From positions 248,001-312,000 of the forward strand of contig NZ_CP108677.1 in assembly GCF_035994945.1 (NCBI RefSeq): DNA of 64,000 bases, written 5' to 3'. Below are positions 1 through 64,000 of the stretch, piece by piece (within the stretch, counting starts at the first letter, position 1; every line of letters begins with the position of its first letter). The position numbers were made by a program, and so were the translations under genes. Below the pieces are notes generated by a model. It was not told where the DNA came from. It saw nothing but the letters and a program-made list of their open reading frames with translations, and searched no databases. Source of the DNA: Streptomyces sp. NBC_01216 (GTDB lineage: Bacteria; Actinomycetota; Actinomycetes; Streptomycetales; Streptomycetaceae).

Positions 1-30
1 CGGGCGCTGCGGGGCCGCTGCGGCAGAGGC

Positions 31-234
31 ATGTGGGTACCCGGTCGCCTGTGCGTGGGTGTCCGCCTCCTCCCCGACGGCAGGGACTTCGCGGTGGTCC
101 GGGAGGGTGCCCCGGTGGTGTGTGTCGAACTGCGCCGGAGCGCGCCGTACGGCCGCCTGGCGGTCTCCGACCCGGACCCCGAGGGGGTGCTCGGCGCACT
201 CCTGCCGCACGTCCCGGCCGACCGACTCGGGTGA
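31..234 (+). CDS. hypothetical protein, possibly the 3' end of a gene entering from the left
   Basis: The reading frame is open from the first base of the window to the stop at 232-234, so the ATG at 31 may be internal to a longer gene. The 67 residues have no family I recognise; they contain alternating hydrophobic and charged residues and no membrane segment. A GAGG lies only about one base upstream of the ATG, which is a poor spacing for a start. It could be a non-coding frame in GC-rich DNA. Confidence 0.3.
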   Translation: MWVPGRLCVGVRLLPDGRDFAVVREGAPVVCVELRRSAPYGRLAVSDPDPEGVLGALLPHVPADRLG

Positions 235-300
235 CCGACGCGGTCGGCCGGTCCGTCCGGACGCGACGGGCGGAACGGAGGTGGGGCGGGGCAGGGCGGT

Positions 301-504
301 TCAGGCGGGGCTGACGTTCTCGGCCTGAGGGCCCTTCGGCCCCTGGACGACATCGAACTCGACCTGCTGGCCCTCTGCGAGTTCCCGGTACCCGGTGGTG
401 GCGATGGCCGAGTAGTGGACGAACACGTCCGGGCCGCCGCCGTCCTGGGCGATGAAGCCGAAGCCCTTCTCCGCGTTGAACCACTTCACTGTGCCGGTTG
501 CCAT
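301..504 (-). CDS. CspA-family cold-shock protein
   Basis: A 67-residue single cold-shock domain protein that binds single-stranded RNA and DNA and acts as an RNA chaperone in the cytoplasm. Both nucleic-acid-binding motifs are visible: KGFGFIAQ (RNP1-like) near residue 15 and VFVHYSAI (RNP2-like) near residue 28. The length equals the family norm. A good AAGGAG lies 6 to 7 bases upstream of the ATG. The divergent nucleosidase starts at 697, leaving about 190 bp for two promoters and the long 5' leader typical of csp genes. The reading frame is open far upstream, but only these 67 residues are conserved. Confidence 0.95.
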
Positions 505-696
505 GATGATCTCCTTCTTGGGGCGGGAGCGACTCCCGCGGTGCGCGCCCGGCCGGCGGCCGCGGTTCGCGGCCCGCGGCGGACCGCACACCTCCATGGT
601 CCCTCTTTCCGGCCGGGACGTTCCAGCGGCCGCTCCCGGACCTTCCCGTCCGGGACCGGCTGTACGGCGCGGGGCGGGCCGAACTAGCGTGGCCCC

Positions 697-1281
697 ATGG
701 AACTCATCGGAGAGATCGCGGCCGACCGACCCCTGCTCGTACTGGCCGTCAAGGAAGAGGCGCAGTTCCTCGACACGGACCTGCCGATCCTGCTCACCGG
801 CATGGGCAAGGTGAACGCGGCCATCGCGCTCGCGAGCACCCTCGCCGCGGGTCCGCGGCCGACCGGAGTCGTCAACCTGGGCACGGCGGGCGCACTGCGT
901 ACGGGCTGGACCGGGACACATGTGGTGGGCACGGTGCTCCAGCACGATCTCGACGGTGAGCTCCTGGCGACGCTGACCGGTGAGACATACGGGGAACCGT
1001 TGACGCTGCCGGACGGGGGTGACGTCGTCCTCGCCACCGGTGACGCGTTCATCTCCGAGGAAGCCGCGCGCGTCCGGCTGGCCGCACGGGCCGCACTGGT
1101 CGACATGGAGGGGTACGCGCTGGCGACGGCCGCCGCCACGGCCGGCGTTCCGCTGCGGATCGTCAAACACGTCAGCGACGAGGCGGGCGACGGCGCCGCC
1201 CGGACCTGGCGGGAATCGGTGGCCGAGTGCGCACGGGCCCTGGCGGAGTGGGCCGAGCAGAACACCCCGTACCGCTCCTGA
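697..1281 (+). CDS. nucleosidase of the phosphorylase superfamily (MTA/SAH nucleosidase-like)
   Basis: A 194-residue protein of the PNP/UDP phosphorylase fold, expected to hydrolyse the glycosidic bond of a purine nucleoside. The start [13 protein letters not shown], the glycine motif TGMGKVNAA near residue 36, NLGTAGAL near 61, and the late substrate-binding motif VDMEGYALA near residue 133, with IVKHVSDEA after it, are those of MTA/SAH nucleosidases. It is shorter than E. coli Pfs (about 230 residues), as is usual for the actinobacterial branch simply called nucleosidase, so the exact substrate is not established. It stands alone and diverges from the cold-shock gene. Confidence 0.88.
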
Positions 1282-1407
1282 GGCAACCGCCCGCCCTGGC
1301 CTCCGAGCGGGCCCCGGACCGCACGCCGCGGCCGGGGGGGCGAGGCCGGCCGAGTGGGCGCGGCGGCGCGGGCGGGTGTCTACCGGTGCGCGGGGCGGGT
1401 GCGCGGC

Positions 1408-2469
1408 TCAGAGCCTGTCGGGGGACGGCCCGAAGCGGCGGCGGTAGTCCGACGGGGTCAGGCCGGTCACCCTGCGCATCAGCACCCGCAGATGAGCCGC
1501 CGTACCGATGCCGCTGGCGCGCGCCACCACGTCGAGGCGGACCTCTCCCCGCTCGATGATCCGGCAGGCCAGAGCCACCCGCTCGCCGGTGAGCCAGGCC
1601 AGGGGTGTGGTGCCGAGCTGTGCCCGGAAGCGCCGGTGGAGCGTCGCGGGACTGACGGCCGCGCGGGCCGCGAGGTCGGCCACGCCGAGCGGGGAGTCGA
1701 GGCGTTCCTGTGCCCAGGCGAGCAGCGGAGCGAGGGACTCGGCCCGCTGCTCGGGAACGGGGCGTTCCACGAACTGCCGTTGTCCGCCGTCCCGGTGAGC
1801 CGCGAAGACGAGCCTTCGGCTGACCGCGTTGGCCACCTCGGCACCGTGGTCGCGGCGCACGACGTGGAGTCCGAGGTCCAGGGCGGCGGCACTGCCCGCG
1901 GCGGTGAGGATGTCGCCGTCGTCGACGAAGAGGACGTCCGGTTCGAGCAGCACCGAGGGAAACCGGGCGCGGAACTCGTCGGCCCACTGCCAGTGTGCCG
2001 TGGCGCGGCGGCCGGCGAGGACGCCCGCCTCCGCCAGTGTGAAGGCGCCGCTGCAGAAGCCGATCAAGCGCGCGCCGCGCGTGTGGGCGCGGCGGATCGC
2101 GTCCAGGACGGCGGGGCGGCGGGGCACCTCCACGTCGGGACGGTTGGGGACGATCAGGGTGTCCGCCGTGTCGGCCGCGGCCAGCTCCGCGACGCCGGTG
2201 AGCGTGAAGAACCCGTCACGCATGAGGGTGCGGGGCGTAGGCGAGCAGAGCCGGAAGTCGTAGAGCTCACGGCCGATCTCGGGCCGGCGCAGGCCGAACA
2301 CCTCGGTCACGCATCCGAGTTCGAAGGGGTTGGAGTTCCGGTCGACGAGGGCGACGACCCGGTGCGGGGCCGTGTGGTCCCCCGCGGCGGGACCTTCCCC
2401 GTTCGCGCTGCTCCCCCGCCGCCCCCTCCCCCGGCCCCGGGCGTGCTCGTGCGAGTATTCTTGCGCCAT
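1408..2469 (-). CDS. GlxA-family transcriptional regulator (DJ-1/PfpI domain plus AraC helix-turn-helix)
   Basis: A 353-residue regulator. Residues about 35-215 form a DJ-1/PfpI-like ligand domain with the nucleophile-elbow motif IGFCSGAF (Cys139). Residues about 250-350 form an AraC-type DNA-binding domain with two helix-turn-helices, including DLAARAAVSPATLHRRF and the end motif TGLTPSDYRRRF. The first 35 residues are Arg/Gly-rich and probably disordered. The start has AAAGAG a few bases upstream. It diverges from a cupin gene with 52 bp between starts, which suggests that it controls that gene and itself. The ligand is unknown. Confidence 0.9.
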   Translation of the reverse strand: MAQEYSHEHARGRGRGRRGSSANGEGPAAGDHTAPHRVVALVDRNSNPFELGCVTEVFGLRRPEIGRELYDFRLCSPTPRTLMRDGFFTLTGVAELAAADTADTLIVPNRPDVEVPRRPAVLDAIRRAHTRGARLIGFCSGAFTLAEAGVLAGRRATAHWQWADEFRARFPSVLLEPDVLFVDDGDILTAAGSAAALDLGLHVVRRDHGAEVANAVSRRLVFAAHRDGGQRQFVERPVPEQRAESLAPLLAWAQERLDSPLGVADLAARAAVSPATLHRRFRAQLGTTPLAWLTGERVALACRIIERGEVRLDVVARASGIGTAAHLRVLMRRVTGLTPSDYRRRFGPSPDRL

Positions 2470-2521
2470 GTGCTCTTTCTAGCACTCGTGCGGGCCCGCC
2501 GCCCGACCCGACCATGGGCTC

Positions 2522-2956
2522 ATGAACAGCGCCGACACCTCACACCGCGTCCCCGTCGATCTGGAAGCGGCACTCGCGACCTTCGACGCCCTGTGGAGCC
2601 CGCGCATCGTGACGCGGGTCAACGACTACGACGTGCGGATCGCCAAGGTGGCGGGCGAACACGTGTGGCACGCCCATGACGACACCGACGAGTTCTTCCT
2701 CGTCCTCGACGGGGAACTGCGCATCTCCCTGCGGGAGCCCGGAGCGCGGGACGACACGGAGACGGTGGAACGCACGGTGACGTTGCCTCGCGGCGCGGTC
2801 TTCACCGTGCCGCGCGGGGTGGAGCACCGGCCGTCCGCCCCGTCCGGCGCGTCCATCCTCATGCTGGAACCGTCCGGGACGTCGTCGGTCGGCGACCGGC
2901 ACGAGGAGGTACCGGACCACGTCGACGCGACGACCGGTCACGCTCTCCCCCAGTGA
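2522..2956 (+). CDS. cupin-domain protein
   Basis: A 144-residue single-domain cupin. The metal-binding motifs are visible: the first cupin motif as GEHVWHAHDDTDEFFLVLDGEL near residue 42, with two His and one Glu, and the second as PRGVEHRPSAP near residue 99 with the last His. Such small mononuclear metal proteins act as sugar or small-molecule isomerases, dioxygenases or sensors; the substrate cannot be read from the sequence. The divergent GlxA-type regulator 52 bp away is the probable regulator. Confidence 0.88.
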   Translation: MNSADTSHRVPVDLEAALATFDALWSPRIVTRVNDYDVRIAKVAGEHVWHAHDDTDEFFLVLDGELRISLREPGARDDTETVERTVTLPRGAVFTVPRGVEHRPSAPSGASILMLEPSGTSSVGDRHEEVPDHVDATTGHALPQ

Positions 2957-3011
2957 GGACCGGTCGCGCGGTCGCGCACCCGGTATGCGAAGCGCTCGGT
3001 ACGCGAACCGT

Positions 3012-4142
3012 TCAGGGGTGTTGCGCCGACGGCACCGGCGCGGGCAGTCGTTCGACGAGCAGGGCTGCCACGTCGTCGTCGAGCCGGCCGGTCCCGTAGG
3101 CGGTGAGGTCGGTGTGCAGGAGCTCCGGGATGCGGTCGCCCGGCTCGGAGACCCAGCCGGCCATCCGCCGCCTCAGCGGGTAGAAGGCTCCGGCGGTGTC
3201 GCGCGTCTCGCTCACGCCGTCGGTGAACAGCAGCAGCCGGTCCCCCGGTTCGAAGGCCACCTCCTCGATGTGGTGCCGTGCCGCGAGAAGCCCTGCCAGG
3301 TTGACCGGGAGCGAGGGGTCGGTGAAGTCGACGGGTGTCACCCGGTCGCCGTGCTGGAGCATGGGGCCGGGGTGTCCGCAGCTCAGGAGTCGTGCGACCG
3401 GGCGTTCGTCGGGAATCTCCACCAGCATGACGGTGGCGAACCGTTCGGCGGCGTCCGAGTCGGGGTCCCAGGCCGCGTACCGGCCGAGCCCCTCCTCGAG
3501 GCGGTCGGCCAGCGCGGCCAGGTCCGGGGCCTCGTTGACCGCGGCCCGGAAGGACCCGAGCAGGACGGACGCGGTCTCCACGGCCCCGAGTCCCTTGCCT
3601 TGGACGTCGCCGAGTATCAGCCGTACGGCTCCGGGGACGCGGACGGCCTCGTAGAAGTCGCCGCCGATCCGGGCCTTGGCCGCCGCCGCGACGTACAGCA
3701 GGTGCAGGCCGACGGAACCGAGCCGGGGCGGCAGAGGACGCAGCACGACCCGTTGGACGACGTCGGCGATGGCGGTGACCTCGCGCAGGTCGCGCTCGTA
3801 GCGGAGCCGGATGCGGCTGGCCCAGGCGGCGACGACGGTCACCGCCGCCAGGACCGCTTCGTTGAGGAGGAGGTCCGGGACGAGCGGTTCGCCCCGGTTC
3901 AGCGAGAGCACCACGCGCATGACCATGGCGACGAGGCCGATGACGACGGTACCCCGGACGCTCCAGGTCACCGCGGCGAGGGCGGGCGCTGCCGCCAGCA
4001 GTCGGTCGAAGCGTTCCCGGTGCGGGGTCAGCAGATCGACGGCGACGATGAGGGCCATGGCCAGGAGGGGAAGCGCTCGACCGAGGGTGATCTGTCTGCG
4101 CGTCCCGGACCGGGCAGTCCGACGGTCGCGATCTGAGGACAT
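3012..4142 (-). CDS. membrane-anchored PP2C-type (SpoIIE domain) serine/threonine phosphatase
   Basis: A 376-residue protein. The first 110 residues hold about four hydrophobic segments (LPLLAMALIVAVDLL, APALAAVTWSV, TVVIGLVAMVMRVVL, AVLAAVTVVAAWA). A linker leads to a SpoIIE/PP2C domain from about 150 to 365 with metal-ligand motifs IGGDFYEAV, LGDVQGKG, LFTDGVSE and the final LDDDVAALLVE. Family members dephosphorylate anti-anti-sigma factors (STAS proteins) in partner-switching control of sigma factors. No anti-sigma kinase or STAS gene is adjacent, so its target is elsewhere. The gene stands alone. Confidence 0.92.
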   Translation of the reverse strand: MSSDRDRRTARSGTRRQITLGRALPLLAMALIVAVDLLTPHRERFDRLLAAAPALAAVTWSVRGTVVIGLVAMVMRVVLSLNRGEPLVPDLLLNEAVLAAVTVVAAWASRIRLRYERDLREVTAIADVVQRVVLRPLPPRLGSVGLHLLYVAAAAKARIGGDFYEAVRVPGAVRLILGDVQGKGLGAVETASVLLGSFRAAVNEAPDLAALADRLEEGLGRYAAWDPDSDAAERFATVMLVEIPDERPVARLLSCGHPGPMLQHGDRVTPVDFTDPSLPVNLAGLLAARHHIEEVAFEPGDRLLLFTDGVSETRDTAGAFYPLRRRMAGWVSEPGDRIPELLHTDLTAYGTGRLDDDVAALLVERLPAPVPSAQHP

Positions 4143-4359
4143 TGCGTGATCGTACGCAGCGGGGACGCCGGGTCCGGAGTGGCGCCACGCCCCTGGCGTG
4201 TCCCGCCCGCCCAGGCCGTCCGCCGGCGAACGGGTCGGCGGCGGAGGCGGGAGGGCGCGCCCGGTGGCCGGGAGCCTCCGGCGGGGTGGCTCGGACCGGG
4301 TCCTGGTCCTCGGAGCCCGGCACCTTGGTGCGGGCTCCCCGCCAGGGGCGGGTCGGCGT

Positions 4360-5853
4360 TCACCGGCGTTCCGGGAACTCGCGGGCGCCCTCGGCCGGCG
4401 GCGCTCGGTGTCCGGTCCCCGGGCCGGCGTCCTCGGGTGCGCGGTCTCGGGCGCCGGTGCCGGTGCCGGTCACCGTGGGCTCCGCGTTCCGCTCCGACGG
4501 TGTCCGGCCCGGCAGTGCGAGCGCGCCCACCGCGCCGAGCAGACCCAGCGTGGCCAGGGCGGTGAGGGCGGTTCCCATGGCCGGGACGAATCCGACGCCC
4601 GGGTCGAGCGTCAGCAGCAGGGCCGCTACGGCGACGCCCAGGGCGGGGCCGATGTTCATGGCGGTCTGCTGCAGACCGCCGGCGACCCCGGCGGCGGACT
4701 CGGGGGCCCGGTGGACGACCACCGCGGTCGCGGTGACCATGACCGTACCGAATCCGGCGCCGAGCAGGACGAAGCAGACGCCTGTCTGCGCAGCCGTCGT
4801 CGTCGCGTCGAGCCGGGAGAACAGCAGGACGCCGAGGGAGAGCAGCGCGGCACCCGAGACGGTGGTCCGGCGGGGGCCGGCGCGGCGCTGGAGAACGGCG
4901 GCGGCCGGCGCGCCGAGGATCATCAGGGCGGCGAGGGGCAGCGACCAGAGCGCGCTGTGGAGCGGATCGAGCCCGAGCGTCCCCTGGAGGAAGTGGGTCG
5001 CCACGAACAGCGAGCCGAAGAGGGCGGCGGACGCGGCCAGCAGTACGGCGATGGCGGCCACGACGGGCCGGGACAGGAGGACCTCCGGCGGGACCAGCGG
5101 ATGGGCGGCGCGCGCCTCGTGCCGGACGAAGGCGACGGCGGCCGGGACGGCGACGCCGAGCACGAGCAGGTTCCCCGGCGTCGCACCGGATCGCGGGACC
5201 GTGACGAGCGCGTGCACCAGGCCGGCCAGGGTCACGGCGAGCAGGCAGGCGCCGGGAAGGTCCGGAGAGGGGCGCGCGGCGGAGCGCGGGTGCGCGGGAC
5301 CGGGCGCGGGGCCGAAGAGGGCCGGCAGGCCGAGCATGAGAGCCGGGACCGCGGTGAGGGTGAAGACGGATCGCCAGCCGTACGCGCTGACCAGCGAGCC
5401 GCCGACGACCGGGCCGACGACGGCGGCGAGTCCGATGGCGCTGGTGCGCACGGCAATGGGCATGGCCAGCCGCACGGCGGGGAAGGCGGCGCGCAGCATG
5501 CCGAGGGTGGCGGGCTGGAGCAAGGCCCCGAAGACGCCCTGGACGACGCGCAGGGCGATCACCCAGCCGATGTCCGGGGCGGCTGCGAGGGCGGCGGAGG
5601 CGGCTCCGAAGCCGAGGGTGCCGAGCGCGAAGATCCGCCGGTGGCCGTAGCGGTCGCCGAGCCGCCCGGCGTAGACGAGCAGACTCGCGACGGCGATGAG
5701 GTATCCGGTGCTGGTCCACTGGACCTCGTCGATGCCGGCGTCGAGATCGTGCCGGAGCGCGGGCTGGGCGACGGTGAGGACGGTTCCGTCGAGGGCGACG
5801 AGGGCGGCGCCGCCGACGCTGCACACGAGGGTGAGGTGCCGGGAACGCGTCAC
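4360..5853 (-). CDS. MFS drug-efflux transporter, DHA2-type (14 transmembrane segments)
   Basis: A 497-residue proton-driven multidrug exporter of the inner membrane. The DHA2 motif LDGTVLTVAQPAL is in the first segment, motif A GRLGDRYGHRR follows the second, and motif C-like GPVVGGSLVSAYGWR sits in segment five. About 14 hydrophobic segments can be counted. I chose the GTG at 5853 because it overlaps the TetR stop codon (GTGA, 5850-5853), giving translational coupling; upstream codons in the open frame are Arg/Pro-rich and unlike transporters. The C-terminal 60 residues are hydrophilic and probably cytoplasmic. It forms a two-gene operon with the upstream TetR gene and should be controlled by the three operators at 6607-6667. 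Confidence 0.93.
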   Translation of the reverse strand: MTRSRHLTLVCSVGGAALVALDGTVLTVAQPALRHDLDAGIDEVQWTSTGYLIAVASLLVYAGRLGDRYGHRRIFALGTLGFGAASAALAAAPDIGWVIALRVVQGVFGALLQPATLGMLRAAFPAVRLAMPIAVRTSAIGLAAVVGPVVGGSLVSAYGWRSVFTLTAVPALMLGLPALFGPAPGPAHPRSAARPSPDLPGACLLAVTLAGLVHALVTVPRSGATPGNLLVLGVAVPAAVAFVRHEARAAHPLVPPEVLLSRPVVAAIAVLLAASAALFGSLFVATHFLQGTLGLDPLHSALWSLPLAALMILGAPAAAVLQRRAGPRRTTVSGAALLSLGVLLFSRLDATTTAAQTGVCFVLLGAGFGTVMVTATAVVVHRAPESAAGVAGGLQQTAMNIGPALGVAVAALLLTLDPGVGFVPAMGTALTALATLGLLGAVGALALPGRTPSERNAEPTVTGTGTGARDRAPEDAGPGTGHRAPPAEGAREFPERR

Positions 5854-6608
5854 CGCGCACTCCGCGACTCTCCGAGGTGGGCGTCGAGGATGGCGCGGAG
5901 CAGGGGCCCCACCTCTTCGGTGCGGGTGGCGAGGCGGAGGCTGCCCCAGCTCCAGAGCTGGGCGATGCCGTGCAGACCGGCCCACAGCGCACCGGCGACG
6001 ACGGCGGGGTCGGACGCGGAACCCGGGTCACCGGCCCCGGTGTCCGCGCGGGGCTCGGCACCGAGGGCCGCGCCGGCGGGTACACCCCCTCCGGCGTCCA
6101 CGGACGCGGGGCCGGAAGGGCCCTCGCCACGGACGCGGTCGACGAGGTCCGTCAGCGCCGCGAAGAGGGGCAGGCTGGTCTCGCGCAGGCCGAGCCGTCC
6201 GCTCTCCAGCAGGTCGTGCCGGAACATCAGCTCGTACATCCCCCGGCGAGTCAGCGCGAAGTCGAGGTACGTCCGGGCGAGAGCCTCCAAGCGGGCGCGG
6301 GCGTCGGCCGCGTCCTCCTGTTCCCGGGGAGCCGTCTCGGCCACACGGGCGGCCAGCTCGGCGAATCCTTCGCGGGCGATGGCGGACAACAGGTCGAGAT
6401 GGGTGGGGAAGTGGCGCCGGGGTGCTCCGTGGGAGACCCCGGCCCGGCGGGCGATCTCGCGCAGGGTGAGGGCCTGCGCTCCCTCGGCGTGGACCAGGGC
6501 GACACCGGTGGCGATCAGCCGGCGTCGCAGACCGGCGTCGGCGGGGGATGCGCCCGTCGGCCCGGGGCGAGGCCCGGCGTCGGGGCCGGATGCGGAGGAT
6601 ACGGTCAT
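5850..6608 (-). CDS. TetR-family repressor of the adjacent MFS pump
   Basis: A TetR regulator of about 252 residues. The helix-turn-helix is at about residues 40-70 (LREIARRAGVSHGAPRRHF), followed by a C-terminal helical ligand domain of the TetR_C WHG type (GLHGIAQLWSWGSL). A low-complexity Gly/Ala insert (about residues 170-205) is unusual. The ATG at 6608 overlaps the first operator copy and has no Shine-Dalgarno sequence, so the mRNA may be leaderless; a GTG two codons upstream (6614) is the alternative. It is first in an operon with the MFS gene and is presumably autoregulated. Confidence 0.93.
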   Translation of the reverse strand: MTVSSASGPDAGPRPGPTGASPADAGLRRRLIATGVALVHAEGAQALTLREIARRAGVSHGAPRRHFPTHLDLLSAIAREGFAELAARVAETAPREQEDAADARARLEALARTYLDFALTRRGMYELMFRHDLLESGRLGLRETSLPLFAALTDLVDRVRGEGPSGPASVDAGGGVPAGAALGAEPRADTGAGDPGSASDPAVVAGALWAGLHGIAQLWSWGSLRLATRTEEVGPLLRAILDAHLGESRSAR

Positions 6609-6667
6609 GGACACTGTCTACCAATCACCTGTAGACAGTGTCTACCACGTGCGTGGACACTGTCTAC
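6607..6667. promoter_or_regulatory. three tandem TetR operators
   Basis: Three copies of a 15-bp dyad occur at 6607-6621, 6631-6645 and 6653-6667. The middle copy is the perfect palindrome GTAGACAGTGTCTAC; the outer ones match TGGACACTGTCTAC, with one imperfect half. Centres are 24 and 22 bp apart, about two helical turns. The first overlaps the start codon of the TetR gene. The arrangement fits cooperative binding by the TetR protein encoded alongside; this assignment is inferred from position. Confidence 0.8.
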
Positions 6668-6716
6668 GGAGTCCGGGGGCGGAGCTCGCGCCCGGTTTGG
6701 CTACACTGGCCCGCAA

Positions 6717-6818
6717 CGAAGGGGAGTAGCCCTGCGAACCGGTCGTCGACACACTGGAACCCCCGGGTTCCCGGTGACCGGGTCCATGCGTGAGCGTGGG
6801 CGGGCGAGACCTTCGGCC
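6717..6818 (+). promoter_or_regulatory. yybP-ykoY manganese riboswitch
   Basis: The two invariant segments of the yybP-ykoY class are present: GGGGAGTAGC at 6721-6730 and GGGCGAGACCTTCGGCC at 6802-6818. The closing stem CGAAGG (6717-6722) pairs perfectly with CCTTCG (6810-6815), and the region between can fold into the internal arms. A -10-like TACACT lies at 6702-6707, placing transcription start just before the aptamer. The class binds Mn2+ and turns on manganese exporters. The gene 120 bp downstream belongs to the GDT1 family, a known client of this riboswitch. The expression platform (6819-6939) is GC-rich and can fold over the ribosome binding site. Confidence 0.9.
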
Positions 6819-6939
6819 AGGCATTCGCCGCGCCCGTCTCCCGGGTGCGGTCCGTCATGCCGGGCCGAGTGGTTCTCCCCGTCGCCCGTCGCGGTGCCGT
6901 GTGGATCCCGGGCCCGGTCCGAGCAGAGAGCTCCCGGGT

Positions 6940-7524
6940 ATGCACCTCGACCCCTTCGCGGTCCTCACCGCCTTCGGCCTGATCTTCCTCGCCGAACTTC
7001 CCGACAAGACGATGTTCGCGTCGCTCGCCATGGGCACGCGCATGCGTCCGCTGTACGTGTGGTTCGGCACCTCGGCCGCGTTCCTCGCGCATGTCGCCAT
7101 CGCCGTCGGCGCGGGCAGCCTCATCGGACTGTTGCCCGACTGGATCGTCAAACTGGTCTCGGCCGCGCTGTTCGCCTTCGGCGCCTTCATGCTCCTGCGC
7201 GGCGGGGACGGCAACGAGGACGACGCGGCGAGCGGCGCCACCGCGTCCGGATTCCGGCCCGTCTTCGCCACCGCGTTCGCGACCGTCTTCATCAGCGAGT
7301 GGGGCGACCTGACCCAGATCACCACCGCCAACCTGGCGGCCACGGAAGGCACCTGGTCGACGGCGATCGGGGCCGCCGCCGCCTTGATGAGCGTATCGGC
7401 TCTGGCCCTGGTCGCGGGCCGCTTCATCGCCAAGCGCGTGCCGCTGAGGACGGTCCAGCGGATCGGCGGCCTCTGCATGGCGGGCCTGGCGATCTGGTCA
7501 CTGACGGAGATCTTCGTGGGGTGA
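6940..7524 (+). CDS. GDT1/TMEM165-family (UPF0016) cation transporter, probable Mn2+ exporter
   Basis: A 194-residue membrane protein with six hydrophobic segments. The two family signatures are clear: FLAELPDKTMFASLAMG near residue 12 and its repeat FISEWGDLTQITTANLA near residue 115, each carrying the E-x-G/P-D-(K/R/L)-(T/S) metal-translocation motif. Members move Mn2+ or Ca2+ across the membrane, and bacterial forms such as MneA/MntX export manganese. I chose the ATG at 6940, with GAGAG just upstream, because the longer open frame runs through the riboswitch. Expression should be switched on by Mn2+. Confidence 0.93.
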   Translation: MHLDPFAVLTAFGLIFLAELPDKTMFASLAMGTRMRPLYVWFGTSAAFLAHVAIAVGAGSLIGLLPDWIVKLVSAALFAFGAFMLLRGGDGNEDDAASGATASGFRPVFATAFATVFISEWGDLTQITTANLAATEGTWSTAIGAAAALMSVSALALVAGRFIAKRVPLRTVQRIGGLCMAGLAIWSLTEIFVG

Positions 7525-7570
7525 CGCCGCCCGCGCCCGACGCCCGGCGGGCCGTGCGCCTCCTCTTGAT

Positions 7571-7599
7571 GAAGGAGTGAATCACTGCTTCACTCCTTC
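7571..7599. promoter_or_regulatory. 11-bp perfect inverted repeat, probable operator of the downstream TetR gene
   Basis: GAAGGAGTGAA at 7571-7581 is repeated inverted as TTCACTCCTTC at 7589-7599 with a seven-base spacer; a second overlapping dyad AGTGAATCACT lies at 7576-7586. The repeat ends one base before the ATG of the TetR gene at 7601, so a bound repressor would block initiation. It could also act as an RNA hairpin in the leader. Confidence 0.7.
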
Positions 7600-7600
7600 C

Positions 7601-8218
7601 ATGCCCTACCGACGCACCCCCGCGACGCAGGCCCGGCTGGACGAACGGCGGGTGCGCGTCGTCGACGCCGCCGTCGAGCTGCTCGCGGAGCACGGCTACG
7701 CCGGCTGCAGCATGGCCGCCGTCGCCGCTCGCGCGGGAATCGCGACCGGCAGCGTCTACCGTCACTTCACCGGCAAGTCCGAGCTTGCGGTCGAGGTGTT
7801 CCGGACCGTGGTCTCGCGCGAGGTGGACGCCGTGGCCGAGGCGGCGGCCCGCCCCTCGCACCGGGACGCGGCCGACCGGGTCGTCGCGGTCATCGAGACC
7901 TTCGCGCACCGCGCGCTGAAGTCGCCGCGCCTCGCCTACGCCCTGCTGGCCGAGCCCGTGGACCCCGCCGTGGACGCCGAACGGCTGGTGTTCCGAAGGG
8001 CGTTCCGTGATGTGTTCGCCGAGCGGATCGCCGAGGGTGCGCGCCGCGGACAGCTCCCTCCCCAGGACGCCTCACTGACGGCCTCGGCACTGGTGGGAGC
8101 GGGAGCCGAGGCGCTCGTCGGACCGCTGAGCGAGGGATCGGCCGGGCCCGACACCGTACCTGCCCTGGTCACCTTCACCCTGCGAGCCCTGGGAGTACCC
8201 GATGCCGACCACACATGA
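7601..8218 (+). CDS. TetR-family transcriptional regulator
   Basis: A 205-residue TetR protein. The helix-turn-helix MAAVAARAGIATGSVYRHF is at about residues 36-55, with a C-terminal helical ligand domain. The ATG at 7601 directly follows the inverted repeat and has no clear ribosome binding site; a GTG at 7577 would add eight residues but places the Shine-Dalgarno almost on the start. Its end overlaps the acyl-CoA dehydrogenase start by 17 bp, so the two are one transcription unit and the regulator probably controls it in response to an acyl-CoA or related ligand. Confidence 0.9.
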   Translation: MPYRRTPATQARLDERRVRVVDAAVELLAEHGYAGCSMAAVAARAGIATGSVYRHFTGKSELAVEVFRTVVSREVDAVAEAAARPSHRDAADRVVAVIETFAHRALKSPRLAYALLAEPVDPAVDAERLVFRRAFRDVFAERIAEGARRGQLPPQDASLTASALVGAGAEALVGPLSEGSAGPDTVPALVTFTLRALGVPDADHT

Positions 8219-9860
8219 GGTCACCAACCAAGTACCGCCGCTGACCGGTTACGACGTGGCGGCCGATCCGGCACTGCTGGAGAGCCTGCACCGGGAGGGC
8301 GCGGGCTGGGCCGAGCCGGAGGTGCGCGCGCTGGGCGAACGGGCCGGCGGCGAGGAGGCCCAGGAGTGGGGCCGGCTGGCCGAGCGCCACTCCCCGGTGC
8401 TGCACACCCACGACCGCTACGGTCACCGGATCGACGAGGTCGAGTTCCATCCGCACTGGCACGATCTGATGGACGTGGCGGTGCGGCACGGGCTGCACGG
8501 CGCGCCGTGGCGCGACGCGCGGCCGGGCGCCCATGTGGCGCGCGCGGCGAAGGTGTTCGTGTGGGGACAGGCCGACGCCGGTCATCTGTGTCCGGTCTCG
8601 ATGACGTACGCGGCCGTGCCCGCGCTGCGTGCGCAGCGCGAGCTGGCCGAGCTCTACGAGCCCCTGCTCACCTCCCCCGTCTACGACTTCGGGCTGCGCG
8701 AGCCGAGCCGGAAGCGCGGGATCATCGCGGGAATGTCGATGACCGAGAAGCAGGGCGGCTCGGACGTCCGCGCCAACACGACCCGGGCGGTGCCGGCCGG
8801 CACCGACGGCCTCTTCGCGCTGACCGGCCACAAGTGGTTCACCTCGGCGCCGATGTCCGACGTGTTCCTCACTCTGGCGCAGGCGCCGGGTGGCCTGTCC
8901 TGTTTCCTGGTGCCGCGGGTGCTGCCGGACGGCTCGCGTAACGCGATCCGGTTGCAGCGTCTGAAGGACAAGCTCGGGAACCGTTCCAACGCCTCTTCGG
9001 AGATCGAGTACGAGGGGGCTCTCGGACATCTGGTCGGCGAGGAGGGCCGAGGTGTGGCCACCATCATCCGGATGGTGAACATGACCCGGCTCGACTGCGC
9101 GATCAGTTCGGCCTCCGGGATGCGCCTGGGACTGGTGCAGGCGGTCCACCACGCCTCGCACCGCGACGTGTTCGGGTCCCGGCTGGTCGACCAGCCGCTG
9201 ATGACGAACGTGCTCGCCGACCTGGCGGTGGAGGCGGAGGCCGCGACACTGGCCGCGCTGCGGCTGGCGGGCGCGGTGGACCGGGCGGCGGCGGGCGACG
9301 CGGAGGAGGAGTCGCTGCGCCGGGTCGGTCTCGCCGTCACCAAGTACTGGGTGTGCAAGCGGGCCCCCGCGCACGCGGCCGAAGCGCTGGAATGCCTCGG
9401 CGGCAACGGCTACGTGGAGGACTCCGGGCTGCCCCGGCTCTACCGCGAATCGCCGCTGCCGTCGATCTGGGAGGGCTCGGGGAACGTCGCCGCGCTCGAC
9501 GTGCTGCGGGCGATGGGGCGTCAGCCGCGGGCGGTCGACGCCTTCTTCGCCGAGGTCGACCGGGCGGCCGGGGCGGACCGCCGGCTGGACACGGCGACCG
9601 CCCGACTGCGCAAGGAGCTCACCGGTCTCGGTGACGACCCGGCCGCCGCGCAGTACCGCGCACGCCGACTCGTCGAGCACATGGCGCTGGTCCTCCAGGG
9701 TTCGCTCCTCGTCCGGCACGGCCATCCGGCGGTCGCGGACGCGTTCTGCGCCTCGCGTCTGGACGGCGACTGGGGAGTGGCCTTCGGCACGCTGCCGTCG
9801 GGCGTGGACACCGCGGCGATCATCGCGCGCGGGGCGCCTCGGCCCGCCGCCACGTCCTGA
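8202..9860 (+). CDS. AidB-like acyl-CoA dehydrogenase
   Basis: A 552-residue flavoprotein, close in length to E. coli AidB (541). Visible are the FAD-binding middle domain (GMSMTEKQGGSDVRANTTRA near residue 178 and GHKWFTSAPMSDVFL near 206), the interdomain GRGVATIIRMVNMTRLDCAISS, and the C-terminal ECLGGNGYVEDSGLPRLYRESPLPSIWEGSGNVAALDVLRA. These features match the AidB/isovaleryl-CoA dehydrogenase branch with its extra C-terminal domain. AidB binds DNA and is linked to alkylation stress; many actinobacterial members more likely oxidise acyl-CoA esters. It is translated from within the end of the TetR gene. Confidence 0.9.
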   Translation: MPTTHEVTNQVPPLTGYDVAADPALLESLHREGAGWAEPEVRALGERAGGEEAQEWGRLAERHSPVLHTHDRYGHRIDEVEFHPHWHDLMDVAVRHGLHGAPWRDARPGAHVARAAKVFVWGQADAGHLCPVSMTYAAVPALRAQRELAELYEPLLTSPVYDFGLREPSRKRGIIAGMSMTEKQGGSDVRANTTRAVPAGTDGLFALTGHKWFTSAPMSDVFLTLAQAPGGLSCFLVPRVLPDGSRNAIRLQRLKDKLGNRSNASSEIEYEGALGHLVGEEGRGVATIIRMVNMTRLDCAISSASGMRLGLVQAVHHASHRDVFGSRLVDQPLMTNVLADLAVEAEAATLAALRLAGAVDRAAAGDAEEESLRRVGLAVTKYWVCKRAPAHAAEALECLGGNGYVEDSGLPRLYRESPLPSIWEGSGNVAALDVLRAMGRQPRAVDAFFAEVDRAAGADRRLDTATARLRKELTGLGDDPAAAQYRARRLVEHMALVLQGSLLVRHGHPAVADAFCASRLDGDWGVAFGTLPSGVDTAAIIARGAPRPAATS

Positions 9861-9945
9861 CGGCGACGGTCGTGCACGCGGGGCGCCCCGGCCCGTGGCC
9901 CGCCCCGAGGCGCACGAACAGCGTCCGAGGCGCGCGCCGGGCCCC

Positions 9946-10287
9946 TCACCACTCCCGCAGGGCGATCAGCTCCTCGGCGTCGGCGTGCGGGAACCCGTAG
10001 GCCGACGCGACGAAGAAGAAGTCCTCGGCGATCTCCTCGCGGGCCACGGTCTCGATCTCGCTGCCGGCCGCCTCGAACTCCGCCTCCAGCGCGTTGAACT
10101 CCTCGGTGGCGGCGTCGGTGAGGGCGTAGAGCGCCGGCAGGTGCGCCGGCCGTTCCCGCTCGATCCGCTCGCACAGCCTCAGCAGGACCGACCGTCCCCG
10201 GTCGACGACATGGTCCGGGTAGTACCCGTCCTCGTACAGCGCGCGCAGAAAAGCGTGCCCCGCCACCCGTTCGTTCGTGATCGTCAT
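9946..10287 (-). CDS. DUF5713 family protein
   Basis: A 113-residue acidic protein starting MTITNERVAGHAFLRALYEDGYYPDHVVD. The pattern of the start, the central TDAATEEFNALEAEFEAAGSEIE and the end AYGFPHADAEELIALREW is that of the small uncharacterised DUF5713 family common in Streptomyces. No catalytic motif or membrane segment is visible. The start at 10287 has GGAG about nine bases upstream; the frame stays open further but is not conserved. No functional link to neighbours is apparent. Confidence 0.85.
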   Translation of the reverse strand: MTITNERVAGHAFLRALYEDGYYPDHVVDRGRSVLLRLCERIERERPAHLPALYALTDAATEEFNALEAEFEAAGSEIETVAREEIAEDFFFVASAYGFPHADAEELIALREW

Positions 10288-10479
10288 GCGTCCCGTCTCC
10301 CGATACTCCGCGCCGGACGGGACCATCCTGCACCTGGCCACTGACAGCGGGCCCGGCGTCGTCGGGTCCGTGGGGAGTGGCGAGGGTGGTTCGCTCCGCG
10401 GCGTCGGGCACGGTGGCCGCCTCGCCCCGGGACGAGGGCAGCGGTGTGCCCGTCGCGCCGTCGGGGCCGGGGTCCCCCG

Positions 10480-12219
10480 TCAGGTCCCGCGGCGTCCGCC
10501 CTTCGCCGCCGCGAGCAGTTCCGGCACGGTGCCGAGTTTGACGCGCGGACGGCCGGCGTCGCGTCCCCGCGCCCGTTCGGTCCGGTCGATGGCGGCCAGC
10601 CCTCGCGCGTCGACCGCTCGGCGCACCCGGCGCCGCACCAGGCGCCGGAAGGCCCTGGCCGTGCCCGCGGGCGAGGGCGCCCGCAGTCTCCCGTCGACGG
10701 CGTCGGCGATCAGGGTGCCGATCGTCTCGGCCGCGCAGGTCCGGTTGGCGCCGATACCACCCGAAGGGCCTCTCTTGATCCATCCGACGACATACGTACC
10801 GGGCCGCCCCGTCACCCGTCCCGCGTCGTGCGGGACGGTGCCGGTCACCTCGTCGAACGGCAGGCCGGGGACGGGGAGCCCCCGGTAGCCGACGGCCCGC
10901 AGGAACAGGCCGGCGGGCAGGTCCAGCGGCTGCGTGCCTCCGGTCACCCGGACCCCGCGGACCCGGCCGCGGCCCTCGGTACGGGTGGTGCCGAAACCGC
11001 CTCCGCCCCCCGTGGGCGGACCGTCCCGGCGGGCTTCGGCACCGCCCTCGGCACCGTCGCCGAGTACCTCGGCCGGGGCGGAGTGGAAGCGGAGCACGAT
11101 CCGCCGGCGCGCCGTCCCGGGTGCGGCCGTCCAGTCCACCGCCTCTCGGGGCACTCCGCGCAGCAGCGACGCCTTGCCACCCGGGGCCGCCTCGTCGATC
11201 GCCGCGCCGATGCGCGGATCGTGGTCATCGACGACCAGGTCCACACCGGACAGATGGCGCAGCGCGAGCAGCTCGGAGGTGGTGTACGCGGCGTGCTCCG
11301 GGCCGCGCCGGCCGAGGATCACCACCTCGCGCACCCGGGCGGCGCGCAGCGCGGCGAGCGCGTGGTCGGCGGTGTCGGAGGTGCCGAGCGCGACCGGGTC
11401 GCCGACCAGGACGCGGGCCGCGTCGAGCGCGACGTTGCCGTTGCCGGCCACGACCACCCGTTCGCTCGTCAGATCGACCGCGTCCGCGGCCACCTCGGGG
11501 TGCGTGTTGTACCAGGCGACGAACGTGGTGGCCGGGACACTGCCCTGGAGGTCCTCGCCCGGGACACCGATCCGGCGGTCGGCGGAGGCGCCCACGGCGT
11601 AGACGACGGCGTCGTGATGGGCGGCGAGTTCCTCGGCGGTGATGTCACGGCCGACGTCGACGCCGAGGTGCATCCGTACCCGGGGGTGGTCGTGGAGGCG
11701 CGCGAAGGTGTCGCCGACCTTCTTGGTGGCCGGGTGGTCGGGTGCGACGCCGTAGCGGACGAGCCCGCCGGCCACCGGCAGCCGGTCGATGAGGGTCACC
11801 TGGGCGTTCGTGTGGAGCAGCAGGTCCTCCGCCGCGTACATGCCGGCCGGCCCCGTTCCGACGACGGCGACCCGGAGGGGCGCGAAGTCGGAGGGGAGGT
11901 CGCGGGCGAAGACGGGCCTGCCCCAGGGGTGGAGGTCGGGTCCCGCGGGGGCCGGTCCCGGTTCCCGGCCGTCGAAGTAGGCCGCGTTGAGGGCGATGTA
12001 GTCCCTCGCCGGCCCCCGCAGGCTGTCCGCGGGGAAGATGGCGTCGACGGGGCAGGCGTCGGCGCAGGCTCCGCAGTCGATGCACGACGCCGGGTCGACG
12101 TGCAGCATCTCGGTGCTGCCGAACTCCCGTTCCTCGGGCGTCGGGTGAATGCAGTTGACGGGACAGACGGCGACGCAGGCGGCGTCGTTGCAGCAGGTCT
12201 GGGTGATGGCGTAGGTCAT
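10480..12219 (-). CDS. ferredoxin-fused ferredoxin/flavodoxin-NADP+ reductase (FprB-type)
   Basis: A 579-residue cytoplasmic electron-transfer flavoprotein. The N-terminal 75 residues are a ferredoxin domain with two cysteine clusters (CCNDAACVAVCPVNC and CIDCGACADACPVDAI). The rest is a glutathione-reductase-fold reductase: FAD motif VAVVGTGPAGMYAAEDL near residue 115, NADP motif VVVAGNGNVALDAARVL near 260, and the FprA/adrenodoxin-reductase motifs VGRRGPEHAAYTTSEL and GWIKRGPSGGIGANR. It passes electrons from NADPH to iron-sulfur partners. It lies 37 bp downstream of the C-terminal fragment of the split diiron oxygenase on the same strand, so it is the probable redox partner in the original operon. 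Confidence 0.93.
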   Translation of the reverse strand: MTYAITQTCCNDAACVAVCPVNCIHPTPEEREFGSTEMLHVDPASCIDCGACADACPVDAIFPADSLRGPARDYIALNAAYFDGREPGPAPAGPDLHPWGRPVFARDLPSDFAPLRVAVVGTGPAGMYAAEDLLLHTNAQVTLIDRLPVAGGLVRYGVAPDHPATKKVGDTFARLHDHPRVRMHLGVDVGRDITAEELAAHHDAVVYAVGASADRRIGVPGEDLQGSVPATTFVAWYNTHPEVAADAVDLTSERVVVAGNGNVALDAARVLVGDPVALGTSDTADHALAALRAARVREVVILGRRGPEHAAYTTSELLALRHLSGVDLVVDDHDPRIGAAIDEAAPGGKASLLRGVPREAVDWTAAPGTARRRIVLRFHSAPAEVLGDGAEGGAEARRDGPPTGGGGGFGTTRTEGRGRVRGVRVTGGTQPLDLPAGLFLRAVGYRGLPVPGLPFDEVTGTVPHDAGRVTGRPGTYVVGWIKRGPSGGIGANRTCAAETIGTLIADAVDGRLRAPSPAGTARAFRRLVRRRVRRAVDARGLAAIDRTERARGRDAGRPRVKLGTVPELLAAAKGGRRGT

Positions 12220-12256
12220 GTCGTCGGCTCGGGTCGCTCGCTGGGTGGGAAACGGC

Positions 12257-12480
12257 TCAGATCAGGTGGGCGCGCTTGTGGAAGGCCAGCGCCGGCCGGG
12301 TGAGGAGCCGGGCCGAAGCCAAGAACTCCATGAGGCCGGAACAGCTCGACCGCATCAGGGAGCGGTGGTGCTCGTTGGCCCGTGCCTCGGCGCGTGCCCG
12401 CCGGGCGTCCAGACCCGCTTTCGCGTACACGTTCCGGTTCACCATGCTGGTGACGATGAAGTACGAGGCGATCGCGACCG
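12257..12480 (-). pseudogene. C-terminal fragment of AurF-like diiron oxygenase, cut off by the integrated element
   Basis: About 74 residues, starting PVAIASYFIVTSMVNRNVYAKAGL and ending FHKRAHLI, form the C-terminal helices of an AurF/p-aminobenzoate N-oxygenase-type protein. The frame is continuous with the N-terminal fragment at 18619-19365 if the element 12481-18618 is removed: N-terminal codons end ACC CTC and this piece continues CCG GTC GCG. Codons between 12481 and 12502 belong to element sequence. No start codon with a ribosome binding site serves this fragment, so it should be silent while the element is inserted. Confidence 0.85.
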
Positions 12481-12484
12481 GGAG
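12481..12484. other. left recombination core (GGAG) of the integrated element
   Basis: The host sequence reads ...GCGACCGGGAG and then changes to element sequence CGCCCGCAAAACG. The same four bases occur at the other junction. Serine recombinases exchange strands at a short identical core, so a four-base identity is plausible; the real crossover is two bases within it. The flanking element DNA would be one arm of attP. Confidence 0.7.
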
Positions 12485-12528
12485 CGCCCGCAAAACGCAC
12501 ATGCGTGCGGAAGCGGAGTTCGCGCAAG

Positions 12529-14118
12529 ATGGATCGCATGATTACGACGGAGTGCGACGGGTGTGGTAAGTGCCTGGTGGGAGTACGTCGCCTCTCTCGC
12601 AAGTCTGACTCCACCAACAGCCCGGAAAAGCAGCTCGGCCAGGTGCTCAGCGCCGTGGAAGCTGTCGGCGGGCACGTCATCGCGTGGGCGGATGACTGGG
12701 AGGTGTCGGGTGCGACCGACCCCGTGACGCGTCCGAAGCTCGGCCCGTGGCTCCGCGACGAGATGGGCCCGTACGACGGGATCGCCGGCTCGGCGGTCGA
12801 CCGGATCGGGCGCAACCAGCGGGACGTACTGAACACGGCGTACATGGTCCACAAATCGGGCCGCCTGTTGATCACCTACGGCCACGACGGGCCGTGGAAC
12901 CTGGAAGACCCCGTCGATGAGATGCGGCTTTCCATGGAGTCCTTCGGCGCGCAGATGGAGCTTCGCGCGATCCAGAAGCGCAACCGGGACGAGACGAAGC
13001 GGGCGCGCAGCGCCGGACAGCCGAAGCAGAAGAACCGGTACGGGTACCAGTTCGTGCGGCTCATTCCCACGGGCAACGTCGACCGGGTGGAACTGGACCC
13101 TGTGGCCTCCCTCATCCTCCGAGACGTCGCGGAACGCATCCTCGCCGACGAGACCGGAACGGTGACCGTCCACACCGAAGCCGCGCGTCTGAACCGCGCG
13201 GGCCTACTGTCGCCTGCCGACCACCGCGCTGTGATGTACGGACGCAAGCCCAAGGGCACCTTGTGGAACGCCAAGGCTCTCAAGCGGATGCTCACCAGCG
13301 AAGCGTCATTGGGCTACCTCATGCACGACGAGCGCCCCGTGATCGGCCCGGACGGGCACGCTGTGCGTATCGCCGATCCGCTGTGGGACCACGCCACGCG
13401 GGACGCGCTGATCAAGAAGGCCGCCCCGAAGTGGACCGGGACCCGCGCCCCGAAGGGGGTACGCCTGCTCTCGGGCATCGCGTACTGCGGCAAATGCGGG
13501 CAACGGCTCTACATGGTGGCCCGGACGGGACAGAACCCGTCCTACGGCTGCACGGCGCGCACGCGCGGCATTCCGTCGTCCGCCGGGTGCAAGCCCGCCC
13601 CCACCATGTCCGTCCCCATGCTGGACGAGCATGTGTCGACGTGGTTTCCGGCCGAGTACGGCGACCACCAGGTGATGCGCAAGGAGTTCGACCCTGGCAC
13701 CGGCTACGCCGCTCGTATCACGGAGATCGAAGCGGACCGTACGCGGCTCCGTGGAGATCGTCAGTCGGGTCTGTACGAGTCGGAGAGCGACACCGAGTGG
13801 TACCGCACCGAGTACGCCCGGATGACGCGGGAGATCGAAGCTCTCAAGCGGCTCCCTGAGCGGCCAGCGGGGATGCGGTGGATGCCCCTGGGCCGGACGA
13901 TTGCTGATGACTGGAAGACCGCTCCGGACGATGTCGCCCGTAGGGAGATCTTGAACGAGTACGACGTACGGGTGACGCTGCACCCGCGTGGCGCTAAGCA
14001 CCGAGTGCGTGTGACCGGACTCGACCCGGAGCAGCGGGCGGCAGAACAGAGCACGGCGCGAGACCACGCCGAGACGGCTGCGTTGGCTGAGTTGGAGGAT
14101 GCTCCGGAAGCCCTCTGA
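12529..14118 (+). CDS. large serine recombinase (phage-type integrase)
   Basis: About 529 residues. The N-terminal resolvase domain has the catalytic-serine region VRRLSRKSDSTNSPEKQ and the arginine motif AVDRIGRNQRD. A recombinase domain follows (YGYQFVRLIPTGNVDRVEL to TSEASLGYLMHDE). A zinc-ribbon domain with CGKCGQRLYM and two later cysteines (YGC, AGC), then a charged helical coiled-coil region, complete the large-serine-recombinase order. These enzymes join attP and attB one-way, with excision needing a directionality factor; none is recognised here. The ATG at 12529 has GGAG ten bases upstream; ATG 12538 and GTG 12505 are alternatives. A terminator follows at 14141. Confidence 0.93.
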   Translation: MDRMITTECDGCGKCLVGVRRLSRKSDSTNSPEKQLGQVLSAVEAVGGHVIAWADDWEVSGATDPVTRPKLGPWLRDEMGPYDGIAGSAVDRIGRNQRDVLNTAYMVHKSGRLLITYGHDGPWNLEDPVDEMRLSMESFGAQMELRAIQKRNRDETKRARSAGQPKQKNRYGYQFVRLIPTGNVDRVELDPVASLILRDVAERILADETGTVTVHTEAARLNRAGLLSPADHRAVMYGRKPKGTLWNAKALKRMLTSEASLGYLMHDERPVIGPDGHAVRIADPLWDHATRDALIKKAAPKWTGTRAPKGVRLLSGIAYCGKCGQRLYMVARTGQNPSYGCTARTRGIPSSAGCKPAPTMSVPMLDEHVSTWFPAEYGDHQVMRKEFDPGTGYAARITEIEADRTRLRGDRQSGLYESESDTEWYRTEYARMTREIEALKRLPERPAGMRWMPLGRTIADDWKTAPDDVARREILNEYDVRVTLHPRGAKHRVRVTGLDPEQRAAEQSTARDHAETAALAELEDAPEAL

Positions 14119-14140
14119 TCACTGACGCCTCCACCCGTCG

Positions 14141-14175
14141 AAGCCCCGGTAGTCCCTCACAGACCGCCGGGGCTT
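14141..14175 (+). terminator. intrinsic terminator of the recombinase gene
   Basis: AAGCCCCGG (14141-14149) pairs perfectly with CCGGGGCTT (14167-14175) across a 17-base loop, and is followed by TTGCTG. It begins 22 bp after the recombinase stop codon. Confidence 0.8.
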
Positions 14176-14232
14176 TGCTGTGCCAGCAGCGGGGCCGACC
14201 AGCGGGCCGAGCCATGACGGTATGACGGTTCA

Positions 14233-14726
14233 GACTGTTTTTTCGTATGCACAAGAAAAAATAAGGAGAAAACCGAACCGTCTGTCGAAACGCCATCCCG
14301 TCATGAGACCCGGGAATCCGTCCGTCCCTACCTCTCCTGCAGGGGGTGGGCGGGGCGGCACGGGCTCGATGCCGGTCAGCCCGCGCGGGAATCTGTTGGT
14401 CCCCACAGCAGAGTGAGGGCCGAACGGGCTCCCAGAGCCCGCCGTACGGAACGTTCCGGGAATTCGCTGCTCCCTACTACACAGTGAGGGCGGAACTCTC
14501 GTTCACCCACTCCGAGGGCGGATCTCGGTGCGGGACTGTGCGCTGTTCTCACGCCATCGGCTCACCCTCGGGCGGGGCAGCCCTACAGCGGGGCGAGGAG
14601 GTGTTGAGAGTGACGAGTTTCGACACTTTTTAGAACGCATAGAAAAAATACAGAGAAAGAGAAACCGGGGTCTCTGTCGTCACCACCGACACCGCTCGGC
14701 ACCCTCGGGACACCTTCGGTCCCTAC
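14233..14726. repeat. iteron-like repeats and two AT-rich islands in non-coding DNA of the element
   Basis: Four diverged 20-bp units share GGGAnnC...TCCCTAC: GGGAATCCGTCCGTCCCTAC (14312-14331), and related copies at 14387-14406, 14458-14477 and 14707-14726. Each is also a GGGA/TCCC dyad. Two AT-rich islands (about 14238-14275 and 14627-14667) share a T-run, a GCAnAGAAAAAATA core and GAGAAA, and each ends with ACCG about 37-40 bp before a 20-bp unit. A module therefore seems duplicated. No convincing gene fits 14176-14970. It could be a replication origin, an operator array or a phage regulatory region. Confidence 0.65.
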
Positions 14727-14866
14727 TACTGGGGCAAGAGAGAGCGGGACTACCGCGCACCCACCCCGAGGGGGAATTCGGCGGACCGAGTGCCTGTTCT
14801 CTCGCAGCTCTACCCGTGCAGCACGCATCCTCACGGGGTGGCCGCAGTGGTCGTGAGGTAGAGCGC

Positions 14867-14941
14867 GGGGACCGCACCGCCCATGAGTAACCGCCCCTTG
14901 ACCGGGGGCGCCGAAAGGGGTCGTAAGCGCGTGCGGTCCCC
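14867..14941. repeat. long-range 11-bp perfect inverted repeat with an inner hairpin
   Basis: GGGGACCGCAC at 14867-14877 is repeated inverted as GTGCGGTCCCC at 14931-14941. The 53-base loop contains a second hairpin (CGCCCC pairing with GGGGCG near 14891-14910). The structure lies 30 bp beyond the stop of the small minus-strand gene at 14971, so it could end that transcript, encode a structured RNA or be a DNA-processing site. Confidence 0.5.
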
Positions 14942-14970
14942 ACATTGTCCCGCGAACGATTCCAAGGGAG

Positions 14971-15171
14971 CTACTTCTTAGGCGACGGCTCTTCGTCGTC
15001 CTCGGGAGCATCCCGCATCGCCGCGAGGATGTCTGCCTGACCGGCGTCACCAGCCAGTGTCGCCCCGTAGAGGCCATCAAGGCTTTCGAGCTTCGTTGTC
15101 TCGCTGTTCTTCGCCTTTGCCTCGGAGGGGTCTCCTTCGGGCTTAGGTGAATTGCTGTTGGGGGCGGCCAT
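14971..15171 (-). CDS. small hydrophilic protein of the integrated element
   Basis: A 66-residue protein beginning MAAPNSNSPKPEGDPSEAK, rich in Lys, Glu, Asp and Pro, with one short hydrophobic stretch (LYGATLAGDAGQADILAAM). No family is recognised. A strong GGAGG lies seven bases before the ATG, which supports real translation. It could be a small regulator or a directionality factor by position within the element, but nothing in the sequence proves this. Confidence 0.65.
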   Translation of the reverse strand: MAAPNSNSPKPEGDPSEAKAKNSETTKLESLDGLYGATLAGDAGQADILAAMRDAPEDDEEPSPKK

Positions 15172-15287
15172 GGCAGTACCTCCGATGTTGCTGTCTGTGC
15201 CGTTAGTTGGATCAGCTACCCAGGCCGTCTCATCGCCTAACCCTTATGCAACCCGTGCGCCCCGCCTCGCTGGCGAGGACGTTACAA

Positions 15288-15361
15288 GCCCGCTGACCCA
15301 ACGGCAGAGGTGCGCCGTACCCAATCGGCAGAGTTCCCCGGTTCGAGTCCGAGGGCGGGCA
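15288..15361 (+). other. tRNA-like sequence, probably a degenerate tRNA
   Basis: A 74-base stretch has a seven-pair acceptor stem (GCCCGCT with GGCGGGC, one G-U pair), a D-arm with ACC/GGT and loop GG, and a T-arm with the normal loop TTCGAGT and one mismatch in its stem. The middle, however, forms GCCG/CGGC around an eight-base loop instead of a 5-bp stem with a seven-base loop, and looks like a second D-arm (CCCAATCGGCAGAG repeats CCCAACGGCAGAG). No anticodon can be assigned. It begins 104 bases before the HNH start codon and is probably a phage-tRNA relic. Confidence 0.45.
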
Positions 15362-15391
15362 CGCAGAAGCCGACGACATCGAGGGGCGCAC

Positions 15392-15736
15392 ATGCGCTGT
15401 ATCGACTGCACGGAGCCGGCGACCCATCTGGGCCGCTGCAAGAGCCATCACGGGGCGTACGAGCGACGACCGACCGTCCGCACACGGCGAGCACGGAGCC
15501 GGCGACGAGCGGCCCGGAACGATGCCCCTGCACGGCTCCGCCGGATCATCGAGCGGAAGGGGACCGCGTGGTGTGACTGGTGCCTGAACGACTTCCCTGG
15601 GGCAACGGTCGACGTGGACCATGTGCGGCCCCTCTCGATGGGAGGGACCGACACGGACGGCAACGTCCAAGTGCTGTGCCGAGGGTGTCACCGGCTCAAG
15701 ACGAGCACCGAGTTCGGTGTTGTCCGTGCCGCGTGA
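15392..15736 (+). CDS. HNH endonuclease
   Basis: A 114-residue nuclease. An N-terminal zinc-binding segment (MRCIDCTEPATHLGRCKSHH) is followed by a basic helix and a C-terminal HNH domain: CDWC, the catalytic VDVDHVRPLSMGGTDTDGNVQVLC and CRGCHRLKT, giving two CxxC pairs that hold the structural zinc. GAGGGG sits six bases before the ATG. Proteins of this size occur in actinophages and their relatives, where they cut DNA during packaging or homing. It lies just after the tRNA-like relic. Confidence 0.88.
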   Translation: MRCIDCTEPATHLGRCKSHHGAYERRPTVRTRRARSRRRAARNDAPARLRRIIERKGTAWCDWCLNDFPGATVDVDHVRPLSMGGTDTDGNVQVLCRGCHRLKTSTEFGVVRAA

Positions 15737-15789
15737 CGCACCACCGCCCGGCACAGAGCCAGCGCGCTGTACTGGGGCCGAGGCGTGCG

Positions 15790-16089
15790 TTACGGGCGTG
15801 GTTCGTAAAAGCCCGGGAAGTCCTTCTGGAAATCGGACCAATGGTGCTCGTAGTACTCCACGAATTCACTGCTGCTGATCGTGCCGTTTCCGTTCGCGTC
15901 CCAGTCCCTGTCCTTCGCGTGCAGCAATGCCGCGATCTTGATGGCGGTCTTCCCGTCGGTGGCGGCTCGGATATCCAAGAGCGTGAGAGCGTTACTCCTG
16001 TCTTTGTCCAGGGATACGAACGCCTTGCCGATTGCTACCTCGGATCCCTTAGGCGCTTCGTCAGATACTTCTTTTACTTCATCAGACAT
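15790..16089 (-). CDS. EF-hand (calcium-binding) protein of the integrated element
   Basis: A 99-residue acidic protein starting MSDEVKEVSDEAPKGSEVA. A canonical EF-hand loop DWDANGNGTISSSE occurs near residue 69, with acidic or oxygen ligands at positions 1, 3, 5 and 12, and a weaker loop DKDRSNALTLLD occurs near residue 30. The first lacks proper ligands at some positions, so perhaps one calcium is bound. A GAAGGG ribosome binding site is present. No signal peptide is seen. EF-hand proteins are found in Streptomyces, but one inside a phage-like element is unusual, and its role is unknown. Confidence 0.8.
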   Translation of the reverse strand: MSDEVKEVSDEAPKGSEVAIGKAFVSLDKDRSNALTLLDIRAATDGKTAIKIAALLHAKDRDWDANGNGTISSSEFVEYYEHHWSDFQKDFPGFYEPRP

Positions 16090-16232
16090 TTCTTTCCCTT
16101 CATTGGGTGGACCGGCAGGGCAGCACGAGTCACCCTCCGCATTGACAAGAGCACACAAAGTCACACTAGCTGCATGTGCCTGCTACCCGAGTCCCAGTCG
16201 CGTCACACCCCGCCCCTTGGAGGTGATCCCCC

Positions 16233-16629
16233 ATGCCCCGTAAGCCCCGCCCCCCCTTGCTCTGTACCCGGGTGCCCCGAGCTGACCGCCCGTGGTGGCC
16301 GCTGTGCCGAGCACCAGCGCGAGGCCGAGAGGTTGCGCGGTTCCTCTACTGAACGGGGCTACAGCACGCGTTGGCAGCGCGTCCGACGTGCGTTCCTGTA
16401 CCGGCACCCGTGGTGTCTGCTGTGCGGTCGCACGGCCACGGTCGCCGACCACTTCCCCGAGTCGCGCCGTTCGCTGGTCGCTCGGGGTGTCGCCGATCCG
16501 GACGCGTTCTCTCGTCTGCGTCCGCTGTGCTCGACGTGCCACAACCGCGAGACCGCGCGGAACCAACCGGGTGGGTTCGCTGCGGAGCGCAGGTCTCACC
16601 GTGAGGCGACCGAGCGGCCGTCGTTCTGA
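16233..16629 (+). pseudogene. phage-type HNH endonuclease with a one-base frameshift in a C run
   Basis: A perfect Shine-Dalgarno GGAGGTGATC lies six bases before the ATG at 16233, giving MPRKPRPP; the frame then runs to an early stop. The conserved protein continues one frame away: PCSVPGCPELTARGGRCAEHQ, then RGYSTRWQRVRRAFLYRHPWC, the HNH core WCLLCGRTATVADHFPES and LCSTCHNRETA, ending ATERPSF. Removing one C from the seven-C run at 16250-16256 joins both parts. Such HNH proteins sit beside the P27 terminase small subunit in actinophages. Sequencing error, true mutation or ribosomal slippage are all possible. Confidence 0.8.
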
Positions 16630-16712
16630 CCAGGGGGGTACTCCCCTCCCTCCGGCCGACAGATCGGCAGGGAGGCCGCAGTAGAAGTCGATACGGGTGC
16701 GGTAGACGGGCT

Positions 16713-17006
16713 GGAGACGGAGCAGTGGTAGCGCCCGGCATCCAGCTCGCGGGCCCAGATCTGGGCGGGAGGCAGTTCGGCGTACTCGCCCGAGTTCATC
16801 AGCTCCAGCACCGCCGCCCGCTCCGCGGGCGTGAGGGCCGAGGGCTGGACCTGCGGTTTCCTGGGCCTTCGCTCCGGTGGGGGCCGCAGCCGGCGGTAGT
16901 GGGTGGCCCTGGAGCGGCCGGTCAGCCGGCAGGCCGCCGTGATGCCCAGCTCGCCCTCGACGCCGGCGAACGCGTCGTCGGTGACCGGGTCGGCGGCAGC
17001 CCTCAG
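16713..17006 (-). pseudogene. truncated OrfB of an IS3-family transposase
   Basis: About 98 residues (from GLRAAADPVTDDAFAGVEGEL to ELPPAQIWARELDAGRYHCSVS) match the start of an IS3 OrfB, the part before the DDE catalytic core (HTH_21-like segment and AAVLELMNSGEYAELPPAQIWA). After CSVS the homology stops at about 16713, where the sequence changes to unrelated DNA, so the catalytic domain is lost. It follows orfA with the usual overlap. The deletion probably also removed whatever followed the HNH gene in the element. Confidence 0.8.
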
Positions 17007-17386
17007 TCCGCGCCCTCGGAGATCATTTCCAAGAGCGCGGAAGCTTTTCCCATAACCTCCAGCGCGGCCTTGTTCCGGGCCAGCTCCCTCTCCAGCCGTT
17101 CCACCTGGCGGCGCAGTTTCTCGTTCTCCGCCTCGGCAGCCGGCTTCTTCGGCCTCGCCGGACTGGTCCGCTGGTCGACCAGCTTCTCCAGGGCCCCGGC
17201 ATCCCGCGCGGCCCGCCACTCCGTGACGTGCGAGTGGTACAGGCGCTCGCGGCGCAGGACCGCACCCTTCTCACTCTTGGGCGCGGCGTCGTACTCGGCC
17301 ACGATCCGCAGCTTGTACTCGGGACTGAACGTGCGGCGCTTCGGCCGGGGAGCCGGGTCGGATCCGGCGGGCTTGGTGCTGTTCAT
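17003..17386 (-). CDS. IS3-family transposase OrfA
   Basis: A 127-residue protein with the OrfA pattern: FSPEYKLRIVAEYDAAPKSEKGAVLRRERLYHSHVTEWR (helix-turn-helix, residues about 20-58) followed by a leucine-zipper coiled coil AENEKLRRQVERLERELARNKAALEVM. OrfA binds the IS ends, but the OrfB partner is truncated so the IS cannot move by itself. The right end of the IS is likely near 17430 (TGTCTCACCC...), where it cuts into the methyltransferase gene. Confidence 0.85.
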   Translation of the reverse strand: MNSTKPAGSDPAPRPKRRTFSPEYKLRIVAEYDAAPKSEKGAVLRRERLYHSHVTEWRAARDAGALEKLVDQRTSPARPKKPAAEAENEKLRRQVERLERELARNKAALEVMGKASALLEMISEGAD

Positions 17387-17406
17387 GAGGGGGTGGCTCT
17401 CCCGTC

Positions 17407-18603
17407 GTGCCCTCTCAGGCTAACCCGACAAATCAGGATGTCTCACCCAAGGCTGACAGAGAGGGGTCCGCCTTCGTCCCCGAGCGCGTCTTTCTGGGTG
17501 AGGGCCCGGAGCCGTACAACCGGGCGGACGCTCCGGAAACGTGGCTTCGCGCGGTCTACGCCGACGATTCCGTCGTGACGCAGATCAACGACGGCAAGGA
17601 CCCCGGCGACGGCGAGCGGTGGGCGTCATCGTCCGCGAGCGCCCCGAGCATCGTGTTCCGGATGCTGCACATGCTCGACGTTCACGAGGGACACCGGGTC
17701 CTGGAGATCGGCACCGGAACCGGGTGGAACGCGGGTCTCCTGGCCCATGTCGCCGGCCCGGGGAACGTGACGACCATGGAAGTCGACCCCGTGTTGGCCG
17801 GGGAAGCCGGGGAGCGTCTGCGGAAGGAGGGGGTCACCGCTGCTGTGGTGACCAGGGACGGGGCCGAGGGGTACCCGGACAACGCGCCGTATGACCGGCT
17901 CGTGGCGACGTGCTCCGTAAGGTCCGTCCCGCGTCCGTGGGTCGACCAGGTGAAGCCCGGGGGCGTCATCCTCACCCCGTGGGAAAGTCCGTGGGTCTGC
18001 TACGGGCTGCTCCGCATGACCGTGGACGAGACCGGAAGCGCGTCGGGCCCTTTCTCGCCGCACTCCGCGTTCATGCTCATGAGGAACCAGCGCACAGACC
18101 TGCGGATCTTCCGCGATGTGGTGCGTGACGACCACCAGCCCGACGAGTCGACCACCACCCTGCCGCCATGGCGGGTGGCCGGTGACGACCTGGCCGCGCA
18201 GTTCGCCATGGGGCTACAGCTCCGTGACGTGTGGTGGACGTGGCACGACAACCCCGACGTGGAAGGAGTGGCGTCCAGGCTGTGGGTCGCGACGACCGAC
18301 GCCACTTCGTGGGCAGCCGTGGACTGGGACGGGAAGTCGGACGACCGATTCACGGTGTGGCAGCACGGCCCGCGTCGGCTTTGGAACGAAGTGGAAGCCG
18401 CTTACGCCTGGTGGGTGCTGCACGACCGTCCCGGACCCGAGCGGTTCGGCCTGACCGTGAGCGCCACGGGAGAGTCCGCGTGGCTGGACCGCCGATCAGC
18501 CCGTTCCCGCGACCGGCTGACCCGCAAGACCGCCCCGCCTGTGCGCCGTACCCCGTGGCGTACGGGCGGGGTTTCCCTGTGCCCGGACACACCCTGTGGC
18601 TAG
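17407..18603 (+). CDS. PIMT-like SAM-dependent methyltransferase, N-terminus probably truncated
   Basis: A 398-residue frame of the protein-L-isoaspartate methyltransferase-like group found in Streptomyces. The family core is intact: FVPERVFLGEGPEPYNRADAPETWLRAVYADDSVVTQINDG, motif I VLEIGTGTGWNAGLLAHVAG near residue 97, the acidic motif VTTMEVDP, and VKPGGVILTPWESPWVCYG. The usual 30-40 residues before AFVPERV are missing; the frame starts in IS3-derived DNA, so the IS seems to have replaced them. No ribosome binding site is clear, and it may be inactive. Its stop codon is 12 bp from the right recombination core. Confidence 0.75.
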   Translation: MPSQANPTNQDVSPKADREGSAFVPERVFLGEGPEPYNRADAPETWLRAVYADDSVVTQINDGKDPGDGERWASSSASAPSIVFRMLHMLDVHEGHRVLEIGTGTGWNAGLLAHVAGPGNVTTMEVDPVLAGEAGERLRKEGVTAAVVTRDGAEGYPDNAPYDRLVATCSVRSVPRPWVDQVKPGGVILTPWESPWVCYGLLRMTVDETGSASGPFSPHSAFMLMRNQRTDLRIFRDVVRDDHQPDESTTTLPPWRVAGDDLAAQFAMGLQLRDVWWTWHDNPDVEGVASRLWVATTDATSWAAVDWDGKSDDRFTVWQHGPRRLWNEVEAAYAWWVLHDRPGPERFGLTVSATGESAWLDRRSARSRDRLTRKTAPPVRRTPWRTGGVSLCPDTPCG

Positions 18604-18614
18604 AGTGTGTGTTT

Positions 18615-18618
18615 GGAG
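18615..18618. other. right recombination core (GGAG) of the integrated element
   Basis: Element DNA ends ...TAGAGTGTGTGTTTGGAG and host DNA continues GGTGTTCCTGACGACC, which codes (minus strand) for ALVVRNTL of the oxygenase. Only GGAG is shared with the left junction. The GTGTGTGTTT next to it and CGCCCGCAAAACG at the left end would be the two attP arms. Confidence 0.7.
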
Positions 18619-19365
18619 GGTGTTCCTGACGACCAGCGCGTTGATGTGCCGACGCACCGTTCCGGCGTTCCGCAGGTGGTTGCGGGTCTCGTCGCGGGCG
18701 AACTTCATGTGGCGCGATTCCTCGACGACATGGATGTTGTTGATGGTGCGTACGAAGGGTGCCACCCGTTCGTCCCGCATCCAGTCGCGCTGCATGACGT
18801 CGAGGACTTCCTCGGCGACCAGGATCGACGCGTACGCGGACTCTCCGAAGGCGAGCGTCTTGAAGACACGACCGAGTTCGACCACGGCCCGGCGAGGCCG
18901 GTAGGCCGGAGCGCCCAGCTTGGCGGCGCCGCGCGCGAACATCACGGAGTGGCGGCACTCGTCGGCGATCTCGGTGAGCGCCCACTGGAACCGGGGCTGG
19001 GTCGGGTCCTTGCCGTAGATGTCCCGCAGCACCATCTGCTGGAGGATCATCTCGAACCAGATGCCGGTGCTGGCCACCGAGGCGGCTTCCTGCCGGGTGA
19101 GTTCCCTGCGCTGGGGCTCGGTCAGTTCGCTCCAGTAGGCCGTGCCGTAAAGGGTGCTCCACTCGGGGCTGGCGCCGTGGAAGTCCTTGTCGAGTGGGGT
19201 GTCCCAGTCCACTTCGGTGACCGGATCGTAGGACAGTCTGGCTGCCGAGTCGAGCAGTCGGCGGGCGACCTCGTGTTCGGCGGGCCTGTCGTGTTCCCGG
19301 CCCGGGGAGGAGTCCTGGCTCTGTTCCTGATCCCGGCTCTCCGGCCGAACGGTGCCGCCTGTCAT
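18619..19365 (-). pseudogene. N-terminal fragment of AurF-like diiron oxygenase, interrupted by the element
   Basis: About 249 residues from MTGGTVRPES to VVRNTL; in the present state the frame continues into the element and stops at 18496. The diiron ligands are in this part: EIADECRHSVMF (E..ExxH type), AEEVLD, and HVVEESRHMKFARDE (EExRH). The family (p-aminobenzoate N-oxygenase AurF-like, PF11583) oxidises amines or other small substrates with two electrons from a reductase. AAGGAG lies seven bases before the ATG. Joined to 12257-12480 it makes a normal-length protein of about 324 residues. Confidence 0.88.
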
Positions 19366-19401
19366 GCTGCGGCTCCTTGAATCGAGGGATCGACCCGTCG
19401 G

Positions 19402-19450
19402 CTTGTTAGGCGTCACGTCTAGCAAGCTGTTAGACGGAACGTATAACAAG
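19402..19450. promoter_or_regulatory. two adjoining 25-bp palindromes upstream of the split oxygenase gene
   Basis: Dyads at 19402-19426 (10 of 12 half-site positions match; half-site CTTGTTAGGCGT) and 19426-19450 (8 of 12; half-site CTTGTTATACGT read inward) share one base, and their centres are 24 bp apart. They lie 37-85 bp upstream of the start codon at 19365. Size and spacing fit a TetR-type repressor binding as two dimers. No regulator gene is adjacent, so the binder is unidentified. Confidence 0.7.
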
Positions 19451-19587
19451 AGCCTCGGATGGGCCTACCCCCCGGTAGGAATTCGTGGCGGCAGTCCGCC
19501 GGAGGCGCCCGCCGGGTCTCGACTTGCGTCCCGCCGCACACACGCGAGGCTGGGACCGACAGCCCGCGTACCTCGCAGGGAGAAACG

Positions 19588-19905
19588 ATGCAGGATCTCG
19601 CAGCCCTCGCCGACGAGCACCTGGCCAAGGCGCGCGCCGACGCACACGGCCGCAGCGCCCATGTGGTGGTCCACGACGGCGTGCTCCGGCAGAGCGTCAT
19701 CGCGCTGGTGTCCGGGACCGCACTCGACGAGCACAACGCGCCGCCCGCCGCGAGTCTCCAGGTGCTGCGGGGGCGGGTGAAGGTGACAGCCGGCGCACGG
19801 TCCGAGGAGCTGTCGGCCGGGGAACTGCGCATGATCCCCAAGGAACGGCACGGACTGGCCGCGCTGGAGGACGCGGTCGTCCTGCTCACCGCGGTCAACG
19901 ACTGA
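19588..19905 (+). CDS. small cupin-fold protein
   Basis: A 105-residue single-domain cupin starting MQDLAALADEHLAKARADAHGRSAHVVVHDGV, with the beta-barrel pattern ALVSGTALDEHNAPPAASLQVLRGRVKVTAGARSEELSAGELRMIPKERHGLAALEDAVVLLTAV. The His/Glu ligands are partly replaced, so metal binding is uncertain. Short cupins of this type are often misnamed LuxR regulators. AGGGAG lies upstream of the ATG at 19588. It is divergent from the oxygenase gene and 137 bp from the operators, so it could share their control. Confidence 0.8.
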   Translation: MQDLAALADEHLAKARADAHGRSAHVVVHDGVLRQSVIALVSGTALDEHNAPPAASLQVLRGRVKVTAGARSEELSAGELRMIPKERHGLAALEDAVVLLTAVND

Positions 19906-19967
19906 CGCCACCCCGGCCGGGGTGATCCGACGCGGCGGCAGGCCGCCGCGCCCGGAGCCGCCGGCCC

Positions 19968-20483
19968 TCAGAGCGTCTTGTGCAGATCCAGGGCGTAGTG
20001 CTCGATGGCCGCCCGGTACCGGCGCACCGAGGCGTCCTCGCTCGTGGCCGCGAGCAGACGGAGCAGCAGTCGCGCGGACGCGTGGTGCTCCCCGGTGTTG
20101 AACAGGGCCATGGCCAGGAACGCCCGCAGCGCCCCGTCGTCGGGGAACTCCTCGGCCCCTCGCCGGAGGATGCCGACGGCGTCCTCGTAGCGGCCCAGGA
20201 TCCGGTAGGTGCTGCCGAGGCCCAGCAGCGCGCCGCGACGGTCCTCCTCGGTCAGTTCCGTGCCGCTCGCGCGGAGCGCCCGCTCATAGAAGGCGACGGC
20301 TTCGGCCTCCAGACCGAGGACGTCGTGCGCCCAGGCGGTCTGGTACGCCACCTCGGCGTCCTCGGGGTGGCGCGCGGCGAGGGCGAGCAGACGGACCCGG
20401 GCCTCTTCCCGGTCGCCCCGCTCGCGCAGACAAACCGCTTCGGCCAGCAGGGCGTCCCGTTCACCGCTCGCGTGCTCGCTCAT
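19968..20483 (-). CDS. tetratricopeptide-repeat protein
   Basis: A 171-residue cytoplasmic protein made of about four TPR-like helical pairs (for example AEAVCLRERGDREEARVRLLALAARHPEDAEVAYQTAWAHDVLGLEAEAVAFYERAL and LGLGSTYRILGRYEDAVGILRRGAEEFPDDGALRAFLAMALFNTG). It is expected to bind other proteins; no enzyme domain is present. The start MSEHASGERD at 20483 has GAGG upstream; the longer frame is not conserved. This short TPR protein is common in Streptomyces. Confidence 0.85.
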   Translation of the reverse strand: MSEHASGERDALLAEAVCLRERGDREEARVRLLALAARHPEDAEVAYQTAWAHDVLGLEAEAVAFYERALRASGTELTEEDRRGALLGLGSTYRILGRYEDAVGILRRGAEEFPDDGALRAFLAMALFNTGEHHASARLLLRLLAATSEDASVRRYRAAIEHYALDLHKTL

Positions 20484-20648
20484 CTCCCCATCCTCGCAGG
20501 CCGGTGCGGCGGGCCGGGACGGAGGGGCGCCCGTGGCACGGTCCGTCCGTCGGTTCGGCACCCCGAGCGCGCCCGGCGACCCTCCCGCGTGGCGATTCCC
20601 GTGCCGGATGCGCGGGCCCGCCCGCCTCGAAGCGGCCGGATCGCCGGG

Positions 20649-20898
20649 TCAGGGACGCGTGAGGACCAGGTACCGCCGAGTCGCCCGGGTCATCGCGACG
20701 TAGCGGTCGACCGCCTCCATGCCCCCTCCCGGAATCCTGCGGGTCGACGAGGACGACCAGGTCGAACTCGAGCCCCTTCGACAGCTCCGGTGTCCGCGAC
20801 CGGACGCGGGACGTCGCGCGGGACGTCGCGCGGAACGCGGGGTCGCCGATGACGCAGGCGCCCCCGTCGGCGTGCGTGGTGAGCCAGGCGTCGAGCAC
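20649..20898 (-). pseudogene. C-terminal remnant of a UvrD/HelD-type DNA helicase, frameshifted
   Basis: The minus strand encodes GGACVIGDPAFRAT, then RTPELSKGLEFDLVVLVDP (helicase motif V region), and in the next frame MEAVDRYVAMTRATRRYLVLTRP (motif VI) ending at 20649. The join near 20725-20735 needs a frameshift, and everything before motif V is missing. A 12-bp tandem duplication GGGACGTCGCGC is present at about 20813-20836. The piece is a relic between two intact genes. Confidence 0.75.
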
Positions 20899-20949
20899 GG
20901 CGTCCCGTCGGCGCGGGGCTCCGGGACCGCGGCGGTCCGGTCGCCGGTG

Positions 20950-21435
20950 TCAGCGCGGCGGCTCGGGCAGTTCCTCGCCCGTCTCCAGCAGGGATTTGAG
21001 GCTGGAGAGGAGAGCCGGCCAGCCCTCGCCGATCATCTCGCGCATCACGCCGTCGGGCTCCAGGTCGTCGTGGGTGACGACGAGGCGGACCATCTCACCG
21101 GACGGTTCGATCTCGAAGGTCACCTTGGAGCGGCGTTCGTCGGCGAGCCGGGAGTATGCCTCGTCGCCGAGGCCGACCGCCTCCGCCCACTCGTGGGTGA
21201 AGGTGTGCCAGGTGTAGGCGAGCAGGCGGCCGGGCCGGGCGGCGAGCACGACCTGGGCCGGGTCGCTGGTCCGCCGTCCGTCCTGCTCCCAGACCATCGG
21301 TGATCCGGCCGTCCACGTCGTCTCGAACGCCACCCCCCAGTAGCGACGGGTGAAGGCGGCGTCGGTCAGGGCCTGCCAGAGCTCGTCCGGGGTAGTGCGG
21401 ATGTACGTGGTGTAGACGAACGCGTTGCTGTCCAT
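20950..21435 (-). CDS. SRPBCC (AHSA1-like) domain protein
   Basis: A 161-residue START-like domain protein: YTTYIRTTPDELWQALTDAAFTRRYWG at the start, then TTWTAGSPMVWEQDGRR, VVLAARPGRLLAYTWHTF, KVTFEIEPSGEMVRLVVTHDDLEPDG and the C-terminal helix EMIGEGWPALLSSLKSLLETG. The fold makes a hydrophobic pocket; family members bind lipids or act with an ArsR repressor. GGGAG lies about ten bases before the ATG at 21435. It is alone, with no ArsR partner in view. Confidence 0.87.
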   Translation of the reverse strand: MDSNAFVYTTYIRTTPDELWQALTDAAFTRRYWGVAFETTWTAGSPMVWEQDGRRTSDPAQVVLAARPGRLLAYTWHTFTHEWAEAVGLGDEAYSRLADERRSKVTFEIEPSGEMVRLVVTHDDLEPDGVMREMIGEGWPALLSSLKSLLETGEELPEPPR

Positions 21436-21710
21436 CGGGTCCCGCTCCCCTGTCGGCTCTCGTTCCGCCACGCCGCGCGGCGCGGCTGCCTTCCGGCTAT
21501 CTCCACGGTAGGCAGCCGGGTGCCGGCCCGCCACGCCGGCGCGGGCGGGTTCGTCGGCTCCGGCGGGCCGACCGCCGCGCGTGGCCCCGGCCGCGTACGA
21601 TCGGCGCGGCAGACGGATCACCCCGTGCATCCCCCCGGGCCTCCCCGTCCCGCCCTCGCACGTCGAATAGGTGCGGAAGAAGCTATTCAACAAACTGCTA
21701 GCGTGGCGGA

Positions 21711-22283
21711 ATGTCGCTCAAGCACGCCGTTCTCGCAGCTCTTCTGGAGGGCGAGGCATCCGGGTACGACCTGGCCAAGATCTTCGACGTGTCCGTGGCC
21801 AACTTCTGGGCGGCCACCCCGCAGCAGCTCTACCGGGAGCTGGACCGGCTCTCCGAGGCGGGTCTGATCACCGCCCGGGTCGTGCAGCAGGAACGACGTC
21901 CGAACAAGCGGATGTTCACACTCACCGAGGCGGGTCGGGACGACCTCGTCGCCTACACGGCCAAGGCGCCGCGCCCCACGGCGATCCGCGACGAGCTGAT
22001 GGTGCAGGTGCAGGCGTGCGACGCGGGTGACACCGAGGCGGTACTCGGCTTCGTCCGGGAGCGGATGGAGTGGGCGCGGGGGAAACTGGCGCGCTACGAC
22101 AGGCTGCGGGACTGGCTGCTCGACGGCCGGGACGAGGTCGCCTACCTGCGCGAGGCGGAGCGGATCGGACCGTATCTGACGCTCATGCGCGGCCGTTCAC
22201 TGGAGGAGGAGAACCTGCGCTGGGGCGAGCAGGTGCTGATGATCCTGGAGCAGCGCCAGGAGGCGGCGCGGCAGAAGGGCTGA
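21711..22283 (+). CDS. PadR-family transcriptional regulator
   Basis: A 190-residue regulator with the PadR winged helix at residues 1-90 (LKHAVLAALLEGEASGYDLAKIF, ATPQQLYRELDRLSEAGLI, QERRPNKRMFTLTEAGRDDL) and the C-terminal dimerising Vir_act_alpha_C-type helices. The upstream DNA carries GAATAG (21665-21670) and CTATTC (21683-21688), an inverted pair that could be its operator. No Shine-Dalgarno is clear. It probably represses itself; a target gene is not obvious nearby. Confidence 0.9.
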   Translation: MSLKHAVLAALLEGEASGYDLAKIFDVSVANFWAATPQQLYRELDRLSEAGLITARVVQQERRPNKRMFTLTEAGRDDLVAYTAKAPRPTAIRDELMVQVQACDAGDTEAVLGFVRERMEWARGKLARYDRLRDWLLDGRDEVAYLREAERIGPYLTLMRGRSLEEENLRWGEQVLMILEQRQEAARQKG

Positions 22284-22329
22284 CACCGCCGTCGACCGCC
22301 TCGGCGTTGGGGCACGCCCCCGTCCCCCT

Positions 22330-23289
22330 ATGCTCGGCGGCGTGACCGAGAGGGATTCCGAGGGCGCGCACGGCGACCGGACGGCGAGCGGGCCGCTGGA
22401 CCTGTCCTTGCTGCGGACCTTCCTCGCCGTCCATCGCTCCGGTTCCTTCACCGCCGCCGCGCGGCTGCTGAGCCTGTCCCAGCCGACCGTCACCGCCCAG
22501 ATCCGCGCGCTCGAACGAAGGCTGGAGCGGGAGCTGTTCGAGCGGCAGCCTCGGGGAGTCACCCCGACGCGGTTCGCCGACGGCCTGGCCGCACGGGTGG
22601 CGGAGCCGATCGACACGCTCGCCGCCGTCGCCGAATCCGGGCCGGGGGCACGGACGGTACCGCGGCCGGTCCACCTCGCGGGGCCGGCCGAGTTCCTCTG
22701 TGTGAGCGCCCTGCCCGCGCTCGCGCGGCTCGTCGAGGAGGGGGTCCGGCTCCAGGTGACCACGGGGCTCACCGACGAGCTTCTCGACGGGCTGCGCGCG
22801 GGGCACCACGATCTGGTGGTCTCGACGGTCCGGCCACGCGGGCGCACGCTGGCCGCCGTGCCCCTCGCGGACGAGGAGTTCGTGCTCGTCACCTCCCCCG
22901 ACCGGGCCCGGCGGATCGACCGGGGTGCGCTCGCCACGGACGGACCGGCCGCGCTGCACGGCGTGCCGATGGTGATGTACGCCGATGACCTGCCGATCGC
23001 CCGCCGGTACTGGCGTCATGTGTTCGGCCGGCGGCTGACCGGTGAGGCGTCCGTCACGGTGCCCGATCTGCGGGGTGTCCTGGCCGTGGTCGTGGCGGGA
23101 GCGGGCTTCAGCGTGTTGCCGCGCTACCTGTGCCGGGCGGAGCTCGACGCGGGCCGACTGGTCACCCTGCTCGAACCGGAGGACCCTCCGATCAACACGG
23201 CGTACCTGGTGCGGCGGCCCGGCGTTCCCGAGAACCCGCATGTCTCGCTGGTGGGCGACCGGTTGCTGGCCGCCGCGCAGCGCTGGTGA
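22330..23289 (+). CDS. LysR-family transcriptional regulator
   Basis: A 319-residue regulator (315 if GTG 22342 is the start). The N-terminal winged helix is DLSLLRTFLAVHRSGSFTAAARLLSLSQPTVTAQIRALERRLERELFERQPRGVTPT; the rest is a LysR substrate-binding domain (FLCVSALPALARLV, LPRYLCRAELDAGRLVTLLEP). It follows the PadR gene by 46 bp on the same strand, but its target and effector cannot be inferred. Neither candidate start has a strong ribosome binding site. Confidence 0.9.
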   Translation: MLGGVTERDSEGAHGDRTASGPLDLSLLRTFLAVHRSGSFTAAARLLSLSQPTVTAQIRALERRLERELFERQPRGVTPTRFADGLAARVAEPIDTLAAVAESGPGARTVPRPVHLAGPAEFLCVSALPALARLVEEGVRLQVTTGLTDELLDGLRAGHHDLVVSTVRPRGRTLAAVPLADEEFVLVTSPDRARRIDRGALATDGPAALHGVPMVMYADDLPIARRYWRHVFGRRLTGEASVTVPDLRGVLAVVVAGAGFSVLPRYLCRAELDAGRLVTLLEPEDPPINTAYLVRRPGVPENPHVSLVGDRLLAAAQRW

Positions 23290-23388
23290 CGCGTTTCCCT
23301 ACCCTGCGGTAACGTCGGCGGGGCCGACGGCCGGTGGGGCCGTCGGCGACACGGGGGCAGACGGATGCGCGGACGAGGGGCGGACCGG

Positions 23389-23844
23389 ATGAAGATCGGT
23401 GACATCGTCGAGGACTTCACTCTTCCGGATGAAACGGGGGCCTCGCGGTCCCTGTCCGGGCTGCTCGCGGAAGGACCCGTCGTGCTCTTCTTCTATCCGG
23501 CGGCCATGACTCCCGGCTGCACGGCCGAGGCGTGCCATTTCCGTGACCTCGCGGGCGAGTTCCGGGCCGTCGGCGCGAGCCCGGTCGGCATCAGCTCCGA
23601 TGACGTGGAGCGGCAGCGGGAGTTCGCCGGCCGCCACTCGCTCGGATACCCGCTGCTCTCCGACCCGAAGGGGGAGATCCGGGACCGGTTCGGCGTCACA
23701 CGCGGCTTCTCGTTCGCGCCGACGAAGCGGATCACCTTCGTCATCGACCAGGAGCGCAGGATCCTCGAGGTCGTCCGCAGCGAGTTGCGGATGAGTGCCC
23801 ACGCGGACCGCGCCCTGGCGGCGCTGCGCGCCCGCACCGCCTGA
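23389..23844 (+). CDS. peroxiredoxin (AhpC/TSA, BCP-like)
   Basis: A 151-residue thiol peroxidase that reduces hydrogen peroxide and organic hydroperoxides. The peroxidatic site is FFYPAAMTPGCTAEACHFRD (about residue 36-55), where Cys46 is peroxidatic and the Cys five residues later is the likely resolving residue of a BCP-type enzyme. The end KRITFVIDQERRILEVVRSEL fits the family. I prefer ATG 23389 (MKIGDIVEDFTLPD) over 23365 because conservation begins there. Confidence 0.92.
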   Translation: MKIGDIVEDFTLPDETGASRSLSGLLAEGPVVLFFYPAAMTPGCTAEACHFRDLAGEFRAVGASPVGISSDDVERQREFAGRHSLGYPLLSDPKGEIRDRFGVTRGFSFAPTKRITFVIDQERRILEVVRSELRMSAHADRALAALRARTA

Positions 23845-23999
23845 CAGAGCGGAAGGCCCGCCCTCCGGGACCACCCCGGCGGGCGCGGCCGCCACCTCGT
23901 GTGCACCGGCGTTCCCGACATGCGGGTGCTCGCTTGTTCAGTGACACTCGCTCCTATGGCGGGGCCGAGAGCGCCCCGCTGTGGGAACGGAGTACAGGA

Positions 24000-24395
24000 A
24001 TGGACGACTACCCCCTGCTCAACCTCTTCTGGACGATGCTCTGGTTCTTCCTCTGGATCATGTGGCTCTTCCTGCTGTTCAAGGTGATCACCGACATCTT
24101 CCGGGACCACGAACTGAACGGTTGGGCCAAGGCCGGCTGGCTGATCCTGTGCATCCTGCTCCCCTACCTCGGCGTCCTGATCTATGTGATCGCCCGAGGC
24201 AAGAGCATGACCCAGCGCGACGTGAAGCAGGCCAAGGAGAACGAGGCCGCCTTCCAGTCGTACATCCGCAAGACGGCGGGCGCGGACGGCGGCACGAGCC
24301 ACGCCGACGAACTGGCCCGGCTCGCGGACCTGAAGAACTCAGGTGCCATCACGGACGAGGAGTTCGAGAAGGCGAAGGCCAAAGTCCTGGCCTGA
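24000..24395 (+). CDS. SHOCT-domain membrane protein
   Basis: A 131-residue protein. Two transmembrane segments (NLFWTMLWFFLWIMWLFLLFKVI and GWLILCILLPYLGVLIYVIARG) form a phospholipase D N-terminal-like (PLDc_N) module. The C-terminal SHOCT domain is ADELARLADLKNSGAITDEEFEKAKAKVLA. GGAG lies before the ATG at 24000. SHOCT proteins are small membrane-associated oligomerising proteins of unknown function. Confidence 0.9.
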   Translation: MDDYPLLNLFWTMLWFFLWIMWLFLLFKVITDIFRDHELNGWAKAGWLILCILLPYLGVLIYVIARGKSMTQRDVKQAKENEAAFQSYIRKTAGADGGTSHADELARLADLKNSGAITDEEFEKAKAKVLA

Positions 24396-24512
24396 TCCAC
24401 GCCGACGGGCCGTCCCGCGCCCACCGGTCGCCGCGGGACGGCCCGTCGGCGTGGGCCGCCCGGCTCTCCGACCAGCGGCCGGTCCGGAGAACCGGGCGTT
24501 CGCACCCCCCTT

Positions 24513-24535
24513 AATCAGTATTGCCGATGCTTATT
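24513..24535 (-). promoter_or_regulatory. predicted NsrR operator upstream of nsrR
   Basis: Read on the minus strand the 23-bp site begins AATAAGCATCGGCAATACTG and keeps the conserved left half (AAnAAGCATC) of the Streptomyces coelicolor nsrR/hmpA2 sites as I recall them, with weaker agreement in the right half. It ends 16 bp before the nsrR start codon, consistent with autoregulation. Confidence 0.65.
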
Positions 24536-24550
24536 TGATACCGTCATGCC

Positions 24551-25003
24551 GTGCGGTTGACGAAATTCACCGACCTGGCCCTGCGTGCCGTGATGCGCTT
24601 GGCGGTCCCGGGACAAGAGGTCTGCACCACCACACGCGAGGTGGCGCGGGACATGGACGTGCCCTACGCCCACATGGCGAAGGTGGTCGCCCAGCTCCAG
24701 CACCTCGGAGTCGTCGAGGCTCGGCGAGGCCGGGGCGGCGGACTCACCCTGACCGGGATCGGCCGCCAGGCATCCGTCGGCTGGCTGGTGCGGACACTCG
24801 AAGGCGAGGAGGAGGTCGTCGCCTGCGAAGGCGACCCGCCCTGCCCGCTCCGCACGGCCTGCCGACTGCGGGGCGCCCTGCGGGAGGCACAGGAGGCGTT
24901 CTACCGGACCCTCGATCCGCTGACCGTGGCGGATCTGGTGGAGCCGCCCACCGGACCCGTACTCCTCGCCCTCTCCTCCCCCTCCGCGCCGAGCCCGGAC
25001 TGA
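24551..25003 (+). CDS. nsrR: NsrR, nitric-oxide-sensing Rrf2-family repressor
   Basis: A 150-residue iron-sulfur regulator. The winged helix is LTKFTDLALRAVMRL to QLQHLGVVEARRGRGGGLTLT. The three cluster-ligand cysteines are in CEGDPPCPLRTAC (Cys92, 98, 104), the spacing of S. coelicolor NsrR (93, 99, 105), which carries a [4Fe-4S] cluster destroyed by NO. The GTG at 24551 gives the conserved MRLTKFTDLA start. It is followed 80 bp later by the flavohaemoprotein gene, its classic target, and both promoters carry matching sites. Confidence 0.95.
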   Translation: MRLTKFTDLALRAVMRLAVPGQEVCTTTREVARDMDVPYAHMAKVVAQLQHLGVVEARRGRGGGLTLTGIGRQASVGWLVRTLEGEEEVVACEGDPPCPLRTACRLRGALREAQEAFYRTLDPLTVADLVEPPTGPVLLALSSPSAPSPD

Positions 25004-25050
25004 CGACACCCCGCACGACCATCCTCCGGCACTCCTTTCGCACACCTTTA

Positions 25051-25073
25051 AATACGCAGATCATCTACCACTT
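25051..25073 (+). promoter_or_regulatory. NsrR operator upstream of hmp
   Basis: The 23-bp sequence starting AATACGCAGATCATCTACCA matches the S. coelicolor hmpA1 NsrR site as I recall it at about 19 of 23 positions. It ends 10 bp before the hmp start codon, overlapping the area of the ribosome binding site, so bound NsrR would silence hmp until NO removes it. Confidence 0.8.
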
Positions 25074-25083
25074 TGGAGTCACC

Positions 25084-26280
25084 ATGCTGTCCCAGCAGGC
25101 CGTTCCGGTCGTCCGCGCGACCCTCCCCGTCGTCGGGGAGGCGCTCGGCGAGATCACCGCCCGCTTCTACGCGGGGCTGTTCGACGCCCACCCCGAACTG
25201 CTGCGCGACCTCTTCAACCGGGGAAACCAGGCCAACGGCGACCAGCGGCAGGCGCTCGCGGGCTCCATCGCCGCCTTCGCGGGCGCGCTCCTGGAGCACC
25301 CGGAGGAGCGGCCGGACGCGATGCTCTCCCGCATCGCGCACAAGCACGCATCCCTCGGCGTCACGTCCGCCCAGTACAAGCTGGTGCACCAGCACCTGTT
25401 CGCGGCGATCGTCGAGGTGCTCGGCGAGGCCGTCACCCCCGAGGTCGCGCACGCCTGGGACGAGGTGTACTGGCTGATGGCGAACGCCCTCATCGCCCTG
25501 GAGGCGCGGCTCTACGCGGAGACGGGCGTCACCGAGGGCGAGGTGTGGCACACCATGGAGATCGCCGACCGCCGCCAGGAGACGGCCGACACCGTCTCCT
25601 TCACACTCCGACGTGCGGACGGGCGGCCGGCACCGGCGTACCGGCCCGGCCAGTACGTGAGCGTCCGGGTCGGGCTTCCCGACGGCGCCCGGCAGATCCG
25701 CCAGTACACCCTTTCGGTGGCGCCCGGCCGTCCCGACCCGCGGATCACGGTGAAGCGGGTCGACGGAGACCCCGCCGGCGAGGTCTCGCACCGGCTTCAC
25801 ACGCACGCGCGGGTGGGCGACACCGTCGAGGTGTCCGCGCCGTTCGGTGACCTCGTCCTGCCGGGGGGCGACGGCCCCCTGCTGCTGGCCTCCGCGGGAA
25901 TCGGCAGCACCCCGATGCTGGCCATGCTCGACCACCTGGCGGCCACCGGCTCCGGCCGATCGGTCACCGTCGTCCACGCGGACCGCTCCCCCGCCGCGCA
26001 CGCCCACCGGGAGGAGCTGCGCCGCCTGGTCGACGCGCTCCCGCACGGCACGCTGCACCTCTGGTACGAGGATGGCGCCGAGCCCGGCCAGGGGGAGGCG
26101 CGGACCGGTCGCGCGGACGTCACCTCGATCGACCTGCCTCCGGGCGTGACGGCCTACCTGTGCGGCCCGACACCCTTCATGCGCGCGGTGCGCGGCGACC
26201 TGCTGACCCGCGGCGTGGCCGCCGCGGACATCCACTACGAGGTCTTCGGCCCCGACCTGTGGCTCGGCGCGGAGGCCTGA
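25084..26280 (+). CDS. hmp: flavohaemoprotein (nitric oxide dioxygenase)
   Basis: A 398-residue cytoplasmic enzyme that converts NO and O2 to nitrate using NAD(P)H. The globin domain (1-140) has the B10 Tyr (ARFY, Tyr29) and the proximal haem His in IAHKHASLGV (His88). The FAD domain has RQIRQYTLSVAP, and the NAD domain has LLLASAGIGSTPMLAML and AYLCGPTPFM, ending YEVFGPDLWL. The length equals the family norm. TGGAG lies before the ATG. It is controlled by NsrR from the gene just upstream and ended by the hairpin at 26337. Confidence 0.96.
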   Translation: MLSQQAVPVVRATLPVVGEALGEITARFYAGLFDAHPELLRDLFNRGNQANGDQRQALAGSIAAFAGALLEHPEERPDAMLSRIAHKHASLGVTSAQYKLVHQHLFAAIVEVLGEAVTPEVAHAWDEVYWLMANALIALEARLYAETGVTEGEVWHTMEIADRRQETADTVSFTLRRADGRPAPAYRPGQYVSVRVGLPDGARQIRQYTLSVAPGRPDPRITVKRVDGDPAGEVSHRLHTHARVGDTVEVSAPFGDLVLPGGDGPLLLASAGIGSTPMLAMLDHLAATGSGRSVTVVHADRSPAAHAHREELRRLVDALPHGTLHLWYEDGAEPGQGEARTGRADVTSIDLPPGVTAYLCGPTPFMRAVRGDLLTRGVAAADIHYEVFGPDLWLGAEA

Positions 26281-26336
26281 CCACGGGGAGCCCGCGCAGG
26301 GGCGCCGCCGACCGGCGTCCGACACCGCGCACGACT

Positions 26337-26372
26337 GAGCCCCGGTGGGACGGGGGATTCCCACCGGGGCTC
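26337..26372 (+). terminator. strong hairpin terminator after hmp
   Basis: GAGCCCCGGTGGGA (26337-26350) pairs perfectly over 14 bases with TCCCACCGGGGCTC (26359-26372) around an eight-base loop. It starts 57 bp after the hmp stop. There is no long T-tract, as is common for Streptomyces terminators. The following 26420-26530 is relatively AT-rich and holds no gene. Confidence 0.8.
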
Positions 26373-26561
26373 GTTGCCGTGACGGGTGAAGGGCGGTCGC
26401 CTCACGGGGGGACATGGGGACCGGACCCCTTCACAGCCACATATCAAGGAACGATAAATCTCCGACACTTGTTCCACATCACCCGAAGTGACCGATGTGA
26501 GTCACCTCACCCGAATTCGCCTCTCACGCCCCTTTCCCCGCGGGGCGCCGGGCACGGGCGG

Positions 26562-27347
26562 CTATGGGCGGTAGACGGCGCCCGGCTCGGCCGTGCCGGG
26601 AGCCAGCAACTGCGGAACGGTCACGAAGGTGAACCCCCGCCGCTTCAGCTCGTCGATGATCCCCGGCACGGCCGGAACCGTACCGTCATAGATGTCGTGC
26701 AGCAGGATGATCCCGTCACGCTGGGCCCCGTCGAGCACCCGTCGGCGTATCAGCTCGGAGTCGGTCGTGGAGTAGTCCTTGGCCGTGACACTCCAGAGCA
26801 CCTGCGCGAGCCCCAGCTCGCGACTGACATCGGAGACGGTGCCGTCGGTCCGCCCCTGCGGCGGGCGCATCAGCGTAGGTTCGCGGCCGGTGATCGCCTT
26901 GATCGCCTCCTGGGTGCGGGACAACTCCTCGCGTACCTCGTCGGCCTCCAGGTCGGTCAGGATGCGGTGGGTCCAGGTGTGGTTGGCGACCTCGTGACCC
27001 TCGTCCGAGATCCGCTTGACGACTTCGGGGTAGCGGTCGACGTGCTTCCTGCCGAGAAGGAAGAAGGTGGCGGGGACCTGCTTCTCCTCGAGGATGTCGA
27101 GGAGGTGGGGCGTGTCCTTGCCGGGCCCCGCGTCGAAGGTCAGGGCGATGCACTTGACCTTGGCGCAGTCGACCGCCCCGGCCCGGCTCCCGGACCCCGC
27201 CTTGGCGTCGTCCGGGCCAGCCTTGCTCCGCGCGTCACGAGGGGCGACGGTCGACACCCCGCAGCCCCCCAGTGTGAGGATCAGAGAGGCCGCCGCCACA
27301 AGGGCGACGGCCGTGGCCCGGAGCGCATCCGGCCTGGTTCGGAACAT
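26562..27347 (-). CDS. polysaccharide deacetylase (NodB domain) lipoprotein
   Basis: A 261-residue exported protein. A lipobox LTLGGC at about residues 24-29 follows a hydrophobic signal, so Cys29 should be lipidated and the protein anchored outside the membrane. The NodB domain has the catalytic/metal motifs ALTFDAGPG (Asp), VANHTWTHRIL (HxxxH zinc ligands), RPPQGRTDG and IILLHDIYDGT. Members remove acetyl groups from peptidoglycan or other glycans; the second Asp of the usual TFDDGP is replaced by Ala, a variation seen in part of the family. Confidence 0.92.
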   Translation of the reverse strand: MFRTRPDALRATAVALVAAASLILTLGGCGVSTVAPRDARSKAGPDDAKAGSGSRAGAVDCAKVKCIALTFDAGPGKDTPHLLDILEEKQVPATFFLLGRKHVDRYPEVVKRISDEGHEVANHTWTHRILTDLEADEVREELSRTQEAIKAITGREPTLMRPPQGRTDGTVSDVSRELGLAQVLWSVTAKDYSTTDSELIRRRVLDGAQRDGIILLHDIYDGTVPAVPGIIDELKRRGFTFVTVPQLLAPGTAEPGAVYRP

Positions 27348-27433
27348 GCTGAAACCCGCTTTCCCCGTAGTTCGCTTCGTTCGACCCTTCGCGCCTGGTC
27401 AGGGCGATGTCGAACGGCATGTCGAACACTCTA

Positions 27434-27455
27434 CATACCGTGTATACACGGCATG
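27434..27455. promoter_or_regulatory. 22-bp near-perfect palindrome upstream of the deacetylase gene
   Basis: The central CCGTGTATACACGG (27438-27451) is a perfect 14-bp palindrome, flanked by CATA and CATG to give 22 bp with one mismatched pair. It lies about 90 bp upstream of the deacetylase start and is AT-richer than its surroundings. The GTATAC core is typical of GntR- or TetR-type operators. No such regulator gene is nearby. The rest of the 327-bp gap 27348-27674 shows no gene. Confidence 0.6.
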
Positions 27456-27674
27456 CATAGGGGGTACGGGGAAGCACGGAGCGGGGCCCGACAGCCGGAC
27501 GCCGCCCGGGATTCGCGGGACGGCCGAGGCCGGTCGTGCGCGGCGCGGGAAGCACGGTGAGCGGGCCGGGTTCCGGGGGTGGGACGGCTCCGGGCGGTCG
27601 CCGTCCGCTCCGCCCGCGGGCACCCGTGCCCACGGGACCGGCACGTCGGAGGGAGATCGCCGAGACGGCCGGGG

Positions 27675-28052
27675 TCAGCGGGAGGCGAGGAGCAGGCGCG
27701 CCTCGGTCTCCTGGTCCCCGGAGACCGACTGGAGGGAGCGGATGTCGAAGGTCGCGGCGAGCGTCTTCTCGACCTCGTCGACGGCGTGGTACCCGCCGGT
27801 GAGCACGGCACCCACCAGGGCCGACAGCGGCACGGGGGCGATCTCCTCACGCCGTCCCGCGGCCGTGTCGAAGGTGGCCATCCAGACGGTGGCGGCGGGC
27901 GCCGTGGCCGCCCGCGGTCCCGGCGCGGACATGTCCTCGAGTTCGTAGACGCGGTCGAGTACGTCGAAGACGGCCTGGGCGTCCTCGCGCCGGCAGTCAC
28001 TCAGCTGCACGGTGACGTCCGTGTCGATGTGCGTGTCGTACACGTCGCTCAT
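27675..28052 (-). CDS. conserved hypothetical protein
   Basis: A 125-residue acidic protein starting MSDVYDTHIDTDVTVQLSDCRREDAQAVFDVLDRVYELED and ending SGDQETEARLLLASR. It looks like a compact alpha/beta fold with hydrophobic strands (TVWMATFDTA, VPLSALVGAVLTGGYHAV) and no membrane segment or catalytic motif that I recognise. GAGGAG lies very close to the ATG. It is divergent from the DUF6328 gene. Probably a Streptomyces-specific protein. Confidence 0.7.
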   Translation of the reverse strand: MSDVYDTHIDTDVTVQLSDCRREDAQAVFDVLDRVYELEDMSAPGPRAATAPAATVWMATFDTAAGRREEIAPVPLSALVGAVLTGGYHAVDEVEKTLAATFDIRSLQSVSGDQETEARLLLASR

Positions 28053-28244
28053 CTCCTCGACGCCCGCAGGGGCGCTCGTCGGGCCACGTCTCCAGCATCC
28101 CTCGCACGCGGCGGTCCCGCGAGATGCTGAAGGGATTCCGGCGCGCCGTGCGGTAGCGCGGTCGTGGTGACAGCCTGGAAACCGTCACTCCGGGACCGCG
28201 TGCCGGGGGCTTCGGGCGACGCGGGTGAGACGCAGGAGGTTTCC

Positions 28245-28802
28245 GTGTCGGAGCGCTCAGGGCCGCAGGGGCAGGGCGACGCGGGTGGTGGCGGGGAGGC
28301 ACTGGTCCGCGGGCGACACGAGACGGCGGAGGAGCGCGCGGACCGCCGCTGGGTCGAACTGGTCCAGGAGATCAGGGTCGCCCAGACCGGGGTGCAGATC
28401 CTGTTCGGCTTCCTCCTGACGGTCGCCTTCACCGCGCGCTTCCCCGACCTGCGCCCCACCGACCGGACGATCTACATCGTCACCGTCTCGCTCGGCGCGG
28501 CGGCCACCGGGGCGTTGATCGGTCCGGTCTCCTTCCACCGGATCGTGGCGGGACGGCGGATCAAGCCCCAGGCGGTGGTGTGGGCCTCCCGTCTGACGTT
28601 CGTGGGCCTGCTGCTCCTGCTCGCCACCCTGGGCTCCGCGCTGTTGCTGGTCCTGCGGGTGACCACGGGGGCGGACTACGTGCCATGGCTGGTGGCCGGG
28701 CTGGTCGTCTGGTGCGTGCTGTGCTGGTTCCTGCTGCCCCTCTGGGCACGCCGCCGGTACACCAGCGGCCCCCCGGAGCCGCGCTCCGGAGCCGGGCGCT
28801 GA
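28245..28802 (+). CDS. DUF6328 family membrane protein
   Basis: A 185-residue protein with an acidic N-terminus (ETAEERADRRWVELVQEIRVAQTGVQILFGFLLTVAFT) that marks the DUF6328 family and four hydrophobic segments. I chose GTG 28245 because AGGAGG sits exactly five bases upstream; the open frame extends to 28164 without conservation. The function of the family is unknown. It converges with the DNA ligase gene, with a dispersed repeat between them. Confidence 0.85.
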   Translation: MSERSGPQGQGDAGGGGEALVRGRHETAEERADRRWVELVQEIRVAQTGVQILFGFLLTVAFTARFPDLRPTDRTIYIVTVSLGAAATGALIGPVSFHRIVAGRRIKPQAVVWASRLTFVGLLLLLATLGSALLLVLRVTTGADYVPWLVAGLVVWCVLCWFLLPLWARRRYTSGPPEPRSGAGR

Positions 28803-28892
28803 GCGGGGGCGCCGGCGGTCGGGCCCGGCCGGGTGGGCTCGGTCCACGGGACCGCGCGCCCGTCGCCGACGGTTCCCGGGCGACGCCGAAGA

Positions 28893-28918
28893 CGTGCGTG
28901 CCAGGACGTGACCGCCCG
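28893..28918. repeat. dispersed repeat, copy 1
   Basis: CGTGCGTGCCAGGACGTGAC plus CGCCCG, a 26-bp core found again at 43948 and 63953 with one difference from each. It lies between the convergent DUF6328 and ligase genes, 10 bp from the ligase stop codon. Confidence 0.75.
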
Positions 28919-28927
28919 ACAGCCCGC

Positions 28928-30475
28928 TCAGGCGCCGCGAGTCACCGAGTGGACGGTGTCGGCCTGCGCCGCGGGCTTGTCGGGCCGGTGGCGGACGACC
29001 CGAGCGAAGCGCAGGGTGACACCGGCGGGGTAGCGGCTGGAACGCTGGAGGCCGTCGTAGGCGATCTCCACGACGAGCTGGGGGCGGACCCGCACAGTGA
29101 ATCCGTCGTCCTCCAGGGCCAGTTCACGCAGTCTCGCGGTCTGCCAGCGGAGCATCTCGTCGGTGAGGCCCTTGAAGGTCTTGCCGAGCATCACGAAGCC
29201 GCCGTCGTCGGCGCGGGCGCCGAGGTGCAGGTTGGACAGCAGACCGGTGCGGCGGCCGTGGCCCCATTCGGCGGCGAGGACGACGAGGTCGAGCGTATGG
29301 ACGGGCTTCACCTTCAACCAGGTGCGCCCCCTGCGGCCGGCGCTGTACGGCGCGTCGAGCGACTTGACCAGGACTCCTTCATGACCCCTGGCGAGGGTGT
29401 CGTCGAAGAACCGCTCGGCAGCGCCCGCCTGGGCGTCGGAACCGGGATCGGTGACGACCATGCGGCGCACCCGCGACGCCTCGGGCAGCAGCCGCGCCAG
29501 CACCTCGTGGCGCTCGCGCCCCGGGCGGTCGATGAGCGTCTCTCCGTCGGCGGCGAGGACGTCGAAGAAGCGGGGCGAGAGGGGCAGGGCGGAGCGTGCG
29601 CCGGCCACGTCCACCCGGGAGCCGACCCGGGAGGCGATGTCCTGGAAGGGCACGGGCCGGCCGCTGGCGGGTTCGACCGCGATGACCTCCCCGTCCAGGA
29701 CGATCCCGTCGGCCGTCGCCTCCCGGGCGATGTCGACTACTTCGGGCAGCCGTCCGGTGATGTCGTCCAGCGAGCGTGTGAACACCCGGACCTCCCGACC
29801 GCTGCGGTGCACCTGGATCCGGATGCCGTCCAGTTTCTCCTCGACGGCGCAGGGGCCGAGGCCGGCGACGGCGTCCGTGACGGAGGTGGCGGTATGGGCG
29901 AGCATCGGGAGGACCGGGGTCCCCACCCTGAGTGCGAAGGTCTCCAGAGCGGCGGCACCGTCGGTGAGTACCGCCCGGGCCACCCGGGGCAGCGAGCCCT
30001 CCAGCATCACGGCCCGGCGGAGGTCGTCCGAGCGGACGGCGGCGGCCCGCGCGACGCCTTCGAGCGCGATGGCGTCGAGCGCCCCCTGGCGCACCTCGCC
30101 GGAGAGCAGCCGGAGGAGGAACTCCTGCTCGGGCAGCGTGGCGGCGGCCATCAACTCCCGGACGCGCCGGACCCGCTCGGTGCGGGAACCCGCGCCGGAG
30201 ACGGCGGCCAGCGCGCTCATGGCGGCGTCGGTGCGGGAGAGGGTGAGCGTGGGCTGCCGCGCCGGGGGCACGGCGGGCGGGACCGCGTCCTTGAGGACGC
30301 TCCAGCCCACCCCGATCCGTCCTTGCGGCAGCCGCCCCGACAGGTAGGCGATCACCAGCGGGGTCTCCTCGGGCGCCGTGTCGGAGAACAGCCCGGCCAG
30401 CACGGCGATCTTCCGTGAGCGGGCGGATGACGCGGCGACCAGACGGGAGGCGTCCGCGAGTCGGGCCAGCAGCAT
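28928..30475 (-). CDS. ATP-dependent DNA ligase (LigB-type)
   Basis: A 515-residue ligase that seals DNA nicks through a lysyl-AMP intermediate. An N-terminal helical domain (about 1-200) precedes the nucleotidyltransferase domain with motif I EEKLDGIR (Lys214), motif III-like RFFDVL, motif IV-like GHEGVLVKSLDAPYSAGRRGRTWLKVKP (IV/V), and a C-terminal OB domain (LLSNLHLGA, VVEIAYDGLQRSSRYPAGVTLRFARVVRHRPDK). The order and length match the actinobacterial LigB group, accessory to NAD-dependent LigA. The start MLLARLADAS at 30475 is where conservation begins. Confidence 0.93.
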   Translation of the reverse strand: MLLARLADASRLVAASSARSRKIAVLAGLFSDTAPEETPLVIAYLSGRLPQGRIGVGWSVLKDAVPPAVPPARQPTLTLSRTDAAMSALAAVSGAGSRTERVRRVRELMAAATLPEQEFLLRLLSGEVRQGALDAIALEGVARAAAVRSDDLRRAVMLEGSLPRVARAVLTDGAAALETFALRVGTPVLPMLAHTATSVTDAVAGLGPCAVEEKLDGIRIQVHRSGREVRVFTRSLDDITGRLPEVVDIAREATADGIVLDGEVIAVEPASGRPVPFQDIASRVGSRVDVAGARSALPLSPRFFDVLAADGETLIDRPGRERHEVLARLLPEASRVRRMVVTDPGSDAQAGAAERFFDDTLARGHEGVLVKSLDAPYSAGRRGRTWLKVKPVHTLDLVVLAAEWGHGRRTGLLSNLHLGARADDGGFVMLGKTFKGLTDEMLRWQTARLRELALEDDGFTVRVRPQLVVEIAYDGLQRSSRYPAGVTLRFARVVRHRPDKPAAQADTVHSVTRGA

Positions 30476-30575
30476 GCGCCCATCGTCTCCCGCCCGGCGC
30501 CGCCACCGCACGTCGGAGGGGCGTGGACGGACCGGGCGCCTCGGGCGCGCAGGCCGCCGGTCCGTCCGAGAACGG

Positions 30576-30989
30576 TCAGAGCTCGGCGACGCCCATCCGG
30601 CCCGGCAGCCGGGCCGCCACCCCGAGGTGCTCGCCGACCCGGTTCACCAGCAGGGTCATCTCGTACGCCACCTGCCCCACGTCGGCCTCGGCTGCGCTCA
30701 GCACGCACAGGCAACTGCCCTCGCCGGCCGCTGTGACGAAGAGCAGCGCGTCGTCGAACTCCACCATCGTCTGCCGCGCCCGGCCCGCGCGGAAGTGACG
30801 TCCCGAGCCCCGGGCCAGACTGTGCAGACCCGAGGAGACCGCCGCCAGATGCTCGGCGTCCTCGCGCTCGAGGCTGCTGCTCGTGCCCGTCACCAGGCCG
30901 TCGTTCGACAGCACGAGTGCGTGCCGTATGTACTCGACCCGTTGCGTCAGGTCGTCGAGGAGCCAGTCCAGCCCCTTGTCCAACGCCAT
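30576..30989 (-). CDS. roadblock/LC7-domain protein outside the conservon
   Basis: A 137-residue protein of the CvnB type: LDWLLDDLTQRVEYIRHALVLSNDGLVTGTSSSLEREDAEHLAAVSSGLHSLARG, then the EMTLLVNRVGEHLG end. It is closely similar in layout to the CvnB protein at 32746, so the two are probable paralogues. It lies alone before the PPOX gene on the opposite strand. It may act as a partner of a Ras-like GTPase. Confidence 0.88.
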   Translation of the reverse strand: MALDKGLDWLLDDLTQRVEYIRHALVLSNDGLVTGTSSSLEREDAEHLAAVSSGLHSLARGSGRHFRAGRARQTMVEFDDALLFVTAAGEGSCLCVLSAAEADVGQVAYEMTLLVNRVGEHLGVAARLPGRMGVAEL

Positions 30990-31124
30990 GTGTCGTCCTC
31001 CCCCTGTGTGGTGCGTCCCCGTCGACCCGTCGTCCCCGCGGTCCGCGTCCCCCGGTCAGCCTTACGCACGGTCGTGGCCGGGGCAAGCACCCCAGGCCGG
31101 CCTCTCGTACCGCAGGATGGACTC

Positions 31125-31550
31125 ATGGCGATGATGACCGAGGATCAGTGGCGGGCCTTCGTGTCCGCGGGAACGCGTACCGGCAAGCTGGCGACGGTCC
31201 GTGCCGACGGCGGTCCCCATGTCGTGCCCGTCTGGTTCGTGCTCGACGGCGACGACGTCGTCTTCACCACGGGCCGCAACACGGTGAAGGGACGCAGTCT
31301 GGCGCGCGACGGCAGGGTCGCGCTCTGCGTCGACGACGAACGTCCGCCGTTCGCGTTCGTCATGCTCCGCGGCCGGGCCGAGATCAGCGAGGACCCGGAG
31401 GAACTCCGCCGCTGGGCGACGCGCGTCGGGGGCCGGTACATGGGCGAGGAGCGCGCCGAGGAGTTCGGCGCGCGCAACGCCGTCCCCGGCGAGCTGCTGG
31501 TCCGGGTACGGATCGAGAAGGTGACCGCGGAGGGTGCCCTCGCCGGCTGA
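31125..31550 (+). CDS. PPOX-class F420-dependent (pyridoxamine oxidase-like) enzyme
   Basis: A 141-residue split-barrel flavin/deazaflavin protein: TGKLATVRADGGPHVVPVWFVLDGDDVVFTTGRNTVKGRSLARDGRVALCVDDERPPFAFVMLRGRAEIS. This matches the actinobacterial F420-dependent group; members reduce small substrates with F420H2. The substrate is not known. It stands between the orphan roadblock gene and the conservon and is divergent from the former. Confidence 0.88.
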   Translation: MAMMTEDQWRAFVSAGTRTGKLATVRADGGPHVVPVWFVLDGDDVVFTTGRNTVKGRSLARDGRVALCVDDERPPFAFVMLRGRAEISEDPEELRRWATRVGGRYMGEERAEEFGARNAVPGELLVRVRIEKVTAEGALAG

Positions 31551-31707
31551 GGGCCCGTCGGTCGAAGGCCACCGGCAGACTCTGAGCGCGGCGAACCGGG
31601 CGGCGGCGGGTCCACGCGGCTCGGGTGCGGGAGGGCCTGTCGGTACCCGAGGCCCACCGGTCACCCGTTCGGGCGGGTCCGGGTGCCTGTCGTCCCCGCC
31701 GGTGGCA

Positions 31708-32319
31708 TCAGCCGACCGAGTCGAGCAGCCGGGCGGTGTGCATCCGGCCCGCGTACTCGACCAACCGGATGAGTACCTCCTTGCCCGAGTCCCGATCCCG
31801 CGCGTCGCACAGCACGACCGGCGTCCCTCGGTCCAGGTCGAGCGCCCGCGACACCTCGTGGGCGCCGTAGCTCCGGGCACCGGGAAAGCAGTTGACGGCG
31901 ACGACGAACGGGATACGGCGGCGCTCGAAGTAGTCCACGGCGGGGAAGCAGTCCTCCAGCCGGCGGGTGTCGGCGAGGACGACGGCGCCCAGCGCGCCCT
32001 GTGACAGCTCGTCCCAGAGGAACCAGAACCGGTCCTGCCCCGGAGTCCCGAAGAGGTACAGGGAGAGTCCGGAGCGGATCGTGATGCGGCCGAAGTCCAT
32101 GGCCACCGTCGTGGTGCTTTTCTGGTCGACTCCGCCCGTGTCGTCCACCGACTCCCCGGCGCGGCTGAGCCTTTCCTCCGTCCGCAGCGGCCGTATCTCG
32201 CTGACCGCCCCCACCAGGGTGGTCTTTCCGACGCCGAATCCGCCGGCGACCAGGATCTTCAGTGCGAGGGCGGTGGAGTCCGCGCCGCCGCCGGTGCTCT
32301 CAGAGCGCTCGTAGGCCAT
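31708..32319 (-). CDS. cvnD: conservon GTPase CvnD
   Basis: A 203-residue Ras/Arf-like small GTPase. The P-loop is VAGGFGVGKTTLVG near residue 24, the switch region STTTVAMDFGRI is at about residue 69, and LFGTPGQDRFWFLWDEL gives the DxxG-like motif; AVNCFPGA replaces the usual NKxD, as in the family. In S. coelicolor, Cvn proteins form membrane-associated complexes resembling G-protein signalling. The gene overlaps cvnC by 20 bp and is last in the operon. Confidence 0.92.
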   Translation of the reverse strand: MAYERSESTGGGADSTALALKILVAGGFGVGKTTLVGAVSEIRPLRTEERLSRAGESVDDTGGVDQKSTTTVAMDFGRITIRSGLSLYLFGTPGQDRFWFLWDELSQGALGAVVLADTRRLEDCFPAVDYFERRRIPFVVAVNCFPGARSYGAHEVSRALDLDRGTPVVLCDARDRDSGKEVLIRLVEYAGRMHTARLLDSVG

Positions 32320-32716
32320 CGATTACTTCCCTCAGTATCCGTTCGTCGGGCAACTGCGCGGGCGGTACGGGCCTGCTCACCCTGACCAGGCCGGCTTCGA
32401 GGAGGTCGCCGAGGAGGACCCGTACGACGCCGACGGGCAGGCCGGCCTCGGCGGCGAGCTCCGCGACCGACTGGGTCTCGGCGCGGCACAGGGCGAGCAG
32501 CGTCCGGTGTTCCGGACCGAGGAAGGTCTCCTCTGCCCGGTCGGGCGGGTCGTCGTCCACGACGACGAGGGCGATGAGGTCGAACCGCACGTTGCTCGGC
32601 CCCGGTCGGGTGCGGCCGCCGGTCATCGCGTACGGGCGGACGAGCGGCCCGGCGTCCGCGTCGTACCAGTGTCCGCCCTGGGTTCCCGGTCCGTGACCGG
32701 TCGTGTCGTCGTTCAT
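32300..32716 (-). CDS. cvnC: conservon protein CvnC (DUF742)
   Basis: A 138-residue DUF742 protein: LVRPYAMTGGRTRPGPSNVRFDLIALVVVDDD, then HRTLLALCRAETQSVAELAAEAGLPVGVVRVLLGDLLEAGLVRVSRPV, a winged-helix-like domain. It is the third gene of cvnABCD and links the roadblock protein to the GTPase. The start at 32716 has no clear ribosome binding site near it, and a partial repeat of the first codons lies just upstream. It overlaps cvnD by 20 bp. Confidence 0.9.
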   Translation of the reverse strand: MNDDTTGHGPGTQGGHWYDADAGPLVRPYAMTGGRTRPGPSNVRFDLIALVVVDDDPPDRAEETFLGPEHRTLLALCRAETQSVAELAAEAGLPVGVVRVLLGDLLEAGLVRVSRPVPPAQLPDERILREVIDGLRAL

Positions 32717-32745
32717 GTGGTGTCGTCGTTCACGGGTGCTCCCGG

Positions 32746-33183
32746 TCAGCCGACGGCCGGCGGGGTGGTGGCGGTGAGGCGGGGCGGTGTGTGCAGGTGC
32801 TCGCCGACCCGCTTCACCAGGCGGGCCATCTCGTAGGCGATGAGACCGATGTCGGCGTGCACCGAGCTGAGGACGGCGAGGCAGGAACCGTCTCCCGCCG
32901 CCGCGACGAACAGGAAGCCGTCGTCCATCTCCACCATCGTCTGGCGCACACCGCCGGTGTGGAACTGCCGGCCCGCGCCCTTGGCCAGGCTGTGGAACCC
33001 GGAGGCGATGGCGGCGAGGTGTTCGGCGTCCTCGCGGCTGAGGCCGCTGGAGGAACCGACGGCGAGCCCGTCGTCGGACAACACGACCGCGTGACGGACT
33101 TCGCGGACGCGGACGACCAGGTCGTCCAGGAGCCAGTCCGGTTCGCCGGAACGGTGGTGGGAGATCCTCTCGTGGTCGATCAT
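32746..33183 (-). CDS. cvnB: conservon roadblock/LC7 protein CvnB
   Basis: A 145-residue roadblock/LC7 protein, expected to act on or scaffold the CvnD GTPase. It has the pattern DWLLDDLVVRVREVRHAVVLSDDGLAVGSSSGLSREDAEHLAAIASGFHSLAKGAGRQF with MEDGFLFVAAAG-like strands. Its start codon overlaps the cvnA stop (ATGA, 33180-33183), which gives coupled translation. The similar gene at 30576 is a paralogue. Confidence 0.92.
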   Translation of the reverse strand: MIDHERISHHRSGEPDWLLDDLVVRVREVRHAVVLSDDGLAVGSSSGLSREDAEHLAAIASGFHSLAKGAGRQFHTGGVRQTMVEMDDGFLFVAAAGDGSCLAVLSSVHADIGLIAYEMARLVKRVGEHLHTPPRLTATTPPAVG

Positions 33184-35957
33184 GCGTGCTCTCCTTCACT
33201 TTCACTGCCGAATCCGGTTCCGAGGGGGCGTCTGGCACCGGTGACCGCGCCGCCTCCCCGCTCCCAGCCGTCGCGGTAGGCGGTCATGCGGTCTCTCACC
33301 TGTTCGGGGGTACGTTCGTCGTCGCCCCGCTCGTCTGGAGCGGGCACGGAATCGGCCTGGGGCGTCTCCCGCAACTGCGGGACGAGATGGGACTGGCGCA
33401 CCCGGCGGGGCAGGTCGCAGGTGTCGTCCGCGGGCCCGGCCGGGGTGCGGGATGCGGGCGGGGACGCTACGGCCGGCGCCGGCACGGGCCCGTTCGTCCC
33501 CACCGGTCCGTTGTCGGGGGCGGGTGCTCGTGGCGGCTCGGGGCGGTGGTGTCCCGTCGACGGCGCGGGTATCCGGACGGGTCCGTGCGGCGGCGAGGCC
33601 GGGCGGCCGCGCGGGCGCAGCGAGGTGACTCCGGCGGGGGGCGACCCGACGGCGCTCGGGCGCGGTTCCTCGAAGTCCTCGGGGCGTACGTGCTGTCCGC
33701 ACCGTTCGGACTCCTCGGGCGGGGTCGCGACGGGGGCGGGGCCCCGGGGGGCACGGGGCAGCGGCGGGGCGGTCGTGGGATCGGAGGGTGACACCGGCGC
33801 CGGGGAGGCGGGGGGCCGCGCGGACGCGTCCCCGGACGGACCCGGGCCGTCCGGCGTCGCGTGCCTGCCCCTGCCGGGCGGCAGCGCGCCCTGGAGCAGT
33901 TCGGTGGGGAGCAGGACGACGGCCGTCGTCCCTCCGTAGGGCGAGGTCCGCAGATGGACCTTGACGCCGTGGCGCGAGGAGAGCCGGCTGACGACGAACA
34001 AGCCCAGGCGGTCGCTGTCGAAGAGGTCGAGCGTCCCGGACTGCCGGATCCTCGTGTTGGCCTCGGCGAGCGTCTCCTCGCCCATGCCGAGGCCGCGGTC
34101 CTCGATCTCCAGGGCGTATCCGTTGCCGACCGGCTCGCCGCTGATCCGCACCTTGGTGTGCGGCGGCGAGAACTGGGCGGCGTTCTCGACGAGTTCGGCG
34201 AGGAGGTGGGTGAGGTCGGCGACGGCTCCGCCGACGACGGCCGCCTCGGCCAGTCTCCGTACCTCGACGCGCGCGTAGTCCTCGATCTCCGAGACGGCGG
34301 CCCGGACGACGTTGGTCAGGGGGACGGGCATCCGCCAGGCCCGGCCCGGGGCGGCGCCCGAGAGGATGATCAGGCTCTCGGCATGGCGACGCATCCGGGT
34401 GGTCAGGTGGTCGAGCCGGAAGAGGTCGCCGAGCTCGTGGGGGTCGTCGGCCCGGCGCTCCATGCTGTCCAGGAGGTTGAGCTGACGGTGGACCAGGACC
34501 TGGCTGCGCCGGGCGAGGTTGACGAAGACACCGGAGATGCCGTGGGCGAGTTCGGCGCGCTCGACAGCGGCGGAGAGCGCCGCGCGGTGCACGGTGACGA
34601 GGGCCTCGCCGACCTGACCGATCTCGTCCTCGGGCTCGGGGCCGGGCGGGATCTCGGCACGGACGTCGATCTCCTGCCCTGCTCTCAGCCGTCTCATGGC
34701 GGAGGGCAGTTCGCGCCGGGCGATGTCCAACGCCGTGTTGCGCAGGCTGATCAGCTCGACGACGAGACCGCGGCCGACGCGTACGGAGATCATGAGAGAG
34801 GCGACGACCGCGGCGAGTCCGAGCAGGACCGCCGCGCCCGCGGCCGACAGGGCGCCGCCCCCGAACGGGTCGGCGCGGTCGGCGGCGGCACGGCGCGCGT
34901 CGGCCTCGATCGCGAGCAGCCCTTCCCGCACGGCCGCGTGGGTGACGTCCCAGCCCGCGGAAGGGGACGCCTGGGCCGCCGGACGTCCGGGGGCAGCCTC
35001 ACGGACCCGGTCCTCGGCGGCGGTGAGCCGCTCGTACGCGTCGCCTTCGGCGAGCCCGCGCCAGGCGGCCCGGTCGGCGTCGCGCAGCTCGGAACCGGCC
35101 GATTCCAGGAGGCCGCGGCGCATCTCGACGATGCCGGTGAACTGCCGGTGTCTCTCGGCGGTCAGCCGCCCGCGGAGGTGTGCGGTGCCGAGCAGGGCGT
35201 CCTCGCGGGCGAGCATCTCGCCGGCCCGGGCGAATTCGAGGAGGACGCGCGCGTCGGCGCCGGACCGGCTCTCCTCCACGGTGGTGAGCGTTCCGCCGAC
35301 CGCGAAGGCCGCGCCGAGGGCAGCGGTGTACTCCTCGTACACCTGGTCGGTGTCGGCGCTCCCCTCGGCGGCCGCGACGCGCAACCTGACCAGTCCGTCG
35401 ACCTTGGCGACGAACGTCCCGGTCCGGTCACCGACCTCGCGCGGAAGATCCCCGGTGTCCCCGACCGTGTGCCGCTCGCCCAGGCGGAGCCGGGCGACGG
35501 CCGCGTCGGTGCGCGCCATCCTGTCCCTGAGCGCCGCGGCGCGGGCGGCGCCGGGCGCGGCGGCCTGACGGACGGCCGCGGCGCGTTCTTCCTGCAGCGC
35601 GGTCAGGGCCGCCGCGACGGGCTCGCGGATCTCGGTGTCGACCCGCTGGAGCAGGCGCAGACGCGCGATGTCCTGGGCGGTGGTGACGGTGGCGAAGCCC
35701 CACAGCGCGAGCAGCGACACGACGGGGACCACCAGCAGCGACACGATCTTCGCGCGGACGGTGCGGGGGCGCGGTCCGCGGTGTCGGCGCGGAGCGAACG
35801 GGCCGGGCCGGGCCGGTCCGGCGGTTCCGGGCTCGGGTGCGGACAGCGACGGTTCGTCGGCGGGCGGCCCGGCGTGGGCACGCCGCCCGCGCGCCGTCTT
35901 CGCTCGCGGCGGTGCCGACGCGTCGGCACCGCCGTGGTTCCTGCGGGGGGTTCGCAT
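33180..35957 (-). CDS. cvnA: conservon sensor-kinase-like protein CvnA
   Basis: A 925-residue membrane sensor. A basic N-terminus is followed by a transmembrane segment (IVSLLVVPVVSLLALWGFATV), an extracellular nitrate/nitrite-sensing (NIT) domain of helices (about 100-340), a second transmembrane segment (GAAVLLGLAAVVASLMISV), a HAMP linker, a dimerisation helix and a HATPase domain (LLAELVENAAQFSPPHTKVRIS, EDRGLGMG, GLFVVSRLSSRHGVKVHLRTSPYGGTTAVVLLP). The last 200 residues are Pro-rich and disordered. In conservons this protein replaces a receptor and acts with CvnB-D. It is the first gene of the operon. Confidence 0.93.
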   Translation of the reverse strand: MRTPRRNHGGADASAPPRAKTARGRRAHAGPPADEPSLSAPEPGTAGPARPGPFAPRRHRGPRPRTVRAKIVSLLVVPVVSLLALWGFATVTTAQDIARLRLLQRVDTEIREPVAAALTALQEERAAAVRQAAAPGAARAAALRDRMARTDAAVARLRLGERHTVGDTGDLPREVGDRTGTFVAKVDGLVRLRVAAAEGSADTDQVYEEYTAALGAAFAVGGTLTTVEESRSGADARVLLEFARAGEMLAREDALLGTAHLRGRLTAERHRQFTGIVEMRRGLLESAGSELRDADRAAWRGLAEGDAYERLTAAEDRVREAAPGRPAAQASPSAGWDVTHAAVREGLLAIEADARRAAADRADPFGGGALSAAGAAVLLGLAAVVASLMISVRVGRGLVVELISLRNTALDIARRELPSAMRRLRAGQEIDVRAEIPPGPEPEDEIGQVGEALVTVHRAALSAAVERAELAHGISGVFVNLARRSQVLVHRQLNLLDSMERRADDPHELGDLFRLDHLTTRMRRHAESLIILSGAAPGRAWRMPVPLTNVVRAAVSEIEDYARVEVRRLAEAAVVGGAVADLTHLLAELVENAAQFSPPHTKVRISGEPVGNGYALEIEDRGLGMGEETLAEANTRIRQSGTLDLFDSDRLGLFVVSRLSSRHGVKVHLRTSPYGGTTAVVLLPTELLQGALPPGRGRHATPDGPGPSGDASARPPASPAPVSPSDPTTAPPLPRAPRGPAPVATPPEESERCGQHVRPEDFEEPRPSAVGSPPAGVTSLRPRGRPASPPHGPVRIPAPSTGHHRPEPPRAPAPDNGPVGTNGPVPAPAVASPPASRTPAGPADDTCDLPRRVRQSHLVPQLRETPQADSVPAPDERGDDERTPEQVRDRMTAYRDGWERGGGAVTGARRPLGTGFGSESEGEHA

Positions 35958-36102
35958 GGCCTCCTCGTTTCCGGCTGCGTCGGTTGCTGTTCGGGGTTCG
36001 GGTCACAGACGTCCGATGGCGGTCCGCGGCGTCGACGACGCGACGCGGTGCCGGGCGCCGTCGAGCCGCTGGTCCCCGGGGCGCGTCGGGGCGGCCAGGG
36101 GG

Positions 36103-36279
36103 TCAGCCGTGGGGCGGCAGGTCACCGTCGGAGTAGCGGCAGGAGGCGCGGAGCACCGTGCGGGCGCCGGGGCGCGCGGCCGGTGTCCGCCGGGCGAGGC
36201 AGGCCGGGGCCGGGCGGGGCAACCGTCGCGGAGCGAGCCGGGGGCGCGAGCCGGCACGCCAGGCGCATCGGGCGGTCAT
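36103..36279 (-). CDS. possible small basic protein coupled to the MHYT gene
   Basis: A 58-residue Arg/Pro-rich frame starting MTARCAWRAGSRPRLAPRRL. Its ATG overlaps the MHYT stop codon (ATGA, 36276-36279), which would allow coupled translation, but the composition looks like a non-coding frame and there is no recognised family. The other DNA between 35958 and 36275 shows no better gene. Confidence 0.25.
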   Translation of the reverse strand: MTARCAWRAGSRPRLAPRRLPRPAPACLARRTPAARPGARTVLRASCRYSDGDLPPHG

Positions 36280-37208
36280 GTGCGCGCTCCCCGTCGGAGG
36301 TCGCGGCCGTCGTCCACCGGGCCCGTCGGATGGGCGTACGGCGGAGGGGCGTGCGCGCCTCGTGCCGCCGGTGCCCCCCGTCCCGTGCCGGGGGTGGACA
36401 TGGCCGCGGAGAAGCCGGGGGGAGCGACGTCCACCGCGCGTTCGTCCGGTTCGGTGAGCCGTCCGGCCGAGGCGTAGGCCGCGCGCTCGCGGGCGGTCGG
36501 TGAGAGCGCCACGAAGGCCGAGGTGATGAAGAGGTACGCACCGAGCCCCACGGCGAGCGGAAAGACGAACTGCATCGCCGAGGCTCCGGGGAGGTCCGCC
36601 GGCGAGGGGGCCACGTCGATGCGCACGGCGAGCATGCCCGTGTAGTGCATGCTGCTCACGGCTGCGCCCATGAGCGGCGAGGCGATCGCCACCGCGACCG
36701 GCGCGTGGATGTGGAGTGCCGCCCACAGGGCCGCCGTGGCCGCGACGACGGCGATGACGACAGAGAGTCCGACCAGGACCGGGTCGTAACGCACCTGTCC
36801 GTGCAGGCGCAACGCTGCCATGCCCAGGTAGTGCATGCTCGCGACGCCGACGCCGGTGGTGAGCCCGCCGACGAGGAGCGAGCCGAGACGGTCGCCGACG
36901 CCGACGACCGCGAAGACTCCGACGCCGACCACGGCCATGGCGATGAGCAGGCTGAGAACGGTCAGTGGTACGTCGTAGCGGATGTCCGTCCCCGTCACAC
37001 CGAAGCCGAGCATGGCGACGAAGTGCATCGTCCAGATGCCGGTACCCAGGGCGGAGGCGGCGGTGAGCAGCCAGTTGCGACGCGACTGGCCGGTCGTCTC
37101 GAGTGCTCGGACGGTACAGCGCAGCCCGAGGGCGCCGCCGAGGCAGGCCATCGCGTACGACAGCACGGGTGTCAGCCACCCGAAGGTGGCGTGGTCCAGG
37201 TGTCCCAT
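36276..37208 (-). CDS. MHYT-domain membrane sensor
   Basis: A 310-residue integral membrane protein with seven hydrophobic segments. The three MHYT motifs are WTMHFVAMLGF, ASMHYLGMAALRL and SSMHYTGMLAVRI, whose Met/His residues are proposed to bind copper or another metal and sense O2, CO or NO. The C-terminal 60 residues are hydrophilic, Pro/Gly-rich and carry no output domain, as in Streptomyces stand-alone members. It is the last chromosomal gene upstream of cvnA on the same strand, 319 bp away, so a link to the conservon is possible but unproven. Confidence 0.92.
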   Translation of the reverse strand: MGHLDHATFGWLTPVLSYAMACLGGALGLRCTVRALETTGQSRRNWLLTAASALGTGIWTMHFVAMLGFGVTGTDIRYDVPLTVLSLLIAMAVVGVGVFAVVGVGDRLGSLLVGGLTTGVGVASMHYLGMAALRLHGQVRYDPVLVGLSVVIAVVAATAALWAALHIHAPVAVAIASPLMGAAVSSMHYTGMLAVRIDVAPSPADLPGASAMQFVFPLAVGLGAYLFITSAFVALSPTARERAAYASAGRLTEPDERAVDVAPPGFSAAMSTPGTGRGAPAARGAHAPPPYAHPTGPVDDGRDLRRGART

Positions 37209-37359
37209 GGCTCAGGGACGCTAGTCCTGAGCAAGGGGCGCATTGGGGGCGCATTTCGAAACCTGATGGAATATGACACAGAGGTGTTCTTGAACGATCG
37301 TGCAGCGCTCGAACGTGCGCGCAGAGCGTTCGCCCCGAGGGGTGGGCAATCATGGACGC

Positions 37360-37959
37360 ATGAGCGATGACCCGACCCGTGTCCAGGAATTCTTCGGCGC
37401 CCGCGCCGCCGGCTGGGACTCCAGGTTCCCCGACGACGGACCGGCGTACGCCGCAGCCGTGCGCGACCTCGGCCTGCGTTCCGGCGACGCCGTGCTCGAC
37501 GCGGGCTGCGGCACCGGACGGGCCCTGCCCGCTCTGCGCGAAGCCGTCGGCCCCACCGGGACCGTCCTCGGTGTCGATCTCACGCCCGAGATGCTCGACG
37601 CCGCCGTTCGTGCGGGACGCGACGGCGCGGCGGCGCTGCTGCTCGCGGATGTCGCCCGGCTGCCGGTGCGCGACGGCACCCTCGACGCGGTGTTCGGCGC
37701 GGGTCTCGTGTCCCATCTGGCGGACCCGGCGGGGGGCCTGCGCGAACTCGCCCGTGTGGTCAGCCCCGGCGGCCGGCTCGCCCTCTTCCACCCCCTCGGC
37801 CGCGCGGCCCTCGCGGCCCGCCACGGGCGCCGGGTGACCGGGGACGACCTGCGCGCGGAGCACAACCTCGGTCCGGTGCTGGGTGGTTCGGGCTGGCGGA
37901 TGGTCAGTTACACCGACCGCGCGGACCGTTACCTCGCGATCGCCGTCCGCGCGGACTGA
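37360..37959 (+). CDS. class I SAM-dependent methyltransferase
   Basis: A 199-residue methyltransferase. Motif I VLDAGCGTGRALPALR near residue 46, the acidic residue after LGVDLTPEMLDAA, motif II-like AVFGAGLVSHLADP and motif III GLRELARVVSPGGRLALF are all of the Methyltransf_11 type. The N-terminus FFGARAAGWDSRFPDDGPAY fits. It is divergent from the MHYT gene. The substrate is not known. Confidence 0.9.
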   Translation: MSDDPTRVQEFFGARAAGWDSRFPDDGPAYAAAVRDLGLRSGDAVLDAGCGTGRALPALREAVGPTGTVLGVDLTPEMLDAAVRAGRDGAAALLLADVARLPVRDGTLDAVFGAGLVSHLADPAGGLRELARVVSPGGRLALFHPLGRAALAARHGRRVTGDDLRAEHNLGPVLGGSGWRMVSYTDRADRYLAIAVRAD

Positions 37960-38065
37960 CGGACGGCCGCCGGCCTCCGCCCCGGACCACGCGCCCTACT
38001 GCCCCGGCCGATCCGTGTCTACGGTGGAGGTGCCGGGCTGCCGTGCCCGGGGAAGGCGGCAGAAC

Positions 38066-38389
38066 GTGACGCGCGTCGGTGAACGATTCCGCAGGCTCTT
38101 CCCCTCCGCGCGCCCCGGATCGTCCTCGGGGCCTGGCGGGGCCCGGCCGCGGCGGACCCACAATCTCTTCGAGGCGGCGGCGGTGTACGTGGCGGCCGGC
38201 GCGGAGGACGACGACCGGCGAGCCGACGAGGCGGCGGCCTGGGTCTCCCCCGACGCCCTCGCCTTCGGGGTCAACGAGCTCGCCTGCCGGGCGGTGATCG
38301 CGCTCGCCAGGGAGCACGACCGGCCACCCGAGGCAGTGGCCCGCTCCCTGCTCGGGCTGCCGGACGCGCCGGCGGGCGGAGCCGGGTGA
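38066..38389 (+). CDS. hypothetical protein
   Basis: A 107-residue protein starting at GTG (VTRVGERFRRLFPSARPG) with GGAAGG about ten bases upstream. The second half NLFEAAAVYVAAGAEDDDRRADEAAAWVSPDALAFGVNELACRAVIALAREHDRPPEAVARSLLGLP is helical and conserved-looking. No family is recognised, and no membrane segment is present. It is a probable Streptomyces-specific small protein. Confidence 0.7.
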   Translation: MTRVGERFRRLFPSARPGSSSGPGGARPRRTHNLFEAAAVYVAAGAEDDDRRADEAAAWVSPDALAFGVNELACRAVIALAREHDRPPEAVARSLLGLPDAPAGGAG

Positions 38390-38602
38390 GCCGCGGCGCC
38401 GGAGCGCGCGGTCGGACCGCGCGGCACGCGAGCGGGCGGCGCGGCGGCCTCCGGTAGCACGTCGGCCCCCCCGGAGGCGGGGGGCCGACGGCCGGCCGTG
38501 CGGAAGGACACACGCCCCTTCGCCGTCTTCCCGCACGGAGACTCTCGACGCACGGGTTACCCACTGGCTATGGTGCGCCGACGACCAAAAGGGGAGGCTG
38601 CC

Positions 38603-39481
38603 GTGGGTGGGACGGAACCGACCGCCGACGACGACGCGCTCTACGTGCTGACGGCGGTCCTGCTGACGCCCGCGCGGTTCCCGAGCGTCCTCGGCGACGA
38701 CTACCCCGCCGCGTGCTCGGCCCTCGGGCTCGAACCGCGCGCCGAGGGGTACGGACTCGTCCTCGGCCAGGATGGCACCGGGGCGCGCTGGAGCGTGATC
38801 GTCGACGACGTGTCGCTCGTCGCGGTGGCGATCGCGTCGTGGGACTGCGGCATGGCGTACGACCTCTCCCCCGACGAGCGCTCGGTGGTGGCCGCCCTCC
38901 CGGGCTGGCCGCTCCCCGTGGCCTCGGCGGCCCCCGGTCTCCCGGCCCCGCACGACCCGGAGCCCGAGGAGGGCGACCGGACGCCGCTCGCCCCGCCGTC
39001 CGAGGACGCCTGGGGCCCGGCGCAGCGCCGGCTCGGCGCCGACGAGGTGGCGCGGCAGTGGGCCGCGTGGCGCGCCCGGATGGACGAGCCCGCGCAGGAG
39101 GCGGGTGACGCCCAGGCCGCCCCCGGCCCGGCGGTGAAGGACGGCGGGAGCCCCGCGCCGGCTCCTTCCGGGAATCCCGGCGGCGACATCGCGACGGACC
39201 CGCGCACCGACCCCTACGACGGCGTGCGGCGGGCCCTCGCCGAACTGCGCGGCTATCTGGAGGAGGCACCTCCGGTCGGCCGGGTGCGGTCGAGTTTCGC
39301 CACCGGTGACGCGCGGATGCTGCGCGCCGACGGTCCCGGCTGGTCGCTGGTCGCGCGGACCGACGACATGGCGTTCGTCCTGCTCGACGACGAGCCACGG
39401 GACGTCCTTCCAGTGGCCCGCGGCCCCCGGCTGCCCGCCCTTCTGACGGCCCTGGACGCCATGGCCGTCAGGCCCTCCTGA
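38603..39481 (+). CDS. conserved hypothetical protein
   Basis: A 292-residue acidic protein. I prefer the GTG at 38603 because GGGGAGG sits five bases upstream; ATG 38570 would add eleven basic residues. Two folded parts (DDALYVLTAVLLTPARFPSVLGDDYPAACSALGLEPRAEGYGLVL... and DPYDGVRRALAELRGYLEEAPPVGRVRSSFATGDARMLRADGPGWSLVARTDDMAFVLLDDEPRDVL) are joined by a Pro/Ala-rich linker. I do not recognise the family. It follows the 107-residue gene by 213 bp. Confidence 0.7.
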   Translation: MGGTEPTADDDALYVLTAVLLTPARFPSVLGDDYPAACSALGLEPRAEGYGLVLGQDGTGARWSVIVDDVSLVAVAIASWDCGMAYDLSPDERSVVAALPGWPLPVASAAPGLPAPHDPEPEEGDRTPLAPPSEDAWGPAQRRLGADEVARQWAAWRARMDEPAQEAGDAQAAPGPAVKDGGSPAPAPSGNPGGDIATDPRTDPYDGVRRALAELRGYLEEAPPVGRVRSSFATGDARMLRADGPGWSLVARTDDMAFVLLDDEPRDVLPVARGPRLPALLTALDAMAVRPS

Positions 39482-39618
39482 CCGGAGGCGCCACATGACG
39501 TCCGCTGCCGAGGTGTGGGCCGGGACCATGGCCGCGCGGGAGAGGCTCCGCGCACGATGAGGCCGCGCGCTCCACGGGGCGACGCGGTCCTGTCCCGCCG
39601 CCCCACCGGAGGCCGTCC

Positions 39619-40995
39619 ATGCGCCCGATCCGAGGTGTCTCCCTGCTCACCGCGCTCCTGACGGCGCTGGCCCTCCTGGCTCCCGCCGCTCCGGCGGGAG
39701 CCGAGGACGCCGGGGCGCCGTCCTGCGCCCACCGGGACCGCCTGCGTGTGCCGGGAGCCGAAGTCCAGCGGTCGGCCTGTCTCACCGACCTGACGACCGC
39801 CGGTCTGGCCGGCACCGCGTACACCGACATCGCCGACCAGGCCGGACTGTCGGCACGGGGCACCGGCAACCCCTCCGGGGTGCCCGGCATCCAGATCGAC
39901 GGCTACTTCCCCGACGACTCGCGGCTCAACGCCACCCACGGCTGGGCCCACGACTCCCAGTTCGTGATCCGGCTCCCGGCACGCTGGAACGGCGGTCTGG
40001 TCGTCACCGGGGCCCCCGGAACCCGCCGTCAGTACTCCACCGACGCCCTGATCTCCGACGACGTACTCGCCCGGGGTTTCGCCTACGCGGCGACCGACAA
40101 GGGCAACACCGGGCCGGACTTCTTCACCGACGGCCGGCGGCCGGGCGACGCCGTCGCCGAGTGGAACCGGCGGGTCACCGAGCTGACGAGGGCCGCCGCG
40201 CGGACCGTCCGGCAGCGCTACGGACGCGCCCCGCTCCGTACGTACATGACGGGCATCTCCAACGGCGGCTACCTGACGCGGTGGCAGCTGGAGAACCACC
40301 CGGATCTGTACGACGGCGGGGTCGACTGGGAGGGCGTCCTGTGGACCGTCGACGGCCCCCATCCGTTGACGAGCCTGCCCGTGGCCGTGGCCCACTCCCT
40401 CGGACGCGCCACCGACGAGGAGCTGACCGGAGCGGGTTTCGCCGCCGGTTCGGACTTCCTGTGGCCCTACCACGCGAAGGCGTACTGGGGTCTGACGCAG
40501 AAGGTGTTCCGCGCCGAGTTCGACCCCTCGTACGATCCGGAGTGTCCGGGCGGGACGGCCGGGAGAACCGTCGAGGAGATCCTCGCCCCGTGCGCCTCCG
40601 ACGCCTCCTACGACTACGCCGCACGGCCCCGCTCGGTCCGGCGGGCCATCGCACGGATCTCGCTGACCGGCAGGATCGGCAAGCCGCTGATCACCCTGCA
40701 CGGGGACCTGGACGCGCTGCTCCCCATCGGCACCGACTCGGACGTGTACGCACGGATGACCGCGTCGCGCGGCCGGGGTGACCTGCACCGGTACTACACG
40801 GTCGAGGGCGGCACCCATACGGACGGCCTGTACGACGTCCACCCGGACCGGCTGCGGCCCATCCTGCCCTGCTACCGCGCGGCGTTCACGGCTCTGACGC
40901 GGTGGGTGGAAGCGGGAAGGGTGCCGCCCGCGAGCCGGACGATCGCCCGGCACGCGGACGGTGACCCGGTCGGTTCCTGTGCCCTGGAGGAGTAG
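39619..40995 (+). CDS. secreted alpha/beta-hydrolase (tannase/3-hydroxybutyrate-oligomer hydrolase-like)
   Basis: A 458-residue exported esterase. An N-terminal signal peptide (MRPIRGVSLLTALLTALALLAPAAPAGA) precedes the mature enzyme. The nucleophile elbow is TGISNGGYLTRW (Ser214), the acid is probably in LHGDLDALLPIG and the His in GGTHTDGLYD. The layout matches the tannase/feruloyl esterase and 3HB-oligomer hydrolase group. It would act outside the cell on plant phenolic esters or polyester oligomers. Confidence 0.85.
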   Translation: MRPIRGVSLLTALLTALALLAPAAPAGAEDAGAPSCAHRDRLRVPGAEVQRSACLTDLTTAGLAGTAYTDIADQAGLSARGTGNPSGVPGIQIDGYFPDDSRLNATHGWAHDSQFVIRLPARWNGGLVVTGAPGTRRQYSTDALISDDVLARGFAYAATDKGNTGPDFFTDGRRPGDAVAEWNRRVTELTRAAARTVRQRYGRAPLRTYMTGISNGGYLTRWQLENHPDLYDGGVDWEGVLWTVDGPHPLTSLPVAVAHSLGRATDEELTGAGFAAGSDFLWPYHAKAYWGLTQKVFRAEFDPSYDPECPGGTAGRTVEEILAPCASDASYDYAARPRSVRRAIARISLTGRIGKPLITLHGDLDALLPIGTDSDVYARMTASRGRGDLHRYYTVEGGTHTDGLYDVHPDRLRPILPCYRAAFTALTRWVEAGRVPPASRTIARHADGDPVGSCALEE

Positions 40996-41177
40996 CGTCC
41001 CGGCGCGACGGCCCTCGGATGACGGCGCGGCCCCGGGCCCACGTGCCCGCGGGCGGTCCGCCGTTCGCCGGACCGCCCGCGGGCACGTCACCCTCCCCGT
41101 CCGCCCCGCCGCCGAAGCCGGCGGGGCGGGCGGCCCCGGACCGGCCGGACGCTCCAGGCGCGGCGGGGCGGGCGGCG

Positions 41178-41360
41178 TCAGCGGCGCAGCTCCTTCCGGG
41201 AGATCCGGCGCAGCCGTCGCCGCTGCTCGGGGTCCAGCGCCAGATAGGCCACGGCGGGAACGCCGATGACCACGAGCAGCGACAGCCAGAATCCGATGAG
41301 GGGCATGAGGAGTAGGCCGACGGCCACTCCCCCGATCACTAGCTTGGTGCGTGTCGTCAT
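41178..41360 (-). CDS. small single-pass or hairpin membrane protein
   Basis: A 60-residue protein MTTRTKLVIGGVAVGLLL..., with two adjacent hydrophobic stretches (LVIGGVAVGLLLMPLIGFWL and SLLVVIGVPAVAYLAL) and a basic C-terminus DPEQRRRLRRISRKELRR. It precedes nothing in the same operon except that it lies 37 bp downstream of the desaturase stop on the same strand, so it may be co-transcribed with it. Function unknown. Confidence 0.7.
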   Translation of the reverse strand: MTTRTKLVIGGVAVGLLLMPLIGFWLSLLVVIGVPAVAYLALDPEQRRRLRRISRKELRR

Positions 41361-41397
41361 GCTTCCGACGCCTCCTTCTCCGGCCGCCGCCGACAGC

Positions 41398-42528
41398 TCA
41401 GGCTGTCGTACGAAGCGGCTCACCGACCTCGCGGAGATGACCGAGCGCCTGCCGGTAGGACTCGACGAAACCGGTCTCCGTGTAGGGGATACCCAGTGTG
41501 CGGCAGTGGGCACGCACGGCGGGCCGGGCGAGCCGAAGATGCGGCCGGGGCATGCTGGGGAACAGGTGGTGCTCGATCTGGTGGTTCAGCCCGCCGAGGA
41601 ACCAGTCGGTGACGGGCCCGCCGCGGATGTTGCGGGAGGTGAGCACCTGGCGCCGCAGATGGCCCCAGCCGTCGCCGTCCGGGTGGCCGTCCGGCGTCTC
41701 CATGCCCTTGTGGTTGGGGGCGAAGGCCATGCCGAGGTGGAGGCCGAGGAGCATCTGGTGGAGGAGTGCGAAGACCAGGGCCTGGACGGGCGTGAGGGTG
41801 GTCAGGAGCAGCGTGGCGTATCCGGTGACGTGCGCCAGGAGCAGAGCCGCCTCGACGAGCCGCCCGCGCCCGGTACGCCGGGGCCCGTCCGCGGAGAGCA
41901 GCGCCCGGACGCCGTACACCTTGAGCGCGATGCCCTCCAGGGTCGTCAGCGGGAAGAAGAGCCATGCCTGGTGCCGGGTGAGGCGGCGGCGCAGCCCGGT
42001 GCGGCCCTCGGCCTGGTGCCGTGCGAAGACGAGGATGTCGGCGGCGACGTCCGGGTCCTTGTCCAGGTGGTTGGGGTTGGCGTGGTGGCGGTTGTGCTTG
42101 TCGTTCCACCATTCCTGGCTCATGCCGAGCAGCAGGTTGGCGTGGACGAGCTGGACGGCGCGGTCGAGCCGGCGGTCCGCACTGATCTGGAAGTGGCCGG
42201 CGTCGTGTCCCACGAAGGCGGCACGGGCGGAGAACACGGCGAGCGGGACGGCCAGCGGAAGGGCCCACCAGGTCGGGCCGGTCAGGACGAGCCCGACGGC
42301 CACCGCGGCGAGGGCGAGAAGGTTGACGGCGATCCCGCGGGCGTACCAGGCGGTCCGGCGCTTGAGCAGCCCCTGTTCCTTGACGGTGCGCAGCAGCGGT
42401 GCGAAGTCACTGCCACCGGGGCCGCGCGCGGCGGTCGCGGGCGGCGCTCCGCCGGGGCCGGTGCGGGCGGAGTGCGCGGGAGCGTCCGCTCCGCTTCCGG
42501 TGAGCGTCGTGTCGGTGGCCTGAGGCAT
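41398..42528 (-). CDS. acyl-CoA/acyl-lipid fatty-acid desaturase
   Basis: A 376-residue membrane diiron enzyme. The three histidine boxes are present: GHDAGH near residue 109, KHNRHHAN near 145, and LNHQIEHHLFPSMPR near 318. The QIEHH form is that of front-end or linear-chain desaturases such as DesA3-like proteins. Four hydrophobic segments are seen. It introduces a double bond in membrane lipids with electrons from ferredoxin. The start at 42528 has GGGAG upstream. The small membrane protein at 41178 follows. Confidence 0.92.
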   Translation of the reverse strand: MPQATDTTLTGSGADAPAHSARTGPGGAPPATAARGPGGSDFAPLLRTVKEQGLLKRRTAWYARGIAVNLLALAAVAVGLVLTGPTWWALPLAVPLAVFSARAAFVGHDAGHFQISADRRLDRAVQLVHANLLLGMSQEWWNDKHNRHHANPNHLDKDPDVAADILVFARHQAEGRTGLRRRLTRHQAWLFFPLTTLEGIALKVYGVRALLSADGPRRTGRGRLVEAALLLAHVTGYATLLLTTLTPVQALVFALLHQMLLGLHLGMAFAPNHKGMETPDGHPDGDGWGHLRRQVLTSRNIRGGPVTDWFLGGLNHQIEHHLFPSMPRPHLRLARPAVRAHCRTLGIPYTETGFVESYRQALGHLREVGEPLRTTA

Positions 42529-43044
42529 GGAGGTCTCCCGTCCGTGGCGGCGATGTCCGCGGCGGCCTTGCGCCCGGTGCGCGGCCTGACTCGAACGTAC
42601 GGATCGGTGATCGTCCGCAGCCATGGCGTCACCCCCCGGAATCGCCGGGGGCGGCCCGGGTGAGGGGGGTGGGGCCATCCCCACCCTCCCCTCACCTCGA
42701 TCGCGGCACCCCGATCACGGCGCGCCGACCGTGACACGACCGGGATCACGCCGAACCCCTTCGCACCGCGTCTCTCGCCGTCCTGGAGGGCGAGACCCCG
42801 GTCCGGATGCTCTCGCCCGCGCCCGGTCGCCGCTCGAACGGGCCTGGGCTGCCGGTACCGGATCACGGCCGGTCCCGCGGAGGGCCGGGAACGGGCGCCG
42901 AACGGTGGCCGGTGAGCGACGGCGGGGCGCGCGGGGTGAGCGCCGGGGCCTCGGACGGAGCGTTGCGCGCCGGCGCCCCGGGCGGGCTCCCGACCGCCGG
43001 GGACCCGCGCCGGGAGGCGGGTAGTGCCGCCGGGGTCCGCGCCG
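42529..43044. other. 516-bp gap with a long G/C hairpin and no convincing gene
   Basis: Open frames here are Arg/Gly/Pro-rich with no family. A hairpin at 42659-42696 has GGTGAGGGGGGTGGGG opposite CCCCACCCTCCCCTCACC, near-perfect apart from a two-base bulge, with loop CCAT. It could end transcripts from either side. The other DNA holds the promoter of the desaturase gene. Confidence 0.55.
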
Positions 43045-43794
43045 TCAGCGCAGCGGGGCGGTGAGCTTACGGACCGCCCCCGGCCTGGTGCCGGACCCGG
43101 GGGTGGTGATGCGGCCCTCGCTCGCATCGGTCGCCGTGCCCGCGTTCACGGCGAGGCTGCATGCCACGGTGTCGGCACCGAGCAGGTAGCTCGTGCGGAA
43201 CGGGTACTGGACGAAGGTCGTCCACCGGGTGCCGCGCGGCTGCGCGGCGGCCTTGCGGCGCAAGGGTTCGCGGCACAGGCGCGCGGCCCCGTCGCGTACG
43301 TCCCGGTCGGAGGCGAAGTCTCCGGTCAGCCTGAGCAGGGCGACGGCCTGGGCGTCGTGCGGCCGGTCGCAGGCGCGGCGCGTGACGGTGCCGGGCGCCG
43401 ACCGGTCGATGTCGAAGCACTCCCCCGCCGTGAGCCGGTGGAAGGGCACGGCCGACGGCGTCGACGGTGTGGTGGAGGGCCGCCGGGAGGTGCGGGGGGA
43501 GGCGGATGCGGTCAGGTGCGGCCGAGTGTGCGAAGGCGACGGTGCGGGGCTGGGCTCGCCCGAGGGATCTCCCGTCGCGAGCCCGCCCTGGGCTGCGGGC
43601 CGCCGCCCGCCCGCCTGGGTGGTCCCGGCGTTCTCGGGCGAACCGCGCCGTGCGGCGTCTCCGGCCCCGCGGTCCCCGGGTTCGTCACCGCCCGCGAGGA
43701 GAGCCGCCGCCCAGAGGGCGACGGCGAGCAGGGTGACGAGCGGCACGAGAAGGTACCGGAGGAACGACGGCTGGTCGGCGGAGAGCGGGGCCAT
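43045..43794 (-). CDS. septum-formation-family membrane protein
   Basis: A 249-residue protein with one N-terminal membrane anchor (FLRYLLVPLVTLLAVALWAAALLAG), a long Ser/Thr/Pro-rich linker (about residues 45-125) and an extracellular domain AGECFDIDRSAPGTVTRRACDRPHDAQAVALLRL... with several cysteines. The pattern G-x-CF-D and C-x-x-PH-x-A is typical of the septum_form domain of actinobacteria. Its role is unknown. ATG 43794 has GAGG upstream; the longer frame is unconserved. Confidence 0.85.
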   Translation of the reverse strand: MAPLSADQPSFLRYLLVPLVTLLAVALWAAALLAGGDEPGDRGAGDAARRGSPENAGTTQAGGRRPAAQGGLATGDPSGEPSPAPSPSHTRPHLTASASPRTSRRPSTTPSTPSAVPFHRLTAGECFDIDRSAPGTVTRRACDRPHDAQAVALLRLTGDFASDRDVRDGAARLCREPLRRKAAAQPRGTRWTTFVQYPFRTSYLLGADTVACSLAVNAGTATDASEGRITTPGSGTRPGAVRKLTAPLR

Positions 43795-43947
43795 GGCCAC
43801 CAGCCTCACCGCGGAGCGGTCATCCGACACACTGTGCGCACGAGTTGAAGCCAGGCTCATACAGAACCGTGACATCCGGCCGGACCGTGAAGACGGCGAG
43901 GCCGTCCGTCGGCGATCGGAGCGCGCGGCGGGCCTGTGCCCCCGCAG

Positions 43948-43993
43948 CGTGCGTGCCAGGGCGTGACCGCCCGGCCAGAGGCCAACCGCCAGG
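43948..43993. repeat. dispersed repeat, copy 2
   Basis: The 26-bp core CGTGCGTGCCAGGGCGTGAC plus CGCCCG at 43948-43973 extends in similarity with copy 3 to 43993. An inner hairpin GGGCG-TGAC-CGCCC is present. It lies 17 bp beyond the folD stop codon. Confidence 0.75.
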
Positions 43994-44010
43994 CTCTCAC
44001 GGGGCGGCGG

Positions 44011-44901
44011 TCAGACGTCGAGCAGTCGCTCGGCCGCCTCGACGGTCTGGGCGAGGAGCACCGCGATCGTCATCGGGCCCACACCGCCGGGTACCGGGGT
44101 GATCAGGGATGCCCGCTCGGCGGCCGACGCGAAGTCGACGTCACCGGTGGTGCCGGCGTTGTACCCGGCGTCGATGACGACCGCGCCGGGCTTGATGTCC
44201 TGCCCTTTGATGAAGTTCGGCCGGCCCACCGCCGCCACGAGCACATCCGCCTCACGGACCACGGAGGAGAGGTCGGTGGTGCGCGAGTGACAGTACGTCA
44301 CGGTGGCGTCGCGACCGAGCAGCAGCAGCCCGGCCGGCTTGCCGAGGATGGCGGAGCGGCCGACGACCACCGCCCGCTTGCCGCTGAGCCCGACGTCGTA
44401 GGCGTCGAGGAGACGCATGATGCCGCCCGGGGTGCAGGAGACGAACCCGGGGAGTCCGAAGCCCATGGCGGCGAACGAGGCCATGGTGACGCCGTCCACG
44501 TCCTTCGCCGGGGCGATGGCCTCGAAAGCGGCACGCTCGTCGATGTGCGGGCCGACCGGATGCTGCAGCAGGATGCCGTGGACCCCGGGGTCCACGGAGA
44601 GCGCGGTGATCGCGGTGATCGCGGCGACGAGTTCCCCGGTCGTGGTCTCGGCGGGGAGTTCGACGTGCCGGAAGCGGATTCCGGCCTTCGCGCAGCGGTT
44701 GCGCTTCATCTTCACGTAGGTGACGGAGGCGGGATCAGCGCCGACGAGCACGGTGGCGAGGCACGGCGTGACGCCGGTGCGACGGAAGACCTCCGCGGCG
44801 CGGGCCGGGCCGAGGGCGGAGACGGACAGGCGGCGAGGACGAACACCGGCCGGGGTACGGGAGCCGGGACGTCCGGACGCTTGTCGACGGCCCGCGCACA
44901 C
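44011..44901 (-). CDS. folD: FolD-type methylenetetrahydrofolate dehydrogenase/cyclohydrolase, unusual N-terminus
   Basis: A bifunctional one-carbon enzyme: dehydrogenation of 5,10-methylene-THF and hydrolysis of methenyl-THF. Core motifs are present: ATVLVGADPASVTYVKMKRNRCAKAGI with the catalytic Tyr and Lys, HGILLQHPVGPHIDE, and the NADP part VVVGRSAILGKPAGLLLL with TPVPGGVGPMTIAVLL. The expected first residues (a Met...DG..A helix) are absent; the frame instead reads GVRPRRLSVSALGPARAAEVF with no ribosome binding site, so the true start is not found and an N-terminal alteration is likely. The divergent GAF regulator starts at 44949. Confidence 0.75.
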   Translation of the reverse strand: MCAGRRQASGRPGSRTPAGVRPRRLSVSALGPARAAEVFRRTGVTPCLATVLVGADPASVTYVKMKRNRCAKAGIRFRHVELPAETTTGELVAAITAITALSVDPGVHGILLQHPVGPHIDERAAFEAIAPAKDVDGVTMASFAAMGFGLPGFVSCTPGGIMRLLDAYDVGLSGKRAVVVGRSAILGKPAGLLLLGRDATVTYCHSRTTDLSSVVREADVLVAAVGRPNFIKGQDIKPGAVVIDAGYNAGTTGDVDFASAAERASLITPVPGGVGPMTIAVLLAQTVEAAERLLDV

Positions 44902-44948
44902 CTCACGATGACTCTCACGGAACGGACGACCTCACCGGGGAGGCCGAG

Positions 44949-46352
44949 TTGACCGATGCCTGGGTGGCGGCGCACGTCGACGCGCGGGGAGCGGCGCCGC
45001 CGGACGCCGGAGCGGTACGCAGGGCGCACGAGGCGTTCACAGCGCGCGGCCGGACGCGACTGTCCCCGGTCCGGCCGCTGGTCGCGGAGTCCTGGCGGCG
45101 CTCGGCACGCGCACGGGTCAGTCCGGACGGGGTCGCCGGGGTCGAGCTGGACGAGGAGGAGCTCGCCGGGCAGCGCGAGGACCACCCGCTGTCCGCCGCG
45201 ATGCCGGTGATCCGCGAGCTGATGGGCGCGTACGCGCGGGACGGGGAACATCTGCTCGCGGTCTGCGACGCGGCGGGGCGGATGCTGTGGGTGGAGGGGC
45301 ACGCGGCGACGCTGCGCCGGGCGCGGGCCATGAACTTCGTCGCCGGGTCCCGCTGGTCGGAATCGGCCGTCGGGACCAACGCGCCGGGAACCGCGATCGT
45401 GACGGACCGGCCGGTGCAGGTGTTCACCGCGGAGCACTTCCGGCGGCAGGTCCAGGCATGGACCTGCGCCGCCGCTCCCGTTCACGATCCGCACACCGGG
45501 CGTCTGCTGGGCGCCGTCGACATCACCGGCGGAGAACGGCTGAACCACCCGCACAGCCTGGCGTTCGTCCAGGCGGTGGCGCGGGCCGCCGAAGGCCACC
45601 TGGCCCTGCTCGGACCCGCTCCGGCCACGGACCGGGTCCGGCTCACGGCGCTCGGCCGCGACGAGGCCCTGCTGACGACGGCCGGCCGCGGACTCCGCCT
45701 CGGCCGCCGCCACAGCGAGATCCTGGTGGTGCTCGCCCACCATCCGGAAGGGTTGACCGGCGACGAACTCCTGGTACGGCTCTACGAGGACGAGTCGATC
45801 ACCCCGGTCACGCTGCGCGCCGAGCTGTCCCGGCTGCGCGGGCTGCTGGGCCCCGAGGTGCTGCGCTCGCGCCCGTACCGTCTGGCCGGGCCGGTGGACG
45901 CGGACTTCACGATGGTGGACCGGCGGCTCGGTTCCGGTGCGCTGTCGGCCGCGCTCGGCTCGTACGCGGGCCCGTTGCTGCCCGGTTCGCGCGCTCCCGC
46001 CGTCGTACGGATGCGCGAGCGGCTTGCAGGCCAGCTGCGCGCGGCGCTGCTCGACCGGGCCGATCCGGCGCTGCTCGCCGACTGGACGTACAGCCCGTGG
46101 GGTGAGGACGACGTGGAGGTGTGGCGGGCGCTGTCCAGGGTGGTCCCGGCGTCGGTACGTCCGCCGGTACTCGCCCGGCTGAACGCTCTGGACGAGGAAC
46201 TGGGCACCGGGACGGCCGCTTCGACGGGTGCGACCGGGACCCCGGAGGGATCGCCGGGCGGGACGGGGACAAGGGGTGGGACGAGGAGGTCCGGCGGGAA
46301 CGTCCGCGGCGCAACGGGGTCGCAACGTCCCGGTCCGCAGACTCGGCGGTGA
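44949..46352 (+). CDS. GAF-domain transcriptional regulator, AcoR-like
   Basis: A 467-residue regulator starting at TTG with GGGGAGG about five bases upstream; no ATG or GTG is suitably placed. Residues about 75-225 are a GAF sensor domain (MNFVAGSRWSESAVGTNAPGTAIVTDRPVQVFTAEHF, WTCAAAPVHDPHTGRLLGAVDITGG). The last part has a winged-helix-like region (LRLGRRHSEILVVLAHHPEGLTGDELLVRLYEDESITPVTLRAELSRLRGLLG). The gene is 45 bp before an aldehyde dehydrogenase, as in Streptomyces loci for acetaldehyde metabolism, so it should control that enzyme. The C-terminus is low-complexity. Confidence 0.88.
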   Translation: MTDAWVAAHVDARGAAPPDAGAVRRAHEAFTARGRTRLSPVRPLVAESWRRSARARVSPDGVAGVELDEEELAGQREDHPLSAAMPVIRELMGAYARDGEHLLAVCDAAGRMLWVEGHAATLRRARAMNFVAGSRWSESAVGTNAPGTAIVTDRPVQVFTAEHFRRQVQAWTCAAAPVHDPHTGRLLGAVDITGGERLNHPHSLAFVQAVARAAEGHLALLGPAPATDRVRLTALGRDEALLTTAGRGLRLGRRHSEILVVLAHHPEGLTGDELLVRLYEDESITPVTLRAELSRLRGLLGPEVLRSRPYRLAGPVDADFTMVDRRLGSGALSAALGSYAGPLLPGSRAPAVVRMRERLAGQLRAALLDRADPALLADWTYSPWGEDDVEVWRALSRVVPASVRPPVLARLNALDEELGTGTAASTGATGTPEGSPGGTGTRGGTRRSGGNVRGATGSQRPGPQTRR

Positions 46353-46397
46353 GCGCCTGCCAGGGACGGCCGGCGCTGTCCGAGGGAGGCCATGTCC

Positions 46398-47921
46398 ATG
46401 ACCCGTTACGCCGCACCCGGTACCGAGGGCGCGATCATGTCGTACCAGGCCCGCTACGACCACTGGATCGGCGGGGAGTTCGTCGCCCCGGTCCGCGGCG
46501 GGTACTTCGAGAACCCGAGCCCGGTCGACGGCCGTCCCTTCACCGAGATCGCCCGCGGCACGGCCGAGGACGTCGAGCGGGCTCTGGACGCGGCCCACGC
46601 GGCGGCTCCGGCGTGGGGACGCACCGCTGCGAGCGAGCGGTCAGGCGTCCTCCTGCGGATCGCGGACCGGATGGAAGCGCATCTGGAAGAACTGGCGGTC
46701 GCCGAGAGCTGGGAGAACGGCAAACCGGTCCGCGAGACACTGGCCGCCGACATCCCCCTGGCCATCGACCACTTCCGCTACTTCGCCGGGGCGTTGCGCG
46801 GTCAGGAGGGCACGCTCAGCGAGATCGACGGCGACACCGTCGCCTACCACTTCCACGAGCCGCTGGGCGTCGTCGCGCAGATCATTCCGTGGAACTTCCC
46901 GATCCTGATGGCGGTCTGGAAGCTGGCTCCGGCGCTCGCCGCGGGCAACGCGGTCGTGCTCAAGCCGGCCGAACAGACTCCGGCCTCCGTGCACTTCTGG
47001 ATGAGCCTGATCGCCGACCTGCTGCCGCCCGGCGTGGTCAACATCGTCAACGGCTTCGGAGCGGAGGCGGGCAAGCCGCTCGCCTCCTCACCGCGCGTCG
47101 CGAAGATCGCCTTCACGGGCGAGACCACGACGGGGCGGCTGATCATGCAGTACGCCTCGGAGAACATCAAGCCCGTGACGCTGGAACTGGGCGGCAAGTC
47201 GCCGAACATCTTCTTCGACGACGTGTGGGCGGAGGACGACGACTTCCGCGACAAGGCCCTGGAGGGATTCACGATGTTCGCCCTGAACCAGGGCGAGGTC
47301 TGCACGTGTCCGTCCCGGGCGCTGATCCAGCGCGGCCACTACGACGAGTTCCTGGAGGCGGCGGTCGCCCGCACGGAGAAGATCCTGCCGGGCCACCCCC
47401 TGGACACCGACACGATGATCGGCGCTCAGGCGTCGAACGACCAACTCCACAAGATCCTCTCCTACATGGACATCGGACGGCAGGAGGGCGCCAAGATCCT
47501 GACGGGAGGCCGCCGGATCGAGTACGACGGCGAACTGGCGGGCGGCTACTACGTCGAGCCGACCATCTTCGTGGGCGACAACCGCATGCGGGTCTTCCAG
47601 GAGGAGATCTTCGGCCCGGTCGTCGCCGTCACCCCCTTCACCGACTTCGACGACGCGATCCACACGGCGAACGACACCCTCTACGGCCTCGGCGCGGGAG
47701 TCTGGACACGCGACGCCGGCACCGCCTACCGCGCGGGCCGCTCGATCCAGGCGGGTCGCGTCTGGACGAACTGCTACCACGCCTACCCGGCCCACTCCGC
47801 TTTCGGCGGCTACAAGCAGTCCGGCATCGGCCGCGAGACGCACAAGATGATGCTGGACCACTACCAGCAGACGAAGAACCTGCTGGTGAGCTACTCACCG
47901 AAAAAGCTCGGCTTCTTCTAG
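46398..47921 (+). CDS. NAD+-dependent aldehyde dehydrogenase (acetaldehyde dehydrogenase, ExaC-like)
   Basis: A 507-residue enzyme that oxidises aldehydes to acids with NAD+. The conserved Glu is in [10 protein letters not shown] and the nucleophile in [11 protein letters not shown]; the cofactor motif is [11 protein letters not shown]. The motifs [21 protein letters not shown] and [10 protein letters not shown] fit. The short Ile/Met-rich active-site and C-terminal [24 protein letters not shown] match the AldA/ExaC branch that uses acetaldehyde. I chose ATG 46398 (GGAGG eight bases upstream); ATG 46392 is too close. The gene ends at a strong terminator. Confidence 0.93.
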
Positions 47922-47934
47922 CTGCACGAAAGAT

Positions 47935-47970
47935 GGCGCCTGACCTGGGGTTTTCCCCGGGTCAGGCGCC
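47935..47970 (+). terminator. terminator after the aldehyde dehydrogenase gene
   Basis: GGCGCCTGACC (47935-47945) pairs perfectly with GGTCAGGCGCC (47960-47970) around a 14-base loop, then TTCTTGG follows. It begins 14 bp after the stop codon. Confidence 0.85.
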
Positions 47971-48093
47971 TTCTTGGAGTGCACGGCCCCTCCCATGGGG
48001 GAGGTGTCGAAATACCCCCCTTCTTCCAGTTCATCCCACCGGTATCCCAGTCCTGACCGGCAGTTCCGGGCCATACACGGGCCAGATTGCGGC

Positions 48094-48989
48094 TCAGCCC
48101 TTGGGGCTGCTGTCTTCGCTGCGCCGGCTCCACTCCTGCATCGACTCCTCGATGAGCCGGTTGGAATGCTCCTGAAGACCGTCCAGAAACTTGGCGTAGT
48201 ACTGGAAGAGCACTTGGATGCTCTGGCCGGCCCGGCGCGCGCATTCGGCAGGATCCACGCCGGAGTGCAGCCAGAACGAGATCCCGGCGTGCCGGAGGTC
48301 ATAGGGCCTCTTGGCGAGGAGCGTCGGCTGCTCATGGGGAGTCAGGACCTTCTTGCGGGCCCGCTCCCACGTCTTGCCGTAGGCCGCTGCATCAACGTAG
48401 CCGCCGGCCTCATTGCGAAACACTCGGCCATCGGGCGCCACGTCGAAGCGATCGACGTGTTTTCGCAGTGTGTGCACGAACGACGGCGGTACCGGCACGG
48501 GACGTGTGGCCTTGATGGCTCGCCGCTTCAAGGAGTGCACTTCGTGGACCGAGCCATCGTCCGTCCACTCCTTGCCGGCCGTGACGACACCTCCGCTCAG
48601 GTTGAGCATGCCCCAGCCGCTCTTCGGTAGATGGCACTGTGAGATCTGCAGGTGGATGACCTCCGCCGGACGCATGGCCGCGTAGTACATGCAGCCGAAG
48701 AACGCCTCAAGGTGCGGGCCGCGGCCCTGTTGTTTGCCAACAGCGGTCAGCAGGCGAGCAACCTGGGTCGGGTTCGGCACGCAGGCCGGGTCCACTTCCT
48801 CGCTCACCCCAGGAGCCTGCCACTTGACCCTTGCGAGCGGATTCTCCGCGAAGTATCCCTTGTCGACGGCAGTTCCGAGGACTCGCTGAAGGCCGATCGC
48901 TTCCGCAGGGCGGTCTTCGCCGCGGCGGACTCTCCGTCGATCTTCCGGCCGAGCGCGTCCAACGCCCTGCGCACGACGTCTGGTTCCAT
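48094..48989 (-). pseudogene. tyrosine-recombinase integrase, N-terminally truncated and frameshifted
   Basis: The catalytic domain (48094-48807 and beyond) has AAMRPAEVIHL (first Arg), RPYDLRHAGISFWLHSGVDP (HxxR region) and LFQYYAKFL with the Tyr. Upstream in the next frame is MEPDVVRRALDALGRKIDGESAAAKTALRKR, then in the first frame IGLQRVLGTAVDKGYFAENPLARVKWQAPGVSEEVD: one missing base near 48898 breaks the gene. Compared with similar Streptomyces integrases, about 130 N-terminal residues are absent, ending at the next gene. A relic of an old integrated plasmid or element. Confidence 0.85.
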
Positions 48990-49021
48990 CAGCTCACTGA
49001 CGGGCAGGGAGTGCCCCCGAG

Positions 49022-49405
49022 GTGTCGCTGCAGGAACTCATCCGGGACATCGTCGAGTCCCAGCAGGCCGGTGACGCGTCCAACGCGCTCCTCGGCTCCG
49101 TCCAGCGCGGCCACGACGCGGGCCCGATGGTCCGCCTCCAGGAACTACTTGAAACCGGCGCCCAGTTCGCCGGTGCGCTGGAGACCGTGCAGGGCCGGCA
49201 GATCGCCGTCCGGCTCGCCGCACTCGGTCGGCAGATCGAGTTTCTCACCCGCGAAGTCGAAGAGGCGGCCGAGGACCTCGGCGCGACCGTCGCCGTCCTG
49301 CCGCCGCACCGCACTCCCGTGCCGCGCTTCCGCCCCCGACCTGCCGTGGACACCACCCCGCCCACGCCGCCGCCGCGCACCAGCACGGCCGCCCGCCACC
49401 GCTGA
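49022..49405 (+). CDS. hypothetical helical protein
   Basis: A 127-residue protein from a GTG: MSLQELIRDIVESQQAGDASNALLGSVQRGHDAGPMVRLQELLETGAQFAGALETVQGRQIAVRLAALGRQIEFLTREVEEAAEDLGATVAVLP, with a Pro-rich tail. The middle is a long amphipathic helix. There is no recognised family. It begins where the integrase relic ends and is followed 29 bp later by the MFS relic. Confidence 0.5.
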   Translation: MSLQELIRDIVESQQAGDASNALLGSVQRGHDAGPMVRLQELLETGAQFAGALETVQGRQIAVRLAALGRQIEFLTREVEEAAEDLGATVAVLPPHRTPVPRFRPRPAVDTTPPTPPPRTSTAARHR

Positions 49406-49434
49406 GGCGTCGCCTCCCTGAGAGAAAGCCCTTC

Positions 49435-49866
49435 TTGTCCCTGACCGCACCCCCGGCCCCCGCCCCGCGCATCACCTACGGCGCAGTGCTGGGCAGCCCG
49501 TACGTCACCCGCCTGCTCGGCGGCACCCTCGCCAGCCGCCTCCCCAACGGCATGGCACCCGTCGCCATCCTCCTGTGGGCCACCACGAACGGCGGCAGCA
49601 TCGCCTTCGGCGGGCTGCTCAGCGCCCTGTACGGGCTGTCCTCCGCGCTGGCCCAGCCGGTCAAGGGACGCCTCATGGACCGCACCAGCGAGGCGTACGC
49701 GTGGCTGATCCTGGCGATCGGCACTGGGCAGTCCGTCGGCACCGCCCTGGCCGGACGCCTCGCCGAGCAGCCCCTCACCACCGCAGCGCTCCCTGCCGCC
49801 GGCGCGGCCTTCGCGCTCGTCGTCCTGCTCGCCGCACGTCGGCGCCTCGGTCCCGCGGCCGCTTGA
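49435..49866 (+). pseudogene. MFS transporter with a large internal deletion
   Basis: The first 80 residues (VLGSPYVTRLLGGTLASRLPNGMAPVAILLWATTNGGSIAFGGLLSALYGLSSALAQPVKGRLMDRT) are the N-terminal helices and the next 60 (EAYAWLILAIGTGQSVGTALAGRLAEQPLTTAALPAAGAAFALVVLLAARRR) are the last two helices of an MFS protein of normally about 400 residues. The join is in frame near residue 80, and the middle six to eight helices are gone. The start is TTG. It cannot work as a transporter. Confidence 0.7.
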
Positions 49867-49963
49867 ACCGCCGTGGTCGGCACCGCCGCCCGCTCGGGGT
49901 TCGGCACAAGACGCCCTGATCCAGGGCGCCCCCAAGTTCCAACCGTTTTGAGGAGATCTTTCC

Positions 49964-50206
49964 ATGGCCGTTATCGGTAAGCCCGGCTATCGCTGGACGC
50001 GGAATACCACTGGCCAAGCAGTCAGTGATCAGCGCCCGAGTCCATCTCGTCGAGGGGCGTCAATCGCCGGTGGGACGCCACGTACGAGCGCGGCGCACGG
50101 CGATCTCACCGCAGACGACGGCGACGACGAGGCCGCCGAGGGCGATGAGAAGGGAGCCGGTGGCGACGAGGCCGGCGGAGAGTTCGCCGCCGTCGCCGAT
50201 GGATAG
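49964..50206 (+). CDS. possible truncated small gene with a strong ribosome binding site
   Basis: The start MAVIGKPGYRWTRNTTGQAVS is preceded by GAGGAGATC at a good distance, which suggests genuine translation. From about residue 22 the frame runs into the 3' end of the permease gene on the other strand and becomes Ala/Asp/Gly-rich antisense-like sequence, so only the first 20-25 residues may be original. It could be the head of a deleted gene. Confidence 0.3.
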   Translation: MAVIGKPGYRWTRNTTGQAVSDQRPSPSRRGASIAGGTPRTSAAHGDLTADDGDDEAAEGDEKGAGGDEAGGEFAAVADG

Positions 50207-52237
50207 GAGCATTTGTCCGAGCACGTAGGTGGCAGCACCGGCTCCGACGCCGACGACTGCGAGCGGGACAGAAAGGTTCCAGAAGGCGACCTGCACGTAG
50301 AAGCGTCGGTCGTTGCGGAACGAGGCGATCGGGCCGAGACCACGTGCCTGGTCGTCGAAGACGGATGCTGCACCCACCACCCCGGCAAGGACGAGGGCCG
50401 CAAGGCCGATGAGTGCCGCGTCCAGGACCCATTTGACGTATCCGGCTCGTGCCTGTGCCCCCAGCATTCCGGCCTCCACGGGCACGTCGAGCATGGGCAT
50501 GCCCAGGGTGCGATAGGCGGCTTCCCAGACACGGTCGGCTCCCGCGTCGCCCTCCGTGTTGAAGACGACGAGCGAGACCTTCTCGGGATCCGTGATGCCC
50601 GGGTGGCTGGACGTGACATTCACCCTGTCCGGGGTGAGCCCGAGGACGGCCAGCGCTCTCTGCGGTCCAGGTCCGATGTTCTTGATGACACCGGTCAGTG
50701 CAGTGCTCTTCTTGGGGCAGGTTGTCATCGGGCCGAAGAAGGCCAGGGACGTGCAGTTGCCGGAGAACACGACCCTGTCGTTCTCCGAGTACAAGAGAAC
50801 CGAGGGCTGTCCGGGAAGATCCTTGCGGAGCCGGTCGAACCGGGAGGGGTCGCCGGAGGCGTTGATCAGGATCGCGTTGCGGTCCGTTGCGCCAGCCAGT
50901 TGCTTGGCGACGATTTCCGGTCCTTCGAGCTGGCTGGTGACGACCTGCCCCAGTGTTGTCAGTCCCAGTCCCACGATCATGGATGCGCTGAGCACAGCGA
51001 GGACGACCGGGCGGGCCGCGAGCCACCGTCCGGCGATCAGCCCAGCAGGGCCACCCCGGCGAGCGGAGAAGGACGCAATGGCCGAACCCAGCGCACCCGA
51101 CAGACGCCCCCCGAGGCTCGGCAGGACACCAAGTACGAGCACGGCGCCCAGGAAGAACACGACCCTGCCTGGACCGTCCGCGCGCCATGTTCCGTACAGG
51201 CACAGTGCGGTTCCCGCCCCGCACAGGATCCAGGTCGTTCGGCCCGATGCCGTCTTGGTCTGTTGGGGGCGCGTGGAGGTCCGCTTGGGCGGCCTGGCGT
51301 ACCGCAGGGCGCTGACGCCCGCGATGAGTGCGGCCGTGGCCACGATCAGGACAGGGAGCCAGGGGCGTACACGGGCCAGATCACCAGCGGCGACGGTATG
51401 CCCCGTGAAGGGAAGGCGGATGTCCCAGAACGTCGTCGCCCAGGCCGTGGCCGCGGCCAGCAGTGAACCCGCGGCCACGGGGACAGCGGCCTCACCGATC
51501 ACCACGAGGAGGCGCGACAGGCGAGAAGCACCGAGGGCTTCGAGCATGGAGATACGGCGGTCCCGCAGCTCCGAGCCACCGCGCACGACGACTACGAGAG
51601 CGGCTGTCGTCGGCAGCACCGTGAACAGCAACAGCAGCACCCACAAGTCCACCGGGGATCGCTCGAACTGGTGACTGACCGTGAAATAGTCGAGGAACTG
51701 AGATCCCGGACGCCCGAAGCCAGAGATGAAGGTGTTAAGGGTCGTCTCATCGAAGATCCCCTCGATGGGGGAGCGGGTGTAGACGAGCAGCTCATCGGGC
51801 TCGGTCAGGCCCTGCCGCCCGATGGTTCCCGCCATGGTGCCGTAGCGAGAGACGAGCACCCCGTCGGCATGCCTGGCAGCCTGCGGGGACAGGAACACCT
51901 CGCCCTTCTCAGGCCACCGGTCAAGGCCGGGAGGAGGGGCAGCGGAGGCGCTCAGAGGCTCGGTGAAGATCACGGACACCGCTTCGCCATCCGCGTAGTC
52001 CGGACGTTCAAGCCATCGGGCCACGGCTTCCTGCCGCTGGTCGGTCAGGACCGGAGAGCGGGCATCCTGCCTCTCCTGTCTGGCCTCCAGGCTGGCATCC
52101 ACCGCCAGGAGACTCCAGGTCACCATCAGGACAAGGAAGGATGCGGCGAAGAGCCCGAAGCGGTGCACCAGTCCGGACGCACCACTCGCCCGCCCCACGC
52201 GGTGTCCCAGACGGAGCATCGCCAGATGCCTGTTCAC
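50060..52237 (-). CDS. FtsX-like ABC transporter permease
   Basis: A 725-residue MacB/FtsX-type permease. About ten hydrophobic segments are seen: one at residue 27 (FGLFAASFLVLMVTWSLLAV), a large outer domain with about residues 50-195, a cluster from 195 to 430, a second outer domain with two cysteines (SGNCTSLAFFGPMTTCPKK) and a last cluster from about 600. This double-outer-domain layout serves export of peptides or lipoproteins, or resistance to peptides. Its start codon overlaps the ATPase stop (ATGA). GC is lower than in neighbouring housekeeping genes. Confidence 0.88.
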   Translation of the reverse strand: MNRHLAMLRLGHRVGRASGASGLVHRFGLFAASFLVLMVTWSLLAVDASLEARQERQDARSPVLTDQRQEAVARWLERPDYADGEAVSVIFTEPLSASAAPPPGLDRWPEKGEVFLSPQAARHADGVLVSRYGTMAGTIGRQGLTEPDELLVYTRSPIEGIFDETTLNTFISGFGRPGSQFLDYFTVSHQFERSPVDLWVLLLLFTVLPTTAALVVVVRGGSELRDRRISMLEALGASRLSRLLVVIGEAAVPVAAGSLLAAATAWATTFWDIRLPFTGHTVAAGDLARVRPWLPVLIVATAALIAGVSALRYARPPKRTSTRPQQTKTASGRTTWILCGAGTALCLYGTWRADGPGRVVFFLGAVLVLGVLPSLGGRLSGALGSAIASFSARRGGPAGLIAGRWLAARPVVLAVLSASMIVGLGLTTLGQVVTSQLEGPEIVAKQLAGATDRNAILINASGDPSRFDRLRKDLPGQPSVLLYSENDRVVFSGNCTSLAFFGPMTTCPKKSTALTGVIKNIGPGPQRALAVLGLTPDRVNVTSSHPGITDPEKVSLVVFNTEGDAGADRVWEAAYRTLGMPMLDVPVEAGMLGAQARAGYVKWVLDAALIGLAALVLAGVVGAASVFDDQARGLGPIASFRNDRRFYVQVAFWNLSVPLAVVGVGAGAATYVLGQMLLSIGDGGELSAGLVATGSLLIALGGLVVAVVCGEIAVRRARTWRPTGD

Positions 52238-52938
52238 CTGGCCTCCCCCGAGTCGGCGATCAGCCGGCCTTCCGCCAACTCAAGGGCCCGGTCGGCGCGG
52301 TCCGCGATCTGTGGGTTGTGCGTGACAACGATCAAAGCGCACCCGAAGCGAGCAGGGAGACCGAACAGCAGGTCGGCCACCACGTCCCCGGTTCGCTGGT
52401 CGAGCGATCCAGTGGGTTCGTCCGCCAGCACCACCGAGGGCTTGCCAATCAGCGCCCGCGCGACGGCGACACGCTGGCGCTCCCCGCCCGATAGCGCTCC
52501 CGTCGTCTTGGACGACGCACCCTGCACACCGAGCTCGTCCAGCAGCTGCTGTGCGTCGGCGTACGCGCCCTTTGCGCTGCCGCCGGCGAGGAGGACGGGC
52601 AGGGCCGCGTTCTCCAGCGGGGACAGCTCTGGGATCAGTTCACCGAACTGATACACGGTCCCCACAGTCCGCAGTCGCAAGGCGGCACGCTCACCTGCGG
52701 ATGCCTGCGTGATATCGACACCACCAACGCGCACCACGCCTGAGGAGGGGCTGATCAAGCCACTCAGGCAGCACAGGAGCGTCGTCTTCCCCGAGCCGCT
52801 GGGGCCCGTGACCGCAACGGACGACCCGGCAGGCACGTTGAGGGTCAGGCCATCGAGAAGGCGGCGATCGCCGATGCTGTAACGCAGGTTCTGGACTTCC
52901 ACCGCGGCCGTCTTCCGGCTGTGCAACTCGGTACTCAC
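52234..52938 (-). CDS. ABC transporter ATP-binding protein (MacB/LolD type)
   Basis: A 234-residue ATPase with Walker A GPSGSGKTTLL near residue 44, Q-loop TVYQFGELIPELSPLENAALP, signature LSGGERQRVAVARAL, Walker B VVLADEPTGSLD, and H-loop VVTHNPQ. It pairs with the FtsX-like permease downstream (four-base overlap). The small protein gene lies 84 bp upstream on the same strand, so the three probably form one operon. Confidence 0.93.
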   Translation of the reverse strand: MSTELHSRKTAAVEVQNLRYSIGDRRLLDGLTLNVPAGSSVAVTGPSGSGKTTLLCCLSGLISPSSGVVRVGGVDITQASAGERAALRLRTVGTVYQFGELIPELSPLENAALPVLLAGGSAKGAYADAQQLLDELGVQGASSKTTGALSGGERQRVAVARALIGKPSVVLADEPTGSLDQRTGDVVADLLFGLPARFGCALIVVTHNPQIADRADRALELAEGRLIADSGEAR

Positions 52939-53022
52939 ATATCCTCTATCTACGCCGGGCGGCGCGGAGCCGACGCCCTCTGATGAGAGGCATCGGCTCG
53001 GCGCGGTGACTTACCTAGTTGA

Positions 53023-53289
53023 TCAGACCCGGTACATCCAGGGACCGTACGGGTCGGTGGCCCAGTCACGGATCTGCTGCGAGCGGTGCTTGGTCACGCG
53101 GTTCGTGGTGCTGGCCTCGCTGTGGGTGCAGTTGTAGATACCGCGTTCCTCATGGATGCTGCGCGACACGCCGTCGTCACGCGTGTAGTGCGCCTTGACG
53201 GAGTTGCCATCCCTGTCGCCGTCACACACGACGACCTTTCCCCACAACGTGAAGATGTATAAACGGCGTGTGCGCGCTGTTTGCGCCAT
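53023..53289 (-). CDS. small cysteine-containing protein next to the ABC transporter
   Basis: An 88-residue protein starting MAQTARTRRLYIFTLWGKVVVCDGDRDG and ending DWATDPYGPWMYRV. It has two cysteines (VVCDG, YNCTH) and many charged and aromatic residues. The N-terminus looks too short for a classical signal peptide, but RRLYIFTLWGKVVV could be a degenerate one, or the true start may lie elsewhere. Lower GC and AT-rich codons set it apart. By position it is the likely substrate or partner of the transporter; this is inference only. Confidence 0.55.
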   Translation of the reverse strand: MAQTARTRRLYIFTLWGKVVVCDGDRDGNSVKAHYTRDDGVSRSIHEERGIYNCTHSEASTTNRVTKHRSQQIRDWATDPYGPWMYRV

Positions 53290-53390
53290 CGTCGGGTTCC
53301 GGCCATTCCCCCGGGAGTGCCTGCCCCGTGGTGATCTTTGATGGAACGCTCTGACCAGGAAGGCAGGGGGCCATTCTGTGAGGAGAGACC

Positions 53391-53780
53391 ATGTCTGACG
53401 CCACGCCCGAAGTGACGGACCTCGGCGCGATCCCCGGCTCGGGGGACGGTCCCGCGGCCCCTGCTCTGGGCTCGATCCCGGTGACCGAGATTCATCCGGA
53501 GGCCGACAGCGGCCTGACCGTGGTTGCCCCGGCCGACGTCAAGGCGGAAGACGTGGGCATGTTCAGCGTCCGCTACAAGGGGTCGGTGCCCACGCTCGTC
53601 CTCACCGGCGGCACGATCGTCCCCTCCCTGATTACCGTCGTGGACGGGTCCGGGAACATTCTGGCGGAGTACGAGGCACGCCCTGCCCCGATGCGGATCG
53701 CGAGCCGCATGCTTCCCAACGACCAGAACGAAATCGTCTGCGCCACCCCTGACTGCAAGCCCATCAGCCTGGCCAGGTAG
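53391..53780 (+). CDS. hypothetical protein divergent from the ABC operon
   Basis: A 129-residue protein with a strong GAGGAGAG ribosome binding site. The first 50 residues are Pro/Gly-rich; the rest looks like a small beta-rich domain (VGMFSVRYKGSVPTLVLTGGTIVPSLITVVDGSGNILAEYEARPAPMRIASRMLPNDQNEIVCATPDCKPISLAR) with two cysteines near the end. No family is recognised. It is followed at once by a perfect terminator and shares a 101-bp intergenic region with the small-protein operon. Confidence 0.6.
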   Translation: MSDATPEVTDLGAIPGSGDGPAAPALGSIPVTEIHPEADSGLTVVAPADVKAEDVGMFSVRYKGSVPTLVLTGGTIVPSLITVVDGSGNILAEYEARPAPMRIASRMLPNDQNEIVCATPDCKPISLAR

Positions 53781-53824
53781 GCCCCACGGCCGGGTCTGAC
53801 GCAGCCCGGCACCGGCCGTGGGGC
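53781..53824 (+). terminator. terminator of the hypothetical gene at 53391
   Basis: GCCCCACGGCCGG (53781-53793) pairs perfectly over 13 bases with CCGGCCGTGGGGC (53812-53824). It begins at the base after the stop codon. Confidence 0.85.
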
Positions 53825-53946
53825 GGGGAGCCTTCGCGGCGCTCAGTCGGGCCCCGGTTCGGCGAGCGCGGCTGGCTGTGCCCGGTCGAGCCGGTCACGG
53901 CGGGCTCTGAGAGGGCATTTGATCTAGACGTATTGCCCTGTATGCC

Positions 53947-54333
53947 CTAGTAGGTTCCTCGCCAGGTTGGTGTGGTCTCGTCCGTTATGCGCTTGGCGAG
54001 GTTGTCGATCGAGGCGATGTGGATCATGGCTACGGAGCTGGTGTTGAGGGTCTCGTAGTCGCGGGCGAGGCGCCTGTGGAGCATGAGCCATCCGAGACTT
54101 CGCTCGACAACCCAGCGCCTTTTGACGACGTGAAATCCGCGAACTCCCGGGTTTCTGTTGACGACTTCGACGTCGATTCCGAGCTGGGCCCCGTGCTCGA
54201 CGACGGCGTTCTTGAATCCGGTGTCGACCCAGCTTTTGGTGATGGTCGGGTAGGTCTGCTTGGCCTGGTCGAGGAGGCGTATTCCGACGGCGTTCTCGGA
54301 GAGGCTTGCGGCGGTGACGGTCGCGGCGAGGAT
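53947..54333 (-). pseudogene. C-terminal half of an IS5-family transposase
   Basis: The minus strand codes for AATVTAASLSENAVGIRLLDQAKQTYPTITKSWVDTGFKNAVVEHGAQLGIDVEVVNRNPGVRGFHVVKRRWVVERSLGWLMLHRRLARDYE, the second Asp and the Glu region of an IS5 DDE transposase, ending with WRGTY. It is cut at 54333 by the ISAs1-type IS; the N-terminal half is at 55684-56139. Confidence 0.88.
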
Positions 54334-55683
54334 CAGGGCGTGCGCAAGTTCCCGGAATCCCCCAACTGACGTGAGGCTGCTGCGGGTTGGGGTGGATGAC
54401 AGAGCGGACACGGGATCCGTGATCATTCAGGTGTCTAAGCCAAGTGATCAAGAAGGTTCCCGTGTCCGCTGTCTCATCTTCCCCGATCCCCTCCGTGTTG
54501 GCCAAGCTGGGTCCCCTCAACCCGGATGATGCAGCTGACCTGCGTGTCTTCCTGGAAACGGTGCCCGATCCGCGCTCGCGGCGGGGCCGCTGGTACTCGC
54601 TGACCTCGATCCTGCTGATCTGCGCGGCAGCCGCGCTCTCGGGAGCGAAGACCATCGACGAACTCGCCGAGTGGGGAGCCCGCGCCGACGCCGGGCTGCT
54701 CACCGGACTCGGGGTGCGCCGTCATCTCCTGAACTGGCGGCACGCGCCGTCCCGCTCAGCGATCGGGAGGGTCCTCGATCGCCTCGACGCCGACGCGCTC
54801 GACGCGGCCGTCAGTGCCTGGCTCGCACGCCGCCACGCGGACACGGCGGCTCCGGCCGGGCGGCGGGTGATCGCTGTGGACGGCAAGGCACTGCGCGGCT
54901 CCGCCCGCCTGGACCAGTCCCGCCGGCACCTGCTGTCCGCCGTCACCCACGGCCTCGCGGTCACCCTGGCCCAGGCCGAGGTCGGGTCCAAGACCAACGA
55001 GACCCGGCACTTCCAGTCCTTGCTCGCGCCCCTCGACCTGGACGGGGACGTGCTCACCTTCGACGCGCTGCACTCGGTGAAGGCCAACGTCACTTGGCTG
55101 GTGGAGACGAAGAACGCGCACTACGTTGCCGTGATCAAACCCAACCAGCCCACCGCCTGGACGCAGTTGGACGGCCTCGCCTGGAACGCCGTGAAGGTCC
55201 AGCACACCGCCTCGAACAAGGGGCACGGCCGCCGTGAGTCCCGCTCGATCAAGACCCTGGCCATCGCCGACAACCTCGGCGGAATCGCCTTCCCCTACGC
55301 GAAGCTCGCCATCCGCGTCCACCGCCGCCGCAAAGCCACCGGCATGAAGGAGACCCGCGAGACCGTCTACGCGGTCACCAGCCTCGACGCCCACGAGACG
55401 AAACCCGCAGACCTCTCCTCCCACCTGCGCGGACACTGGACCGTGGAGGCCCAGCACCACATCCGCGACCGAACCTTCGCCGAAGACGCCTCCACCGTCC
55501 ACTCCGGCAACGCACCCCGCGCCATGGCCACCTTCCGCAACCTCGCTGTCGGCGCCCTCAAGACCCTCGGAGCGACCAATATCGCCAAGACCACCCGCGC
55601 CATCCGCGACCAACCAGAACGAGCCCTCCTCATCCTGGGCATCACCCCCAAGCACGACCTCAACGGAACTTGATCAAGCCCTG
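54334..55683 (+). mobile_element. ISAs1-family insertion sequence, 1350 bp
   Basis: The left inverted repeat CAGGGCGTGCGCAAGTTCC (54334-54352) matches the right one, GGAACTTGATCAAGCCCTG (55665-55683), at 16 of 19 positions. A nine-base duplication GGCGAGGAT flanks it at 54325-54333 and 55684-55692, the target-site duplication. It lies inside the degenerate IS5 transposase gene. Confidence 0.92.
54462..55673 (+). CDS. ISAs1-family transposase
   Basis: A DDE transposase of 403 residues (409 if GTG 54444 is used). GTG 54462 has AGAAGG a few bases upstream. It has the DUF4372-like N-terminal domain FLETVPDPRSRRGRWYSLTSILLICAAAALSGAKTIDELAEW, then VIAVDGKALRGSARLD (first Asp), VLTFDALHSVKANVTWLVE (second Asp) and HWTVEAQHHIRDRTFAEDAS (Glu). 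The frame is intact and the IR ends are in place, so it may be active. Confidence 0.92.
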   Translation: MSAVSSSPIPSVLAKLGPLNPDDAADLRVFLETVPDPRSRRGRWYSLTSILLICAAAALSGAKTIDELAEWGARADAGLLTGLGVRRHLLNWRHAPSRSAIGRVLDRLDADALDAAVSAWLARRHADTAAPAGRRVIAVDGKALRGSARLDQSRRHLLSAVTHGLAVTLAQAEVGSKTNETRHFQSLLAPLDLDGDVLTFDALHSVKANVTWLVETKNAHYVAVIKPNQPTAWTQLDGLAWNAVKVQHTASNKGHGRRESRSIKTLAIADNLGGIAFPYAKLAIRVHRRRKATGMKETRETVYAVTSLDAHETKPADLSSHLRGHWTVEAQHHIRDRTFAEDASTVHSGNAPRAMATFRNLAVGALKTLGATNIAKTTRAIRDQPERALLILGITPKHDLNGT

Positions 55684-56139
55684 GGCGAGGATCAGGCCGA
55701 TCGTGTCGGTCAGGATGCCCCGCTTCCTGCCGACGATCTTCTTGGCCGCGTCCGTTCCCTGGCTGGCCAGAGGTGCGTTGGTGGAGGTCTTCACGCTGGG
55801 TGTCGAGGACGGAGGCGGTGGGCTCGGGCTTGCGTCCTTCCTTCACGCGGGCCAGGCCGGTGAGGTCGTAGTTGAGCTGGGCGAAGATTCCCTCGTCGCG
55901 CCAGGCGGCGTAATAGAAGTAAACGGTGCCGTGGCCCGGGAAGTCGTGCGGGAGGTATTTCCAGGGGATTCCGGTGCGGTTGACGTAGAGAATCGCGTCG
56001 AACACGTCACGGAGGTCGACTTTGGCTGGCCGGTGGGCCGGCGGTCGAGCCGGGCTTTCCTCCAGGCTGTCAACGTCGGCTCGATCAGGGCCCATCGGGC
56101 GTCGGACAGGTCGGTGGGGTACGGCTTCCGCTGGCTCAC
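55684..56139 (-). pseudogene. N-terminal half of the IS5-family transposase, with two frameshifts
   Basis: From GTG 56139 the frame gives MSQRKPYPTDLSDARWALIEPTLTAWRKARLDRRPTGQP, then shifts to AKVDLRDVFDAILYVNRTGIPWKYLPHDFPGHGTVYFYYAAWRDEGIFAQLNYDLTGLARVKEGRKPEPTASVLDTQ, and shifts again to SVKTSTNAPLASQGTDAAKKIVGRKRGILTDTIGLIL, where the ISAs1 interrupts it. Three lesions make it inactive. The IS5 ends cannot be fixed with confidence; they should lie near 53935 and 56210. Confidence 0.85.
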
Positions 56140-56373
56140 GTCGCAGCGTGATCATGGACGCGGCGGATGGTGCTGTTCCGCTGCTGCTGGGCGTTTCTGC
56201 CCCATCTTCGAATTAGACGGACTTTGTGCGCGAGGAGCGGAGCAAACGGGCGGCCTCGTCAGCGACTCGACGGACGCAGGGACGCATGTATGGGGCGAAC
56301 ACCTCAAGTCTGGCAGTCACGAGAAGTGCCTATCGGGGTGAACCATCTTTTAACGCCCTCTGAGTGGGCGTTA

Positions 56374-57483
56374 TTGAGCCGAAACTCATCGGTTGCCTGG
56401 TCGTTGATCGGGTGTGATCGAGGGTGGGGATATGCGTCGGCTGTCGCCGGATGCGCAGGAGGATCTTCGGCTGCGGGTGGTTGCGGCGCTGGAGTCGGGG
56501 CGGGTGGCGACGTACGGCCGGGCCGCGGAGATGTTCGGCGTGTCCGAAAGGTCGGTGGGCACCTGGTGGCGGGCCTTCAAGGCTGGTGGCAGGCCGGCGC
56601 TGCTGGCGGCGGAGCGTGAATCGCGGGCGGGGAAAGGCGAGTTGCTCGATAGCTGCGCACGCGGTGCGGTGTTGCGGGCGATGCGGGACTACACCCCGGC
56701 CGACCTGGGGCAGAACGGGGTGATGTGGACCCGTGCCTCGACGAGAGCCTTGATCCGGCTGGTGTGTGGGGTGTCGATGACGGAACAGGGGGTGGGCAAA
56801 TGGCTGCGTCGGCATGGCTTCACGCCGCAGCGTCCCGCCCGCCGCTCCTACCGGCAGCAGCCCGCACAGGTGCGGGCCTGGCTGGAGGAGGAGTACCCGG
56901 CGATCGCCGCACGGGCCCGACGGGAGAAGGCCGAGCTGGTCTGGGCCGACCAGTGCGGCCTGCGGTCCGACACCGCTCCGCCCGGACGCTCCTGGGCCCC
57001 CGCCGGGCACACCCCGATCGTGCGGGTCAACGGCCGCCGCTTCAGGGTCAACATCATGTCCGCGGTCGCTTCGCGGGGCGCGCTGTGGTTCACCGTCTTC
57101 CCCGGGAAGTTCACCGCGAAGGTGTTCTGCGCGTTCCTGGACCGCCTCGCCGCGCAGGCCCGCCGGAAGGTTCATGTCATCGTCGACCGGCACCCGGTCC
57201 ATCGCAGCAAGGCCGTCAAGGAGTGGCTCGTCGAGAACGCCGAGCGGATCGAGCTGCACCTGATGCCCGGCTACAGCCCTGAACTCAACCCCGACGAGCT
57301 GCTGAACGCCGACCTCAAACACCACATCCACGCGGCCCGCGCCACCTCGATCGACGACCTCGCCCGCGAAACCCGGCGCTTCCTACACCGCCGACAGCGC
57401 CAACCCCACATCGTGTCCGGCTACTTCCACGGCCGCCACGTCCGCTACACGATCCAGTAGGAAACCCATCAGTTTCGGCTCAA
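56374..57483 (+). mobile_element. IS630-family insertion sequence, 1110 bp
   Basis: The terminal repeats TTGAGCCGAAACTCATCGG (left) and CCATCAGTTTCGGCTCAA (right) are inverse copies with few mismatches. A TA dinucleotide is present on both sides (56372-56373 and 57484-57485), the normal target duplication of IS630. The insertion lies within the left end of the IS5-type element. Confidence 0.93.
56432..57460 (+). CDS. IS630-family transposase
   Basis: A 342-residue DDE enzyme. The N-terminal helix-turn-helices are LSPDAQEDLRLRVVAALESGRVATYGRAAEMFGVSERSVGTWWRAFKAGG, then VSMTEQGVGKWLRRHGFTPQRP. The DDE residues are in ELVWADQCGLRSD, VHVIVDRHPVHRSKAVKEWL and MPGYSPELNPDELLNADLKH. ATG 56432 has a GA/GG-rich sequence upstream; GTG 56414 is possible. 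Intact and possibly active. Confidence 0.92.
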   Translation: MRRLSPDAQEDLRLRVVAALESGRVATYGRAAEMFGVSERSVGTWWRAFKAGGRPALLAAERESRAGKGELLDSCARGAVLRAMRDYTPADLGQNGVMWTRASTRALIRLVCGVSMTEQGVGKWLRRHGFTPQRPARRSYRQQPAQVRAWLEEEYPAIAARARREKAELVWADQCGLRSDTAPPGRSWAPAGHTPIVRVNGRRFRVNIMSAVASRGALWFTVFPGKFTAKVFCAFLDRLAAQARRKVHVIVDRHPVHRSKAVKEWLVENAERIELHLMPGYSPELNPDELLNADLKHHIHAARATSIDDLARETRRFLHRRQRQPHIVSGYFHGRHVRYTIQ

Positions 57484-57568
57484 TAAGTCCGATCTTCCTC
57501 GGTTCGTGATCGCTCGATCGTGGTACTGATCGCCGTACGAGCGGCCTGGTGGGCATGTCCATGTTGAG

Positions 57569-58432
57569 ATGCGGGGTGTGAAGAGAGAGCCGTACCTCAG
57601 CGACTTATCGGACGAGCAGTGGTTGTTGATCGAGCCGATGATCACTGCCTGGAAGCAGGACCGGGTGGCGCGGTCGGCGACCGGCGATCCCGGTTCCTGT
57701 GACCTGAGGGAGGTCGTGAATGCGATCTTCTACCAGAACCGGACGGGCTGTCAGTGGCGCTACCTGCCGCATGATCTACCGGCCTGGTCGGCGGTGTTTT
57801 ACTACTTCAGACTGTGGCGCGAGGACGGCCTCGACCAGCGGATCCAGGAACTCCTGCGCTGCCAGGTGCGCGAGAGAGCCCGGCGATTAGAGGACCCGTC
57901 CCTCGTGATCCTCGACACCCGGTCCGTGCGTGCGGCCGCGGGTGTCCCGAAGACCACGACGGGGCTGGACGCCAACAAGAAGGTGTCGGGGCGCAAGCGG
58001 GGACTGGCCGTGGATGTTCTGGGGCTGATCATCGGCGTCGTCGTCCTGGCTGCCTCGGCCCACGACAACGCCGCCGGCACCGCCCTGCTCGACCAGGCCG
58101 CCGAGCGGTGCGGGATGCGCCTGGAGAAGGCCCTGGTGGACCAGGGCTTCAAGGACGAAGTCGTCATCCACGGTGCGTTGATGGACATCGACGTCGAGGT
58201 CGTCCGCCGCAACCCCGCAGACCAGGGCAAAGACTTTGTCCCGCAGCCGAAGCGGTGGGTGGTGGAGCAGACGAACGGCACGCTGCTGCTGCACCGGCGT
58301 CTGGCCCGTGAGTACGACCACCGGCCCGACACCTCCGTCTCGCGCGTCTACTGGGCCTCCACCGCGAACATGACCCGCCGCCTCACCACACCGAGTCCCG
58401 CCTGGCGTGACTGCCTGGGACTGGCCGCGTGA
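57569..58432 (+). CDS. IS5-family transposase
   Basis: A 287-residue single-frame DDE transposase: YLSDLSDEQWLLIEPMITAWKQDRVARSATGDPGSCDLREVVNAIFYQNRTGCQWRYLPHDLPAWSAVFYYFRLWREDGLDQRI, then VILDTRSVRAAAGVPKTTTGLDANKKVSGRKRGLAVDVLGL (first Asp), LVDQGFKDEVVIHGALMDIDVEVV (second Asp) and PKRWVVEQTNGTLLLHRRLAREY (Glu). It is related to the broken copy at 53947/55684 but clearly distinct. The stop overlaps the passenger start. Confidence 0.92.
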   Translation: MRGVKREPYLSDLSDEQWLLIEPMITAWKQDRVARSATGDPGSCDLREVVNAIFYQNRTGCQWRYLPHDLPAWSAVFYYFRLWREDGLDQRIQELLRCQVRERARRLEDPSLVILDTRSVRAAAGVPKTTTGLDANKKVSGRKRGLAVDVLGLIIGVVVLAASAHDNAAGTALLDQAAERCGMRLEKALVDQGFKDEVVIHGALMDIDVEVVRRNPADQGKDFVPQPKRWVVEQTNGTLLLHRRLAREYDHRPDTSVSRVYWASTANMTRRLTTPSPAWRDCLGLAA

Positions 58433-58827
58433 ACGTCGCCGAACTCCTCGCCGGCCTCCAGGCCCAGCACGACGAGGTCACCGCCCGAGCCGCAGAGCTA
58501 CGCGGTCAGATCGAGCACTTGACCGCTGCCCTGCGCGAGACCGAGCCTCGACTCGCGGACCTGGACACCGCCCGGAAGGTCATCGCAGAGGTCGCGCCGG
58601 CAGGAGCCGAACCCGACCCGCCCGAGACGGGCACCGCCTACCAGGCCATCGTCAACGCCTTCAACCAGCACCCCGGCCAGGTGTTCAGAGCCCGTGAGCT
58701 GCACGAACTCCTCGGCATGCCCACCGACGAGGCATCCGTCAACGTCACCCGCAGCCGCCTCGGACGCCTCGTCCGCCAAGGCTTCCTCACCCAACCCGGA
58801 CGAGGCCGCTACCAAAAACGGACTTAA
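58429..58827 (+). CDS. coiled-coil/winged-helix protein carried by the IS5-type element
   Basis: A 132-residue protein starting at a GTG that overlaps the transposase stop (GTGA, 58429-58432), so its translation is coupled to the transposase. Residues about 5-50 (LLAGLQAQHDEVTARAAELRGQIEHLTAALRETEPRLADLDTARKVI) form a coiled coil, and residues 65-132 (AYQAIVNAFNQHPGQVFRARELHELLGMPTDEASVNVTRSRLGRLVRQGFLTQPGRGRYQKRT) form a winged-helix DNA-binding domain. It is inside the terminal repeats. It may regulate transposition or bind target DNA; no such role is established here. Confidence 0.75.
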   Translation: MNVAELLAGLQAQHDEVTARAAELRGQIEHLTAALRETEPRLADLDTARKVIAEVAPAGAEPDPPETGTAYQAIVNAFNQHPGQVFRARELHELLGMPTDEASVNVTRSRLGRLVRQGFLTQPGRGRYQKRT

Positions 58828-58838
58828 CGCCCACTGAG

Positions 58839-59395
58839 ATCACGCAGAAACATGCGGGCGCCGCTTGCGGCGCTCGCCGTGAGCGTCGTGCTGGGAGGGT
58901 TCGGACCGGACCCGACCGTGGGGACCTCCCGGCCCTCCGGCGGCGCCCGCCGGGCCGGACGCCCAGCGCACCGCCGCCCTGGGAGCGGTGCGCGGCGAGA
59001 TCAAACAGGGCGAAGTGTTCCTCCAGTGAGCTGAGCCTCCCGCCGCGCCCGGGCGGATGGCATGCTCACAACAACTTCCGGTCAGAGGCGAGACGGTCCG
59101 CTCGCATCGCCGACAGTCGCACCGTGATCGACACGAGGTGGGCCGGGCGGCACACGCCCGCCCGTTGTCCCGTCTCATTGGAGCTTGCTTCCGTGGGGCC
59201 TGCTGACCAGCGATGATGCTCCTTGGTGTGAGAGGAGAGCACGCCCGTGCCTCATCTCATCGTGCCCGCGCTGAGTAGATGCCGACGGCTGTCTCACTTC
59301 ATCGTGTCTGTTGGTCTGGAGGACAGCCGCGGCGGGTCGGCTGACTGCTGATCGGTGATCTTCCTGGCCGTTGGGCCAGCCGATAGGTTCACCCC
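58839..59395. other. 557-bp region with a possible frameshifted secreted-protein relic and no intact gene
   Basis: A short frame at 58852 (MRAPLAALAVSVVLGGFGPDPTV) looks like a signal peptide. One frame away the sequence continues APAGPDAQRTAALGAVRGEIKQGEVFLQ with a stop at 59027-59029, as if a small exported protein had been frameshifted. Nothing convincing is seen from 59030 to 59395 except the promoter region of the next gene. Confidence 0.35.
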
Positions 59396-60124
59396 ATGAG
59401 ATCACCACAGGCAGATGTGCATCATTCGGCTTCGTCCTGGCGGCAGCCCGGCCCTCCGGCGGCCTCCGTCGAGCGCAGCATGCTGGTCGAAGAGATCTCC
59501 AAGCGCATCCTGAATCTCGGGCAGGGCCGTCTGCTCGTGGGGATTGACGGCTTCACCGCTGCTGGGAAGACGAGTTTCGGACATGAACTGGCTGAGTGGA
59601 TCAGTGCAGCGGGGCGGCCCGTGCTCCGGGCGACTCTCGACGATTTCAAGAAGCCGTGGAGGGACCGGCATCTGTATGATCGGGAGTCTGGCGAGGGGTA
59701 CTACCGCAACGCGTATGACTATGAGGCTGTCAAGCGCCTGCTGCTGGATCCCTGCCGGTCATCGGAAGCGACATCCTCCTGCGTGCTGTGCAGCATCGAC
59801 CCGCTGACCCAACGAGATCACTCATCGGAAGCGACGCCACTTGCGGCGGACGCCGTGCTGATCGTGGATGGTGTCTTCGCGTTCCGACCTGAGATCAATG
59901 AGTACTGGAACTTCCGGATCTGGTTGCAGGTGGATGCGGAGCTGTCCGTTCGGCGAGGTGCCGAGCGTGACCAGAACTGGGCCGGGTCTGAAGCCGAGTC
60001 GATTCACCGCAACAGGTATCTGGTGGCCGAGGGCATCTATCTTCAGCGAGTCGACCCGCTGCCGATGATGGATGTTGTCATCGACAACTCGGCGTTCGCA
60101 CGTCCGCAGATCGTGACACCGTGA
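59396..60124 (+). CDS. uridine kinase-like P-loop kinase
   Basis: A 242-residue cytosolic kinase. The P-loop is VGIDGFTAAGKTSFGHELA near residue 48; LRATLDDFKKPWRDRHLYDRESGEGYYRNAYDYEAVKRLLLDP and AVLIVDGVFAFRPEINEYWNFRIWLQVDAELSVRRGAERD follow the uridine kinase/phosphoribulokinase plan. It would phosphorylate uridine or a related nucleoside with ATP or GTP. The gene is alone. Confidence 0.87.
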   Translation: MRSPQADVHHSASSWRQPGPPAASVERSMLVEEISKRILNLGQGRLLVGIDGFTAAGKTSFGHELAEWISAAGRPVLRATLDDFKKPWRDRHLYDRESGEGYYRNAYDYEAVKRLLLDPCRSSEATSSCVLCSIDPLTQRDHSSEATPLAADAVLIVDGVFAFRPEINEYWNFRIWLQVDAELSVRRGAERDQNWAGSEAESIHRNRYLVAEGIYLQRVDPLPMMDVVIDNSAFARPQIVTP

Positions 60125-60192
60125 CGCCGGCATGGTGTTGACGGGTGGTCGAGTGAGCACAGGCAATGAGCATGCTGGCTGCCCCGCGGCTG

Positions 60193-60342
60193 TCAGTTCG
60201 CTGCTTTGGGTGTGATGTAGCGGTAGATCGTGGCGGGTGCCGGCTTGAAAGTGCGGGCGATCTTCGGGACGGGGGTGCCGGAGTCGTAGAGCTGCTGAGC
60301 CTGTTCGACCTGTTCAGGGGTGAGCCGTGGGGGTCGTCCGCC
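60193..60342 (-). pseudogene. C-terminal helix-turn-helix remnant of a serine resolvase/invertase
   Basis: About 49 residues GGRPPRLTPEQVEQAQQLYDSGTPVPKIARTFKPAPATIYRYITPKAAN match the DNA-binding end of Hin/Tn3-type resolvases. The catalytic domain is missing: upstream residues are Arg-rich and unrelated. It could still be expressed as a small DNA-binding protein, but it is more likely a relic. Confidence 0.7.
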
Positions 60343-60736
60343 GTGCGTGCCGATCGTGTGCCGCTCCACAGCCGAAGGGGCGAGCACGTGCGAACGCGCC
60401 CTCGCCCGCGTGTGCGTCCACGCACCGGAGACCCGCCGGGGATACACGGCACAGCTCCTCCGGGCGATACGGCCGGCGCGCGTCGGCCGGGCAACTGGCG
60501 GCACGGCCGCTGCCGACCGCGCCGGCGCAGCCCGGTGTCGTCGCCCTGGTCGCCTTCACGCACGAGACCGATGACCGAATCCACCGCGGACAGGTAGCGG
60601 CATGGACCGTCGCTCCCGCATCGGACACGCGGCCCGATCGTCCGCGAGACAGCGACCGGAACACCATCAACTACGCTTACAGCAGCCGCATGACCCCTGT
60701 CCAGGACTCGGGGTAAGCCCCAGTGACGAGGCTGTG

Positions 60737-61141
60737 ATGAGTGAACCCACGAAACCCAGGGTCGACGTTCCGGAGGGTGACGCTCCCACCGAGCTGACCA
60801 TCCGGGACCTGGTCGTCGGGGACGGGGCCGAGGCGAAGCCGGGCATGGTGGTCAGAGTCCACTACGTCGGGGTGGCCTTCGAGTCCGGCAAGGAGTTCGA
60901 CGCCTCCTGGGACCGGGGCGAGCCGTTCAAGTTCGCCGTGGGCGGTGGCAGGGTCATCAAGGGCTGGGACCGGGGGGTGAGAGGGATGAAGGTCGGCGGT
61001 CGGCGCGAGATCATCGTTCCCCCGCGTCTCGGCTACGGCAAGCAGTCACCCTCACCGTTGATCCCGGCGGGATCGACCCTGGTCTTCGTCGTGGACCTGC
61101 TGGACTCCTACTCCGGCACAGCCGGGTGGAGCAACGCGTAG
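60737..61141 (+). CDS. FKBP-type peptidyl-prolyl cis-trans isomerase
   Basis: A 134-residue cytoplasmic FKBP: LTIRDLVVGDGAEAKPGMVVRVHYVGVAFESGKEFDASWDRGEPFKFAVGGGRVIKGWDRGVRGMKVGGRREIIVPPRLGYGKQSPSPLIPAGSTLVFVVDLLD. The active-site aromatic and hydrophobic residues (Tyr in HYVGV, Phe in FDASW, Trp in GWDRG, Ile/Tyr in GYGKQ) are present. It accelerates proline isomerisation in folding. GAGG sits before the ATG at 60737. The gap 61142-61470 that follows shows no gene. Confidence 0.93.
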   Translation: MSEPTKPRVDVPEGDAPTELTIRDLVVGDGAEAKPGMVVRVHYVGVAFESGKEFDASWDRGEPFKFAVGGGRVIKGWDRGVRGMKVGGRREIIVPPRLGYGKQSPSPLIPAGSTLVFVVDLLDSYSGTAGWSNA

Positions 61142-61470
61142 AGAACGTCCTCCGCTCCTACGGCCGTCTGCTCGATGGCGGGCTACGGTCCGGGCGCGCG
61201 TGGGGCGTGTCCGGGCGACCGAGGCGGTCGGGCCGGCCCTTCCGGGGCATGCCGGTGGCGCAGCGGACGGGCGGGCTCGGTCACGTCTCCAGTCAAGCAC
61301 CGCCCGCCCCCGGACGGGGTGCGTTCGACGGGACGGGACCCCCACGAGACCAACGGAATCCTGTTCCCCGCAGCGTGGTCAGGGCTGGCCGACACTCGGT
61401 CTTCCCGGTGCGGCGCCGGACCTTGGGTACCTGTCGGATTCGGGCTTCTCCTAGGCAAGGCCGCATATGA

Positions 61471-62227
61471 TCAGCCGTTCGTCCGGAGCCCGGTGGAACG
61501 CGACGCGCGTGTGGTGTTCCGAGCCGCCCGCCGGCCCTGACGCATCCAGGCGATGACGTCGAACACCCGCAGGACGCCGATGTCCTCACCGATGCCCGCC
61601 TTGTCACGGAGACGGACCAGCCGGTCGTGGAAGGCGCCGTTGTCCGCGCGCAGTGCCGCAGCCGGCGCGGCCCAGAAGGAGTGGTCCGTCTTCGGTCGCT
61701 CGAAGAGCTGTTTGACGCGGATGTCACGCGGATGTCACGCGGATGTCGTAGACCGGGACGCGGTGAGGGCGCTTGCGGGCCGGCAGCTTGCCCGCGACCA
61801 CCGGGCCGCTGCCGTCCGGCTGGCCGGGGGTGGGTGCTGTCGGCCAGTCGTGCCACAGCTCCCACGCGGGTCCGCCGTCCTCGATGAACGCGTCGCTTCC
61901 GGGGTGTTCCAACCGTGCGTCACGCGGGATGAGCGACAGCAGGCGTGCCCCGTGCCCTTCGGGGTCGGTCAGCAGATTGATCGCCCCGTGCGGCTTGAGG
62001 GACACGCTGAGCACGGTGACGGCCACCAGGTCGTCGCCGTCGAAGCGGTCCGCGCGGCATTCGGCGTCCCCTCCCCCGCCCAGACGCTCGAAGTACGCGC
62101 CGGAATAGAACGGGCCGCCGCCTGAGCGTCGTCGGGCGAAGCATTCGCACAGCAGACGCACGGCCTCTTCGTCGTCCCCGAAGATCTCCGGGATCTTCAG
62201 TTCGACCACCGAGAAGCCCGCCGGCAC
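61471..62227 (-). pseudogene. DUF6308-family gene interrupted by an 11-bp tandem triplication
   Basis: From GTG 62227 the frame gives VPAGFSVVELKIPEIFGDDEEAVRLLCECFARRRSGGGPFYSGAYFERLGGGGDAECRADRFDGDDLVAVTVLSVSLKPHGAINLLTDPEGHGARLLSLIPRDARLEHPGSDAFIEDGGPAWELWHDW to VPVYDIRVTSA and a stop. In the neighbouring frame the protein goes on VKQLFERPKTDHSFWAAPAAALRADNGAFHDRLVRLRDKAGIGEDIGVLRVFDVIAWMRQGRRAARNTT to 61471. Removing two of three 11-bp repeats restores one 244-residue frame. Confidence 0.8.
61715..61747. repeat. three tandem copies of an 11-bp repeat in the DUF6308 gene
   Basis: ACGCGGATGTC is present three times without gaps at 61715-61725, 61726-61736 and 61737-61747. One copy (or four) keeps the DUF6308 reading frame open; two or three copies do not. 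Slippage during replication can change the copy number. Confidence 0.95.
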
Positions 62228-62487
62228 GCGCGTCCGTACGACGCCGTTCCGGGTGTCGGACCTCTTCTGGAACCGATCCGGGCATGGGCTCGCCAAGGAC
62301 CCGGGCAGCCCGCGGGGGCGCCGTCGCAGAGGATGGCCGTGCGGGTGACTGAGGTACCCCCGGGGGGCTCCTGTCGCCCCGTGGAGCACTCTTCGTGCCA
62401 AGGGACCGCACTATGAACGCCCTCCGGCCGCCCCGAGGACGACCGGATACAGTGCGCGGGACCGCAGCCTGGTTGAGGAGGGGAAGC

Positions 62488-63702
62488 GTGACCCACACCG
62501 GCAACACCCGACCCGCGGACGGGGAAGCGCGAGCGTCGCGGCGGAGGCGACTGCAGAGGCTGCTGCGCTACGTCCCCCTGGTCGCCCCCGTCCTGCTGTG
62601 GGCCGTGCCCTGCTGGGTACTCCTTTACACCGGCCAGCGCTGGCCGGTGCCCGTCACCCTGGCCGGCACCGTCCTGTTCGCCCTCGCTCTCATCGGTATG
62701 CCGCTCGCGATGACGCGCGGCCACGGCCGGCGTCAGCGGGACCGGGCGGCGATCGTCGGTGACACGCTGCTGGGCGTCGGGTGGGTGATGTTCACCTGGT
62801 CCGTTCTGCTCGGTGTACCGCTGCGGCTCGTCCTGACCGTGGCCGGCGTCGGCGACGGTCAGGGACGGGCCCGAATCGTCACGTGGGCTGCCCTAGGTGT
62901 CACCTCCGTGCTCCTCGCCTGGGGATACGGCGAGGCCCGCCGCGTGCCGCGCGTGCGCCGGGTCGACGTGCAGCTCCCGCGGCTGGGGGCCGGTCTGGAC
63001 GGTGTCCGCGTCGTCCTCATCACCGACACCCACTACGGCCCGCTCGACCGCGCACGCTGGTCGGCACGGGTATGCGAGACGGTGAACTCCCTGGAAGCCG
63101 ACCTGGTCTGCCACACAGGCGACATCGCGGACGGAACGGCGGAACGCCGCCGGGCCCAGGCCGCCCCGCTCGGTACCGTGCGGGCGACCCGGGCCAGGGT
63201 CTACGTCACCGGAAACCACGAGTACTACAGCGAGGCCCAGGGCTGGGTCGACCTGATGGACGAACTGGGCTGGGAGCCGCTGCGCAACCGCCACCTGCTC
63301 CTCGAACGCGGAGGCGACACCCTCGTGGTAGCCGGTGTGGACGACGTCACCGCCGAATCCTCCGGCCTGGCCGGCCACCGCGCCCACCTCGCCGGAGCCC
63401 TCGACGGCGCCGACCCCGACCTGCCGGTCCTGCTCCTGGCCCACCAGCCCAAGTTCGTCGACCGGGCCGCGGCGGGCGGCGTCGACCTCCAGCTCTCCGG
63501 CCACACCCACGGCGGCCAGATCTGGCCCTTCCACCACCTCGTCCGCATCGACCAGCCCACCGTCGCCGGCCTCAGCCGCCACGGCTCCCGCACCCTCCTC
63601 TACACCAGCCGTGGCACGGGTTTCTGGGGCCCGCCGTTCCGCGTCTTCGCCCCCAGCGAGATCACCCTGCTCGTACTCCGCTCCCCGCGCCCCTCCTCCT
63701 GA
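62488..63702 (+). CDS. membrane-anchored metallophosphoesterase (calcineurin-like)
   Basis: A 404-residue protein with four hydrophobic segments in the first 160 residues (YVPLVAPVLLWAVPCWVLLY, VTLAGTVLFALALIG, LLGVGWVMFTWSVLLG, VTWAALGVTSVLLAWGYG), then a dimetal phosphoesterase domain: VVLITDTHYGP (DxH), VCHTGDIADG (GDxxD), VTGNHEYY (GNHE), LLAHQPKF and LQLSGHTHGGQIWP (GHxH). Such proteins cleave phosphodiesters in lipid or nucleotide metabolism. I chose GTG 62488 because GAGGAGGGG lies just upstream. Confidence 0.92.
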   Translation: MTHTGNTRPADGEARASRRRRLQRLLRYVPLVAPVLLWAVPCWVLLYTGQRWPVPVTLAGTVLFALALIGMPLAMTRGHGRRQRDRAAIVGDTLLGVGWVMFTWSVLLGVPLRLVLTVAGVGDGQGRARIVTWAALGVTSVLLAWGYGEARRVPRVRRVDVQLPRLGAGLDGVRVVLITDTHYGPLDRARWSARVCETVNSLEADLVCHTGDIADGTAERRRAQAAPLGTVRATRARVYVTGNHEYYSEAQGWVDLMDELGWEPLRNRHLLLERGGDTLVVAGVDDVTAESSGLAGHRAHLAGALDGADPDLPVLLLAHQPKFVDRAAAGGVDLQLSGHTHGGQIWPFHHLVRIDQPTVAGLSRHGSRTLLYTSRGTGFWGPPFRVFAPSEITLLVLRSPRPSS

Positions 63703-63952
63703 CCCCGTACGTCCCGTCTCGTTCCCGTCCACGTCCGGCCCGGCCGAGGGGCCACCACGGTCCACGGGTCAGACCTCGCGCCACCTGGCCTTTCCGGCGG
63801 AGAAGGCACCGAACCGCACCAGGCCCGACGCCACCGCCATCAGCAGCCGCGGTCCCGGAAGGTCTGGGCGAACGAGCGGAACGCGTCGTCCGTGCCCTTG
63901 GCCCGGCCCGGATCGGAGGTGACCGGCGCCTTCAGACCGAAGACGCCGACAG
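63703..63952. other. unresolved sequence at the right end of the window
   Basis: The minus strand carries a reading frame ending KAPVTSDPGRAKGTDDAFRSFAQTFRDRGC with a stop overlapping ATG (TGATG near 63840), followed by a 23-codon frame MAVASGLVRFGAFSAGKARWREV to 63769. They could be the ends of genes that start beyond the window or relics; there is too little sequence to name them. Confidence 0.3.
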
Positions 63953-63998
63953 CGTGCGTGCCAGGGCGTGACCACCCGGTCAGGGGCCACCCGACAGG
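63953..63998. repeat. dispersed repeat, copy 3
   Basis: The 26-bp core CGTGCGTGCCAGGGCGTGAC plus CACCCG (63953-63978) differs from copy 2 by one base, and the similarity continues to 63998, almost the window edge. CCGAAGAC lies shortly before it, as in copy 1. Confidence 0.75.
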
Positions 63999-64000
63999 CA

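Follow-up and report, generated by a model that had tools for sequence, protein, structure and literature searches.

A gene predicted to encode an AurF-type diiron oxygenase is split in Streptomyces sp. NBC_01216 by a 6,152-bp element at positions 12479 to 18630 of the 64,000-nucleotide stretch of DNA analyzed here (the window), and we consider secondary-site (pseudo-attB) integration of a decayed, probably phage-derived mobile island, perhaps a phage satellite, breaking the oxygenase, to be the best explanation (probability of roughly 0.8). The element's own large serine integrase would have recombined attP with an AC-centered site in the oxygenase gene; attL and attR would be the products, and the gene would have been cut in a way that simply reversing the reaction would undo. 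The closest kin of this integrase appear to reside as a rule at a single codon of a gene for a SAM-dependent methyltransferase, and in this genome that codon position is intact and empty. The predicted outcome is that the oxygenase is broken and that the reductase gene behind it is probably not transcribed.

Results

The oxygenase pieces lie 6.1 kb apart on the minus strand of a 7.7-Mb genome in four contigs, within open reading frames (ORFs) at 18496 to 19365 and 12257 to 12502 that Pfam identifies as the N- and C-terminal parts, respectively, of a single AurF-family protein. Positions 2 to 230 of the 282-position AurF profile are covered by one part and 224 to 280 by the other, and both score above the Pfam cut-off, which places the protein in the AurF domain family over its length. 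When rejoined, the 5' part comprises codons 1 to 245 (18631 to 19365, minus strand; the start codon is our choice within an ORF at 18496 to 19449) and the 3' part comprises 73 codons plus the stop, AC core included (12257 to 12478, minus strand; 37 bits to AurF against a cut-off of 29.6). An earlier sequence-only reading of this DNA had assigned both fragments to one diiron oxygenase gene, which is borne out by the AurF matches on both and by the uninterrupted gene in relatives; the motifs it named, EIADECRH and EESRHMKF, are present in the translation, and we take them to have a ligand role in the oxygenase. A gene for a ferredoxin and NAD(P)-linked reductase (10480 to 12219, minus strand; Fer4 and Pyr_redox_2 in Pfam) begins 37 bp downstream of the oxygenase and accompanies it in 31 of 31 orthologous loci, and for this reason the insertion probably cuts off transcription of the reductase too.

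An AurF-like match (E ≤ 1e-30) is present in 377 of 392 genomes of the genus. The search for an uninterrupted oxygenase that the sequence-only reading had proposed as a check recovered a close orthologue (61 to 85% identity) running stop-free through the break point in 102 of the 392; the split at the site is confined to the window's copy, and no repeated insertion there was found among these genomes. Fragments in two other genomes, G398 (residues 55 to 204) and G247 (residues 151 to 318), end away from the site, which falls at residue 245. The mean nonsynonymous difference of the window oxygenase from 30 orthologues is 0.094, compared to a mean of 0.092 (range, 0.069 to 0.153) among the orthologues themselves; its two halves are alike in this measure, and it deviates at 3 columns of at least 95% conservation (0 to 12 in the other orthologues). 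These data fit both a recent insertion and a gene kept in use via excision.

The crossover falls at an AC dinucleotide (12477 to 12478 and 18629 to 18630) within a full common overlap of GAC. Joining across AC gives a gene of 318 codons that orthologues match end to end; the junction reads INALVVAIASY, and the 16 codons around it match all 31 orthologous loci at every residue. The sequence-only reading had placed the element at 12481 to 18618 with a GGAG core and a 324-residue frame, and neither the coordinates nor the core holds: the GGAG join carries 18 extra nucleotides (six residues) that are absent from 10 of 10 aligned intact orthologues, all of which are among the 31 loci. Because the scan of the two stretches listed six rows (four distinct matches) with at least 4 bases in common, GGAG among them, that match carries little information. 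What survives of the proposed precise split is a clean insertion with a restorable frame, but the core had been misplaced by ∼4 bp on the left and ∼12 to 14 bp on the right. A homologue unlike the joined flanks, which that reading had named as its refutation, literally exists, solely through the misplaced core; the AC-joined flanks agree with the homologues. We also rejected a CGACC overlap, which would delete a codon that the orthologues possess, and plain transposition, given the serine integrase, the att-like ends, and the lack of a long duplication.

Rejoining and orthologue fit define both attachment sites on the plus strand. attL (12455 to 12500) consists of the oxygenase half-site, the AC core at 12477 to 12478, and the element half-site CGGGAGCGCCCGCAAAACGCAC, whereas attR (18607 to 18652) runs from the element half-site GTGTGTTTGGAGGGTGTTCCTG through the AC core at 18629 to 18630 to the oxygenase half-site. 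The element half-site of attL is the same in Streptomyces strains ADI96-02 and R302, and that of attR is near-identical in both. The rejoined attP is 46 bp long (22 + 2 + 22), with 22-bp imperfect inverted arms around AC that agree at 16 of 22 positions, a value reached by 8 of 62,000 window positions; the arms of a related element in genome G292 agree at 18 of 22. Inverted attP arms around a dinucleotide shared with attB, beside an integrase gene, are the marks of a large serine integrase element.

Elements in other strains bear on the register of the core. The element of Streptomyces sp. R302, whose integrase is 95% identical to that of the window, lies within a methyltransferase gene with the borders CTC[AC]CGGGAG on the left and CCTG[AC]CGCC on the right, and the presence of an AC core on both sides of an element inserted in another gene supports the AC register in the oxygenase. 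The left border in ADI96-02 (integrase 96% identical) is the same as in R302, and the right border is one A short. G292 and Streptomyces celluloflavus (L099) have GT-containing overlaps and the opposite orientation in the same methyltransferase gene, as expected if the core dinucleotide sets the orientation of serine-integrase insertion, a rule given in one report (PMC3783163; references 43 and 44 therein). We have the split in a single assembly, and an assembly artefact or the chance pairing of two unrelated fragments would be one way to account for it; this is hardly credible, since the locus lies inside a 7.1-Mb contig, the borders match elements of other strains, and the two halves agree with a single orthologue family.

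A serine integrase gene opens the element, as the sequence-only reading had stated (12529 to 14118, plus strand, starting at 12529 or 12538). Its product has Resolvase and Zn_ribbon_recom domains above cut-off and matches PHROG 95 (integrase; 2e-60), which identifies it as a large serine integrase, and it is apparently intact. A search with a 525-aa part of this protein (12541 to 14118) found matches at E ≤ 1e-40 in 34 of 392 genomes; three candidates were scored per genome, and weaker copies may be missed. Each of the four nearest integrases, at 96, 95, 88, and 81% identity (ADI96-02, R302, S. celluloflavus, and G292, respectively), lies between the halves of one SAM-methyltransferase gene, and so does that of G356 at 68%. 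Two others (L100, 72%; L112, 70%) have the C-terminal methyltransferase half at the border, the other half being absent from the sequence examined, and neither half is found at six places with integrases of 67 to 72% (L025, L026 [the contig of L102], L048, L101, L103, and L106); the wider integrase clade therefore also uses other genes. A maximum-likelihood tree of 27 integrases (without L116, which is too short, L102, L117, L118, L120, and most of L030 to L051) nests the window copy among the methyltransferase-site integrases, with supports of 98/92, 100/96, and 97/95. None of 702 phage records with an integrase match reaches 60% identity (31% is the highest among 15 listed), and viral contigs contain three loci with integrases of 48 to 52%. 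Among the titles seen in the published literature, we found none naming this element.

The window genome carries its own methyltransferase gene intact (84% over residues 12 to 261, no stops), and the insertion site in it (L092) has the standard sequence and is empty. ADI96-02 (G123), a sister strain, shows the reverse of the window strain, with an intact oxygenase (L081) and a split methyltransferase. Together with the four nearest integrases that split the methyltransferase gene and the nesting of the window integrase among them, the empty site leads us to favor a secondary-site insertion; by these comparisons, the oxygenase does not appear to be the home gene of the element.

The rejoined oxygenase site is unlike the usual attB of this integrase, as judged from its close kin in the methyltransferase gene. 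With a profile built from 14 methyltransferase sites, it scores −16.5, compared to 54 to 69 for real methyltransferase sites, and ranks 8th of the 6,628 AC-centered window positions (element removed). Its identity to the G292 methyltransferase site is 26/45, which is matched by 26 of 127,910 window positions, and that to the ADI96-02 site is 21/45. The similarity is weak yet not random, as in published pseudo-attB sites, for which PMC5937489 gives 27 to 48% identity, with the core dinucleotide alone fully conserved; the same paper describes PhiBT1 integrase as using pseudo-attB sites that share little beyond this dinucleotide.

Several observations weigh against the secondary-site reading. The profile score is far under that of real sites and is exceeded at seven window positions; an unoccupied preferred (methyltransferase) site in this genome is unexpected; and the undecayed oxygenase is also explained by a functional, excisable state. 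The window integrase differs at 12 residues from both ADI96-02 and R302 (S. celluloflavus differs from it at 10 of these), and its preference may have changed. If so, the oxygenase site would now be the normal attB of an evolved integrase, in keeping with these residues and with the free methyltransferase site. We regard such a change of specificity as improbable, because the integrase is 95 to 96% identical to those of methyltransferase-gene elements, the attP arms are nearly identical to theirs, and a second oxygenase insertion was not found among the 392 genomes.

Downstream of the integrase, the element encodes a 66-aa ORF matching no family of Pfam, NCBIfam, or PHROGs (14971 to 15171, minus strand); an HNH endonuclease (15392 to 15736, plus strand; Pfam HNH, 39 bits; PHROG 144); and an EF-hand-like protein (15790 to 16164, minus strand; EF-hand_6, 26.8 bits with a cut-off of 25, other EF-hand models being below cut-off). 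The body of a second HNH endonuclease follows (16258 to 16629, plus strand; PHROG 589 at 2.5e-22 on an ORF at 15580 to 16629), with 70% identity to the G292 HNH over residues 9 to 130; this gene is probably broken, because its ATG (16233) and its body are in different frames. A transposase-like remnant (IS3/IS66 OrfA-like; 16596 to 17386, minus strand) matches HTH_Tnp_1 and IS models, all under curated cut-offs, and a PCMT-type methyltransferase (17407 to 18603, plus strand; Pfam PCMT, 90.5 bits; TIGR04188, 295 bits, below the cut-off of 380) has a 5' end unlike that of relatives, similarity to the ADI96-02 protein beginning at 17465. Between HNH and methyltransferase, where the window has the transposase-like remnant, ADI96-02 and R302 carry regulators (DUF6879 and XRE) and R302 additionally has a small terminase. 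Overall, the window element looks decayed.

The related 9.45-kb element of G292 encodes a scaffold-like protein, a major capsid protein, an HNH nuclease, and a small terminase. Of the 55 ORFs listed across its two strands, nine were examined with Pfam and six with PHROGs, and none of these is a large terminase or portal. The elements of R302, G012, and S. celluloflavus likewise carry an HNH nuclease and a small terminase. Packaging-related genes are limited to HNH in the window and extend to a small terminase in four relatives and a capsid in one. Since capsid, HNH, and small terminase genes occur in relatives, the elements appear to be phage derived and may be satellites. A bolder proposal, which we consider rather unlikely, is that the window element belongs, in decayed form, to an undescribed Streptomyces phage-satellite family with its home in a methyltransferase codon, that it has moved into a diiron-oxygenase operon, and that in some cells its integrase could still turn on the oxygenase. 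Such a family would be characterized by a serine integrase, an HNH nuclease, a small terminase, sometimes a scaffold and capsid, and methyltransferase or NUDIX cargo, neither a large terminase nor a portal having been seen, with an AC or GT core setting its orientation in the methyltransferase codon.

Discussion

The sequence-only reading had raised the prospect of a DNA switch for the oxygenase, with a recent gene-breaking insertion as the alternative. A regulated switch, in which developmental excision restores the oxygenase as excision of SPbeta does spsM, is possible in principle: the integrase frame is open, both att sites are well formed, excision would return the gene to its exact frame, and the oxygenase is undecayed. 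However, any site-specific insertion shows an open integrase, good att sites, and a restorable frame, and the switch finds no positive support here. The interruption occurs in 1 of 392 genomes and hence does not recur at this site in related genomes (recurrence is our own criterion, and some known switches lack it), the integrase kin sit in another, unrelated gene, no excision factor was recognized among the annotated ORFs, and the element looks decayed. We therefore consider a switch very improbable and programmed excision likely to be absent, and the gene-breaking insertion fits best.

The secondary-site insertion matters in several respects. ADI96-02 and the window strain form a natural pair with integrases 96% identical, one with its methyltransferase split and its oxygenase intact and the other the reverse. 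It would represent a natural case in which a serine integrase integrated at a secondary site with its usual site left unoccupied elsewhere in the genome. It further supplies an integrase for testing whose attP is defined and for which nature provides two attB sites. It also serves as a warning that precise gene-splitting elements are not all switches, and those relatives that carry capsid, HNH, and small-terminase genes point to possible satellites.

Among known systems, the relatives of the element resemble phage satellites (PICIs, MulchRoom, and MiniFlayer) in having HNH and small terminase genes, in one case with scaffold-like and capsid genes. In PMC10690885, capsid-forming PICIs and the Streptomyces satellites MulchRoom and MiniFlayer also encode a large terminase and a portal; unlike these, the G292 element has neither among its nine scanned ORFs, and the window element keeps HNH only. 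SPbeta, which interrupts spsM in Bacillus subtilis and is removed from it during sporulation by SprA, aided by SprB as accessory protein (PMC4191935), and skin in sigK are, like the window element, serine recombinase elements that split a gene restorably, but the host gene of the window element showed no conserved insertion site among 392 genomes. The pseudo-attB insertions of PhiBT1 and PhiC31 (PMC5937489) share with the window a common core dinucleotide, little other identity, and a precise gene-inactivating insertion. Those cases involve laboratory vector integration in Nocardia without the canonical attB, whereas the window insertion occurs in a natural genome in which the usual site is present and free.

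The AurF-type diiron oxygenase gene split by the element is accompanied by a gene in which a ferredoxin is fused to an NAD(P)-linked reductase (window 10480-12219). Such a fusion accompanies the oxygenase in all 31 of 31 loci, and the encoded protein is likely a dedicated electron donor of this enzyme.

The element itself also holds a 66-amino-acid ORF without a known family (14971-15171) together with a methyltransferase gene (17407-18603). The top NCBIfam model for the latter was the methyltransferase of ATP-grasp peptide maturase systems, albeit with a score below the cut-off, and no ATP-grasp gene was noticed within the element. In a relative of the element in G292 (L054 5169-11892), whose integrase is 81% identical to that of the window, there are genes for scaffold-like and major capsid proteins, an HNH protein and a small terminase, with NUDIX and adenosylhomocysteinase-like genes as cargo; no large terminase or portal was found among its scanned ORFs.

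In Streptomyces sp. ADI96-02, where the related element splits a SAM-methyltransferase gene, the right att site (L053, ~8430-8450) has one A fewer than that of strain R302 at the core. Because of this missing A, precise excision there may leave the methyltransferase out of frame.

Many remoter integrases (L032 and L034-L047; ~52 to 57% identity) lie directly past a further conserved gene on its 3' side, the product of which ends in ...RLSFLG. The attachment habit of these integrases is a different one.
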